Shown in pieces: positions 1-64,000 of a stretch of 64,000 nt of DNA. The DNA is taken from assembly GCF_030704535.1 (NCBI RefSeq), contig NC_081807.1, positions 3,947,001 through 4,011,000 of the forward strand, given 5' to 3'. Below the pieces are notes generated by a model that was given only the letters and a program-made list of their open reading frames with translations, searched no databases and was not told the DNA's origin. Origin of the DNA: Vitis vinifera. Taxonomy: Eukaryota; Streptophyta; Magnoliopsida; Vitales; Vitaceae. The translations under genes and the position numbers were made by a program. The number at the start of each line of letters is the position of its first letter. Position 1 is the stretch's first letter.

Positions 1-274
1 CAAAACTAATTTATCATGAAGAACAAATGTCGTAAAACAATATTATGATTTTGATAAGGATACCATACAATCAGGCCGAAATTGGGCCTGCTCTTGGACC
101 CAGATTCGAGGCCCAAACAAAACATTGAATATAACCTACCACCGACCAGTCCTTGTGTGTACCTCTAGGGATTTGGGCCTGGCCTAATGTAATTTAGTCG
201 GTTTGGGCCTCATCCAAGTCCAACCCATCATCAGCCCAAATTGAGGCCTATGGTTTGGTATGGGCCTGGTCACG
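1..274. other. Intergenic DNA with repeated GGCC-type motifs
   Basis: No gene is visible. The stretch carries several GGGCCT/AGGCCC words on both strands. Such TGGGCC/GGCCCA words resemble site II (TCP-binding) promoter elements, but no transcript start is evident beside them, so they may belong to an old repeat. Confidence 0.4.
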
Positions 275-640
275 AGAAATTTTTTGTTATAAAAAAAGAT
301 ACATTAACTTTTAATTTCAGAAAAATATGATGGAAAAATATTTTTTAAAACAGTTTTCTATTCTTCATAACAAAAAACACAAAAAATATGTTTGATAATA
401 AAAAACCATTTTTGGTTTTATGTTATTTTCATGTGTTTTTTATAACTGTTTTAAAAAATAATTATACATAAATTAAAAATTAAACATTAAATATAGAATT
501 ATTTTTAAAAATATTAAAAAGGGGTTAAAAACATTTTAAACTTTTAAATGGAATTTTGTTTTATATATATATATATATATATTTTAGAAAATAATTTTAA
601 AAAATTATTCATAAAAACTATTTTTCATATTTGATTGGGT
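275..640. repeat. AT-rich hAT-like MITE, family A copy 1
   Basis: This is an AT-rich non-coding block whose internal order of words (ttaaaaaataatta, aaacatta, ggttaaaaacattttaa, then a long T/A run) recurs at 1138-1425 and 7085-7437. The ends are diverged. It contains a (TA)n microsatellite at about 562-582. Assignment to a non-autonomous hAT-like family rests on the TGTTTGG-type ends of the better preserved copies. Confidence 0.45.
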
Positions 641-1840
641 GGGAAACAGGTCTCAGCCAACCCATACCTCAAAATCTCAAAAGCCACTTGTAACCACATT
701 TATTTTTATTTTAAAAAAATGAAATCCTCAAAATATTATAGGCCTACCTTTTCCGAATGGGCATTTTCCTTTTCAAAAAGTCAAAGATACTCACGCCCTG
801 AGGTCTCTTCATGCAATCATTTAAATATTTAATATTGAAAAAGGTTTTCATAGGTTGTTTGGCTACATTCAAAAATATCTTAGAATAATTGAAAAACTTT
901 TTTAAATAAATATCATGATCGGATGCTTTAAATAGAGTCCAAAAATAAAGATTTTCTATTGTAATTAATTTTTATTTAAAAAATAAGAAATTCAAAAGAA
1001 AAAAAATAATGGGTCCCATTATAGTACAAAAAAATATTTTTAAGGTTTATATTTATTAAAAAGATATCATTGTTTAAATCGTGTTATATATTTTTTGGTA
1101 AATTTTTTTTAATAGATATTCCTATGGTAATTTAAAATTTATTTGGTAACTATTTTTAAAATCAATTTTTTATTCTAAGAAAATATGTTTTACAATTAAA
1201 GATTGTTTTTTAATTTTTTTAATAAATATTTTAAAAAATAACTATATAAATAAAATAACAAAAAATAAAACCTTATACATGAAAATAATTTTTAAAAGTA
1301 TTAAAAACGGTTAAAAACATTTTAATTTTTAAACAAATTTTTTTGTTACATAAAACATTAGAAAATAATTTTTAAAAATTATTTTTTAATTAATTTTTTT
1401 TAAAGAACAGCTACCAAACAAGTTTTGGTATTTTTCAAAACTAAAACAATATTAAATAAACTTGGAAGGCATGGTCATTAATAATAACAATTTTTGTTTT
1501 TTAAATGTAGAAATGGATGGTGAGGAAAGCAATTCTCGTATGGTGAGATTATTGAAGTGCGCAGGAGGGGGTTTGCAGGACTGCGGAGAGCGCCGCAGCA
1601 GCAGAAGCGGCAGGCAGTGAGAGTCTGGGACACATACACCACCAACAAAGACAAAACTACATAAAAACCCCTGACAATACACAGTCGCAGGCCCCCACCC
1701 CAACCTCAGCCTCCACATTCATCTGTCGCTCTCACAAATCTCTGTTATTTGATTTCCCTCTTAAAACACTTCCACCAGTTCCACCTTCCGCCTTCCGCCT
1801 TCTGCCTCCGCCTTTCGCCCTTCGCAGCCCCCATTCCACA
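641..1840. other. AT-rich flank and promoter/5' UTR side of the PLATZ gene
   Basis: The first part is AT-rich and contains the second family A MITE. From about 1540 the base composition changes abruptly to GC- and pyrimidine-rich DNA (CCTTCCGCCTTC-like runs at 1785-1830). That is typical of a plant core promoter and 5' UTR leading to the ATG at 1841. No clear TATA box was fixed. Confidence 0.45.
1138..1425. repeat. AT-rich hAT-like MITE, family A copy 2
   Basis: The terminal inverted repeats are recognisable: tttggtaactattttt at the left end and the reverse complement of aaagaacagctaccaaac at the right. The interior shares word order with copies 1 and 3. It has no coding capacity. Confidence 0.5.
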
Positions 1841-2036
1841 ATGAATTCTTCATGGATTTTCTTCCTCTTGTCTGAAAAATTCTTCTCTCCCTGCCACCTC
1901 CACCCCCACGCCAGGAAGAACGAGAAAAATATTTTCTGTTTGGATTGCTGCCTCACTCTCTGCCCCCACTGCCTCCCTCTTCACGACTCTCACCGTTTGC
2001 TTCAGGTTGGTAATTTATCTCCACGCTCACTCATCC

Positions 2037-2078
<42 letters not shown>

Positions 2079-2874
2079 TGTTCTCTGATTCATCTCTTTG
2101 TGGGGTAGGTTCGTAGGTATGTCTACAACGACGTCGTTCGGCTCGATGACATGGAGAAATTGTTCGACTGCAGATTCGTTCAGGTAAAATTCAAGTCGTG
2201 AAAAATCCGATTAGCTTCCCATCTGGGTATTGGTGAATTTCCGATTTCCTGATTTGGGTTGATAAAAAAATTCGAATTTCGATTCCACAGTCGTACATAA
2301 CCAACAGTTCGAGAGTGGTTTTCCTAAACCACAGGCCCCAAACACGCCCCATCAAATGCTCCGGCAGCTTCTGCAGTTCCTGCCAGAGAACTCTTCAAGA
2401 GCCGTACCAATTCTGCTCTCTAGCTTGCAAGGTACCAAATTTACTATTAAAAGAAGAAAAAAGTGAAACACATGCGGTTTTGTGAAACAAGAGCGGTTTT
2501 CCGAGTGGTTTACCGATGGTTTTTCTCAGGTACGGCATGCGGTAGACATGGAACGGCCGGTTTCGAGGTACATTTACGACTGCGAGTGCCTGCAGCCGTT
2601 GGATTTGGGGTGCGCGAATCTCGAGGAGTCGCAGATGACGCCCAGCTCAGTATTGGACGCTGAGGTCTCGTCTCGCAATACGACGTCGTCTGGCTCCTGC
2701 ACTGACGGTGACGGTGGCGTTGGGTGCTTAAATGTCGGATGTACGGCCACGACGGAGAAGGTTACGCGGAAGAAACGGTCCACCCGAGTCGCGGTGGCAA
2801 ATTTTTGTGACCGAATTACCCCTCGCTCCGTTAGCAAGCGCAAAGGCCTCCCTCTTCGTAGCCCACTGTACTAG
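1841..2874 (+). CDS. PLATZ transcription factor family protein (4 exons)
   Basis: The exons are 1841-2005, 2109-2183, 2291-2431 and 2530-2874. All three introns have GT-AG ends and are in phase 0, giving 241 residues. The protein has the plant PLATZ signature. A B-box-like zinc site is visible as C18-x2-H21-x11-C33-x2-C36-x4-C41-x2-C44-x3-H48-x2-H51. It is followed by the RRYVYNDVVRLDDMEKL core and a second Cys cluster (KCSGSFCSSC, QFCSLACK). The C-terminal basic motif ends KRKGLPLRSPLY, like the family's RRKGxPxRSP end. PLATZ proteins are plant-specific A/T-rich-DNA-binding regulators, some acting with RNA polymerase III. The ATG was chosen because the short N-terminus matches the family (hydrophobic WxxxLLSEKFF). 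The DNA target is not inferable. Confidence 0.93.
2041..2073 (+). repeat. (CT)n microsatellite in PLATZ intron 1
   Basis: This is a pure CT dinucleotide run of about 33 bases, just upstream of the exon 2 acceptor. It forms a long polypyrimidine tract and could vary in length between individuals. Confidence 0.9.
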
Positions 2875-3840
2875 CATAGGTTTTCCAGGGGTGTTTTTGA
2901 ATATTTTGGAAAGGGCAAAATGGTGAACATATTTTGTCAGTTTTGGTTTCATTTTGAAATGATGTAATTGCGATGACTGATGAGGGACTGGGCACTTGTG
3001 TATTTTTCCTTTTTCACTACAAATTTCAAGGGTTTACATGGAAATACATTTTTTTCCAAGTCAAACATTTAGTTAAATGGGTTATAGACTTATAGTAAAT
3101 AATTGTCATCAACCAATTAATTATTAAACCCATCATATATTCATTCAAATTTCAATTTATGTATTTTCATTTCATTTTTTTATGCCAATTTTGATTCCAA
3201 TTCCATTACTGAGTGAGTCTAATAATGATAAATATTTTTAAGTGTTAAAAATATTGAAAGTGTTTCGAAAAATCACTTTCAAACATATTTTTTAAAATAA
3301 TTATTAAAAAATAAGTGAAAGCTATCTGACAATTCGCCACTGTCAAATGTGTTTTTTTTTTTTCTTTTTTTAATATAAAGTTTAGGGATAAGTGAAAAAT
3401 TAAGCACATTGGGTTCAAAAAATGATGATTACCAACGAAAAGATATTGAAACAAGAATATGAGACTTTTAATTATTAAGGTCAAAAGTGGTATATTTACG
3501 GAACATGTGAAGTTTCCAATTTCCAATTTGCATGACTCTAAATCAAAAAGGGGTATAGATGGGGGCCATAGTGGGCCATGCATAATGTAAAGTCCAACCC
3601 TAAAAAAGCCCGTAAATTAGGGGTTTTTGCTGCCCTCCAATAAAAGCTCTCTTTCAAATTGTCAGACCCTCTCATCATAATAACTGAATGGGGGCTCACC
3701 ATTTGACGTATCGCCGTGAGAAAAAGGGGAAAAGTTTTATTGGATACCCTGCAAACCGGACCTCGCCTTCCCAAATGAAGCCCAGCCCATGAGCCTCTCT
3801 TGCCTGGCCCATTGCCAACCCACTGTCAGTCTGCCCCACT

Positions 3841-3945
3841 CACGTGTGCTGACGTTGGATAACTTTATTTTTTTTTCTTCTCTATTGATGCGTTGGCACT
3901 TCTCCACGTGGACCCCTCTCTTTTCCATCCTTTTTTTGACACGTG
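3841..3945. promoter_or_regulatory. Cluster of three CACGTG G-boxes
   Basis: Perfect CACGTG palindromes occur at 3841-3846, 3905-3910 and 3940-3945; the last lies in the context gACACGTGG, a classic ABRE/G-box. An ACGT core (gacgtt) follows the first. No gene start was recognised within 4 kb on either side, so the regulatory role is inferred from the motifs alone. Confidence 0.45.
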
Positions 3946-4301
3946 GAAGCCGACAATAAAGAAAATGGATTTTTATAGTATGTTTGTTTTGAGCCTCATT
4001 GGTACTAGTTGTGAAGGGCAAACAATAGTGCCACAAAAATTTATTAAATATAAAATGACTTCTTCCATAACCTCTTTTTGAGAAATAATATTTATATATA
4101 CTAAATCATTTTTTAAGTCAAAAGCTCTTAAAATAAAATTATTAAAATAGCTTGTTGTTTTATTTTTAAAAATATATATTTTATATTAAAAATTATGATT
4201 TTGATCTGGTCTCAATTTATAAAAAAAAAAAAAATGATTATGAATAGAATCTTTACTTTCACTCACTAAAATATGTATTTTGTTTTAATATACCCATCGA
4301 A

Positions 4302-4500
4302 AAATAGAATCAATTGCAATGTATCATATGTAAAATCTATATCCTAAATTTAATATATTTGTATCTTTATTTGATCACATATTTTTATTGATACACCTAC
4401 TAAAAAAATAGAATCAATCATAATATATTTATATCCTAAATTTAATATATTTGTATCTTTATTCATTCATATACTTTTACTGATCAAGATTATTGGTTTG
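4302..4500. repeat. Imperfect two-copy tandem repeat, period about 92
   Basis: The words tagaatcaat and atcctaaatttaatatattt recur with a spacing of about 92 bases (second word at 4341 and 4433). The repeat is AT-rich, non-coding and lightly diverged. Confidence 0.65.
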
Positions 4501-4914
4501 GTTTTGTAAGTATCGATCCATTATCTTAACTCGTATTTTTTTAGGTATACAAATTATTTGAATATTTTGAGAAAGTGAATCTTAGAAAAAAAAAAAAACC
4601 TTTTACCTAATATGTCAACTATACTAAAATAATAATAGTTTAAAATTGGATTTATTGATTAGAAGGGATAAAAAAATTTTAAATTTGTAAAATTAATTTT
4701 TTTGATTTTTGAATTTGAAGAGTAACTTATTTTTTTATATAAATACCCTTCAAATTTTTTTATTATTTACGAGTGTATTTAAAAAATATTATTATTTTTG
4801 TAAAAAGAAAAAAAAAAAAGGGTATTTTTGTCTAAAATAAATATCTTTTTAGGTTGTAAAAAGGGTAATGGGTTAGTTTTTCAATTACCCCTCTAAAATT
4901 CAACAAAGAAAGTC

Positions 4915-5028
4915 ATGCATGTTTGGTTTTAGAAGATTAATGCATTATTTTATTTTATTTTATTGAAAAGAAAGTGATATGCATGTTTGGTTTTAGAAGA
5001 TTAATGCATTATTTTATTGAAAAAAAGA
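4915..5028. repeat. Near-perfect two-copy tandem repeat, period 64
   Basis: The segment starting atgcatgtttggttttagaa at 4915 is repeated at 4979 with almost no change. The high identity suggests a recent local slippage or duplication. Confidence 0.8.
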
Positions 5029-5080
5029 AGGGAGTGCGGCTGAAGGGACAAACGGAGGACAAGTTCGGATGAGTCCCATG

Positions 5081-5370
5081 TATATATAGGGCTGGCAGGC
5101 ACTAGAACAAGGAAGGAGCCATGCTGAATGACGTGGCAATATGGTCCACGTAGGCAGATGTTGGTTGGATGGAATGCATGTGGGGACAAGCTCAAGATCT
5201 CAAAGTCCAAATCAAAACCTTTTTGCTTTCGGCCACAGTTCCGGTAAAGTCCAATTCGCATTATGGGAATATCCTCTCATACTCGCAAATAGTTTCCCTT
5301 CTTCCATCTCCTTTTCTGCGTTCTACAATCTTCGCCTCCTCGTAAAAAAAATTCCACGACTCAACTAGAA
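5081..5370 (+). promoter_or_regulatory. Orphan promoter-like island
   Basis: There is a TATATATA box at 5081-5088 and ACGT motifs TGACGTGGC (5129-5137) and CCACGTAGG (5147-5153). From about 5290 there is a pyrimidine-rich stretch (ttcccttcttccatctcc) resembling a 5' leader. No open coding frame follows, so this may be a relic promoter or the first exon of an untraced non-coding transcript. Confidence 0.3.
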
Positions 5371-5694
5371 TTTTGTCGTTTATTTATTGGGAATTAAAAT
5401 CAATGCCAGATTCTTAGGGATATTGGAATGGAATAATGACGGAAAGCCAGCTTCCTGACCTTTAAGATCATATCAAACAAAAAATCATTCCTTGACGGTG
5501 GATTAATGATATATAAAATCAATTCTTTTACCCACTTTCAAATGGTAAAGCAATTTTGAAAATCATTTTTTATGGGTCCAAACAATTTTGTTTTCTCCCT
5601 TTCGCTTGTATCCAACAAGTAACTTTTTAATTTATTTTTGTTGACGTATTAGATGGCTTGTTTCATTACATATAGATATTATTCGCTTTATATT

Positions 5695-6190
5695 TGAATT
5701 GAGGGGAAGTGAGTGATTGAGATATCTCACATTAGATAGATAAATAAATTTTTAATATTATATATGTATGAGTTCATTTTAACTATGTAAATACGTTTTA
5801 AAACCATGAGAGATTATTAGACCTAAAATTGATAATATCTACCTAGGAGGGAGTTAATTATTATAAATCGTATCACAGTTGATAGTAGATTGTGGTGTGA
5901 GACTTGATCTATTTTCCCCTATACGAGATGTTTATTTGTCTGACCTTATAATCATATGGGATACAATTGAGACATTGTGTCTACATGAGGAGAAGATGGG
6001 TGATTGTGATATCACATGTTAGATATGAGAATATATATATATTAATATTTCTTAATCATGTAGATGTATTTTAAAGTCATGAGAACTCATTAGACTCAAA
6101 ATGGATAATATTTAATAGCATATTATCACAAATGGTATCAAAGTCGATCATTGACTTCGATATTTATTTCATAATCCTATGAGACAAAAT
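5695..6190. repeat. Diverged duplicated repeat with tRNA-Met-PBS-like words
   Basis: Two related blocks (about 5700-5900 and 5986-6185) share an ordered set of words: gtgattg-gatatc-aca-ttagat, catgagag..attagac, and gataatat. Each ends with a word resembling the initiator-tRNA primer-binding site (aaatcgtatca, caaatggtatcaaag). This matches a dispersed eudicot repeat remembered as having a TGGTATCAGAGCC-like end. It is an old fossil with no coding capacity. Confidence 0.4.
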
Positions 6191-7084
6191 GAAAACATTA
6201 TGTTTGTACATCTACGTGCGATATGAGACATTACGATCAACCCTCATACAGACACGATATCTTTGTCGTTTTATAGGATTGTAAGATTAAATTGATAGAT
6301 ATCTTTTATAGGGCTAAACAAATAGAAGTTCATCCTTGATTAAAGACTTACTTTGATTTTATTTTTAATGACTTACTCCCTACCATGTAAATAAGGAGAG
6401 TGAGAGACTAATGCTCGGTTGGTGCCTAGAAAAGAAAAACCTTAAGAAGAAATACAAAGGAAATATGGGAAAGAGTTGATGACTCTTTAAAGGTGTTAGT
6501 CTTTAGAAACTAGACTACTAGTAAAGTCAATGCAGGATCAAACGTTCTTAAATTTATAATCCTTTGATGCACCATTACTAATGAATTTTTAAATTTGGGT
6601 GGTTAAATTGACCACTTCAAGCTTAATTCTATGAATGATGCCATCAATGAGTAATTTATGTAATAACTATACAAATTGTGCATAAAAATTAAATTCATGA
6701 GGCATATTATTGACTCAATACAATGTTAAAAGGGAACAAACATCCATGAAAGATTAATCAAAATTTAATTAACCCTAATACCCTTCTAATTTTAATAAGC
6801 ATCTCTTTATTTGAGGGTTAAGTGAATATATCGGTTAATTGATCTTTTACAATATGCTTGGTGTTAAAGAGTTGCATGTGATTCGGTTTAGATGTTCGTT
6901 AAACTAATGCTAGACAATTGGAGGAGAGAATGGGAATTTGTGAAACTAAGGTTAGGGTTTGTGTGTAGTGAGAGATGACAAGGAATAATATGGTTTTTTT
7001 TGTTGATGTGGCACAAATCCACGTGGCAAAAGATGTGACAAGGTTATTTAGAAAGTGAGAAGGTATTTTGGGAAACTATTATGA

Positions 7085-7437
7085 CATGTTTGGGAATTGA
7101 TTTTGAGAAGATTTTTTTTTTCTTTAGAACAAAAGACATAGAAAACACAATTAACAATTTTTTTTTTATCTTATAAACAAAAACACAATGTTTTTAAAGA
7201 ATATTTTTAGTTATTTTTTTTATTATTTTCACTTTTTTTTAAGTTATTTTTAAAAATAATTATACAAATATATAAAATGATTAAAAATAAAACATTAGCC
7301 ATACTAATTATTTTTAAAATATATTTAAAAATAAGTTAAAAATATTTTAGGTTTTCAAATAAATTTTTATTCTATAAAAAAAAAAAATTAAAAACAATTT
7401 TTTAAAATTATTTTAAAAAACAGTTATCAAACATACA
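7085..7437. repeat. AT-rich hAT-like MITE, family A copy 3
   Basis: The left end (acatgtttgggaattgatttt) and right end (cagttatcaaacatac) form a terminal inverted repeat around TGTTTG. The interior shares word order with the copies at 275-640 and 1138-1425. It does not code for protein. Confidence 0.55.
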
Positions 7438-8388
7438 CTTAATAACTCATCTCAAATGACATAAAAGATTAAATACTTTTAATTGATTGAATTGTATTTG
7501 ATTGTTAAGACGATGAGTTACTTTTTAAAGTTTTTTCTAAGGTTATAATTGGTTCTCATAAAATGTGAGAGAAATAAAATAAAAGAAAAAAAGTGAAAAA
7601 AATATTTAAAATAAATAAATTACTTTTATATATTTTATCAAACTCATTTTATTTATTTTTTTTCTATTATATAAATTTAAATAATTTTAAAATATATAAA
7701 TTTCTAATTAATTTTAACTATAATCCAAATATGAAAAAACTATTTTTATTAATATTATTTTCTTTTCTTGGTGCATTTCAATAATCTAACCAAAACAAAC
7801 TTAATTATAATATTACTTAATATTATAAATTTTATGATACATACATTATTTTTATAAAAAAAAAAACTTTCTTTCATTTTTTTTTCTAACTCTTTCAAAC
7901 ATTTTGATTAAATTTTATCCAATTATAATTTTTTTCAAAATTTTCATTCCATCTTATCCAATATTTTTTTTCACGGATTTATAATAGTTTTATATTCAAG
8001 GTTAGTATCTACTACGAATGTACGGATATACTTTATTTAGTAAGTGTTTTAAAAAAAGAGTTCTAAAAAAATAATTTTTTAAAAAATAATTTTATATTTT
8101 TTTGTAAAACAAAAATATGATTAAAAACTTAAAATATTTTTGCTTTCTGAAAACATTTTATTTCTATTTTTAAAAACAGAATACTTTTTTTTTTTTTGTT
8201 TTCTAACGCGTCTTAATTTTCGTTCTATTGACCATGATATTTATGGTAACCTTACATACCGTGCAGAGCCCACTGTGGGCAGCTCTAAAACAAGAAACAT
8301 TGTTTTCTTTTTCCCGGATTTTCTCTACAACCAAACGGAGAGTTGATCTTCTCTGGATAAAAATTTGAATATTCATGTGTAACTGTAA

Positions 8389-10401
8389 ATGAGGTCAATC
8401 AAAGATGGGTTTCGATTTCACGCCCACGCCATAAAAAACGGCATCACATCCACCGTCTTCACATCAAATCAACTCATTCATCTGTACTCCAAACACGGTT
8501 TTTTGGCAGAAGCCCATAAGTTGTTCGATGAAATGCCTGAGCGAAATGTTTTCACTTGGAATGCCATAATTTGGGCTTATATAAAAACCCAGAACTTGAA
8601 ACAAGCGCGGGAGCTATTTGACTCTGCTCCAAGCAAAGATTTGGTGACTTACAATTCAATGTTATCGGGTTATATAAACACTGATGGATATGAGACTAAT
8701 GCGCTTAAATTATTCATTGAAATGCAATCATTGAATGATGAAACTCGAATTGATGAGTTTTCTTTGACGAGGATGCTTAACTTGTCCGCAAAGTTATCCA
8801 TGGAGTCTTATGGGAAGCAACTGCACTCATATATGGTGAAAACTGCAAACAATATAAGTGGGTTTGCTGTGAGCTCTCTTATTGACATGTATTCCAAGTG
8901 TGGGTGTTTCCGTGAAGTATGCCAAGTGTTTGATGGATGTGCTGGGGTGCTTGATTTGGTTTCAAAGAATGCAATGGTGGCAGCTTGTTGCAGAGAAGGT
9001 GAGTTGGAAATGGGCGTGAATTTATTTTGGAGAGACCTGGAGTTGAATGATGTGGTGTCTTGGAACACATTGATTTCAGGGTATGTTCAGAATGGTTGTG
9101 AGGAGGATGCACTGAAGTTGTTTGTTCATATGGAGGAGAATGAAGTGAGATGGAATGAGCACACTATCGCGGGTCTTTTGAGTGCTTGTGCTGGTTTAAG
9201 GAGTTTGAAGCTTGGGAAGGAAGTGCATGGTTGGGTTTTGAAATATGAGTTGGGTTTCAACCCATTCATAAGCAGTGGCCTTGTTGATGTCTATTGCAAG
9301 TGTGGTAATATGAAGTATGCAGAGTTAGTTTATGCGACAATTGGGACTGGGAATGCCTTTTCTATCACTTCAATGATTGTGGGGCATTCCTCTCAAGGCA
9401 ACATGGGAGAAGCTCGGAGGCTTTTTGATTCTTTAACTGAGAAGAGTTCTATCATCTGGACAGCTTTGTTTACTGGGTATGTCAAATCACAGCAATGTGA
9501 AGCTGTGTTTGAACTTTTGAGTGAGTTCAGAGTGAAGGAAGCAATGGTTCCAGATGCTTTGATCCTCATCAGTGTACTGGGTGCATGTGCAATACAAGCT
9601 GCTCTTAATCCTGGAAAGCAGATTCATGCTTATGTTCTAAGAATTGGGATTGAACTAGATGAGAAGTTGGTCAGTGCTATGGTTGATATGTATTCAAAAT
9701 CTGGGAATATAAAATATGCAGAAAAGATCTTCCAAAGAGTTACTAACAGAGATGCAGTCATTTACAATATAATGACAGCTGGGTATGCACACCATGGGCA
9801 TGAGAATCAAGCTATCCAGCAATTTGAGGAAATGTTGGAGAGAGGTGTTAGACCTGATGCAGTCACCTTTGTTGCACTTCTATCAGCTTGCCGCCATTGT
9901 GGTTTAGTAGAACTAGGGGAGAAGTATTTTGCTTCCATGACAGATTACAATATATTGCCTGAAATTGATCACTATGCATGTATGATTGATTTGTATGGGA
10001 GGGCTAACCAACTAGAGAAGGCAGTAGCATTCATGAAAAGAATTCCTATAGAGCCAGATGCTGTAATATTGGGGGCATTTTTGAATGCTTGCAGGATAAA
10101 CAGGAATACAAAACTAGCAAGAGAGGCAGAAGAGAAGATATTGAGAATTGAAGGTGATAATGGGGCTCGATATGTGCAGTTAGCTAATGTCTATGCTGCA
10201 GAAGGGAAATGGGTTGAGATGGGGAGAATAAGGAGGAAGATGAGAGAGAATGAGATCAAGAAGTTTGCTGGTTGCAGTTGGGTATATGTGGAAAACAGAG
10301 TTCATATCTTCACATCTGGTGATAGTTCTCACTCAAGTGCAGAGGCTATATATTCTATTTTACTCATCTTGACTGCAGAACTAAATGATACTGCCCGGTA
10401 G
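8389..10401 (+). CDS. PLS-class pentatricopeptide repeat protein (E subgroup)
   Basis: This is a single uninterrupted exon of 670 residues, as is usual for PLS-class PPR genes. Tandem PPR motifs run almost from the N-terminus; examples are NQLIHLYSKHGFLAEAHKLF, VVSWNTLISGYVQNGCEEDA and AVIYNIMTAGYAHHGHENQA. They end in an E-type tail (GCSWVYVENRVHIFTSGD, then AEAIYSILLILTAEL). No DYW deaminase domain is present. The sequence resembles the Arabidopsis protein At3g18840 over its whole length (remembered similarity). Such proteins bind organellar RNA site-specifically, and E-class members usually serve C-to-U editing by recruiting a separate DYW partner. No clear transit peptide is visible; the PPR array starts very early at this ATG. 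Confidence 0.93.
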   Translation: MRSIKDGFRFHAHAIKNGITSTVFTSNQLIHLYSKHGFLAEAHKLFDEMPERNVFTWNAIIWAYIKTQNLKQARELFDSAPSKDLVTYNSMLSGYINTDGYETNALKLFIEMQSLNDETRIDEFSLTRMLNLSAKLSMESYGKQLHSYMVKTANNISGFAVSSLIDMYSKCGCFREVCQVFDGCAGVLDLVSKNAMVAACCREGELEMGVNLFWRDLELNDVVSWNTLISGYVQNGCEEDALKLFVHMEENEVRWNEHTIAGLLSACAGLRSLKLGKEVHGWVLKYELGFNPFISSGLVDVYCKCGNMKYAELVYATIGTGNAFSITSMIVGHSSQGNMGEARRLFDSLTEKSSIIWTALFTGYVKSQQCEAVFELLSEFRVKEAMVPDALILISVLGACAIQAALNPGKQIHAYVLRIGIELDEKLVSAMVDMYSKSGNIKYAEKIFQRVTNRDAVIYNIMTAGYAHHGHENQAIQQFEEMLERGVRPDAVTFVALLSACRHCGLVELGEKYFASMTDYNILPEIDHYACMIDLYGRANQLEKAVAFMKRIPIEPDAVILGAFLNACRINRNTKLAREAEEKILRIEGDNGARYVQLANVYAAEGKWVEMGRIRRKMRENEIKKFAGCSWVYVENRVHIFTSGDSSHSSAEAIYSILLILTAELNDTAR

Positions 10402-11869
10402 AAAATTAAAACCAGGATGGTTTGTTAACAGGGTATTCTGAATATCAGTTTGCTAAATAAAAGGATTTAGGATACTTTCTAAACTAAGGTTCCAAGTGGA
10501 TATCCAGTCAGGGAGGCTTGCTATGCTAGAAGGTTGCAACTGTGGGACTGTTGTTGATTTATGGAGGTACACACCACTGAGCCAGATAAAATATCTCTCA
10601 CAATTCTAAATATGAAAATGGTAGTGTTGCTTGTTTTCTCTCTTTGCAGTGAAATATATTCCCAACGTGGATGATCAAGATACTAAGCATCTGCTTAAGA
10701 ATTTCTTTTGCTTCTTCCTTATGCAATAGTTCAAAGAGGAAAGGTTTTGCATCATAGCGTTTGTATTGAATATTTGTACACAAACAAACATTTTCACCCA
10801 GAGAAACCATGTATGGTTGCAATTTTATTTTACAAGAAATTTTTGTGTCAAGTTTTCATTCACTACTTAGTAGACATTCTAGGAATTTAAGCATCAGAGA
10901 TTTTGACATGTCCTTGTGTAGACCCCCATTAGGGGCACATTTTTTTCTCTCATTTTGTACAGCTCACTTGCTAGCTGGAGGGCTCCTACAAAGCCAAGTG
11001 TTGCCTCCTAGTTGGTTGCTATGGAATCAACTTAGTGGAGTTGATGGACGAATGGGAAAGCAACACGAATAGGAGGATATGCTAGGGATCTGCAGGCCGT
11101 TATTGGGTAGCAGGCCAGCTGCAAGAAGGGTGGTCTGGGCTGCCGTTGGGGATCTTTTCTGTTAGGGAGGCTGCAGAGATTTTTTTGGAGGCAGGAGTTT
11201 TTGTTTGGTTACTTTTGGGTAGAGAGAGAGGACGCAGCTGCAGGGCTGGAGAGATAGCTTGGGGAGAAGGTTGCTTGAGGGAGGCGTGCAGGGATTCTGC
11301 AGGTATGAGAGAGCTGTGAGGGGGATTTCTGGAGAGCGAGGAGCAGGAAACTGTGAGAGGTAGTGGTGCTTTTGGTTGCTGATTGCTGGAGGAACCTTTT
11401 GGGAGAAGGATTCTGAGCTGAGTATTCACCGAAGACAGAGCAACGAGTCACAACTCAAAACACCCAGCTGAAGAAGAGACTTTCAGGTTTGGTTACTATG
11501 GTTTTCATGTACGTTTCCATTCTTCATACTTTTCCTATCTCATGCTCTGTGATTTTTAACTTTGCTTGTTGAGTTGCTTTGATTGGGTGATTATTGGTTT
11601 AAAATTTGAAGAGTTTGCTGCATTTTATGTTTTACTTTGGCGAATATCTTCCGTCCTAACCCACTGATTGTTAAACTCATGGATGAAATAATGACACGGG
11701 TTTAGCATACTGGTTAAAAGTTCCATGCTCTGTTCTCCTTTCTATTTTTCTTGCTCCTCTGTTTTCCCCTGAAGGAGACTGTCAGGCTTTAAGATCGGGA
11801 AGCTGGAGAGGTTGATTTACGGAGGATGATGATGATATGAAGAGGAGATTGACAGCTATGGGATCTGAA
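10402..11869. other. PPR 3' flank, then a G-rich non-coding leader-like stretch
   Basis: About 10402-10900 is the PPR 3' UTR and flank. About 11090-11490 is unusually G- and purine-rich for this window (gaggacgcagctgcagggct and similar). It ends at a donor-like ttcag|gtttgg near 11486. The 11500-11780 part is T-rich like an intron and ends at a cccctgaag acceptor-like site. This layout looks like the transcribed leader of a gene or element feeding into the mosaic that follows, but no protein was recognised. Confidence 0.3.
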
Positions 11870-12268
11870 TCTGAAAATGCTTGTATGAGGTGGATTGCCT
11901 TATTACTTCACTGAAGAACAGATACAAGAATTGTTTGATTCCATTAGACCCCTGTGTGGTTTTGATCTTGTCAAGGATAGAGACACAGGGAACTCTAAGG
12001 GATATGGTTTCTGTGTTTATCAAGATCCAGCTGTGACTGACATTGCTTGAGCTGCGTTTAATGGTTTGAAAACGAGTGATAAGACTCTCACAGTGCTTCA
12101 TGCCACAGTTGGAAGTGGACAAGCAAAATCAGAGCAAGATAATATATTGGCCCAGGCACAATAACATATAGCTATGCAGAAAGTTGCCTTGCAAGCTGGT
12201 GGTTTGAATTTCCCGGGAGTGGGATGATGGGAGTATGAAGAAATATTGGAGGGCATGAGAGGAATGAG
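11870..12268 (+). pseudogene. U2AF65 (large splicing-factor subunit) fragment
   Basis: In pieces of frame the DNA encodes the middle RRM of plant U2AF65. Recognisable parts are GGLPYYFTEEQIQELFDS-like, LCGFDLVKDRDTGNSKGYGF, CVYQDPAVTDIA, then SGQAKSEQDNILAQAQ and AMQKVALQAGGLNFPG. It jumps to EYEEILEGM-like near 12229-12260, skipping some thirty residues of the normal protein. There are frameshifts and in-frame stops (for example after VTDIA, and a TAA in the AQAQQ segment). It is a dead fragment with no introns visible in the retained part. Confidence 0.85.
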
Positions 12269-12394
12269 CCAAAGAGCAGTCCACAAGGCTATGTTTGAAT
12301 CTGTAGCATTAGCGGCAGCTAGTGTCCTCCAAATCTCCTCCACATGCACCAGAAAATTTATCATCTCCAGTGGGTAGTGTCTCATCTGGGAGAG

Positions 12395-12480
12395 TTTGAC
12401 AAGGCCTAAACTGTTAGAAACAATGACTTGGGTCTATTTTGGGGAATTTGTTGAAATTCAATTTGACAAGAATGGAGGAG
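12395..12480 (+). pseudogene. Myosin XI motor-domain fragment
   Basis: Two frames together match one conserved stretch of the plant myosin XI motor. KA-stop-TVRNND corresponds to NAKTVRNN, and FGEFVEIQFDKNG corresponds to FGKFVEIQFDKNG in the same order and spacing. Only about 28 residues remain and the frame is broken once between them. The identification rests on a short but very characteristic motif. Confidence 0.7.
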
Positions 12481-12619
12481 TACGAAGCATGAACTTCAGT
12501 TTCTGATATCAGGTTCACTTGATGGCCAAGTTCCCATTGGGAAATCACTACCAGAATCACCATCAGTTAGTGCTTCATGTTATATAAACTCCGTAGCATG
12601 GTGATGTAGTGAATCTAAT

Positions 12620-13045
12620 AATGGTGTTGGGAGTACTAATGGGCCTGCATTTGAGTGCATCTTGATGAAAGATTTCCTCAAGTCACTCTCCAAGAGGCTC
12701 AAAGGCAACATCGCTGGTTATGAGAACTACCATAGGGTCTATGTTCCTGAGAGACAGTCTCCTAAGTTTGATCCCAAGGAGCCTTTGCGGGTTTATGTTC
12801 TATTCCAGCATATACAGAAAATGCTGTCGGGCGAGATTACTGTCATTGCTGAGACTGGATATTCTTGGTTTAACTGTCAGAAACTGAAATTGCCTAGGAA
12901 ATGCAGATATGAGTTCCAAATGCAATACGGATCAATTGGTTGGTTAGTAGGCGTCACACTTGGGTATGTACAGGCCACGCCCAAGAAGAGGGTGATGATT
13001 TCTTGCATTGGTGATGGTAGTTTTTACGTGACTCTGCTAGATATC
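12620..13045 (+). pseudogene. Pyruvate decarboxylase fragment
   Basis: An almost open stretch of about 135 residues matches the C-terminal half of plant pyruvate decarboxylase. It runs from [20 protein letters not shown] through [34 protein letters not shown] and [15 protein letters not shown] to [10 protein letters not shown]. The thiamine-diphosphate-binding GDGS motif is retained (CIGDGSF), but the enzyme is otherwise missing. The match stops abruptly in DISxMI at about 13045, where an unrelated gene fragment begins. It cannot make a working enzyme. Confidence 0.85.
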
Positions 13046-13275
13046 TCTATAATGATCCTTTTGATAAGGAACAGGCAGTAGTAGCATTGTGGAAATGTTC
13101 ACTTGAAGGAAAGCAATATATTGATGCTGTAATGCAATCCTGAGGCTGCTTGAATCTCGCAGTAAATCTCCTTAAATCAGATTCCAGTTCTACTTGTGAA
13201 GCAGCTGCAGGCCTTCTACAAGAAATGGCTTCAATTAATCTATACAGAGAGTCAGCAGCAGAAAGCAGGGCAATC
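13040..13275 (+). pseudogene. Armadillo-repeat protein fragment
   Basis: In the frame starting at about 13046 the sequence reads [29 protein letters not shown], stop, GCLNLAVNLLKSDSSSTCEA, AAGLLQEMASINLYRESAAE. This is characteristic of a plant ARM-repeat superfamily protein (remembered similarity to the At1g23180 type). At least one in-frame stop is present. It is fused directly to the pyruvate decarboxylase fragment within an ATGAT word that both ends could share. Confidence 0.7.
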
Positions 13276-13800
13276 TGGGATTACTGATGCTGTTCATCAA
13301 CACTCCCCCACCCATTGCTATCATACCCATGCATATCACCAATTCCTACATATATATATTGCCATACCCCTCATACCCGTTATATCCCTACATTCTGCCA
13401 CTCATCCCACTATTCGATACCCATTCATTTACTAAATCACTTTTTAGCCATCCCACTCACTGTTTAAGTCCGTTTTTCTCATCACCATTCGTCACCCACG
13501 AATCCACTTCCTTTGCTTCCCTACATGTGATCATCCTCATCCGAATGCGCCCTTCATACTCGGCATCTTTCATTCATTTTTGACTCCATATCCATTTAAT
13601 CCCCTTTCCTACTCTATTTTACCCACATTCCTACTTCACTCTCCACATTTTCCCTTTCTTCCACCAACGAACGCGCCATTTTTATTGTCCTTCATCATCC
13701 AAGCCGTCATCCCAACTTTCATATGTTCCAAACTCATTATCCATCAAACCTCATGCATGGGATCTCGTTCTTCCTGTTCTTGGTTGTTAACATGGTATAT
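13276..13800. other. C/T-rich low-complexity stretch
   Basis: The + strand is strongly pyrimidine-biased, with many CCCAT, CCATTC and CATCC words. The long frames here are compositional, rich in His, Pro and Ser, and match no family I know. I see no gene. Confidence 0.5.
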
Positions 13801-14374
13801 ACCAATCCGATGAAAGGAAAGACAGAATCTGATAGATGGGTCAGGAAAGTGATCAATAAGTTGGTATGATTGACCTATGTTTGAACTCAAATGTCCTTCA
13901 TTGCTTCGTATTACACAGTGGTTGGCTGCTATGACAGTTTCGGCATTTCCATTGCTCATTGGGGTAGGGATATCGTGCTACAGGTTGAGAACTGGACTGC
14001 TTGCGTCATTGACTTTCTTGGTTTTGTTGCATTGGATAAACCAACAGGCTTTGCACATGCTATGAAGACGTGAAGTACCCATTATTCACAGGTGTATTGG
14101 GTCCAATTTGAATAATGTCTTGTGCCCAGACCTATGGAGACATGCTGCCCACCCAAGATCATGTTCGAACGGTCCCCTGACAGTCGTAGTACCAGCCACT
14201 GTTTGAATTGGGTTCCCTAGGAAACCACATTAAATATGATGGCTTAGACCAGGTTGAGAAAAATAATGCACCAGTTACTGATAATATTGTTGACAAGCAA
14301 GACAAACTAGAGAATGAGAAACACATGGATTCATTTCCAGATTTCGCCAGAGATTTGTGTTTGATAAAAATGTT
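13801..14374 (+). pseudogene. Unidentified gene-derived fragments
   Basis: Two stretches look protein-derived but were not recognised. About 13877-14073 is open in two frames, one reading VENWTACVIDFLGFVALDKP and the other hydrophobic (WLAAMTVSAFPLLIGVGISC). About 14208-14350 reads NAPVTDNIVDKQDKLENEKH. They lie between the ARM and TMEM45 fragments and are probably further members of the mosaic. Confidence 0.3.
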
Positions 14375-14697
14375 CTCGCGTCAGTTTCTTTGTGGCACAT
14401 ATGCAGCGCAGTAGTGGGATTTGTGATGAACCCAAAGGAGTTTCAGGTTCGGGTTTTGAACCCAGTGTCTGGTTTTGATGGAAGGCTTAGATACTTGGAG
14501 CTTTATGTGTTGGCAATCGGAGCTTTTATTGATATGTGCATAGAGTTTTTGTATTCAACTCGTCTCAAGTTCTTTGTGAATGGGGTCTTGAACCCATCTC
14601 ACACGAATGACTTTGAGCACTCTGGGATGCTTCTCATGTTCTTTATTTTCGGGGTCGTCGCCTTGTTCTCTCAGCAAACTGGGCTTGTCCAAAACTG
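14375..14697 (+). pseudogene. TMEM45/DUF716 membrane protein fragment
   Basis: The open stretch reads FVMNPKEFQVRVLNPVSGFD, RLRYLELYVLAIGAFIDMCI, EFLYSTRLKFFVNGVLNPSH, TNDFEHSGMLLMFFIFGVVA. This is the conserved core of plant DUF716 (TMEM45-like) multi-pass membrane proteins. Both the N-terminal start and the C-terminal helices of the family (about 270-300 residues) are missing, and the match ends at ALFSQQTG. It is a partial, presumably non-functional copy. Confidence 0.8.
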
Positions 14698-15160
14698 AAT
14701 AACCAATGCTCAATAGCCTTCACATAGCTCCGTTTCTGCCCTCACATACTTCCGGCGCGTGACTTGTTTGAATGAGAGCGACTTTCATTGCCAAATAGTT
14801 ACTTGGGGAACCGGTGACGTTACTCCTATTGCAGGATTGCTTGGCAAATCTCAATTCCAGATTCACTTAGGAGGGATCCTTGGCTGCTAATTGGAAGGCT
14901 TCAAGACAGAAGGAAGTGAAGAGTGATGACACCAGGGAAGTGACTTGATTATCTACTCTACACTTGCCTGCTCATGGCCCCAAAATTTCAGAAGTGGTAA
15001 AGAAGCTGGAAGACTGCAAGTTCTGAAATTGACCTAGCCTTTCAAGTTGGGTTCCATACATTGAAATAAGAGGCAGTAGCATGAGTTGTCCTCCAGAATG
15101 GCTCTATTCTCTGCATGGTGCATGGCCACCTTTGGGCCACAGTGCCATTTTCCCATTTCA
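14698..15160. other. Tail of the mosaic, no gene recognised
   Basis: This stretch has moderate GC and an exon-like texture (for example gggatccttggctgc at about 14867). No frame matches a family I know. It may be 3'-UTR-like sequence carried with the fragments. Confidence 0.3.
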
Positions 15161-16036
15161 CCATCTCTAATTTTGAAAAATATTCTTTTAAATCCCTTTC
15201 TTCAAATAATTTTCTAGATCTTAGTTTGTTTTAAAATAATTTCAAACTCATCCATTTTTCATCCTTAGTTGTTTTCTTAGGTTCTCAAAATCCCATTTTC
15301 AATAAATTTTGGTTGCCATTCTCTTTCCGGAAAGCCACTTTTGAATTTTCTTTGTTTTTTAAAATGTTTTAAAATACGCAAGAATCAAATTGTGTAATCC
15401 CTAGTTATGGAATTTACAGATTTGGTCCATGCAAAATAAATGGGCTTTGGTGGGGGCCCAACATCAAATAAAATTTCTTTAAAATAAAAATGAATTTTGA
15501 GTGGAGTGCCATGCGTGCCTTTGATGATTTTGTACTCGATTTAGTGACATGTGAGATATGTTTATGCTCTTTATTTTGCACTAACCCTCTCTCTTGATAG
15601 CGCGTAGTGGCTCGCTGCACAGGTACACACTCATTCCCACTCTGATTAGTCTATATGCGTTTTCTGACTCCCGTATGTGCATGTTTTGCTCTGAGTATTC
15701 ATTGATTTATTCATCCATTGCCATGTCAGCTTCATCTCATTAGTAGAGACCCGACTTAGGGACTTAGAGGGGTGCTACGGTCTTTACCGTACCTTCCCGA
15801 TAGGTAACCTGACCCCCGAACCCGATCCGGTTTTCGTAGATCACATTTTCCAAAATAAGGAGTCACACTTAGGGTTTTTCTTTCTTATTTTGTTTACCCT
15901 TTAAAAAAATAAAACAAAAATAAGTGGCGACTCCAAGTCTTTTTCTTAATCAATAAAAATCAAAATTTTCAAATAAAAATCGAGTTTCGCCATCAAGTGG
16001 GAAACGCATTCGAGCCATCGAAATGCGGGGTCCACA
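15161..16036 (+). mobile_element. Lone Ty3/gypsy LTR, Tat/Ogre-like (fossil)
   Basis: The 3' half carries the signature of grape-type Tat/Ogre LTRs: agagacccgacttaggg, gacccccgaacccgatccgg, aagtggcgactccaag, tcgagtttcgcc, and a gcggggtccaca end at 16036. The left border at about 15161 is approximate and no target duplication was found. No internal gag-pol region and no partner LTR was seen in the window, so this is a solo or truncated LTR. It looks old. Confidence 0.7.
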
Positions 16037-16284
16037 CCTTGCATCTCCTGTGTGGTCTCTTCTGTTGGATTATGGATTGCTACCATCTTCTTTATTTAAA
16101 TTTTTTGTTTTCCTCTTAGTTTGGGAAGTTGCATCAGAATTGCATTATGACATTTATTTCGTTACTATTTACTCTGTGAACTGATTTTGGAACTGAGCCA
16201 TTCTGTTTTCTTCATTTTGGTCACTATTTTGCCCTCTCTACCCTTCTGAAAAATGATAATGTAGTCTGGTGGATATACTCAAGT

Positions 16285-16579
16285 GGTGTTTGTTTTTTTT
16301 TTCTTTGACTTAAGTATAAATAAAACTTAATTTAACTTAACTCTAAATACAACTTAATAGTATTAAGTATTAAGTTGTTTGTTTTTTTTATTATTTTATT
16401 TCTATTCAGTATTAAGTATTAATAGGATGAAGGTTGTGTTGAGATTGTATTTTAATTGTTAAGTTATTTTTAGCATTCAACAAAAAAGCTAAATAAGTTG
16501 AAAAAAAAGTTAAAAACAAACAATCTAAAGTTTGAAAGCAAATTGCATTCAACATTAAGTTAAAAAAACAAACACTACC
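16285..16579. repeat. hAT-like MITE, family B copy 1
   Basis: The ends form an inverted repeat: ggtgtttgttttttt at the left and aaaaaaacaaacactacc at the right. The interior has repeated ttaagtattaagtt words. A related copy lies at 62343-62630. It is non-coding, and the target duplication was not resolved. Confidence 0.65.
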
Positions 16580-17736
16580 TTAGTGACCATTAATATTCAC
16601 ACAGTCTGTACAGACTGGCAATATAAGAAACTTATTTTGCTTTGGAATACCGTATTATATCTATTTACTTGAGTTAACATTTTGAGAGATTTCAGGGAAA
16701 ATATCCTTGTTTTGCCTTTTCTAAATTTCAATTCTCACCATTGTCTCTAAGTTGGTAATGTTGGTTAAGTCTACATGTCTCTTCTTTTTGGACCCTCGCT
16801 TAACATAAATGGCTTTTATGGATCTGCTATTTTTCTAAGCTATCTGGGATAGTGTGATCTAGGTTCCCCTGTTGGTATGATTTTTGCATAACTCCATTTT
16901 CTCTCATCCATTGATCCTCCTTCTATCAGAAAGCGAGCATTTGGAGAAGATAATAATGGAAACCAGCTTGATCAAAGACAAACAGGAGGAATGAAAGTCA
17001 TAGCACTCAAGAGGAAACCTTATCCTGATCTTTTATCACAGAGGAGAGATGAGTAATCAACCTTTCATCTTCTAGTTCAATCGGTGCATGTATAATTCCA
17101 TCTCTACTATGCTGCTTTTTCCAGAGTGAATTTGCAAGTGTTAAGTTATCCCACCATGCTGATCATCTACAATTCTTATCAGCATCATCACCATCACATA
17201 GAATGAAACATAATTTTGGGTGATTAAAATACACAAACTAGAATGTGTGGTTTTTGTTTTTTCATTATGTGCAGACTACAGATAATCAAGAATGGCAGGT
17301 TTCAAGGGATAATACAATCGAAGAACCAGCAACATTTGGAACAACAAAGAGGTTGGTGATGATTTTTACCCACAACTCTTAGCTTGATATATATTGTGAG
17401 ACTGATTTCCATACAACTCTTAAACCTTTTGAGATGACTAGTAGTTTCCAATAGCAGCCTCTCAATTATTTTTAATCCTGCACATAAAAGTTTCTAAGTC
17501 CTTACAAAACCAAAACTGCAGCCTTCTTAGTTTTCCCTCGCCTGCAACAACGCCATTTCTTTCCCTCTTTTCTGTTTTTTGGCTATGAGGTAATCTCAGC
17601 TCAATCCATGATGATGATAAACCATTCTATATTTTTGTGGGTCTGTAGCTTTGAGGAAGAAACTGAGGTAGTAGTGCTAGTGACTGTAATCATTCCCTTA
17701 ATTGCTACTACCTTTCTACTTGACAGGTGCAGAGTA
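16580..17736. other. Intergenic DNA with possible exon remnants
   Basis: Most of this is T-rich, intron-like DNA. Two islands look exonic. About 16930-17056, after a tctatcag acceptor-like site, reads KRAFGEDNNGNQLDQRQTGG, MKVIALKRKPYPDLLSQRRD and then a stop. About 17275-17352, after tgtgcag, reads NQEWQVSRDNTIEEPATFGT. I do not recognise the protein. These could be the last exons of a decayed gene or more captured fragments. Confidence 0.3.
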
Positions 17737-18215
17737 AAGCCTTGTTTGGGATATCATCTTTTTGGCTTTAGCTTGAGCTTGAAGCTGAAGTGGAAACTTA
17801 ATCTTTTCGTATTAATAAGTATTGAACATAAAATAGCTTCTTACATAAGCTAAAAGAAAGCTTACACGAGAGCTAATATTTTCCTGGCTTCCATATTAAG
17901 CTTTTCATTAAGCTATACATTCTTAAACAGAATGACCTAAATAGCTACACGACTCTTATTTAATTTATAAAAGAGCTTTTGACTTTTTAGAATTCGATCC
18001 AACATATTTAAATCAAGCTCTTATTAAGATTGTATTAACTTGAAATAACTTCCAAAACCCGATAATTGGACCTTGTTTGTACTAAGCTTTTGTTTTTGAC
18101 TTTAGTATATTTGAATTTTTTTAATAAGTATAAAATAAATTTTCATATAAGTTAAAATAAAGCTTATAATTGAAGTAATTTTCCTTTTTTTTTTAGATGC
18201 GAAGTCCAAACAGGC
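17737..18215. repeat. Possible hAT-like MITE upstream of HVA22k
   Basis: The left end (agccttgtttgggat) and right end (gaagtccaaacaggcct) are inverted GGCCTxTTTGG-type termini. The interior is rich in aagct/agctt words and codes for nothing. The right border abuts the HVA22k proximal promoter. The family assignment is tentative. Confidence 0.45.
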
Positions 18216-18241
18216 CTTGGATTCGATATGGACAAGGTTTA

Positions 18242-18261
18242 TGGGCCTGGAACCAGGCCCA
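18242..18261 (+). promoter_or_regulatory. Palindromic site II element in the HVA22k promoter
   Basis: TGGGCCTGG and its exact reverse complement CCAGGCCCA are separated by AA, giving two TGGGCC site II cores in a perfect 9-bp-arm inverted repeat about 250 bp before the HVA22k ATG. TGGGCC/GGCCCA elements are known TCP-factor sites in promoters of housekeeping plant genes. Confidence 0.6.
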
Positions 18262-18508
18262 AACCCGACGTTGATAAGTGTTTCGATGACAAGCTTGTTA
18301 CAGAAGGATTGAAAAATGATCCGACTATAAAGCGAAAAAGGAACAAAATTCAAATTTTCTTGTGGACACGTACTCCTTTACAGTTGGATATCCTCGACTA
18401 TTGGGAACCGTACTGTAACGAGACCATATCCTTTTTTATTCAAACGCGAAATCATCTTCTTCAAAATGTGAATCTGGAATTTTAGGGTTTTCTTCGCAAA
18501 TCCCCGTT

Positions 18509-21500
18509 ATGGCCCTTTTCGGATCCAATGTCTCAAGCGAGGTGAGAGCCTTCGATCTTAATCTTTCTCTCAGAGTCTGTTTGATTTCCTACAATATGTA
18601 GGAAAGTAATAGAATTTCAATTCTGAGAATCGAAACCCTATTTGGCATAATTTTTTTTTCCGCTCAAACATCTTTAAACATAAAATCGAAAATTTGATTT
18701 GTTTCGTTTTGGCTTTTTTTCTTTCGCCTTCCCAGCAACCAAACGAAGTTTAAGTCTGGGATGGGTATCCGTCTCGATTATTATTATTATTATTAGTTAG
18801 TAGTATTTTTTTTTTTACAACTATTTGTGGTCTTGGGGTTTTTAATCAGAGTTTAACGTTGTGGATCGGTATGGCCTTCGTTTGTTGTTGAGAAAACTGT
18901 GGAATGGGAAAGGTTAAAATTTTGAAGTTGATGGCTTGTGTTGTTTGATTTTGATTTTCAATAAAGGAAGAGGTCATTGTAGCCAATCTGGAGGACTGTA
19001 GTGTTCTCCCTTTTGAGTGGAGGTTTTTGTTTATCATGTTGCACATATTGAAGAACCTAACTTTTACATTTTTTATTTTAATCTTTCCCCCCCTTTTTTT
19101 TTCAGCAACCATTTGTTTAGAGTATTTGAAGATTGGGATGGTTTACTTTTTGAATTTTATTAGTGCTAACCTGTACAATTTGGATACAGTGATGACTTTG
19201 ATGCAGTTAGAGTGAATAAATTTTGTTATTATTTACCCATTTGTTAGAAAAAAAAACCTTGTTGTCTCACGTATCTTTCTAATTTTTATGATGTTGAGAT
19301 GGTGAAACTTGAAGATTATTTACCACCTATGCAGGTTGGATTGCGGTTGCTCCTTTGTCCACTTGGTTCCAATGTTGTGGTCCGAACAGCATGGTAAACT
19401 CTAAATTCAGGTTGTTTGTTTACAGATAAAGGGCTCTTTTGTACTTTATGAGTTTTAATTAGGATTAAAGTTATCATGGAGATGATTTGTGTGCAGCCTT
19501 TCTGTTTAAACTGATTCTATAACTTGTTAGTACAACAACAGAGAGGATACAAACAGTAATACATACTTAGAGCTTTGTTAATTTCAATATTTGTTTGTAT
19601 GGATGATGGTAAGTTTATTGTTTTATAATTTTTTATGGGAACTTAGCCTTTTCCATCTTTTTTCTCTTTAAACCTTTTGATTGCCCTGCTTGCTTGAAGC
19701 AACATGGGATATGTTTAGCCTAGTCCATAAAGCAAATTCTCATGAAAAAGTAAAGCAAGATAAGACCTATCACTCATTTATGAAAGCATCATTAATATTT
19801 TGCTCTTGCAGCTGTTCTGTGGGAATTGTTTTTCCTGTTTATTCTACATTTAAAGCAATTGAGAAGAAAGATCAAAATGAGCAACAGAGGTGGCTTGTGT
19901 ACTGGGCAGGTTAATGATATTCTTTGACTTTCTCTTAGTATTGTATGCTGATCCGTTTTTCTTAAGTTGCTGAATTCATGCTCTTTTGCTGTTTCGTGTT
20001 GGAATCAATTCCTGAATTAGCATGGTCAATGTATTTCTATGTTTGTAGTTTCAAAAGAGAGGTGGAAGAGAAGATTGAGGGAGGGAGGAAGGGCAATGGA
20101 TCATTTTAATTTTTTATACACTTTTAATTATTTTCTAGGTTTCCAAATTATCAATCTCTCTTTTTTTTTTTTTTTTTGTAGAAATAAAGCTTTGTTCGAA
20201 AGAGAGTAAGGGAATGGATTGTTTTTTAATTGTTTTCTAGGATACAAATTGTTTTCCAAACACACAACTTTTAATCTTTTTTTAGGTTTCCAAATTATCA
20301 ACCTTTTTTTTCATTCAGTATAACATAAAGCTTTATTGAAAGAAGCAAGAAAAATATTCTTTATTAGTGTTGTCAAAAGCAAAAGGCGATATCAAAGTGA
20401 TAAGACTCCTTTTAGCCTAAGGCGAAAGGTGGAAAATAAGGCGATAGCCTAACTATAGTAAGACAATAAAAAACACACATATATTTACCTATTCAATATT
20501 CAACTGATATAAGGGTTGTCTTCAACAATCAACACTATTAATTTTTCATCACTCATGATGTCTTATAAAATTAACAAAATAGTAATAATTATTGAAAGTG
20601 TTAAATATTATACCCCATATTATAAAAAAAATCATATTGTTTAAAGATATTCATCCTATCTAAATGTATATTCTAATTTTTCAAACATCTAAAAAGCAAA
20701 ATAAAAAACAAAATAAGAGATTGAACATTCTAGAGAACCTTTAGGCATCATCATTATAGTCATTATTGAAATTAAAATTGCCATTACTTCCATCAAGACT
20801 AGATTGATAACCCTCCATCTTATTATCTCTATGATTGATAATATAATATTTTATCTTATACTTTGTTTAATCCACTGCTGGATTGAATGAAATTATAATC
20901 TAAGTATGTTTAATCTTAATTCATGGTCAAAGGCAGAGCCTTTATGCCTTGTGCCTTATCCCAAGGCGATTGCCTCTTTGAAGTCGCCTTGCCTAGGTCT
21001 TCAAAAGGCGACTTTTATCTACCCTGTCTGGCCTGATGGCCTAGGCGACCTAGGCGATCGTCTTTGATAACATTGTTCTTTATTATAGAAAACTACAAAA
21101 AGGAAAAGCCAAAACACAAGGGAACATCCTTCTAGAAAAAGGACCAATACCTAAGGGTGAGAATGCCTTCTAAACTCTTCAAGCATCACAGTTCCCTTCT
21201 TGGATGAAGGTCTGGACGGTCATTGTTGGATTGCAGAATCCTCATAAGGATAATATGCATTAAGCAAGGCTCCCAACCATTTTCATAGTATGATTAACTT
21301 CCTGGGTCCTGCACTGTTAGTTGAAGCCTATTTGATGATAATATAGGAGTCCCCTTCCCTAACATCTCCTACTGCACAAGACTACCTAAAGTGCCTGTGT
21401 CTCTGTAGAATTTCTGTAACCCATATGTTCTCCAACAAAATACTCTACCCACATTTCCAAGCGCATCCGTCAAAGTTAAATTTTACCACTGAATTTGAAG

Positions 21501-24500
21501 TGGTTCCATCTAGGAATGGGCACCTGTAGAACTCTGCAGTTCTACTAGCTTCATACCTCCTTTTGATCCTTCAAAAAGAGATTTGTTTGAACTCTTCCAT
21601 CTTCAAAGCAAAGCAATAAAATTAATTCTATTCAAATCATGCTCCTTTTTTGTATAAGAAAATTTTTGTTAATCGGCAGTTTGTAGAAGTTGAAGTAAGC
21701 ACCAAGTTACCATTTAATGAATATAGTTTTCTCCATATACATATACCAACCAGATTGGATGATTATAGAAATAGAACCACTGAAGAGGGTCAACGTCTGT
21801 GTTCATGTAGGTGCTATCACGAAGCATCTAATTTTTTGCATCCTGGAACCTGGGTTGGCCTAGGCATGGCTGCTGTCACTGGCCCATTCTGGAAATACAT
21901 TATCTTAATTGCATTATCTGCTCATTTTGGACTTTTATTGACCCTTCTCTTTGTTTGCAGCCTATGGATCTTTTAGTCTTGCAGAAGCATTTGCAGACAA
22001 AGTTCTTTACTGGTATGATTTTCAACCATAATCTAGTATTTTATTTAGCTATTGCCTTGGTAACATTGGACCAAATGATGCTCCGCATTGGGAGTCCCCA
22101 ATGCCCCTCTTAAGAAATAAGCCTTTTGCAGTATGGGGTTGTTGTGTTCCTTCATTTTTTTAATGTTTTATTAGGCATACACATTTTGATGAAGTTGGAT
22201 TGTAATTATCATGTTTTCATTTGTTGATTTGCTGAATTACCCTGTGTGTGGCACTGCAAAGTTTGTTCCTCTCAGTCTCTGTTGCTTTATTATTGCTCAT
22301 TTCCAACATTAGATGCTTCTTGTTTGGCTTTGAGGCTGGTGTCAGCCTATATGGGTCTTCAACATTGGAAATTATTTATTTTACTTACAAAGATATGAGT
22401 AGTTATTCATGTTGGGAAGCACGTACACATCCTACTTGAAGGGGTGGTCTCAACGGCTTAGCTTCACTCCATATCCTTGTTTTTCTTCTCTTTTTCTTTC
22501 GGATGGCCCAAAGGTTTTGGAGCCAATTTCAAAACAAGCTTCTTTGAGTATAATCTGGAAAGTACACTTCATCTAACAAGAAGCTTTTGGCTTTAGATCT
22601 TTTTTTTCTTCTTCTGTAATCTGTATGAATCTCACCCAGAGGAAGTTTTTCTTCTATTGCAGAAGATCCTGTCTACATTGCACCAAGGCATAGATTTTCT
22701 TCTTTTCTAATATTGGATACAGATTCTACCTCCTAGATGGTTCTGTGTAGCTGTTACTGTCTGGAACCTAGACCAATGATTCTCCCATATAATTGTTTTC
22801 TTTTACGAGATTTCTCTGAAATGCAATATAGATACATCCTGGTTTCTAGATGTTGGGTGGGATCTAGTGAAGGTACATCTTTTAAGTAATTTACCTGTGG
22901 AAGGCATTATGCTTCTTGTCAGAGGTGGAAACTCAAGGAGGTTTTGGGATGATATATGGTGCAGTGATAGTTCTTTTCAGTAGGATGACTCCTGATTTAT
23001 ATATAATTGTGCTAATGGAAATGTGGGGATGGATGACTGATTATCCAGTCATAAACTAGGTGTTTACAACAAATGATGGAACCGATTTGTGCTTCATGAG
23101 TGTATCTTGGAGGTAGATGTTGGGAAATGTTCTTTTTACAATTCAGATTTATTGTCAGTGAAGTGGTCCTATTCATCTTTTCTGGAGAGAGCTTGTTCTA
23201 TTTTTTTAATTATTATTATTATTTTTTGAAGGGGTATGGTTTTGGGTTAAATTGGTTTTCCAGGATTTGACATATTGTGGGTAGCACCTGATTCCTTTGG
23301 GGAAATGGAAGATGGTTGCATAGAGTGTGGAATGTGGAGGTCATATCCTTTGGAGTCTCCTTATTTGCTCTATGGGCTGGGGAGATTTTCCTTGTTGGTT
23401 TCTGTAGGTTTATTTATTTTTTTGTTCTGAAATTTCTTTTACTTGTAAGTTTATTTATATATTCATTTTGAATCTAATTTCTTTTGATTATCACAAAATT
23501 CATTTACATTTCGTACATTTCATACTTTTGAATGATATATAGTTTTTTTATTATCACAAAATTATTGGAGAGCATGATATGCATTGTGGACTTAAATCCT
23601 AACAGTTTAAACTTGTGGAAAAATTAGTGTCCAACTTGGTATTAGAGCCTTGTTTGATAGAAGGTCATGAATTTAAACCTCATTGCACGTTTATTTCCCT
23701 ATTTATTGAGTTACGTGCAAGCCCAAAGGAGGTTGTCTGTGATATGTTTTCCTATGGGCCTGTTTGTCTCTTCATGTATGGGTATGGGACCGCACATGAG
23801 GGGAGGGTGTTGGAGAGTATGATATATATGCATTGGGGGCCCAAATTCTAGCAGTTTAAACTTTAAGGAAAATTAGTTTTTCAACAAAAATAAGAGTTAT
23901 TGCCACTTTTGATTACTATGGAACTGCCACTATCTAAAATCACGAAGATTTGAAATTTCTGATTTGATACCACATCAAGATCAATATGCTGCTTGAAAGT
24001 GTACTGTTCATAGTGTAGATGTTATCTTCTTGGGATCCATGCTTGCACATTTATGGATAGTTTGTCTTTAATTTTCAGATGTGCTCATTTCTTCCTTACA
24101 TGCATAATTAAAGGAATTGTCAATTGGGGTTTCTACATTTTGTTTACTGCAGTATTGGAATCTCAGGATGCTCTTTTTGCTTTGTTTCATCAGGTTTCCA
24201 CTCTACTACCATATGAAGTTTGCATTTCTTGTTTGGCTTCAACTTCCATCTACTGATGTAAGCTTGAGCTACATCTTTTATCGGAATGCTTTGCGTATGG
24301 ATTTTACCTGTTACAATGTTACTCTTCTTGCATGTGTTACATTGTGATTAGGTATATTTAGGAGTAAACTGGCTCTCTTTGACTGTAAGATGGAGTTGAT
24401 CTTAATTTATGGTTCAGCTGAATAACTAAAATTTGAACTGTTTACTTTGAGAACTATTTGTTTGGGGTAATCAAATCCTTCAGATATTTTTAGCTTTCTT

Positions 24501-26512
24501 CTTATGTGAAAAAGGAAAAAAAAAAACCCAACTGTTGAAATTCAAACTTGGAAACAAGCACAAGTTACAATGCATTTACAGGGTCTAAAGATGGTTTTTC
24601 AAGCTTTGTAATGATATGATATGCTGGTCCTTCCTCTTCCCCAGATGTACAAAGTAGGAACCTTCTGAAATGGAATCTAATTGGAAGAGGAGCTCTGCCA
24701 GGATATGTGGGGGGGCGCTGGGAACTCAATTCTTGTCCTGCATAACATTTGCATTTCAACTACACCGCTGTTTCCACTGCTTTGTGTTCTCATTCTCTTT
24801 TCTTTTAACAATTCTCTTGTCCCTACCAGGACTCGAACCTAGAGTCTCCCCATCCCAACTTTAATCCCTTGCCACTTGAGCCAAGCCTCAAGGGAAATTC
24901 TTATTTTCCATTTTTTGTTATTCAAATAATTATTTTTGCAAGTAATCTGCTGGTTGAGGAAGATACTTTGAAATTTTGACATTCTGCAATTTTGTTCTAA
25001 AGTTTCCCAATTTTGTAGTTCATATGCAAATTATTTGAGCTTTAATTTGATTTGTGAATGGTTTGGAAATTTTTTTTGTCTTATAGATGCTTTGATGAAT
25101 TATGTGACTTTGGTGGATCACTGAAAGATATTTGTACAAAATCACTTGTTTAACTACTTTAAAAAGGGGATTTCTCTCATTTGTAGTTAATTCCTTTTTG
25201 GATTCAGAAAATTGGTTTGGACAAGGTCGCCTATAAAAAAATATTGGTTTGTACAATGTCATGACTAATTCTCAAGTTTTCTTAGTTGCTTTATGGCTGA
25301 CTACTTCTTGTTGTTTAACAGGGGGCAGGGCATTTGTACATGAGGCATCTGCGTCCATTCCTTTTGAGGCATCAAGCTAAACTTGATCAAATTATGGGGC
25401 TTTTATATGGTGAAATGGTAAGACTCAGGTTTCATTTGATGTTATTCTGGTGAAAATTGATTGTTAAGCCCTGATTACCTTGGCAATACTGCTCGAACTA
25501 GGTAGGGTAAGAAAATCATTTACTTCAGATCAGCAAAAACCCTTGGTGTCAGGTTGAGGAATGATGGTGTACTTGCCATGCCAAATCCCTTTTTTGCTCC
25601 TATACTTTCTTCCACAAATAAGGAATCCTGGAAACCTAAGGGCTTTTCAGTGTTAAAATACCCAGTGTACCAGGATGTCTTGGTTGTAACATGTTTGGAT
25701 ATTGAGTGGCATAGGTTGGATAATCCCCTTAGAATTCGTTAATGCCACTCCATTTATTGGTTCAAATTTGGGTGATCTATTCTTTCTCCTGTGCTTTGCC
25801 ATGCTTCTATGAATTGCAAATTCAAGATTTTTGATAGTTAGTGTGGATTTGCAGGCTAAATTTATTAGTCTACACCAAGCAGAAATCCAGTTGGCAAGGA
25901 CATTTGTCATGAAGGTTTTGGCAGGAGGTATGGATGTGAACCCACAGGGGTTATGTATGCCCCTGGATGGAAAACCGAATATTGGTTACTGCTTTAATAT
26001 GTGAAATTTTAGTTATTATTCTTTATATTTCTCCAAATAATTCAAGGAATCCTGTCACTTTAACACACTATTCAACTTTACATTCTCAACTCTCAACAAC
26101 TTTGAATATACTGCTCTATTTAATTAATATCTTTTGTCATACTTATTTTTAATTACACAATCCTATAATATATGTTACTATATCAACTAAGACATGATTT
26201 CTATCTTTTGGAGCATGCCATTTCTATATAAATAGATGCATTAGTGTATGAATAACAGGCTGATTCTATATCTATGATTAGAGTTTTTCTTTTTGTTACC
26301 ATTTTTGTTTTTTGTAATATCTATTTTCTTGCTTTTAATCAGTCCGAGATATCATTCACTCAGACGTAAAGCAAGTGACTGGCGCGATCGAGGGTCCAAC
26401 GACCAGACGGACGCATGACTCAACAACAACCCAACCAACGCATGATTCAGTGATTGAGAACCCCACAACAGGGAGACAAACACAGGACTCAGAATCCAAC
26501 CATGAAGAATGA
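18509..26512 (+). CDS. HVA22K: HVA22-like protein, HVA22k type (8 exons)
   Basis: The exons are 18509-18541, 19335-19393, 19812-19909, 21961-22012, 24194-24257, 25322-25417, 25855-25927 and 26343-26512, all with GT-AG introns, giving 214 residues. The protein begins MALFGSNVSSEVGLRLLLCP, continues GIVFPVYSTFKAIEKKD and NEQQRWLVYWAAYGSFSLAE, then FPLYYHMKFAFLVWLQLP and RPFLLRHQAKLDQIMG. This is the TB2/DP1/HVA22 domain of REEP/Yop1-like ER-shaping proteins, with hydrophobic hairpins in about the first 110 residues. The tail, from about residue 158, is polar and Thr/Ser/Gln-rich. The family shapes ER tubules and acts in ER traffic; several members are ABA or stress induced. Introns 3 and 4 are large and hold several mobile elements. 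Intron 3 contains the left edge of the tandem duplication, so only this copy is complete. Confidence 0.93.
20130..20330 (+). repeat. Local duplicated sequence in HVA22k intron 3
   Basis: The word ctaggtttccaaattatcaa near 20135 and its near twin ttaggtttccaaattatcaa near 20282 are each followed by a T-run and an aaagcttt-gaaag segment. This two-copy local repeat contains the left breakpoint of the large duplication. Confidence 0.6.
20367..21075. mobile_element. Non-autonomous MULE-like element in HVA22k intron 3
   Basis: It is flanked by a perfect 10-bp direct repeat, ttctttatta (20357-20366 and 21076-21085), the target-site length expected for Mutator-like elements. The ends match as a short imperfect inverted repeat (tgttgtcaaa at the left; the right end reads tttgataaca). 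The 709-bp interior is non-coding and contains many GGCGA/CGCCT and cctaggcga words near both ends, which could fold back. A second copy, carried by the large duplication, is at 33075-33783. Confidence 0.7.
21086..21960. other. HVA22k intron 3, rest
   Basis: This is non-coding intron sequence up to the exon 4 acceptor. The 21090-21640 part has a repeat-like texture with an antisense AATAAA-type word nearby (ctttattg). It may be an old retroelement tail, but no family could be fixed. Confidence 0.35.
22840..23120 (+). mobile_element. LINE-like scrap in HVA22k intron 4
   Basis: One short frame reads VRGGNSRRFWDDIWCSDSSF, resembling the RFWKDxWCG motif downstream of reverse transcriptase in plant L1 LINEs. 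Stops follow at once and no other LINE motif was seen, so this is a small, old remnant at best. The same sequence recurs in unit 2 near 35548-35828. Confidence 0.35.
23563..23886 (+). mobile_element. TRIM-type mini LTR element (fossil) in intron 4
   Basis: Two direct repeats of about 75-80 bp (about 23563-23635 and 23808-23886) share ttggagag-atgatat and cagtttaaact words. The first is followed by a tRNA-Met-type primer-binding site (ttggtattagagcc) and the second is preceded by a purine tract (tgaggggaggg). The element is flanked by 5-bp target duplications, aaaat (23558-23562 and 23887-23891). It is 324 bp long with no coding region, as expected of TRIMs, which move only with help from autonomous LTR elements. 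It looks structurally whole but aged, and it was in place before the large duplication. Confidence 0.8.
24506..24897 (-). mobile_element. tRNA-derived SINE in HVA22k intron 5
   Basis: On the minus strand an RNA polymerase III promoter is readable near the 5' end: box A ggctcaagtgg (24872-24882) and box B ggttcgagtcc (24829-24839). The candidate element ends in a T-rich tail at the low-coordinate side. A 7-bp ttcttat word flanks it on both sides (24499-24505 and 24898-24904) as a possible target duplication. The box A/B pair is clear; the 3' border is less sure. Confidence 0.6.
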
Positions 26513-26641
26513 TGCCGTCTTCGACGAAGAAGCAAAAGTCAATCTTTGCTCCCTACCAGAAATTTGTAGCAAATAATTTCCATCTTCGAAGAAGCAAAAA
26601 CCAATCTTTGCACCCTACCAGAAATTTGTGGCAAATTTTTT
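26513..26641 (+). repeat. Two-copy tandem repeat in the HVA22k 3' UTR
   Basis: A unit of about 62 bp containing gaagaagcaaaa, caatctttg and ccctaccagaaatttgt is present twice right after the stop codon. Both large-duplication units carry it (second at 39215-39343), so it predates that event. Confidence 0.8.
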
Positions 26642-27413
26642 TTTTTGTGTTTGATAGGGCTTTGGGCATATTGATAAGAGTACAAAAATTTGTGAATGGA
26701 ATTGGGTTTTAAGCTGTAAATTTATGGGTTTGCTGGTGTAGTTTTAGCTTATTGTATCTATAAATGGTTGAATGCATGAAACTGAAAATCAGATATTGCT
26801 GTAAAGCCTGAACATTTGTGGACTTGGTGATTGATTCGAAACCTTTTTTTTTTTCACACAATCAAGGTGTTAAAAGAAATATGCATGGTGGGATGGCGGA
26901 GCTATTTTTGAATATCGTTTGTCATGTCATGCTCCATAATAAAGAGAAGAGTAGGCATGAGGAATCATAGAGAGGTTCCATGTTCAAAAAAATAATCTAC
27001 ATAGGAATCTCATGTTAAATCATATAAAGAAATTGTACTTGAACGTTTTACGGAATGTGAACATACAGAATCCGAACTAACTTGAGTCCATTGTGGGTGT
27101 TGAAGAAGTATGGATTTTTTAAGGCTATAAAGGGGAAATCATCCTTTCTATAATCTTTTTGGTAATAAGAAGCAGGAGAAAACGCATTCTGTCTATTCAA
27201 AATTATAATGAAAATTATCAATAGACACCGCCCTTATATCCTTTATGCCTTAGGGATCATGCCCTTTGTGTCTTAGGCCTATCATTCGAGACACATATGG
27301 ACTCTACACATGATGTGGCCCATAGTTTAGAACAAGAAAATAAATTCGTGAAAGCGAATAGCTTAATCATACAGTATGCTCCATATGTGAGTCCATAGTT
27401 ACTTTAACAATAT
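26642..27413. other. HVA22k 3' flank
   Basis: The end of the HVA22k 3' UTR is followed by non-coding DNA. The 27220-27370 part (gcccttatatcctttatgcc and following) is single-copy here but has expanded into a minisatellite in unit 2. No gene seen. Confidence 0.5.
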
Positions 27414-30149
27414 TCGCTTGGAAAATCGAAAGTGGCTGTCGCCATTGCAGCCGGAGTCTTTATCGTAAGTGTTTTCACATTCTTCTACCCGCAAGGCCTC
27501 TTCGTCATTTATCCTCCTCTCGCTAATTCTAATTGCATCCAGGTTCGAATCTCCTACCATTGCTTTCAAAACCTTTTTTTTTTATTTTTTGGAAAAGAAT
27601 GCTCTGTTCGTGTGCTGAGAAAATGTGGAAAGAAAAGAAAGTGGAACTCTGAACTATTTTGTGTTTTATGCCGCTTCAGTGGATAGAGGATGTACCTCAA
27701 GGAAAACAGTTATGTTGTGCTCTACTGAGAGTCAGAAATTCGTTTCCCTTTCTTCCACATTTTCTGCGTGGGCAAATGGAGCGCTAGTTTTTGATCTTTA
27801 GAATTTCAGGATATGATCTGAGTTCTGGTACGTGTAGGCGGATCCGTTTATGCTTTTTTTATTCTTATGATATGTGTGTTCTTTTGAGGAACTGAAGCTT
27901 TGGAGCTGTTATCCTTGCAAATTGTCCTCTGTTTGGTTGCTAAGAAAATTTTGTTTAAAAAAGACCTACTGTGAAGCTCCAAATCTCACTAGCTTCGTTT
28001 GTTTTTAAATTTAAATTATCATTTTTTAAAAATATATATAATTTAATCTAAATGGACGAATTTAACTCACTCATTTTCTCTTCTCAAATTCGTGCAACAC
28101 CCCAATACAAATCTCACCCTGTCTTCGCTTTCATCCTTACTTCACCCCATCGAATAATATATGTCACCCTTTATTGTATGTTACCTTATATTCGTTGAAC
28201 CTAAGCACATAGGTTAGGAGAGGATGTGTATAGTAGGATATCATATGTGAATAGGAAATGCAAATCCTAAATATGGTTTTTAATGAGTTATGGTATTCTT
28301 AGATGTTAAATCTAACGAAAATGAGATATATTATATTATATTTATATTTAATTTATAAAATAAATATAAAATAAAAATTATATTTTATCTCAATATTTTC
28401 TATTTAAAAAGAATATGAAATTTCTCTTACATACAATGGTATTCATTATTGAAATATTTGAACTTTATAAATAAAGAAATTTTATATTATTTTCTTCAAT
28501 ATATAAAAATAATTAATATATATAATAATAATAATACATATATTAATATTTTATAAAATATTTCTTTAGTCCTTTTTTAATCATAAATTTAATTTTATAA
28601 TAAAAAAATTTTATTTTACAAAATAAGTAATATAAAAAAATAAAAAATTGATAAAAATAAATAAATTTATAATATATGAGATATGTATATTCTACATTTT
28701 ACCTTGGGATTAATATAGCTTATATAGAAAGGATATAAAAAATATGATAATATATTACATTATTTATCATATCCTATTTTCAATCAAATATAGAATAGAA
28801 TATAATATCAATTTCTCTTATTCTATTCTATGTTATGTTCAACCAATCAAATATAGCCATGAGTTATCGTTTAAACCCATGCATTAAGCTAATTTCAATT
28901 TTATTCAGCTTTAGAAATGGGAAAGAAAAACTCCACCCAAAAATTGACCATGGCAGTTGAGGCCCAAGCAAAAGGGCATGGTAATTGGCCGTTTACTATC
29001 ATCTCCAACTTGGGTATTATTCTATGGTCATCTTATCAACATCAGAATGGGAATCTCCCGTCTCAATCTGATCTACAATTTGATAAATTTAACATTTCAT
29101 ATTCCTACATATAGCTGTCCTCACAGCATTAGTATGAGGAAATTTTAAGTTAAACAGTGAATTTTCTATCCATTTGGTTTGCAGGCCGCCGGTTCATCAC
29201 AAGGAAAAGATCATGCAGCTAAAGCCGGGCCTTTCGGCACTATGAAGGGTTTAAGAACCAATCCTACTGTCATTCCTGATGTATCTGTGAATCCAAGATT
29301 GGCAAAGATACTAGAGAAAATTGCTGTTAGGAGAGAACTTATAGTCACATTAGTTAATTCCAAAATGAAGGACTACTTGGAAGTATGGTTTACTAGCATC
29401 GAGAGAGTGGCCATTCTTAATTATTTGGTTGTTGCCTTGGATGATGAGATTGCCAATTTTTGTGAGTCAAATGAGGTTCCGTTTTACAAGCCCAGACCTA
29501 GTTGGAAGAATTGATTCAGTTGCAAGGACTGGGGTCGACAAAGATGTTTCAGGATTAAAATTCCTTACATTGAGGGATTTCTTGCAATTGGGGTATAGTG
29601 TTCTTCTCTCAGATGTTGATTTAGTGTACTTGCGGAATCCCTTTGATCATCTTTACAGGGATTGTGATGTGGAGTCCATGACAGATGGTCATAATAGCTT
29701 ATGGGTTTGACGAACTCTTTGAGGAACCTAGCATGGGTTGGGCGAAAACTTCTCATTCAATACGGAATTGGCTTTACAACTCTGGTTTGTTTTACATTAG
29801 GCCTACAATCCCCTCCATCGAGCTTTCGGATCGTGTGTTTGGTCGGCCTTTGAAGGAGCCAGAGGCTTGGGACAAGCTACTTTTCAATGAGGAACTCTTT
29901 TTCCCTTCTCATCCTGGGTATAATGGGCTTCATGCTTCCAAGAGAACCATGGATTTCTACCTCTTTCTGAATAGCAAGGTCCTGTTCAGGACTGTCAGGA
30001 AAGATGCTAATCTGATCAAGACCAAGCCAGTGACTGTTCATATCAATTACCATCCTGACAAGCTTGCAAGAATGAAAGCAGTTATGGAATTCTATATGGA
30101 TGGCAACCTAGATGCTTTGAAACCCTTCCCTGATGGTTCGGAATGGTAA
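27414..30149 (+). pseudogene. RRA-type arabinosyltransferase pseudogene, copy 1 (GT77)
   Basis: Exon 1 (27414-27542) encodes the signal-anchor helix (VAVAIAAGVFIVSVFTFFYP) but has no in-frame ATG: a stop lies at 27405-27407. Exon 2 starts at 29185 after a tttgcag acceptor and encodes the GT77 catalytic region in three successive frames: [20 protein letters not shown], then [20 protein letters not shown] (DxD motif DVD), then [20 protein letters not shown] through [15 protein letters not shown] to PDGSEW and a stop at 30147-30149. The frame changes lie near 29490 and 29690. The coiled stalk normally between anchor and catalytic domain is almost absent. Intact relatives (RRA1-3) add arabinose to cell-wall extensins in the Golgi; this copy cannot. 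Confidence 0.85.
27543..29184. other. AT-rich intron of the RRA pseudogene, copy 1
   Basis: About 28280-28700 is extremely A/T-rich (ata/tta words). The segment from about 28200 to 28860 may be a MITE, since its ends contain TATG/CATA and caatcaaatata words, but clear inverted termini were not established. No coding sequence. Confidence 0.35.
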
Positions 30150-30551
30150 GGTATGTTTCTTCCCATCAATACTTTTGAAGGCCTTCTTGACAGAGTTGCA
30201 TCAAGCATATTTTGTAAGTTGAATTTTAACTTCAGCTTGTGAGAGGGCTCAGTTCTTTCTTTATAAACAAACCAACCCAAAAAGTAATATAGCAACAATA
30301 AGAATATTATTGACCTCTACGCTTCCTTCTCTTGCAGATTTTAACTTCTGCATTATTGTACCACACATGTTTAAACACCAAGAATGGATATATACCTAAA
30401 CAGAACTCTCCTATGAAATAATGAAAGCCATTAAGTAGAAACAATTGGGGGTTTTAACATTTTGGCCGAGAGAGGGAAAGATGGAAAACAAAAGGTCTAG
30501 CATTCTAGACTAGGAATGGTGACAGAGATATTAAGAGTTAGCCTCAAGGGT

Positions 30552-32568
30552 TTAATGTTCTGTATTCTGATTAGGAGATGTCGTATCCTCACTTGTAGTT
30601 TCTTCTTTCATGCTGATGGTGCTTTGAATTTCTGTGTCATTGCTGTTCCTTTTGTCATCAAGATATTGTTGAAAAAAGTCAGGATACTTGACTTTAAGGT
30701 CGGAAATTGCACCTAGCCCATATGTCTGAATTAGCTCTTCCTGTTCCACCATTGAATGTTATTCATTAATAGAAGCTTCATTTCAATGAAATCTAAAGTG
30801 AAAAACAAAAAACAAAAGTAAATATTGAACTGAAGTGCTACAATACAAGGACACATAGGAAGACAGTCAGGTGGAGAAATTTGAGACTCTTGTAATGTAG
30901 ATACGTCCACATCAAGGAATGAACATAGTGAAGTATAAATAATCATCATGATCTTGGACCAAAGCGAAAGAACTTTTTTTTTTTTTTTTTCTTTTATAAA
31001 GGAAATTTGCAAGCCTTTCAAACGGATGGTAGAAAATTATTCACAGAATAGCCGGGTTTGACAAACTGGAAGCAATATGTAGATATAACTCTAGTGTAAA
31101 ACTAGTCTAGAGAATCATGATGGCCTTCCTCTTTTTTTATTTTTTGTTGGTTGCGAACAAGCATGAAGCTTGAGAATGTGAGAACATGAAATGTATTTGG
31201 ATTCTGGAATTATATTATCATTAAGTCTTGAAAAGAAATGCATTAGTAGTTTTGAACAACATAAACCAGACAAAGCGGAGGGTGAAATTAAAGAATAAGG
31301 GTTTAGATGGTGAACCGTTATTGACTTGTTTTCTCTTTCAAACTCCATACATTTCTCGGAAAGTCTCACTAACTTGTCACAGAGGATGGAAATGTCCGAT
31401 TTTAATGTCCTTGCCACTGCCTGTAGTTTGTTACATTCTTCCTGGGAGAATACAAAATCCAACACCAAAATATTATATAAAAATATAATTAAGTCAAATA
31501 AACTCAGAAGTTTGAACACAAAAATAGTAGTGATTCTCCTCATAAAACATGGAGGTGTTCTCACCAAACTTATCAATACTCCTTTAAAATCATTCTAAAA
31601 AGTCACCTGCAAAAACTCTTCTTAAATATGAACATACCTGCTTGCGTAATCTTGACCTCTTAGCTGACTCCCTATTAGCCTGCTTCTTTCTTTCCTTTCT
31701 CAATTCATCCTCGTGCTGTTAAAAGAGTGTTGCAAGTCAAGAAAATAACCAAAAATAACAACTGTGTTAATGACAAAGTGTTGGAACTGAATATGAGGTA
31801 ATCAGTAAAAGAATCAGTTTGCAGAGGTTCGTGAAATTGTGGGCATGTTAAGCTGATAACATTAAAAATAGGTGTAGAAGGTTTCAAGCTCCAGAATTGA
31901 AACTATTGGCAGATATATAATGTCAGTCCTAGTTATGAAAGGAAACCACTCTTAAAAATGAAAATTTCATGGTAAGACAAGGAAAGATGCGTTGATACCA
32001 AGATAAAAGAATGCAACAGAACAGTTATAAAACAATTGCACCTCCAGGTTAACATGCGAAAGAATATGCATGACCAGAACAACAACTTTGAACAAGTTTG
32101 AGAAGAAAAATTTAAAAATAAATAACAAAGCCAAATCACGCTTGGAAATTGATTAGTGCATTGGTCTATCCACATCGTGCTCTAACAGTTGTAAGCAACA
32201 TTGTTTGGTAGAAATTCCTAAATCCAGCAGGTGACTTCAAACCAAAAAGAAATATAAAAGTGAAACTAAGATTAAATAACCTACTAATCAATCTGAGAAA
32301 TAACTGCAACTCTTTTCATACCTGAATACAGTTTTCTTGCTTGACCTCTTGAGGTCTAACCATAGTTGCTGAAGCCTCTGGAAGTGTGACATTGGATGCA
32401 TTGGGAGATACCTTCTGGGCTGTACCACTGTTATTTACACCTACTCCTGTGCAAGTTCTAGAAGTCATAACTAAGAAATTTCAATGAATGAAAGCAGAAC
32501 AATGAAATTCAGCATATACCAGCTTCAATCATCTGGACAGAGGTCCGCTTCCTTGTTGGAGAAAATTC
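30552..32568 (-). pseudogene. 5'-truncated GBF-like bZIP gene (exons 5-9 only)
   Basis: Minus-strand exons are 32520-32568, 32322-32446, 31638-31715, 31316-31441 and 30552-30740, exact counterparts of exons 5-9 of the complete gene at 43361-46533. All splice sites and the frame are intact, and the bZIP domain is whole. One visible protein change is E to K in ISDLKVKYPD. Exons 1-4 (5' UTR, start codon, proline-rich region) are absent because the duplication junction cuts the parental intron 4. Without its promoter it is probably silent. If transcribed from a new start, it could encode a protein with the DNA-binding and dimerisation domain but no N-terminal activation region. Confidence 0.85.
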
Positions 32569-32710
32569 CTTGAAAAGAAATGTATGGCTAAATTAGTATA
32601 ACCATCATGAAATCCCAATCACACATAATAGAGATATAGAGTTGAGTGAATTCAGCAAACATGATTTGGCATGCATAGCTTGGACAAACCAGTAACCCAA
32701 TGGAACTCTA

Positions 32711-32985
32711 TCCTATGTTTGGTTCTTGGAAGATTTGAGAAAAAATGCATGGAGAAGAAAATAGAGAAAAACTAGAAGAGAAAAAAAATAGGTTTGAACT
32801 TAATAAATTACTTTTATATTCTTCTTCAAATTCATTTTACTTATTTTTCCTCTTCTACATGAAGATTAAATAATTTGAAAATATGTAAGCATTTAACTAA
32901 ATTTAATTATATTTCATTTTCTTTCGGATTTTTCATGATAAAACAAATATTAGAAAATCATTTTCCTCAATATATTTTTTTTCCT
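32711..32985. repeat. MITE (family C) truncated at the duplication junction
   Basis: The left end (cctatgtttggttcttggaag) and the A/G-rich then T-rich interior match the fuller copy at 45517-45808 and a relative at 50939-51280. The copy stops in the T-run where unit 2 begins. Confidence 0.6.
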
Positions 32986-32991
32986 TTTTTT
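32985..32991. other. Tandem duplication junction
   Basis: Left of the seven-T run the sequence follows the right end of the unit (cctcaatata, T8, cc). Right of it the sequence follows the left end of the unit (taggtttccaaattatcaa). The ancestral flanks are seen at 45791 (ttttcttgg) and 20277 (tttttttagg). The shared T-run of about four bases is all the homology at the join, so end-joining or template switching fits better than unequal crossing-over in a long repeat. Confidence 0.9.
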
Positions 32992-33074
32992 AGGTTTCCA
33001 AATTATCAACCTTTTTTTTCATTCAGTATAACATAAAGCTTTATTGAAAGAAGCAAGAAAAATATTCTTTATTA

Positions 33075-33783
33075 GTGTTGTCAAAAGCAAAAGGCGATAT
33101 CAAAGTGATAAGACTCCTTTTAGCCTAAGGCGAAAGGTGGAAAATAAGGCGATAGCCTAACTATAGTAAGACAATAAAAAACACACATATATTTACCTAT
33201 TCAATATTCAACTGATATAAGGGTTGTCTTCAACAATCAACACTATTAATTTTTCATCACTCACGATGTCTTATAAAATTAACAAAATAGTAATAATTAT
33301 TGAAAGTGTTAAATATTATACCCCATATTATAAAAAAAATCATATTGTTTAAAGATATTCATCCTATCTAAATGTATATTCTAATTTTTCAAACATCTAA
33401 AAAGAAAAATAAAAAACAAAATAAGAGATTGAACATTCTAGAGAACCTTTAGGCATCATCATTATAGTCATTATTGAAATTAAAATTGCCATTACTTCCA
33501 TCAAGGCTAGATTGATAACCCTCCATCTTATTATCTCTATGATTGATAATATAATATTTTATCTTATACTTTGTTTAATCCACTGCTGGATTGAATGAAA
33601 TTATAATCTAAGTATGTTTAATCTTAATTCATGGTCAAAGGCAGAGCCTTTATGCCTTGTGCCTTATCCCAAGGCGATTGCCTCTTTGAAGTTGCCTTGC
33701 CTAGGTCTTCAAAAGGCGACTTTTATCTACCCTGTCTGGCCTGATGGCCTAGGCGACCCAGGCGATCGTCTTTGATAACATTG
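33075..33783. mobile_element. MULE-like element, second copy (by duplication)
   Basis: Same ends and the same 10-bp flanking repeat (ttctttatta) as the copy at 20367-21075, offset by exactly 12,708 bases. It arrived by segmental duplication, not by a new insertion. Confidence 0.7.
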
Positions 33784-36270
33784 TTCTTTATTATAGAAAA
33801 CTACAAAAAGGAAAAGCCAAAACACAAGGGAACATCCTTCTAGAAAAAGGACCAATACCTAAGGGTGAGAATGCCTTCTAAACTCTTCAAGCATCACAGT
33901 TCCCTTCTTGGATGAAGGTCTGGACGGTCATTATTGGATTGCAGAATCCTCATAAGGATAATATGCATTAAGCAAGGCTCCCAACCATTTTCATAGTATG
34001 ATTAACTTCCTGGGTCCTGCACTGTTAGTTGAAGCCTATTTGATGATAATATAGGAGTCCCCTTCCCTAACATCTCCAACTGCACAAGACTACCTAAAGT
34101 GCCTGTGTCTCTGTAGAATTTCTGTAACCCATATGTTCTCCAACAAAATACTCTACCCACATTTCCAAGCGCATCCGTCAAAGTTAAATTTTACCACTGA
34201 ATTTGAAGTGGTTCCATCTAGGAATGGGCACCTGTAGAACTCTGCAGTTCTACTAGCTTCATACCTCCTTTTGATCCTTCAAAAAGAGATTTGTTTGAAC
34301 TCTTCCATCTTCAAAGCAAAGCAAGAAAATTAATTCTATTCAAATCATGCTCCTTTTTTGTATAAGAAAATTTTTGTTAATCGGCAGTTTGTGGAAGTTG
34401 AAGTAAGCACCAAGTTACCATTTAATGAATATAGTTTTCTCCATATACGTATACCAACCAGATTGGATGATTATAGAAATAGAACCACTGAAGAGGGTCA
34501 ACGTCTGTGTTCATGTAGGTGCTATCACGAAGCATCTAATTTTTTGCATCCTGGAACCTGGGTTGGCCTAGGCATGGCTGCTGTCACTGGCCCATTCTGG
34601 AAATACATTATCTTAATTGCATTATCTGCTCATTTTGGACTTTTATTGACCCTTCTCTTTGTTTGCAGCCTATGGATCTTTTAGTCTTGCAGAAGCATTT
34701 GCAGACAAAGTTCTTTACTGGTATGATTTTCAACCATAATCTAGTATTTTATTTAGCTATCGCCTTGGTAACATTGGACCAAATGATGCTCCGCATTGGG
34801 AGTCCCCAATGCCCCTCTTAAGAAATAAGCCTTTTGCAGTATGGGGTTGTTGTGTTCCTTCATTTTTTTAATGTTTTATTAGGCATACACATTTTGATGA
34901 AGTTGGATTGTAATTATCATGTTTTCATTTGTTGATTTGCTGAATTACCCTGTGTGTGGCACTGCAAAGTTTGTTCCTCTCAGTCTCTGTTGCTTTATTA
35001 TTGCTCATTTCCAACATTAGATGCTTCTTGTTTGGCTTTGAGGCTGGTGTCAGCCTATATGGGTCTTCAACATTGGAAATTATTTATTTTACTTACAAAG
35101 ATATGAGTAGTTATTCATGTTGGGAAGCACGTACACATCCTACTTGAAGGGGTGGTCTCAACGGCTTAGCTTCACTCCATATCCTTGTTTTTCTTCTCTT
35201 TTTCTTTCGGATGGCCCAAAGGTTTTGGAGCCAATTTCAAAACAAGCTTCTTTGAGTATAATCTGGAAAGTACACTTTATCTAACAAGAAGCTTTTGGCT
35301 TTAGATCTTTTTTTTCTTCTTCTGTAATCTGTATGAATCTCACCCAGAGGAAGTTTTTCTTCTATTGCAGAAGATCCTGTCTACATTGCACCAAGGCATA
35401 GATTTTCTTCTTTTCTAATATTGGATACAGATTCTACCTCCTAGATGGTTCTGTGTAGCTGTTACTGTCTGGAACCTAGACCAATGATTCTCCCATATAA
35501 TTGTTTTCTTTTACGAGATTTCTCTGAAATGCAATATAGATACATCCTGGTTTCTAGATGTTGGGTGGGATCTAGTGAAGGTACATCTTTTAAGTAATTT
35601 ACCTGTGGAAGGCATTATGCTTCTTGTCAGAGGTGGAAACTCAAGGAGGTTTTGGGATGATATATGGTGCAGTGATAGTTCTTTTCAGTAGGATGACTCC
35701 TGATTTATATATAATTGTGCTAATGGAAATGTGGGGATGGATGACTGATTATCCAGTCATAAACTAGGTGTTTACAACAAATGATGGAACCGATTTGTGC
35801 TTCATGAGTGTATCTTGGAGGTAGATGTTGGGAAATGTTCTTTTTACAATTCAGATTTATTGTCAGTGAAGTGGTCCTATTCATCTTTTCTGGAGAGAGC
35901 TTGTTCTATTTTTTTAATTATTATTATTATTTTTTGAAGGGGTATGGTTTTGGGTTAAATTGGTTTTCCAGGATTTGACATATTGTGGGTAGCACCTGAT
36001 TCCTTTGGGGAAATGGAAGATGGTTGCATAGAGTGTGGAATGTGGAGGTCATATCCTTTGGAGTCTCCTTATTTGCTCTATGGGCTGGGGAGATTTTCCT
36101 TGTTGGTTTCTGTAGGTTTATTTATTTTTTTGTTCTGAAATTTCTTTTACTTGTAAGTTTATTTATATATTCATTTTGAATCTAATTTCTTTTGATTATC
36201 ACAAAATTCATTTACATTTCGTACATTTCATACTTTTGAATGATATATAGTTTTTTTATTATCACAAAAT

Positions 36271-36593
36271 TATTGGAGAGCATGATATGCATTGTGGACT
36301 TAAATCCTAACAGTTTAAACTTGTGGAAAAATTAGTGTCCAACATGGTATTAGAGCCTTGTTTGATAGAAGGTCATGAATTTAAACCTCATTGCACGTTT
36401 ATTTCCCTATTTATTGAGTTACGTGCAAGCCCAAAGGAGGTTGTCTGTGATATGTTTTCCTATGGGCCTGTTTGTCTCTTCATGTATGGGTATGGGACCG
36501 CACATGAGGGAGGGTGTTGGAGAGTATGATATATATGCATTGGGGGCCCAAATTCTAGCAGTTTAAACTTTAAGGAAAATTAGTTTTTCAACA
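36271..36593 (+). mobile_element. TRIM-type mini LTR element, second copy (by duplication)
   Basis: Same terminal repeats, primer-binding-like site and aaaat flanks as at 23563-23886. It was copied with the segment. Confidence 0.78.
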
Positions 36594-37211
36594 AAAATAA
36601 GAGTTATTGCTACTTTTGATTACTATGGAACTGCCACTATCTAAAATCACGAAGATTTGAAATTTCTGATTTGATACCACATCAAGATCAATATGCTGCT
36701 TGAAAGTGTACTGTTCATAGTGTAGATGTTATCTTCTTGGGATCCATGCTTGCACATTTATGGATAGTTTGTCTTTAATTTTCGGATGTGCTCATTTCTT
36801 CCTTACATGCATAATTAAAGGAATTGTCAATTGGGGTTTCTACATTTTGTTTACTGCAGTATTGGAATCTCAGGATGCTCTTTTTGCTTTGTTTCATCAG
36901 GTTTCCACTCTACTACCATATGAAGTTTGCATTTCTTGTTTGGCTTCAACTTCCATCTACTGATGTAAGCTTGAGCTACATCTTTTATCGGAATGCTTTG
37001 CGTATGGATTTTACCTGTTACAATGTTACTCTTCTTGCATGTGTTACATTGTGATTAGGTATATTTAGGAGTAAACTGGCTCTCTTTGACTGTAAGATGG
37101 AGTTGATCTTAATTTATGGTTCAGCTGAATAACTAAAATTTGAACTGTTTACTTTGAGAACTATTTGTTTGGGGTAATCAAATCCTTCAGATATTTTTAG
37201 CTTTCTTCTTA

Positions 37212-37599
37212 TGTGAAAAAGGAAAAAAAAAACCCAACTGTTGAAATTCAAACTTGGAAACAAGCACAAGTTACAATGCATTTACAGGGTCTAAAGATGG
37301 TTTTTCAAGCTTTGTAATGATATGATATGCTGGTCCTTCCTCTTCCCCAGATGTACAAAGTAGGAACCTTCTGAAATGGAATCTAATTGGAAGAGGAGCT
37401 CTGCCAGGATATGGGGGGGCTGGGAACTCAATTCTTGTCCTGCATAACATTTGCATTTCAACTACACCGCTGTTTCCACTGCTTTGTGTTCTCATTCTCT
37501 TTTCTTTTAACAATTCTCTTGTCCCTACCAGGACTCGAACCTAGAGTCTCCCCATCCCAACTTTAATCCCTTGCCACTTGAGCCAAGCCTCAAGGGAAA
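37212..37599 (-). mobile_element. tRNA-derived SINE, second copy (by duplication)
   Basis: Same box A/box B arrangement and ttcttat flanks as at 24506-24897, with small length differences in a G-run and an A-run. Confidence 0.58.
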
Positions 37600-39945
37600 T
37601 TCTTATTTTCCATTTTTTGTTATTCAAATAATTATTTTTGCAAGTAATCTGCTGGTTGAGGAAGATACTTTGAAATTTTGACATTCTGCAATTTTGTTCT
37701 AAAGTTTCCCAATTTTGTAGTTCATATGCAAATTATTTGAGCTTTAATTTGATTTGTGAATGGATTGGAAATTTTTTTTGTCTTATAGATGCTTTGATGA
37801 ATTATGTGACTTTGGTGGAACACTGAAAGATATTTGTACAAAATCACTTGTTTAACTACTTTAAAAAGGGGATTTCTCTCATTTGTAGTTAATTCCTTTT
37901 TGGATTCAGAAAATTGGTTTGGACAAGGTCGCCTATAAAAAAATATTGGTTTGTACAATGTCATGACTAATTCTCAAGTTTTCTTAGTTGCTTTATGGCT
38001 GACTACTTCTTGTTGTTTAACAGGGGGCAGGGCATTTGTACATGAGGCATCTGCGTCCATTCCTTTTGAGGCATCAAGCTAAACTTGATCAAATTATGGG
38101 GCTTTTATATGGTGAAATGGTAAGACTCAGGTTTCATTTGATGTTATTCTGGTGAAAATTGATTGTTAAGCCCTGATTACCTTGGCAATACTGCTCGAAC
38201 TAGGTAGGGTAAGAAAATCATTTACTTCAGATCAGCAAAAACCCTTGGTGTCAGGTTGAGGAATGATGGTGTACTTGCCATGCCAAATCCCTTTTTTGCT
38301 CCTATACTTTCTTCCACAAATAAGGAATCCTGGAAACCTAAGGGCTTTTCAGTGTTAAAATACCCAGTGTACCAGGATGTCTTGGTTGTAACATGTTTGG
38401 ATATTGAGTGGCATAGGTTGGATAATCCCCTTAGAATTCGTTAATGCCACTCCATTTATTGGTTCAAATTTGGGTGATCTATTCTTTCTCCTGTGCTTTG
38501 CCATGCTTCTATGAATTGCAAATTCAAGATTTTTGATAGTTAGTGTGGATTTGCAGGCTAAATTTATTAGTCTACACCAAGCAGAAATCCAGTTGGCAAG
38601 GACATTTGTCATGAAGGTTTTGGCAGGAGGTATGGATGTGAACCCACAGGGGTTATGTATGCCCCTGGATGGAAAACCGAATATTGGTTACTGCTTTAAT
38701 ATGTGAAATTTTAGTTATTATTCTTTATATTTCTCCAAATAATTCAAGGAATCCTGTCACTTTAACACACTATTCAACTTTACATTCTCAACTCTCAACA
38801 ACTTTGAATATACTGCTCTATTTAATTAATATCTTTTGTCATACTTATTTTTAATTACACAATCCTATAATATATGTTACTATATCAACTAAGACATGAT
38901 TTCTATCTTTTGGAGCATGCCATTTCTATATAAATAGATGCATTAGTGTATGAATAACAGATTGATTCTATATCTATGATTAGAGTTTTTCTTTTTGTTA
39001 CCATTTTTGTTTTTTGTAATATCTATTTTCTTGCTTTTAATCAGTCCGAGATATCATTCACTCAGACGTAAAGCAAGTGACTGGTGCGATCGAGGGTCCA
39101 ACAACCAGACGGACGCATGACTCAACAACAACCCAACCAACGCATGATTCAGTGATTGAGAACCCAACAACAGGGAGACAAACACAGGACTCAGAATCCA
39201 ACCATGAAGAATGATGCCGTCTTCGACGAAGAAGCAAAAGTCAATCTTTGCTCCCTACCAGAAATTTGTAGCAAATAATTTCCATCTTCGAAGAAGCAAA
39301 AACCAATCTTTGCACCCTACCAGAAATTTGTGGCAAAATTTTTTTTGTGTTTGATAGGGCTTTGGGCATATTGATAAGAGTACAAAAATTTGTGAATGGA
39401 ATTGGGTTTTAAGCTGTAAATTTATGGGTTTACTGGTGTAGTTTTAGCTTATTGTATCTATAAATGGTTGAATGCATGAAACTGAAAATCAGATATTGCT
39501 GTAAAGCCTGAACATTTGTGGACTTGGTGATTGATTCAAAACCTTTTTTTTTTTCACACAATCAAGGTGTTAAAAGAAATATGCATGGTGGGATGGCAGA
39601 GCTATTTTTGAATATCGTTTGTCATGTCATGCTCCATAATAAAGAGAAGAGTAGGCATGAGGAATCATAGAGAGGTTCCATGTTCAAAAAAATAATCTAC
39701 ATAGGAATCTCATGTTAAATCATATAAAGAAATTGTACCTGAACGTTTTACGGAATGTGAATATACAGAATCCGAACTAACTTGAGTCCATTGTGGGTGT
39801 AGTCCATTGTGGGTGTTGAAGGAGTATGGATTTTTTAAGGCTATAAAGGGGAAATCATCCTTTCTATAATCTCTTTGGTAATGGGAAGCAGGAGAAAACG
39901 CATTCTGTCTATTCAAAATTATAATGAAAATTATCAATAGACACC

Positions 39946-40165
39946 GCCCTTATATCCTTTATGCCTTAGGGATCATGCCCTTTTATGTCTTAGGCCTATC
40001 ATCCGAGACACATATAGAATCAGGCTCTACACATGAGGTGGCCCTTATATCCTTTATGCCTTAGGGATCATGCCCTTTTATGTCTTAGGCCTATCATCCG
40101 AGACACATATAGAATCAGGCTCGACACATATAGAATCAGGCTCTACACATGAGGTGGCCCATAGT
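39946..40165. repeat. Unit-2-specific minisatellite expansion
   Basis: A block beginning gcccttatatcctttatgcc (39946) is repeated 95 bases later (40041). Inside the second block a 22-bp word around cacatatagaatcaggctc is again doubled. Unit 1 has the block only once (27228-27365), so the expansion followed the large duplication or distinguishes two haplotypes. Confidence 0.8.
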
Positions 40166-40259
40166 TTAGAACAAGAAAATAAATTCGTGAAAGCGAATAG
40201 CTTAATCATACAGTATACAGTATGCTCCATATGTGAGTCCATAGTTACTTTAACAATAT

Positions 40260-42981
40260 TCGCTTGGAAAATCGAAAGTGGCTGTCGCCATTGCAGCCGG
40301 AGTCTTTGTCGTAAGTGTTTTCACATTCTTCTACCCGCAAGGCCTCTTCGTCATTTATCCTCCTCTCGCTAATTCTAATTGCATCCAGGTTCGAATCTCC
40401 TACCATTGCTTTTAAAACTTTTCTTTTCTTTTCTTTTTTGGAAAAGAATGCTCTGTTCGTATGCTGAGAAAATGTGGAAAGAAAAGAAAGTGGAATTCTG
40501 AACTATTTTGTGTTTTATGCCGCTTCAGTGGATAGAGGATGTACCTCAAGGAAAATAGTTATGTTGTGCTCTACTGAGAGTCAGAAATTCGTTTCCCTTT
40601 CTTCCACATTTTCTGAGTGAGCAAATGGAGCGCTAGTTTTTAATCTTTAGAATTTCAGGATATGATCTGAGTTCTGGTACGTGTAGGCGGATCCGTTTAT
40701 GCTTTTTTATTCTTATGATATGTGTGTTCTTTTGAGGAACTGAAGCTTTGGAGCTGTTATCCTTGCAAATTGTCCTCTGTTTGGTTGCTAAGAAAATTTT
40801 GTTTAAAAAAGACCTACTGTGAAGCTCCAAATCTCACTAGCTTCGTTTGTTTTTAAATTTAAATTATCATTTTTTAAAAATATATATAATTTAATCTAAA
40901 TGGACGAATTTAACTCACTCATTTTCTCTTCTCAAATTCGTGCAACACCCCAATACAAATCTCACCCTGTCTTCGCTTTCATCCTTACTTCACCCCATCG
41001 AATAATATATGTCACCCTTTATTGTATGTTACCTTATATTCGTTGAACCTAAGCACATAGGTTAGGAGAGGATGTGTATAGTAGGATATCATATGTGAAT
41101 AGGAAATGCAAATCCTAAATATGGTTTTTAATGAGTTATGGTATTCTTAGATGTTAAATCTAACGAAAATGAGATATATTATATTATATTTATATTTAAT
41201 TTATAAAATAAATATAAAATAAAAATTATATTTTATCTCAATATTTTCTATTTAAAAAGAATATGAAATTTCTCTTACATACAATGGTATTTATTATTGA
41301 AATATTTGAACTTTATAAACAAAGAAATTTTATATTATTTTCTTCAATATATAAAAATAATTAATATAATAATAATAATACATATATTAATATTTTATAA
41401 AATATTTCTTTAGTTCTTTTTTAATCATAAATTTAATTTTATAATATAAAAAATTTATTTTACAAAATAAGTAATATAAAAAAAAATTGATAAAAATAAA
41501 TAAATTTATGATGTATAAGATATGTATGTTCTATATTTTACATTGGGATTAATATAGAAAGAATATAAAAAATATGATAATATATTACATTACTTATCAT
41601 ATTCTATCTTCAACCAAATATAGGATAGAATATAATATCAATTTCTCTTATTCTATTCTATGTTATGTTCGACCAATCAAATATAAGCCACGAGTTATCG
41701 TTTAAACCCATGCATTAAGCTAATTTCAATTTTATTCAGCTTTAGAAATGGGAAAGAAAAACTCCACCCAAAAATTTGACCATGGCAGTTGAGGCCCAAG
41801 CAAAAGGGCATGGTAATTGGCCGTTTACTATCATCTCCAACTTGGGTATTATTCTATGGTCATCTTATCAACATCAGAATGGGAATCTCCCGTCTCAATC
41901 TGATCTACAATTTGATAAATTTAACATTTGATATTCCTACATATAGCTGTCCTCACAGCATTAGTATGAGGAAATTTTAAGTTAAACAGTGAATTTTCTA
42001 TCCATTTGGTTTGCAGGCCGCCGGTTCATCACAAGGAAAAGATCATGCAGCTAAAGCCGGGCCTTTCGGCACTATGAAGGGTTTAAGAACCAATCCTACT
42101 GTCATTCCTGATGTATCTGTGAATCCAAGATTGGCAAAGATACTAGAGAAAATTGCTGTTAGGAGAGAACTTATAGTCACATTAGTTAATTCCAAAATGA
42201 AGGACTACTTGGAAGTATGGTTTACTAGCATCAAGAGAGTGGCCATTCTTAATTATTTGGTTGTTGCCTTGGATGAGGAGATTGCCAATTTTTGTGAGTC
42301 AAATGAGGTTCCGTTTTACAAGCCCAGACCTAGTTGGAAGAATTGATTCAGTTGCAAGGACTGGGGTCGACAAAGATGTTTCAGGATTAAAATTCCTTAC
42401 ATTGAGGGATTTCTTGCAATTGGGGTATAGTGTTCTTCTCTCAGATGTTGATTTAGTGTACTTGCGGAATCCCTTTGATCATCTTTACAGGGATTGTGAT
42501 GTGGAGTCCATGACAGATGGTCATAATAGCTTATGGGTTTGACGAACTCTTTGAGGAACCTAGCATGGGTTGGGCGAAAACTTCTCATTCAATACGGAAT
42601 TGGCTTTACAACTCTGGTTTGTTTTACATTAGGCCTACAATCCCCTCCATCGAGCTTTCGGATCGTGTGTTTGGTCGGCCTTTGAAGGAGCCAGAGGCTT
42701 GGGACAAGCTACTTTTCAATGAGGAACTCTTTTCCCCTTCTCATCCTGGGTATAATGGGCTTCATGCTTCCAAGAGAACCATGGATTTCTACCTCTTTCT
42801 GAATAGCAAGGTCCTGTTCAGGACTGTCAGGAAAGATGCTAATCTGATCAAGACCAAGCCAGTGACTGTTCATATCAATTACCATCCTGACAAGCTTGCA
42901 AGAATGAAAGCAGTTATGGAATTCTATATGGATGGCAACCTAGATGCTTTGAAACCCTTCCCTGATGGTTCGGAATGGTAA
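40260..42981 (+). pseudogene. RRA-type arabinosyltransferase pseudogene, copy 2 (GT77)
   Basis: Exon 1 remnant 40260-40388 and exon 2 remnant 42017-42981 match copy 1 almost base for base, including both frame changes (near 42322 and 42522) and the final stop. Copy-specific amino-acid differences include ERVAIL to KRVAIL, LDDEI to LDEEI and EELFFPS to EELFSPS. The shared frame changes show the gene was already broken when it was duplicated. Confidence 0.85.
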
Positions 42982-43360
42982 GGTATGTTTCTTCCCATCA
43001 ATACTTTTGAAGGCCTTCTTGACAGAGTAGCATCAAGCATATTTTGTAAGTTGAATTTTAACTTCAGCTTGTGAAACAAACCAACCCAAAAAGTAATATA
43101 GCAACAATAAGAATATTATTGACCTCTACGCTTCCTTCTCTTGCAGATTTTAACTTCTGCATTATTGTACCACACATGTTTAAACACCAAGAATGGATAT
43201 ATACCTAAACAGAACTCTCCTATGAAATAATGAAAGCCATTAAGTAGAAACAATTGGGGGTTTTAACATTTTGGCCGAGAGAGGGAAAGATGGAAAACAA
43301 AAGGTCTAGCATTCTAGACTAGGAATGGTGACAGAGATATTAAGAGTTAGCCTCAAGGGT

Positions 43361-46300
43361 TTAATGTTCTGTATTCTGATTAGGAGATGTCGTATCCTCA
43401 CTTGTAGTTTCTTCTTTCATGCTGATGGTGCTTTGAATTTCTGTGTCATTGCTGTTCCTTTTGTCATCAAGATATTGTTGAAAAAAGTCAGGATACTTGA
43501 CTTCAAGGTCGGAAATTGCACCTAGCCCATATGTCTGAATTAGCTCTTCCTGTTCCACCATTGAATGTTATTCATTAATAGAAGCTTCATTTCATTGAAA
43601 TCTAAAGTGAAAAACAAAAAACAAAAGTAAATATTGAACTGAAGTGCTACAATACAAGGACACATAGGAAGACAGTCAGGTGGAGAAATTTGAGACTTGT
43701 AATGTAGATACGTCCACATCAAGGAATGAACATAGTGAAGTATAAATAATCACCATGATCTTGGACCAAAGCGAAAGAACTTTTTTTTTTTTTTTTCTTT
43801 TATAAAGGAAATTTGCAAGCCTTTCAAACGGATGGTAGAAAATTATTCACAGAATAGCCGGGTTTGACAAACTGGAAGCAATATGTAGATATAACTCTAG
43901 TGTAAAACTAGTCTAGAGAATCATGATGGCCTTCCTCTTTTTTTATTTTTTGTTGGTTGCGAACAAGCATGAAGCTTGAGAATGTGAGAACATGAAATGT
44001 ATTTGGATTCTGGAATTATATTATCATTAAGTCTTGAAAAGAAATGCATTAGTAGTTTTGAACAACATAAACCAGACAAAGCGGAGGGTGAAATTAAAGA
44101 ATAAGGGTTTAGATGGTGAACCGTTATTGACTTGTTTTCTCTTTCAAACTCCATACATTTCTCGGAAAGTCTCACTAACTTGTCACAGAGGATGGAAATG
44201 TCCGATTTTAATGTCCTTGCCACTGCCTGTAGTTTGTTACATTCTTCCTGGGAGAATACAAAATCCAACACCAAAATATTATATAAAAATATAATTAAGT
44301 CAAATAAACTCAGAAGTTTGAACACAAAAATAGTAGTGATTCTCCTCATAAAACATGGAGGTGTTCTCACCAAACTTATCAATACTCCTTTAAAATCATT
44401 CTAAAAAGCCACCTGCAAAAACTCTTCTTAAATATGAACATACCTGCTTGCGTAATCTTGACCTCTTCGCTGACTCCCTATTAGCCTGCTTCTTTCTTTC
44501 CTTTCTCAATTCATCCTCATGCTGTTAAAAGAGTGTTGCAAGTCAAGAAAATAACCAAAAATAACAACTGTGTTAATGACAAAGTGTTGGAACTGAATAT
44601 GAGGTAATCAGGAAAAGAATCAGTTTGCAGAGGTTCGTGAAATTGTGGGCAAGTTAAGCTGATAACATTAAGAATAGGTGTAGAAGGTTTCAAGCTCCAG
44701 AATTGAAACTATTGGCAGATATATAATGTCAGTCCTAGTTATGAAAGGAAACCACTCTTAAAGATGAAAATTTCATGGTAAGACAAGGAAAGATGCGTTG
44801 ATACCAAGATAAAAGAATGCAATAGAACAATTATAAAACAATTGCACCTCCAGGTTAACATGCGAAAGAATGTGCATGACCAGAACAACAAATTGGAACA
44901 AGTTTGAGAAGAAAAATTTAAAAATAAATAACAAAGCCAAATCAAGTTTGGGAATTGATTAGTGCATTGGTCTATCCACATCGTGCTCTAACAGTTGTAA
45001 GCAACATTGTTTGGTAGAAATTCCTAAATCCAGCAGGTGACTTCAAACCAAAAAGAAATATAAAAGTGAAACTAAGATTAAATAACCTACTAATCAATCT
45101 GAGAAATAACTGCAACTCTTTTCATACCTGAATACAGTTTTCTTGCTTGACCTCTTGAGGTCTAACCATAGTTGCTGAAGCCTCTGGAAGTGTGACATTG
45201 GATGCATTGGGAGATACCTTCTGGGCTGTACCACTGTTATTTACACCTACTCCTGTGCAAGTTCTAGAAGTCATAACTAAGAAATTTCAATGAATGAAAG
45301 CAGAACAATGAAATTCAGCATATACCAGCTTCAATCATCTGGACAGAGGTCCGCTTCCTTGTTGGAGAAAATTCCTTGAAAAGAAATGTATGGCTAAATT
45401 AGTATAACCATCATGAAATCCCAATCACACATAATAGAGATATAGAGTTGAGTGAATTCAGCAAACATGATTTGGCGTGCATAGCTTGGACAAACCAGTA
45501 GCCCAATGGAACTCTATCCTATGTTTGGTTCTTGGAAGATTTGAGAAAAAATGCATGGAGAAGAAAATAGAGAAAAACTAGAAGAGAAAAAAAAAAGGTT
45601 TGAACTTAATAAATTACTTTTATATTCTTCTTCAAATTCATTTTACTTATTTTTCCTCTTCTACATGAAGATTAAATAATTTGAAAATATATAAGTATTT
45701 AACTAAATTTAATTATATTTCATTTTCTTTTGGATTTTTCATGATAAAACAAATATGCGAAAATCATTTTCCTCAATATATTTTTTTTCCTTTTCTTGGT
45801 ACTTTCATGAAATTACACAACTGTTTTCCATATGAAGACTGGTATCTACTATCTTTATGACTCTAAAACCATTAATGCTGAGGAGAAAAATTCTTCAGAA
45901 CATTTATATGAAATGTCCTTATAATTGGAAAAATTAAAAAATAAAGCAACCTGTATAGGAGACAACATGAGTTTAGGATTACCCCAGCTATGGAAGGATA
46001 AGCATTAGGAGCTGTATGATATGAAGCAGGGTACCAAATTGCATTCCCCTCTATTGGCACAAAACAATGCTATAAAAACCACCAAGAAAAGCAATTAAAA
46101 CATTTATCATTCCCATGATGTCAAGCAAGCAATCACTACATGATCTCACAAATCTCTAAACAATCACCTGATTTCCCCAGAAATAGGGATGAAGAGCTGG
46201 AGAAGAGGTAACAGGTGAAGGGAAAATGGGGGATCTGGTAGCTCCAGCATGACGGTGTACCTGTTCAGGAGTGAGTTGTAAGCTAGACAGATTATTTCAT

Positions 46301-46533
46301 GTGGTACTTCATCAGCAATAGATGAAGCAAAAAGCCCCTGACCACCCCCCCACCCCAAGGTTGTGAATGTGTAGTTGGTGTACTGAAATAATAAAGTACA
46401 TTAGTAAAACTGACTAAGAAAGTGAGAGAACCTGAATTGTGACGCTTGGTTCCGAAGACTTGGGCACATAGTCATCCTCAATCTCCATTGTTTTCCCAGA
46501 CTTAGCAGGTGTATTAACTTCCACAGTCTTCAT
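43361..46533 (-). CDS. bZIP transcription factor, G-box-binding-factor-like (complete)
   Basis: Coding exons, 5' to 3': 46432-46533 (start codon 46533-46531; exon begins at 46541), 46168-46260, 45983-46069, 45326-45374, 45128-45252, 44444-44521, 44122-44247 and 43361-43549, giving 282 residues. A non-coding first exon lies at about 48067-48190. The N-terminal third is aromatic- and proline-containing (ALHPYFWGNQHCFVPIEGNA), like the multifunctional mosaic region of GBFs. The basic region RKERKKQANRESAKRSRLRK has the invariant N166-x7-R174. It is followed by a leucine zipper with Leu every seventh residue (KLQAVARTL, KSDISIL, CDKLVRL). GBFs bind CACGTG as nuclear dimers in light, ABA and stress responses. 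The target here is inferred from family only. Confidence 0.9.
45517..45808. repeat. MITE (family C) in bZIP intron 4
   Basis: The left end is cctatgtttggttcttggaag and the right end carries a diverged cttggtactttc. The interior is A/G-rich then T-rich, as in 50939-51280. The right breakpoint of the large duplication lies inside its right part. Confidence 0.55.
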
Positions 46534-46541
46534 TTCGAATG

Positions 46542-48190
46542 CTGAATAAAATATGCTGTACACATTTAATAATTAGAAGATCAATTAACATGCACAGAAA
46601 CTAACCACACAACGACAATGGTATTAACAATAATTTTTATAAGAAACATTTCCTCGTCACAGTCAGTGATCACCTAACTAAACAACAGAACATTCATCAG
46701 TTTTCAACTAAAGGAACTCGTAATTTTGCATGGCTGAGACATTCAAATATCAAGACTGATCAAAAGAAAAAGATTCAAAATATGAGTCTATCTCAATCCT
46801 TTCAAACATAATTTTCAGGAAAAGTATTGCCCTACTTAAAGGCGATCCAACACCTGGAAGCATCTCTTTTTCAAAAACTTGCATCTAATGTCTACAAACA
46901 TCATCTGAGAAAAATGTCCCAAAATAGTGGGAGGTTAAACTTGTATTCATACATGTTTAACATTTGTATGATTCACTGGAGGAGAATTTAAGAACAATAT
47001 TGTCACATTCTTGATTTCCAGGTCAGGAAAATGCTACATCTTTCTCTAGGTAATTTGTACACTAAAAAACCTATATGGTTAGGCCGTGTTTGAGTTGGTT
47101 TTTGGAAGCTAAAAGCACTTTCTAGAGTCCAATAAGAGCTTTTCTATGTGTTTAAGTAGATTTATTAAAAGAGCTTCCAACTTGAAACAAAACATATCAC
47201 AGAAGAAGGACAATGATGCTTCTTGTGATAGCCTAAGAGGCCAAAAAAAAGAGAGGTCCCAGGTATTGTCTATTAGTAAAATAAAGATGAACTTACAATC
47301 ACAAATTTATCAGTCTGCACCCAAGTGCCAAATACTATAAAGGCCACGTTTGGTTTATGTGTTTCGACAGTTTTTTTAGAATGGGAATAGAAATAAAAAA
47401 TTAATTAGAGTGGAAACATATACCACTCTCCCTAAGATTTTGATTCCTTTCTTTTATAGGTATTACTTCAATTCGCATCTTATTTCCATTCCTTTTTGCA
47501 CGAGCCAAACACAATCTAAAAATAGATTCAAATTTAGAAAGAGAGGTCAACCCAAACCAAACTAAAACATAAACATGAATCTCACAAACAAGAACGCAAC
47601 ATAGTTTTATTCATCGGAAGCCGATCAATAAATTCCCCAGATTAATCAAAATTGCTCTCGTATGATTTCTTGAACTTCCGTTAATACATCAAAACCCTAG
47701 GTTGATATAGACAGAATGTGCCATCCAAAAGCCCTACGATGGATGGAACATGTCAAAATCAAAGCCCTAAAAACCTTCTATCATCGAAACACATGAATTT
47801 CTTGTCAGAGGCATAATATACCCAAAAAAAAAAAAAAAAATCGACTTAAAAAATTTCCTGAAGTTCTATGCAAAGTCGAAATAACAGATTAGCAACTTCA
47901 GAGACCTTTCAAAAATTTCCCAAAAACAGCAACTAAAATAAAGTCTAAAACAACAAACCTAGAACCAAAGAAAACCAGGGAAAAAAAATACAAAAAAAGA
48001 AAAAGAAAAAGATATATAATTCTATACACATAGGCTAATTTAAAACGAAGAAGAATTCAAGCATACCTAAAAATACAGAGAAAGAGAGCGAGAGCGAGAG
48101 TTGGTCGTGGTTGATGGAGGCAAAAGCAATTTGAAGTTGAGGTTCAAGTTCAAGTTCAAGCGGAGAGCGGGAGTTAGTTATTGTTACAAT
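46542..48190 (-). promoter_or_regulatory. bZIP 5'-UTR intron and leader
   Basis: On the minus strand the leader near 48067-48190 is rich in CT/CTCGCT words and ends at a GT donor (ttag|gtatgc, 48067/48066). The intron runs to the acceptor ttattcag at about 46542. A long 5'-UTR intron is common in this family and may affect expression. A small MITE lies inside at 47340-47516. Confidence 0.6.
47340..47516. repeat. Short hAT-like MITE in the bZIP leader intron
   Basis: The left end (aggccacgtttggttta) and right end (gcacgagccaaacacaatct) are imperfect inverted copies around TGTTTGG. The unit is about 177 bp and non-coding. Confidence 0.45.
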
Positions 48191-49440
48191 TCAGAAACGG
48201 ATATGACCCCTCTTTTTTTCTTTGTCCTTTCTTAGCCGTAGGATCCGCCCGATGCGGCATATAAACAGTTTACAACCGTTGGATTGTAATTGGCACGCTT
48301 AAAGAATAACGATGTGGGACAACATAAATAGTAACTACTTAATTAGTACAATTAGGACAGTTCCCAACTTATCAGAACCATTAGTTTTTCTAGATATAAC
48401 GTTTCTTTTACCTTATTTTTTATTTATTTTTTTATTTTCTATTTTCTATTTTAAAAAATGGACAAAATTACTTTTGTACTATACCACCGCCCATACCATG
48501 TCTGGTTCCCACCTTTCTTTTTTTTTCCTTACTTTTTTTTTCTACTTTTTCAAAAGTTTTTTTTTAACCCCTAAATCACCTCTAAATTCATCCTCAATGT
48601 TTCATATATTTTTAAAATAAATATTTCTCAAAACTCACATGAAACAATAAATCCTAAATCCTAGATATATTCATGGAAAAAAAATCTAATAGAATTTTTT
48701 TCCGATATGGTATTTTGGGTATATTGAAAATAATTAGATTTGGATATGTAGAGAAACTCATTAATATCATAAAATTTTAAAAGTTATTATTTTTTTATGT
48801 AAAATTTAATATTTTTTTATACAAAAAGACATTATAGTTATTTTTTGGGAAAAATCTGAAATTAAAAAAAAAAATTAAAATTGTGTTTGACAAATTATTT
48901 TTTATTTCTTATTTTTTAAGAATCATTAACAAAAAATTTAAAATAAATTTATAAAAATTAAGAAACAAAATTACGGTCTCGTTTAGATTTACCTTTTTTT
49001 AGAAAAAGAAAGTAATAATAATTTTGCTTATCTTATGTTCTTAAAATTATTTTAAAAAATTTTAAATTTTAAGATAAAAAAGTTAATACCTCATTTTTAA
49101 ATGGAATAGTAAACGTATCTAAACAAATTAGTGTTAAAAATGTTTGTTTATTTATATGAAAACTTTGAAAAGGGACGATTAATTCATATGTTTTCTAGTT
49201 AAGGTCCAAGGAAGAAGTCTTAAAAAGGGACAAAATAACAATCCAAAATTGAAAAAAAAAAAAAAAAAAAAACCCAAAGTCTTCTAAAACCCAATTAGGA
49301 AAGGTCTAAGGTCCATAGCTGTACAATTTTTTTATTTTATTTTTATATTTTTGGTAGTTTTTTCTTTAGGCTTATGTGGGTAATCATGATTGGCTGTTCC
49401 CAAAAGAAATAAATATTGTAATCTCATCACATCTCTGCAG
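48191..49440. other. Shared intergenic region between bZIP (-) and DeSI (+)
   Basis: The two genes are divergent, so both promoters must lie here. The middle (about 48400-49300) is A/T low-complexity DNA. No gene or clear element seen; a run of about 22 A occurs near 49250-49272. Confidence 0.5.
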
Positions 49441-49595
49441 ATTCCAAGGGGAACTTCACCAAAGATCTAAGCAGCAAAGAGGGAAGCATGGATCCATGCT
49501 TTTGTTACACTATGCAAATACAGACAAGTTTTATAATTAAATAAAAATAAAAATATTATATTTTTATAGGAATTGTTGTTGCCAAGGCAAAGATG

Positions 49596-49609
49596 AAACG
49601 ATGTCGTTT
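49596..49609. promoter_or_regulatory. AAACGA-TG-TCGTTT palindrome in the DeSI promoter
   Basis: A perfect 6-bp-arm inverted repeat with a 2-bp spacer lies within the likely DeSI promoter or leader. Similar AAACG/CGTTT pairs occur at 58876-58961 before the quinone reductase gene. Confidence 0.4.
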
Positions 49610-49912
49610 AATCTTTACTTGGAATATTCACTGTTTCTTTCAGAGCTGGTCTAAAAGAAAGTCAATGTCTTCACCTATGGGGCCTCAGGCTTCATTTTTT
49701 TCTTTTCTTTTTCTTTTTGTTCTGTTTCTTTTCTAGTTGTCCTTTAAAAGAACAGTGTCTCAGTTCTACAGCTTTCATCTTTGTCAGAAAACAATGTGTG
49801 TTTCGGTCATGTAGACTACATTTTCAGGTGCTATCTCTGCTCTGAAAATGGTGGTTTTGCATGTTGGTGAAGACATTCCCTTCGCATTTTAATGGGTGTC
49901 CCCTCCAACAAG

Positions 49913-51681
49913 GTAACCGGGTCTCTCTGATTTTCAGTCTTCTGTAATGGGTCTGTGTTAGTTTCTCTGGTTTGTGTTATTTTTGATTAATTTCTATGCC
50001 TATTTTCTTTGTTAATATTATCTTCTTTATGTTTGGGTAGGACCAGTGGCTACCTTTCCATTCTTTAGCCATTTTATTTTTGGGTTTTCTCATGAAATTG
50101 TTCTTCTTTCTTCAAAGATCACATTAACTTTTTCTTCTTCCTTGAAAATGTGTTGGGTGTTCAGTTGCTCATCCTCCTTATGGGTTTTTAATTTTATCTG
50201 TTCTTCAATTTATTGTGTGCAGTAAGAATATCTGTCTCCACTTTTTCCTTCTCTGTTCCTAACATACTGCTTGGAAGTCCATTCATTATTTCCTTTGAAA
50301 AAGCAAACATTTGAAGTTTTCATTTTGGGAATATCTGAGGATGTAACATGGTAGGCTTTGAATTTCTTCATGTCTGGGCTTTGTTTGGCTACTTAGAAGA
50401 AGTAGATGTTGAAGGTCTTATTGGACAATCCCTAATAGCAGTTGTTGGCACAGCACAAAAAGATAGTTATTTTGATAATAAGAAGTCTGCACTTCTTTGA
50501 AATGATGGAAAATGGCATGCCAAATGGGATGTAAATACATGCTTCGTTCAGCCCATGTCTTGTATATTTTGCAACCTAAATAACCAGCAGCATCATTTAT
50601 CAGAGTGAACACATTTCTTTTCTGGACTTTGTTGGCTGAAATTATCAGAATCTTAACTCATGTGGTGGTGCATAAAGATTTGTAATTGCTAATTGTTGAT
50701 GTTCCACATTTTGTGATTATTCTCAAATTTGTGGAGCAACAAGTTTTCAATTAGGGTCGATTCGATTTCCGAGCTGTAATGGTTGTTTAAGATTTCTCTT
50801 CTTTTGTATTGCTCTGCAGACCCAATATCCAAAACTAAGGATATTTCAGTCTTAAATATGCATTTTGGTAAAACAATTCATGCTAGGGATAAGGTTAGAA
50901 TTGACGGTTGAATCCCAAGTGGATGACTCTTAAGATGTAGGTCATGTTTGGTTCCTAGAAAATTTGAGGGAAAGAAAATGGAGAGGAAAAATATGAGGAA
51001 AAGAAAAAGGCAATGAAAACTTATCAATTTTTTTTCCTATTTGGATGTCTATGGAAAAGTTGAGGGAGGGAAAGAAAATTAAATTGTTGAGCAATGCACC
51101 TTTCCCAAACTTTCCTCACTTTTATCTAAAGAAAACGGGGAAGAAAATATTTTAGCATTTTCCTCCCTCTTTTCCTTATTATTTTTTTTCTTACTTTTTT
51201 CCATGACATCCAAACATGAGAAAATCATTATTCTTAGCATTTTTTTCTTTCTTTAGTACTTTCCAAAACCAAATATAGCCATATGATTTTTAAAATCAGG
51301 TCTTACCAATAAACTTTCAGTCTTAAAATATGCATATTGGCAAAACAATTCATATTAAAGATAACATTTGGCTTCAAAATGGAAACAAAGTGGATGGTAT
51401 GATTCATTTAAGATGTATGATTTTCTAAATCAGGTCTTACCCATTGGGAGGATGAATTTATTCACTATCTTGCCTAGAAACCATGGAAGCTGGTGTGCAA
51501 AAATTGCCTATGAACAAATTAAATGTTACTTCTTTACACTGAAATGTTTCATACTATTTTGTATGTGTGCTAACTAAGATATGGCTCTCGATGACATTTT
51601 TTAGAAATTTGATTATAGTCACTTATTACTCTGGTTATTTTATGTGAAATCATCAATATTTTATCTTTCTGTATTTCACAG
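49913..51681 (+). other. 5'-UTR intron of the DeSI gene
   Basis: A donor (caag|gtaacc near 49912) and an acceptor (tttcacag at 51674-51681) would join a leader exon ending about 49912 to the exon holding the ATG. The interior is T-rich and holds a family C MITE (50939-51280). No coding sequence. Confidence 0.5.
50939..51280. repeat. hAT-like MITE (family C) in the DeSI leader intron
   Basis: The left end is ggtcatgtttggttcctag and the right end is actttccaaaaccaaatatag. These form an inverted repeat beginning at the TGTTTGGTT core. The interior is A/G-rich in its left half and T/C-rich in its right half, so it could fold as one long hairpin. Confidence 0.6.
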
Positions 51682-51728
51682 GTTGGCACCGGGCATTGAT
51701 TAGTTCCAGGTTGCAGCCTCAAGGAAAC

Positions 51729-53374
51729 ATGAAATCGGGATCAAAGAAGCAATGGAACTCCATAGTACCTTTTCGGTTGAGGGGCAAATCAGCCACTCGC
51801 TTTTGCATGTACCCCAAAGTAAAGTCAGCTGGCCGTAGCCCAGGAAATACACCAGTTTATCTAAATGTGTATGACTTGACAGCCATCAATGGCTATGTCT
51901 ACTGGGCAGGCCTTGGTGTCTTCCACTCTGGTGTGGAAGGTCAGCTGCCCTCTCTATTTTGATGCTTCTGCTTCATCTTTGAATATATAGAAATTACCTT
52001 AGTAATAGCCTACCATAACATGTCTAGAAGATTATTACACTGTTGATGTGTAACTGTTCTAATCATGTTTCTCCACACCCATTTATTTTCATTTGAAAGA
52101 AAATATTACAATAACAAAATCAAACATATAAGGTTTATGATTTAATTGAAATGGTGGCACTATAAGGAGTAAAATGTCTCCATATAGCTTTTGCAATCAT
52201 TTTTCATATGTTATCATATAAGACCTATATTGGTATTATTTTTTCTCAAATTTATTTTGGTTGTCAAGTCTTTTTGTTAGTTAGTGAATGGATTAGGCAT
52301 GCCTCATTTTAGCATGTGTAGGTAAATGAATTACAAAATACATATGGCTCTAATAGAATCACCTCAAGTAGTTGAGATGAAGGCTCTGTGAATTAGTTGA
52401 GATTTACATGTATAGATGCAGGACGCTACCCCATACATATATTAAATGCAGACATCAACTATCTGCAAGACTGACAGTTAGGACACTGTCTAGGTTTAGA
52501 TGTGAGGGCAGTTTTTGATTTTGGCAATTTTACTGTCTTTTTTTTTTTTTTTTTTAATCTCTATGTTGGAATAGATATCTGATTTGCATGTGCATATTGA
52601 CAGTTCATGGTGTAGAGTATGCCTTTGGAGCCCATGACTACCCAACAAGTGGTGTTTTTGAGGTTGAACCCCGGCAATGTCCTGGCTTCAAGTTTAGGAA
52701 GGCAATTTTCATGGGCACTACATGCTTGGACCCTGGTCAATTTAGAGAGTTCATGGAGCGTTACTCGGCGAATTACAATGGGGATACATATCACTTGATT
52801 ATTAAGAACTGCAACCATTTCTGTGAGGATATCTGTAACAAGCTGACTGGGAACCGAATTCCAAAATGGGTCAATCGACTAGCAAGAATAGGTATTTTGC
52901 ACAGCACCTCTACTGATCTCACACCATCTATTACTTTGACATTAACTTGAGCCTCAATTATAAGTTGGTTTTGGTGATTGTTAAGCAAACTATCCTTTGC
53001 CATATGCCTAAAAGTGCCTTGCTTCTACAAAACACTCAGCTGTGACCATTGAGGGTTGTCACTTTCTTATATTCTTCATATACCCATATTTCATGTTCCA
53101 TTCATCTTTCTCTTTTCCTTTCCTTGTAGGTTCACTTTGCAACTGCATACTCCCTCAGGCCCTTAAGGCTTCTGCGGTGCGACACAAGCCCAATTTCCGA
53201 AACTACGAAATTGAAAAGAAGAAGCTGAGAACTGCCTTTAGTTGCTTGTCATCAATCTCAATGCATCAGAAGGAAGTATCGTTATCTTCATTATTTCTGC
53301 ACTCTCACTACAAAGGCTGCCTACCGCCATGGGAGTTGAAAACATCAAAAAACAGCAGATTGAAAGAAGGGTAA
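51729..53374 (+). CDS. DeSI/PPPDE-type deSUMOylating-like isopeptidase
   Basis: Coding exons are 51729-51939, 52604-52891 and 53130-53374 with GT-AG introns, giving 247 residues; the ATG lies soon after the leader-intron acceptor. The PPPDE fold is clear: VYLNVYDLTAINGYVYWAGL, GVFHSGVEVHGVEYAFGAHD with catalytic His66, and YHLIIKNCNHFCEDICNKLT with catalytic Cys140. Plant members are thiol isopeptidases thought to act on SUMO or ubiquitin. The C-terminus (FSCLSSISM, then CLPPWELK) is a conserved, Ser-rich, probably flexible tail of the plant subfamily. No signal peptide or membrane segment is seen. Confidence 0.93.
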
Positions 53375-53855
53375 GAAGACATCCATTAAGCAGTCTTCGC
53401 CATGTTGATGCTTTTGATAATTTCATGAACCTCTAGGCTCTAAGAGGGCAAAAACTGGGCAAGGTTGCTATTTTGCGTGTTAATGCAGAAAGCTTTTGAA
53501 CTTCCATTTTACCTTTTCCTCTGTGCTGTACTATGTTTTTGGACTGGTGATTGTGGATTTGCTAGATTTATATTGTAATGTCATTGATCTTGATATGCTA
53601 AGTTACATTTTCATAGCAGAAGAAATGGATGGCTGCATTCTTCTCAAACCATCTTTGACCTATAACGGTTTTTATTTTTTATTTTTTAGTGGTCTGAATA
53701 TTCTCTGCTTATGTATTTCAAACCCTGCAAACCCAGTTGAAGAGTACTCTCTCTAGACTCCTGATGTACTACATATCAATGTAGGCAAATTTTTGGGAGG
53801 GGACAAATAGGTTTAGTGGAAGTAGAAGCCACAACTTGTGGAGGTAGTTTAAGAA
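53375..53855 (+). other. DeSI 3' UTR and flank
   Basis: Non-coding sequence follows the stop. Frames here do not match the family. The region ends at the copia insertion site (aagaa). Confidence 0.5.
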
Positions 53856-56200
53856 TGTAGAAGAGTGTAAATAATTTTTTATTTTATTTTATTTTATTCT
53901 ATTAGTCTTATATTTTTGGGAAGAGTCTTATTGGGATTGTGCTAGTAGAGTCCCATTCTTTTTATAAGTAGAATCCCCTTCCACTTTGAGTTTTGTTTTG
54001 ATTACAAGCATATTCTTATTGGGATTGTGTTAGTGGCCTATAAAAGCAGGTCACCCCACACTCTCTATATATGAATACCAATTTATCAAACAATTTTTCA
54101 GAGAATTTTTTAGAGAGTTTTTTAGGGAGTATTTTCATACATCTATTTGGAGGAATTTTTTTCAATACCCGAGCCCTACACATCTTGCTTACAAAGTGCA
54201 TCCAAGGCAAGATCTGGCTGTTGAATTTTGGAGGTAGACCATTGGTACCCTAGTGTATCGAGTTCGTCTTCGAGGAGGGTGGATTTATTTCAAGGACAGT
54301 GTTTGTCATGTATCAGTCGATAAGTTTTTCTTCTTATTAATTTTGTTCTTTGTTTGTGTCTTTTGGGCTAGTCATTTGTTTCCATACTCTTAAATCCAAC
54401 AATCTAGAAATAAATCCAAATGGAAGCTTCTCTAGTTCACACCCGTCCTGACACCTCTAAAATTGATCCCTTCAATGAGACATTCTTTAAGAAATGAAAG
54501 GAAAGAGTTTTCTTTGCAATTGATGTAGTGAACTTGGAACACATTTTGATTGACCCAAAACCAGAAGATGGTTTTTATCTGTTACCAACCTGGGAAACAG
54601 GAAAGAAACAAGTTAGGCATGCTATTTTGAGTACCCTTTCTAATGAACTTTTTAATATTTATTGTCAATTTAAAGTTGCAAAAGAAATTTGGGGTGTAAT
54701 GTTGGTAAGTTCAGGAGTACCCTTGAACTTGTGGGGGGAAGCTATCCTATCCACATGTCATATTCAAAATGGAATACCTTCCAAGAAATTCCTAGGTTCT
54801 AAGTTTGAAATGAAAGATCTAGGAAAGATAGAGGTGGTTTTAGGAATTAAAATAACTAAAACACCTAATGGGCTTAAACTTTCTCAAGAGCATTATGTTG
54901 AAAAGATCCTAAGGAAGTTTGAACACTTTGATTGTAAACCAGTGTCAACTCCTTATGATCCTAGCTCACAGCTAAAGAAAAATAGAGAACATAGTATTGC
55001 CCAAATAGAGTATGCTTATATCATAGGGAGCCTAATGTACTTAATGAATTGTACCAGGCCTGACATTGCTTATGCAGTAGGTAGATTGAGTTGATGCATC
55101 CAAAGTCCTAATCAGGACCATTGGATTGTTGTTTGTAGAGTCCTTAAGTATTTGAGAGGCACCATTAACTATGGTTTGTGCTTTGGTGGATTTCCAAGTG
55201 TCCTTGAAGAATTTAGTGATGCAAATTGGATCTCGGATTCAGATGAGATGAAATCCATTAGTGGATATGTTTTCATCCTTAGTGGAAGTGCAGTTTCTTG
55301 GAAGTTTGCTAAGCAAACTTGCATTACTCGGTCTACTATAGAAGCTGAGTTTATTGCCTTAGAAAATGCAAGTTCTGAGGTCGAGTGGCTTAGAAACCTC
55401 TTAGCAGATATCCCTTTATGGACGAGACTAGCCCTCTCCCCGTCTGTGCCTATTTGTGATAACAAACTACAATTGCTAAAGCTAAGAGTAAAATATTTAA
55501 TGGGAATAACAGGCATTTACGCCTAAGGTACAATATTGTGCGGCAACTGCTTGAAACAGGGGTTATATCCTTAGAATTTGTGAGGTTAGAGTTGAATTTG
55601 ATCAATCCTTTGACCAAACCACTAAATAAGAAACTAGTGGAAGAAACATCGAGGGGGATGAGGCTTATGCCTATTACAGAAGTCAAGAGTGGTGGTAACC
55701 CAACCTATTGGAATGGAAATTCCATGAAGTAGGTTCATATGGGTAATAACAAATCACTTGTTGACTTGAGGTGATCTATCAACTCTAATTGTATGAGAGT
55801 CCATCTCTATGGTGTAAATAGAACGTATTCTACATTGATTAAGGTTGAGTGTTTACTCTTAATTCCTTATGGATGGAATGTTTAAATGCAGAACATACTT
55901 GATGGATTCACCTATATGAGAGTGGAGGTGGGACTGCTTCCTATGAGAACTTGGGTAGGTTCTTTAGAGCTTTCATGAATATCTAGGCAGGCCGCATGAC
56001 CTATTTGTGCCAACCCGTTTTGTACAACTCATAGTGAAATTGAGAAAACCAATGTGGATAAAAGTCTCTTGAGTTACATCAAGAAGCACTAGTTCATAGA
56101 AATTTCTTCACTGTGTTTTGTGATTCAATACTTATTTGTCCTAAGACTAGTTCATAGCCTTTAGGCACCGGTATTGATTCATTGGATTCTTTTTTCCTCA

Positions 56201-56263
<63 letters not shown>

Positions 56264-56812
56264 TACATTTACACTTTGTGGGGGATTGTAGGAAGAGTGT
56301 AAATAATTTTAAGTTTAATTTTATTTTATTCTATTAGTCTTATATTTTTGGGAAGAGTCCTATTGAGAATTATTTTTAATTTATTTTATTTTATTTTATT
56401 CTATTGGTTTTATATTTTTGGGAAGAGTCTTATTGAGATTGTGCTAGTAGAGTTTCATTCTTTTTATAAGTAAAATCCCCTTCCACTTTGAGTCTTGTTC
56501 TGATTACAAGTAGATTCCCATTGGGACTGTGTTAGTGGCCTATAAAAGTAGGTCACCTCTCACTCTTTATATATGAATACCAATTTTTCAAAGAAATTTA
56601 CAAAGAGTTTTTCAATACACATCTCGCTCACAGAGTGCACCCAAGGCGAGATCTGGTATCCTAGTGCACCAAGTTCGTTTTCGAGGAGGGTGAATCTATT
56701 TCAATGACAGTGTTTGTCATGCCTCAATCGATAAGTTTTTCTTCTTATTAATTCTTTTATTTGTTTGTGTTTTTTGGGCTAGTCATTCGTTTCCATACCC
56801 TTAAATCCAACA
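53856..56812 (+). mobile_element. Ty1/copia LTR retrotransposon, broken (fossil)
   Basis: The 5' LTR is 53856-54401 and the 3' LTR 56287-56812. Both start TGTAG and end CCAACA, and each has a TATA-like cctataaaag. The 5-bp target duplication aagaa lies at 53851-53855 and 56813-56817. A purine-rich tract (tttgtgggggat) precedes the 3' LTR. The internal region is only about 1.9 kb, far below the family norm. It contains gag-like sequence (about 54420-54715), then reverse-transcriptase-end and RNase H-like sequence (about 54720-55730) in the gene order of copia elements. It is clearly broken, with several breaks, and cannot move by itself. The LTRs differ noticeably, so the insertion is older than the 12.7-kb duplication. 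Confidence 0.9.
56203..56261. repeat. (TA)n microsatellite inside the copia element
   Basis: A pure TA dinucleotide run of about 58 bases lies shortly before the 3' LTR. Confidence 0.9.
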
Positions 56813-56817
56813 AAGAA

Positions 56818-59262
56818 TTGGGAGTTGGTTTAGGTACATGCCTTGCACAATGCTTTCAGAATCAAACCACTAAGATCATCAACCGGTCTCCTATCTGGTT
56901 TGGTTATCATCTTTGGCCCCTTTATGGCTTGAGTCGGAGAAGAACCATTTGACCCAACGATCAAACGGTACACCGCATGAAACAATGATGGATAAGACAC
57001 AAAATCTTATTCTTTTTAAGGAAATTCAAGTCCTTAGTAGTTTTACAACTTGAAACCAATGTAACATACTTTTCTTAACTTGTCACCTCTAAGATATGAC
57101 AACCCAATTCATTGGTTGAATAATTCATATAAATATGCACAAATGGTAGGATTCAAAACTTTACAAGATAATACTTCTTTTTGTTAGGAAAACAAGGAAA
57201 AAAATAATAAAAAATATATATGGTGTGTGTAGTACCACTCAAGATCATTTCGGGCGATATTTGGACAAAAACATTTGGGTATAAAACAATGTCGGACTAA
57301 TATTATCGAATAATGGGGTTCAAGGATGAACCACTAGGAGCATCGATACACAACGAGGGGTCATTTGGCACCCAACAATCAAATAACTCAGAAAAACCTT
57401 AATGAAAGTCTAACACCTCATTACTTGGTAAAAGTACAAACCTTCAAGGTTTTTAGGAAGTGCTTGTACAAATTAGGAGGTATGAGGTTCATAAGTTGAA
57501 AAGACAATACCAATAGAATGCTTCCCAAGGAAACACCACTTGTCGCCTGACACGTGCCACCTTGACCAATAGATGAAGTTTCCCAAGTTAGATTTGACAC
57601 AAGTTCCTTCACAAGGAAAAAGCCAACTACATGTCCACCAATCAACATCTACCAGAGAAAAACTATCAAGGCTAATGATATGCCAGCGAGAGAAGGGTAG
57701 AGGAAAAAAGGGAGAGGAATATCAAGCTTGAAGATTGGAGAAGTGTGAAGAGCTGGGGGTTATATTATATTGGTCCTAACAAAAAAGGTTGTTGACAGGC
57801 TTATCTACTGACAATCCAAATCCTCCGGACAGCCGTGCACGTGACATAATAGACTACTAATAGTATTTAATATTTATATATAAGTTATATAACATTATAT
57901 AGGTGAGCCAAAAGCCTCATAAAATTCTAGAATTCCCATAATTTCAAGACATTTTAATTGCTTACATTTTTATGACATTATTTTATATTTCTAATTCTTA
58001 TCATTTTTCATTCGTAACCATAAATTAAATAGTTCATCATGTCATCTTTAATCACCATAACTTTTATCTATGACTATAAAATACAATCATAAATTTTTTT
58101 TTTTAAAAAAAACATAAAGAATATGAAAAATTTACCACAAAGGTTGGTAAAAAATTAAAAATAAATAAAAATGCTTTAACAAAGTCTTATTACAAGTTCT
58201 TGTCACCTAATATTGTGTCTTCCTTTCACAAAGGAAACTTAAATTCTAAGAGTTACTTATAAAATTGTTTAAGCAACATGAAAAATCCGTAGAGCATGTC
58301 CTCATCCATGGTAGTTGGTCTCCTAATCTTTGATATGTAGAGTTCTCCCTATTTTGTTTGCTTCGGGTTTTCCTCCATCGTTGTTGTTGGTTTTATCACG
58401 TTCATTTTGTATCATTAAAAAAAAAAGAATTATTTTTGAGGTTTTATTTTTATTTACAAATAATAAAATTCAAATATGGACATGTTGATTACTATTACAA
58501 TGGAATGCGTTCGAGATGAGTAACCTCTATTTTGATTTATCTGATTCATAGAAAGTAATTTTTATCCTTATTTGAATAAATATTAAACGAGATTTAATGA
58601 GGTGAGAATTTTTATTTACCCAAATTTTAAAAAATAAATATATTTTATAAATAAGTAAAAATATCATAATTTTCATTATTGTATGTGTTAAAAATAAAAA
58701 ATTAAATTATTTGATATATAATCGAGATAGGATAAGACAATACCTTAACCCGCCCTAAACCTATCCTGTATTTAAAAAGAAAAAATTCAAACCACTCTCA
58801 TCTCGTTTATTTTAATTTCAAAATTAAAACTCTTTCCATGGTCATAAGACTCATAACTAATATTGAGGGGAGAGCAAAACGGTGCGTTTTAAACCGAGTA
58901 AACAGCGTGTCAAACACGTCGTTTTTATTTTATTGCAAGTACCATCAAACGACGACGTTTCAATCATTTCTGTCCACGAACAGAAAAAAAAAAATGCTGC
59001 CAGTAAAGATCTGAGACAGCTCAGACCTTACGCAGAAATTAGGTCAACTCTGACCTCAGATTAACTCATTCACTAATGCAAAATGATTTCATCTCGTACT
59101 CATCCTTACGATTGAATCAAACTATTTGATTCTCTAGCCGTGAATCCTGTGATATAGTATTCGAAACTCCATTCTCCTCGTACCGTTTCTTCACAAAAAT
59201 CAAACAGTTTTGACAGATTTTGAAAATAAGGTCAGAATTAAACCGTTTAATTTGGTCTGACC
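56818..59262. other. Intergenic DNA between the copia element and the quinone reductase gene
   Basis: No gene recognised. About 57200-57800 is less AT-rich and has open minus-strand frames without family resemblance. About 57850-58860 is AT-rich. From 58870 the composition changes to that of a promoter and 5' UTR. Confidence 0.45.
58876..58961. promoter_or_regulatory. Repeated AAACG/CGTTT palindromes in the quinone reductase promoter
   Basis: AAAACG-GTG-CGTTTT (58876-58890) and AAACG-ACGA-CGTTT (58948-58961) are inverted repeats flanking an ACGTCGTTTTT word (58916-58926). They lie 300-390 bp before the start codon. A function is inferred only from their density and position. Confidence 0.4.
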
Positions 59263-61999
59263 ATGGGTAAAGGAGGGGGCTGTGTCCTAAGCAAGAAGAG
59301 AATGCCACCGTCCGTATCCGACGATCCTCCCAACGAGGACACGGATATCCCTGTTCCGCTTCTGGACACCGCTATTCCAGAAGCTGGTGACCTCAATTCG
59401 CCTTCGAAATTGAGAATCTTCATCGTTTTCTATTCCATGTACGGACACGTGGAGATTTTGGCGAGGAGAATTAAGTCGGGAGTGGACAGCGTTGACGGGG
59501 TTGAAGGGGTTCTTTTCCGGATCCCGGAAACGATGCCGCCTGAGGTTTTGGAGCAGATGAAGGTGCCGCAGAAGGCCGACGACGTGCCGGTGATGTCCGA
59601 GGCCGCGGAGCTGGTGGAGGCTGACGGACTGCTGTTTGGTTTTCCGACCAGATACGGCTCTATGGCGGCGCAGATGAAGGCGTTTTTCGATTCCACGGGG
59701 CAGCTGTGGAGGGAGCAGAAGCTCGCCGGCGTGCCCGCCGGATTCTTCGTGAGCACCGGAACACAGGGTGGCGGCCAAGAGACTACAGCGTAAGTGTTTG
59801 TTCCAGTTTCTCTTGGGATTTTCTTGAGAATTTCAACTTTTTCTGTGGTGCTATGCGGAAAAAATCACAATTGCATGGATTTCTGCACCATGAATTAACT
59901 ACTGTCTTGATACATTGACATTGAATAGGCTTTCCATTGAATTGGACATAGACACAATTCAGGTAAAGATTTAGGCAAATATTAGGTCATCATCTCAAGT
60001 AGGCAATAGTATTTAAGATCATGAAATTTTTCTGTAAACTTCACATACGTATTTTGTATTAGCCAAATTTTCAAGTTAGATTGAATGCTTAATGAATTAG
60101 CAGCGGATTGATAGTTAGGATAATATGGTTGTGATTTTCTTCCAAACAGGATAAATTGGGGTTGTCTATCCATGAGTGGAAAACATTACTTGATATGAAA
60201 GTTATCGATCCACCCATAAGCATATCTAGTTGCTTGGATTGAAAGTTATTTGAGCGAACCGAGAGCGAGTGTGATGTTTGCATATTTTTTAGAATGGATG
60301 GAGATGTATATTTAGTTATTAGTGTCAATCTAGGGCTTTGGAAACCCAGAGGAAGAACCTGCTCAATATGAAAATGTTTTATTGTTTATTCAAATGTAGG
60401 AGTTTCGAAATTTTGGGAATACCTAGAATAGTTTGGCTTTTGATTTGCTTGTTTATCATTACAAGTGTTGGGGAAAGGATCATGTATTTTTACTTGAGAT
60501 CGGTTTGTAGGGTTGTGTGTGTGCCCACATGAGGGAGAGATTAGAGAGCCGATGATGATGAAAGAATAACCTATGGCTTTAACAATCTCTTGAGGGTGTG
60601 AAAGTAGTATGTGCAGTCCCACCATGTATATCCAGAACTCTGTATGGGATTTTATCAAGTAGTAGTGGGTCTTGTTAATATTTTGAGTAAGCTGCATTTT
60701 CTCAGAAAAAGTAATCATATTTTGGCATCATTATTGAGCCATTTGATCTTCTTTATCATTCTCACAAAAAGCATAAGTCCGGGAGCTGAGAATGAATTAT
60801 TTTGCATCTCATTGATCTCAATAATTCAGATTCACAAATTGTTCCTAGAGACATTGGGAATAATTCAAAGAATGACTTGAGCATAAGAAAGGAAAAGCAT
60901 ATTAAGATAATAAGAAGCATATTTTTTTCACTCTATAATTTCTTTTTAGGATAAATCAGGAATGATATTGCTAATGAATTTGAGAAATATTAAATTGTAT
61001 TTTGTTTGTGGCTTTGTACACTAGATAAAGGTTGGGAAATTTCGTCACGATGGTTGGGTGAGAAACAAGCAAGTTATCAGTCACCATGTGATGGGATGTG
61101 AACAAAGGAAACACCTTTTTCTGGTTTTTGGTCTGCAGTTTTGAATAAGATAGGCACTCCTGCTGGAATGCTGTTCAGGGAGAGATTTCGGAAGTTGATT
61201 GCCCTCACCTTACTTGAGCACCATGTATGATATTCCCATCTTTACAAACCTGCATATATTATAGCTTCCTTGTCCTGCTGCTCCATGTGTCCTGCAATAG
61301 CAGCAATTATCAGGATTTTAAACATCATATGATCCCAAAGTATGGATTCTACATTTTCTGATCAATAAATTTCCAGAAATGAGTAGCACCTCCATAAATT
61401 TGTAGTGTAATCAGTCTTTTTTTTATCTTGCTTTCAACTAGAGGTACCAACCACCAACTACATTCCTCTTTAACATCTGTGAAATACGTTTAAGATGTTG
61501 CTTATTCCATATTCGTCATTGTTTCCTCAAAAGCACATTTTCTTGAGTTCAGCCTCAGAATATGAACTTCCTTTATTTCATATAGATTCTGTTGTATAAA
61601 ATTTGATGTATGAATAATAATATATAAAATAAAAAGATGGAAGTCATAATTTGATTTTGAGATTACTTGTTTCTCATCATTTGGAGATTGGGATATTTTA
61701 TCTTTTTAGTCATAAGTCACTAATCCATGGATTATGTAATGTTTAATTGTTGCAGTTGGACAGCAATCACCCAGTTAGCTCACCATGGGATGCTCTATGT
61801 TCCCATTGGGTACACATTTGGAGCTGGGATGTTCAAGATGGACTCCATTAGAGGGGGGTCTCCATATGGTGCAGGTGTTTTTTCAGGAGATGGGACAAGG
61901 GAACCAAGTGAGACAGAGCTAGCACTTGCAGAGCATCAAGGCAAGTACATGGCTGCAATAGTCAAGAGGTTTGGCCGGCCTCGAACCCTCGAACCCTAA
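59263..61999 (+). CDS. WrbA/FQR1-like NAD(P)H:quinone oxidoreductase (2 exons)
   Basis: Exons 59263-59789 and 61756-61999 (GT-AG intron, phase 2) give 256 residues. The flavodoxin-like domain runs from about residue 50: IFIVFYSMYGHVEILARRIK (FMN-phosphate loop YSMYGH, 57-62), then LLFGFPTRYGSMAAQMKAFF, GFFVSTGTQGGGQETTAWTA, HHGMLYVPIGYTFGAGMF and SPYGAGVFSGDGTREPSETE, which complete the FMN site and the family's C-terminal half. These enzymes reduce quinones by two electrons and so limit redox cycling. The N-terminus MGKGGGCVLSKKR has Gly2 and Cys7, suggesting N-myristoylation and palmitoylation, and resembles the membrane-associated plant subgroup (At4g36750 type, from memory). Exon 1 is much more GC-rich than its surroundings. 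Confidence 0.94.
59790..61755 (+). other. Single large intron of the quinone reductase gene
   Basis: This intron of about 1.97 kb is T-rich and non-coding. Its open frames are short and resemble nothing I know. No mobile element boundaries were identified. Confidence 0.6.
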
Positions 62000-62342
62000 T
62001 TCCCATGCACAGTCTAAATTAGCATTGCTAAACTGGTTTGAACACATTTTTACTTGTCTTTGTAATGGTCTTCAGATATCATGTTTTAGTAGGTTTGAGA
62101 TGTCTGGGGACCCTATTGTTTTAGTGGTTTCTGCCACCCCATTGTTTGTCCCAAATGTTGTATATGATTTTGATATTCTTCTATTTGATTGAATAAACCT
62201 TAATAAAATTGTGGGTTATTCTTTTGGTACTTGTTTTGATATCATGATTCTTTTAAACAAGAGGTTTTCCATTCGGGGGCTTTTGTTTTGGGGCTCATTA
62301 CCTTTCATCATGGAATATGCATTTGGAAGGATACATGTAGGA

Positions 62343-62630
62343 GGTGTTTGTTTTTTTTACTTAATTTTAAATAAAGCCTAAAACTAAATAGTGTTTATAT
62401 TGTTAGTATTAAGTTGTTTTTTTAAATATTTTATTTCTATTAAGTATTAAGAAATGAAAAAAATTTAATAGATTATTTTTAGTGTTTTAGAAATATTCAA
62501 ATATTTTTGTTTTTTCTATTCAATTAAAATAAAAAAAAAGTAATAAATTAACAAGAAAATAAAAAACAAATTATCTGAAATTTAAAAGCAAATTGTTTTC
62601 AACAAAAAAAATTTAAAAACAAACAATTAG
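62343..62630. repeat. hAT-like MITE, family B copy 2
   Basis: The left end ggtgtttgtttttttt and right end ttaaaaacaaacaattag are inverted. The interior shares ttagtattaagttgttttt and tttctattaagtattaa words with the copy at 16285-16579. Confidence 0.6.
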
Positions 62631-63839
62631 TTAACTTGGGAAAAAAATTTTCTTCTGCTAATAAATAATAAACATTGGATGTAAAATTAAGAAATTTTCT
62701 TCTACTAATTAACGATAAACATCGAATGTAAAATAAAATCTAATTGCAAATGTAGAACAATACCAAGAACCTATAACATATAAGAGGTCTCTTGATTGAA
62801 TTTGTGAACATTTTGAAAACATTCAAAAAATTATTTTTCAAAATTAAAATGGGATATAATGATTGAAAACAACTTTAATTTAAAAAAAATTTGAAAATTA
62901 TAAAAGTCATCTTAGTATTGTATTTGAAGTATCGCTCTCAATCATGTAAATGTTATCTGATTTGAACCCTAAGATCTAAGGCTTTCATAACTTTAAAATA
63001 CATTACAACTATAAAGATCATATCAATATTGTATTTTATTAAACAAATTTTTATTTTACAAAATATGGGAAAACAATTTTAAAAAGATTATTCTCAAATA
63101 ACAGTTTTTTAAAATTGTTTTCAAAAATACTTTCCAAATAAAACTAGAAAACATGAAATACTTTTTAACAAAAAATATTCTAAAACCATTTTTTTTTTTT
63201 AAAAAAAAAAAATTCTCTTTTCAAATTTTTATATTAGACTCGTTTTTTTTTTTTAAAAAAAAAAATTGAGCATAATGTAATTATAAAAAAAATGGAGAAA
63301 AAGGGAAAAGAACTCATCTTTTCAAACAATTTTGCATTCAACGTTTTCCAAAGTACCCTACATTCAAGAGATCAATGTAAACATTGTGCACGACTAAGGA
63401 AAAAATCTCATAAAGCCGAGCCTAATAGTTTTTCTGTGGTCGCAATTTAAAAACTAGTCGGTGCAAATACCAATTTTTATATTTATTTTTCAAGAATATT
63501 TTTTCCTACCACTTAACTCAAAGCAGCACTTCCAGCTTTCTAAACTTGAAACCAATTCCAACAATCTTCAGAACTTAAAATCCAATATTCCAAATTTTCA
63601 TTTCAACCAGCACAAATGCCAAACCACAATGCCTAGGTTCAGCATTGCAGGCAAGATAACCAGCCCAGAATATAATTTCCCATGCGGGAGGATGAAAGGT
63701 AAGTCCCTCCCCAAAAACAGAAAAGGATAAAAAAAAAAGGTAAATTAAATAAATAAATACATAGACAAGATCCTCAATTGTTCCACATCAGAATAAAAAG
63801 GAAAAAAGTCCCAGATGATATTGCAAACACATGACAACG
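62631..63839. other. AT-rich intergenic DNA, then a possible minus-strand 3' UTR
   Basis: About 62640-63300 is low-complexity A/T DNA with long poly-A and poly-T runs. About 63460-63840 is more complex and could be the 3' UTR of a gene entering from the right edge on the minus strand. No coding sequence recognised. Confidence 0.4.
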
Positions 63840-63998
63840 TTACACCAGCGTACAAACATAGTCCAGTGCCACTTGCATGGTTGTGAAGAACCACAGTTGC
63901 GCACTGGGAAGGATGCCCGAGACCAAATTTACAGGCCCTTTAGCCTTCCAACCAGAATTTGGTGCTTGGAAATGCAGGCAGCTGCTACATGCACCGTG
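63840..63998 (-). CDS. Possible C-terminal end of a minus-strand gene (partial)
   Basis: On the minus strand a frame is open from the window edge for 52 codons to a TAA at 63842-63840. It contains APNSGWKAKGPVNLVSGILP and AQLWFFTTMQVALDYVCTLV. I do not recognise it. An open frame of this length can arise by chance, so this could equally be 3' UTR. Confidence 0.25.
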   Translation of the reverse strand, partial: HGACSSCLHFQAPNSGWKAKGPVNLVSGILPSAQLWFFTTMQVALDYVCTLV

Positions 63999-64000
63999 GG

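What the first reader, a model, noticed from the sequence alone, without database searches (positions are those of the whole stretch)
11870..14697. Mosaic of fragments from at least five unrelated host genes
Seen directly: U2AF65, myosin XI, pyruvate decarboxylase, ARM-repeat and TMEM45/DUF716 pieces lie in the same orientation, end to end within 2.8 kb, with at least one further unidentified protein-like piece. Retained pieces look exonic, with no recognisable introns. Known mechanisms that gather exon pieces of several genes are Helitrons, Pack-MULEs, Pack-CACTAs and template switching during reverse transcription. Uniform orientation and lack of introns favour an RNA route, but that is inference.
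Basis: partly seen in the sequence, partly recalled or inferred. Interest (0 to 1): 0.8.

Follow-up and report, generated by a model that had tools for sequence, protein, structure and literature searches.

The report
Retrotransposon LTR packed with host exons
The mosaic is the inside of one end-repeat (LTR) left behind by a plant retrotransposon; that repeat has collected spliced pieces of at least eight unrelated plant genes, and several of its relatives in the same genome carry pieces of other genes in the same place.

Summary
The mosaic is real. It is cargo inside a 5,120-bp solo LTR at 10917-16036, which starts TGTAGACCC, ends GGGGTCCACA and is flanked by perfect 5-bp duplications CCTTG. 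A full-length relative has two 5,741-bp LTRs (17 mismatches), matching termini, a PBS-like site and a gag frame.

Eight pieces trace to genes elsewhere in the genome, 8 of 8 in LTR sense: U2AF65, p24, myosin, pyruvate decarboxylase, ARM, DEAH helicase, CDK-like kinase, TMEM45. Six parental GT-AG introns are absent. Three joins share 6-11 nt, above chance; one of these has recognised host genes on both sides, and two of six joins show none.

Other LTRs do the same. Three more whole LTRs share mainly the ends and hold different host pieces. At E <= 0.001, sense frames of these four plus 14 partial loci match 17 host Pfam families, antisense frames 2. At least 509 LTR/PBS junctions exist.

Best explanation: template switching to spliced host mRNAs during reverse transcription, then reshuffling among sibling LTRs. 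LTR-element gene capture is known; multi-gene cargo inside the LTR itself appears undescribed in what I searched.

The parts
10912..10916 (.). Left target-site duplication CCTTG
10917..16036 (+). Solo LTR, 5,120 bp, TGTAGACCCCC...GCGGGGTCCACA
   Evidence: Termini and duplications; the same termini bound both 5,741-bp LTRs of a full-length element on C15; no internal LTR pair
10917..11887 (+). LTR head, shared with sibling LTRs; the first 210 bp are 96% identical to the C15 LTR
11487..11774 (+). Intron-like stretch in the LTR head (CAG|GT ... AAG|); donor kept in 7 of 7 aligned LTR loci, acceptor AG in 6 of 7 by eye; splicing not tested
11888..12219 (+). U2AF65 piece: five exon blocks joined, four introns (201, 320, 992, 86 bp) absent
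12247..12341 (+). p24/EMP24-family piece
12332..12384 (+). Unidentified piece already joined to myosin in a sibling locus on C6
12385..12476 (+). Myosin piece, one parental intron absent
12470..12625 (+). Unidentified piece joined to the decarboxylase piece in sibling LTRs on C7, C17, C9 and C3
12626..13059 (+). Pyruvate decarboxylase piece, 110-bp parental intron absent and a second donor passed over
13049..13274 (+). ARM-repeat protein piece; 11-nt overlap with the preceding piece
13271..13790 (+). G-poor, C-rich tract (6% G in its lowest 300-nt window); similar tract mid-LTR in the three other whole LTRs
13630..14217 (+). Unidentified stretch, 73-79% to loci on C12 and C3
14219..14322 (+). 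DEAH-type helicase piece
14317..14368 (+). CDK-like kinase piece (name recalled); 6-nt overlap with the helicase piece
14389..14700 (+). TMEM45/DUF716 piece (name recalled); parent match to 14683, some further match upstream to about 14381
14701..16036 (+). LTR tail; 15172-16036 is shared with the three other whole LTRs at 85-88%
16037..16041 (.). Right target-site duplication CCTTG

Best explanation
Shown: the mosaic is the interior of a solo LTR (10917-16036) of a Ty3/gypsy-type LTR retrotransposon family with very long LTRs (4.4-6.1 kb in the four whole LTRs measured). Inferred: while element RNA was being reverse transcribed, the enzyme switched at short matches onto spliced host mRNAs and back, leaving sense-oriented, intron-free exon pieces in the LTR. 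Because the LTR is copied to both ends of each new element, cargo gained in one cycle is inherited. Over many cycles pieces piled up, and switching between co-packaged sibling RNAs reshuffled them. Finally the two LTRs of this insertion recombined and left the solo LTR between its target duplications. The cargo is most likely passive: its frames are broken. The examined internal regions show gag but no polymerase, so I infer that the elements examined are moved by enzymes supplied in trans.
For: Carrier: TSD CCTTG/CCTTG. Perfect 5-bp TSDs also at the other three whole elements: CATAG, GTATC, GGGTG. C15 element: LTR pair of 5,741 bp with 17 mismatches, PBS-like AAAATGGCGACTCCACTGGGGA, gag 9.5e-14. 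509 LTR-end/PBS matches with 3 or fewer mismatches, control 0. 78 LTR-start matches with 2 or fewer mismatches, control 0.

RNA route: four U2AF65 introns, one decarboxylase intron and one myosin intron absent. In the C17 LTR an EF1-alpha piece spans two gaps of about 337 and 99 bp in its best gene match. 8 of 8 traced pieces in sense. No A-run over 5 in the cargo. Joins: 11 nt (0 of 20,000 control draws as long), 6 nt (P 0.0037), 6 nt (P 0.0034).

Family pattern: host frames at E <= 0.001, sense 8 families from 85 frames plus 9 from 147 frames; antisense 2 from 88 plus 0 from 120.

Reshuffling: a C2 LTR matches this element at 98% over 13814-14740 plus its tail, and then the C17 LTR at 97.4%. 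Copy 2 on C19 has the same mosaic with a different head and a tail 4.5% diverged.
Against: No transcript data. Antisense pieces exist in the family. Two of six assessable joins (U2AF65 to p24, CDK to TMEM45) have about 15-27 unassigned nt and no overlap. The joins tested were chosen because the alignments overlapped. In two of the three at least one side was a sibling or unclassified locus, not a proven host gene. Polymerase was not seen in the elements examined, so the enzyme that did the switching is not identified. Whether the cargo is in U3, R or U5 is not settled. Many piece-to-parent identities are only 76-92%, so some nearest matches may not be the true parents.
Confidence: 0.82

Rival explanations
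1. Processed pseudogenes made by LINE-type enzymes inserted one after another into an ordinary long LTR, then decayed by deletion.
For: Also gives spliced pieces. Two joins carry unassigned bases.
Against: No A-run longer than 5 in the cargo. Pieces are internal fragments of 52-434 bp. Three joins have 6-11 nt shared between the flanking sequences. Strong sense bias over the LTRs scanned.
Confidence: 0.08
2. A DNA transposon (Helitron, Pack-MULE or Pack-CACTA) gathered the pieces and the LTR ends are incidental.
For: These are the best-known plant gene-fragment collectors (PMC13317346, passages seen).
Against: The unit is bounded by LTR termini and 5-bp duplications. The same termini bound a true LTR pair. 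Introns are missing and orientation is uniform here. I did not run a dedicated search for Helitron or TIR ends.
Confidence: 0.03
3. The pieces came in by DNA-level events: ectopic gene conversion or repair between LTRs and existing retrocopies or genes, with reverse transcription only spreading the result.
For: Sibling LTRs clearly exchange segments. An antisense transferase piece in the C15 LTR lies in a stretch that matches a C18 cluster at 82-91% over about 790 bp.
Against: Does not explain precise intron loss in U2AF65, decarboxylase and myosin pieces unless spliced retrocopies existed first. Does not predict sense bias.
Confidence: 0.07

Closest known systems
Bs1 of maize (LTR element with captured plasma-membrane ATPase, xylan endohydrolase and glucanase pieces)
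   Same: LTR retrotransposon carrying pieces of several host genes (PMC13317346, passages seen).
   Different: Bs1 is one element with three genes reported within the element. Here at least eight genes lie within one LTR, and other LTRs of the family carry other gene sets. That Bs1's cargo lies between its LTRs is my recollection.
Gene-fragment capture by maize LTR retrotransposons
   Same: Host gene fragments inside intact LTR elements: 425 elements, at least 189 independent captures (PMC2774510, passages seen).
   Different: That survey reported no case of one element with fragments from more than one standard nuclear gene. This one has at least eight.
Abnormal template switching in BARE-2, Veju and Triticeae complex elements
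   Same: Template switching between RNAs proposed; in BARE-2 it altered the LTR itself (PMC13317346 passages; PMC1950507 abstract).
   Different: Donors there were other retrotransposons or unknown DNA, not a series of spliced host mRNAs.
Ogre/Tat lineage of Ty3/gypsy elements
   Same: Very long LTRs, 1.9-6.5 kb in Ogre (PMC6431247, passages). Ogre makes up about 4% of Vitis vinifera (PMC10845522, passages). PBS-like sequence and LTR end resemble Ogre as I recall.
   Different: No polymerase was found in the examined internal regions, so lineage could not be tested. Host cargo in LTRs was not mentioned in the passages seen.
TR-GAG elements
   Same: Terminal repeats with a gag frame and no detected polymerase in the regions examined. 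Definition recalled; only a search listing seen.
   Different: Host-exon cargo in long LTRs is not part of the definition as I recall it.

Membership tests
LTR retrotransposon (solo LTR) | TG...CA termini | tested here: met
LTR retrotransposon (solo LTR) | Short target-site duplication of fixed length | tested here: met
   5 bp in 4 of 4 whole elements examined
LTR retrotransposon (solo LTR) | Relative with two near-identical LTRs, PBS and gag | tested here: met
   C15 element
Ogre/Tat lineage | Reverse transcriptase phylogeny | not testable with these tools
Ogre/Tat lineage | Very long LTRs | tested here: met
   5,120, 4,414, 6,089 and 5,741 bp
TR-GAG / non-autonomous gag element | gag present, polymerase absent | tested here: inconclusive
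   gag found, no polymerase family, in one C15 interior and part of one C19 interior; only open stretches of 45 aa or more were scanned
Helitron / Pack-MULE / Pack-CACTA | Element-specific ends bordering the cargo | not tested
   No dedicated search; the bordering ends found are LTR ends
RNA-mediated capture | Parental introns absent at splice sites | tested here: met
   6 introns in 3 genes
RNA-mediated capture | Uniform sense orientation | tested here: met
   8 of 8 traced pieces in this LTR; in the family the bias is strong but not complete
RNA-mediated capture | Short shared sequence at joins | tested here: inconclusive
   3 of 6 joins tested significant, a fourth has 5 nt by eye, 2 have none

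The most novel reading that the evidence does not exclude
A retrotransposon family whose LTRs act as standing exon libraries. A conserved head with a splice donor and acceptor sits upstream of a cargo zone that is rebuilt by template switching from host mRNAs and from siblings, so that many of the several hundred copies carry a different spliced host mosaic, possibly transcribed and spliced from the LTR itself. This would be a recurrent, RNA-level exon-shuffling engine rather than a set of rare accidents.
Probability: 0.4. Interest if true: 0.87.

Novelty: new variant of a known kind. Interest (0 to 1): 0.74.

Why it matters
Gene capture by plant LTR retrotransposons is usually reported as one gene per element; a maize survey found no element with fragments of more than one standard nuclear gene (PMC2774510, passages). 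Here one LTR holds pieces of at least eight, and other LTRs of the family hold others. Because both LTRs are remade in each cycle, LTR cargo is copied twice and can be dated by the LTR pair (17 mismatches in 5,741 bp in the C15 element). That makes the rate and the rules of template switching to host mRNA directly measurable in a plant. It also gives a source of spurious gene models, antisense or small-RNA targets, and possible new exons.

Tried and rejected
Helitron and Pack-type origin: set aside once the LTR termini, TSD and full-length relative were found; not searched for separately.

An intron reading of the 142-bp gap in the C7 decarboxylase-like locus (L015): dropped, because that locus carries an LTR-start motif and overlaps by 5 bp at the gap, so it is a sibling with an insertion. 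The decarboxylase intron is instead read from C8 (L031).

Treating the C12 and C3 matches of 13630-14217 as a parent gene: dropped, because their flanks show no splice sites and the C3 locus carries the same C-rich kind of tract.

Strictly sense capture across the family: rejected by the antisense transferase and SEO_C hits. The SEO_C frame was not located: 10 of 88 antisense frames were rescanned, one hit, Transferase.

Naming myosin through PDB or Pfam from the window frame failed. The frame gave weak carbonic anhydrase matches (0.057 and 0.067), taken as chance.

Papers: nine searches. None listed a paper whose title or abstract start describes host-exon mosaics inside LTRs; three-word and phrase searches can miss such a paper, and subscription papers are not held.

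Counting notes: the 17 against 2 family count mixes two sets; Arm is in both, so 16 distinct sense families. The second set of loci was recruited by similarity to this element, so the pieces are not independent and P = 0.0007 is only a guide. In that set 157 sense and 130 antisense frames were listed (15 loci); the 10 frames per strand of L020 were dropped as near-duplicates of L019, leaving 147 and 120 from 14 loci. Set 1 was scanned at E <= 0.01 (11 sense, 2 antisense families) and counted at 0.001 (8 and 2).
Full report
What the thing is. The window lies at C3:3947001-4011000 of a 495.6-Mb, 21-contig genome. No tool names the organism; grapevine is my inference. There is no internal LTR pair. 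A full-length relative on C15 has LTRs of 5,741 bp with 17 mismatches, the same kind of termini, its own duplication GGGTG, a PBS-like AAAATGGCGACTCCACTGGGGA just inside the left LTR and a Retrotrans_gag frame (9.5e-14). Two more whole LTRs, on C4 (L078, 4,414 bp, CATAG) and C17 (L079, 6,089 bp, GTATC), are also solo LTRs with perfect duplications. So the unit is a solo LTR. Its family has 78 LTR-start matches (2 or fewer mismatches) and 509 LTR-end-plus-PBS matches (3 or fewer), controls 0 in both.

What the cargo is. By alignment to the same genome the cargo is, in order: U2AF65 (11888-12219, gene on C10), p24/EMP24 (12247-12341, C12), an unnamed piece joined to myosin (12332-12476, myosin gene on C9), an unnamed piece joined to pyruvate decarboxylase (12470-13059, gene on C8), an ARM-repeat protein (13049-13274, C1), a C-rich tract and unnamed stretch (13271-14217), a DEAH-type helicase (14219-14322, C7), a CDK-like kinase (14317-14368, C15) and TMEM45 (14389-14700, C2). 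Identity to the nearest gene is 82.7-95.6% for the traced pieces. Names resting on PDB or Pfam: U2AF65, decarboxylase, ARM, helicase domains, p24 (weak). Names resting on recollection of the frame: myosin, CDK-like, TMEM45.

Introns. U2AF65 on C10 has four GT-AG introns of 201, 320, 992 and 86 bp between the five blocks; the mosaic has none. The decarboxylase gene on C8 has a 110-bp GT-AG intron that the mosaic lacks, and the mosaic reads on past a second donor. The myosin gene has an intron between two blocks that the mosaic lacks. In the C17 LTR the EF1-alpha piece spans two gaps (about 337 and 99 bp) in its best gene match on C8.

Orientation and joins. All eight traced pieces here run with the LTR. 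Of six joins that I could assess, three have shared runs of 11, 6 and 6 nt (0 of 20,000, 0.0037 and 0.0034 in random-position controls), one has 5 nt by eye, and two have none but about 15-27 unassigned bases. These joins were not picked at random, and for decarboxylase-to-ARM and myosin-to-12470 one or both comparison loci are siblings or unclassified, so only helicase-to-CDK has recognised host genes on both sides. The cargo has no A-run above 5.

The family. The four whole LTRs share the head (first 210 to about 330 bp well conserved in three; in L079 only 27 bp plus a 69% stretch), a tail of about 865 bp, and a few short stretches (48-132 bp); the rest of each middle differs. The middles hold ADP/ATP carrier (C4; 2.2e-24), EF1-alpha (C17; 2e-18), and EF-Tu (2e-18), Nckap1 (3e-16) and another part of pyruvate decarboxylase (85.5% DNA match to the C8 gene) in C15. 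Counting all open stretches of 45 aa or more on each strand, sense frames match 8 Pfam families at E <= 0.001 (85 frames, four LTRs) and 9 more (147 frames, 14 further loci); antisense frames match 2 (88 frames) and 0 (120 frames). None of these is a transposon family. The antisense exceptions are a 143-aa transferase frame in the C15 LTR (2.5e-22) and an SEO_C match that I did not pin to a locus.

Stepwise gain and reshuffling. Joins are shared in nested fashion. The head-to-U2AF65 join is found on C1, C18 and C14 (79-82% over the aligned block; 87-93% over the U2AF65 part). The 12470-13009 module occurs in LTRs on C7, C17, C9 and C3 with LTR-start motifs in the matching orientation (86-92%). 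TMEM45-to-tail occurs on C3, C6 and three places on C17 at 96-97% in the first 350 bp. The C2 LTR is a recombinant of this element and the C17 LTR. Copy 2 on C19 carries the same mosaic (0.2-1.2% diverged), another head, a tail 4.5% diverged, and a PBS-like site after its end.

Mechanism. I take template switching onto spliced host mRNAs during reverse transcription as most likely (0.82), with inheritance through the LTR duplication step and later switching between sibling RNAs. Steps shown: LTR, solo state, intron loss, sense orientation here, shared modules. Steps inferred: packaging of host mRNA, the moment of the switch, the helper enzyme, and solo formation by LTR-LTR recombination. The internal regions examined contain gag and a TORTIFOLIA1-like piece but no polymerase (53 frames of the C15 interior, 14 of 30 of a C19 stretch). 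A conserved GT...AG intron-like stretch in the head (donor 7 of 7, acceptor 6 of 7 by eye) lies upstream of the cargo. If it is spliced, the cargo would lie downstream of a start site, in R or U5; this is not tested.

Against what is known. Capture of host pieces by LTR elements is established (Bs1; maize, rice and sorghum surveys: passages of PMC13317346, PMC2774510 and PMC3726574). The maize survey found no element with fragments of more than one standard nuclear gene. Template switching that changed an LTR is known for BARE-2. I found no description of multi-gene, spliced host mosaics inside LTRs in nine searches, which is not proof of absence. Hence: new variant of a known kind.

Noticed in passing
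window 13271-13790; L078, L079 and C15 LTR middles: Each of the four whole LTRs has a G-poor (5.7-8.3% G), C-rich (35-40% C) 300-nt stretch on the sense strand near its middle, though the sequences are unlike each other; tracts of this kind also occur in other loci. Two oppositely skewed runs occur in the upstream PPR frame, so such skew alone is not unique.
   Followed up: partly
window 11487-11774 and six other LTR heads: Conserved intron-like GT...AG stretch in the LTR head, upstream of the cargo.
   Followed up: partly
C15:5645651-5667154 (L053-L055) and C19 (L080): Internal regions with gag but no detected polymerase, and a TORTIFOLIA1-like host piece inside.
   Followed up: partly
L053:3869-4297 (+), C18:8500521-8542816: Antisense transferase piece in the C15 LTR; the stretch matches a cluster of five similar places on C18.
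   Followed up: partly
C16:3944542, 3958383, 3972223: Three LTR starts 13.84 kb apart on one strand, as if LTR-interior-LTR-interior-LTR.
   Followed up: no
C17:13968538, 14062251, 14156504: Three nearly identical TMEM45-plus-tail LTR pieces about 94 kb apart, suggesting a tandem or segmental duplication.
   Followed up: no
L034:1-933 (-): A 311-codon open sense frame inside another LTR of the family, not named.
   Followed up: no
window 8389-10401: Open 670-codon frame that looks like a PPR-repeat gene (recalled), ending about 0.5 kb before the solo LTR.
   Followed up: no
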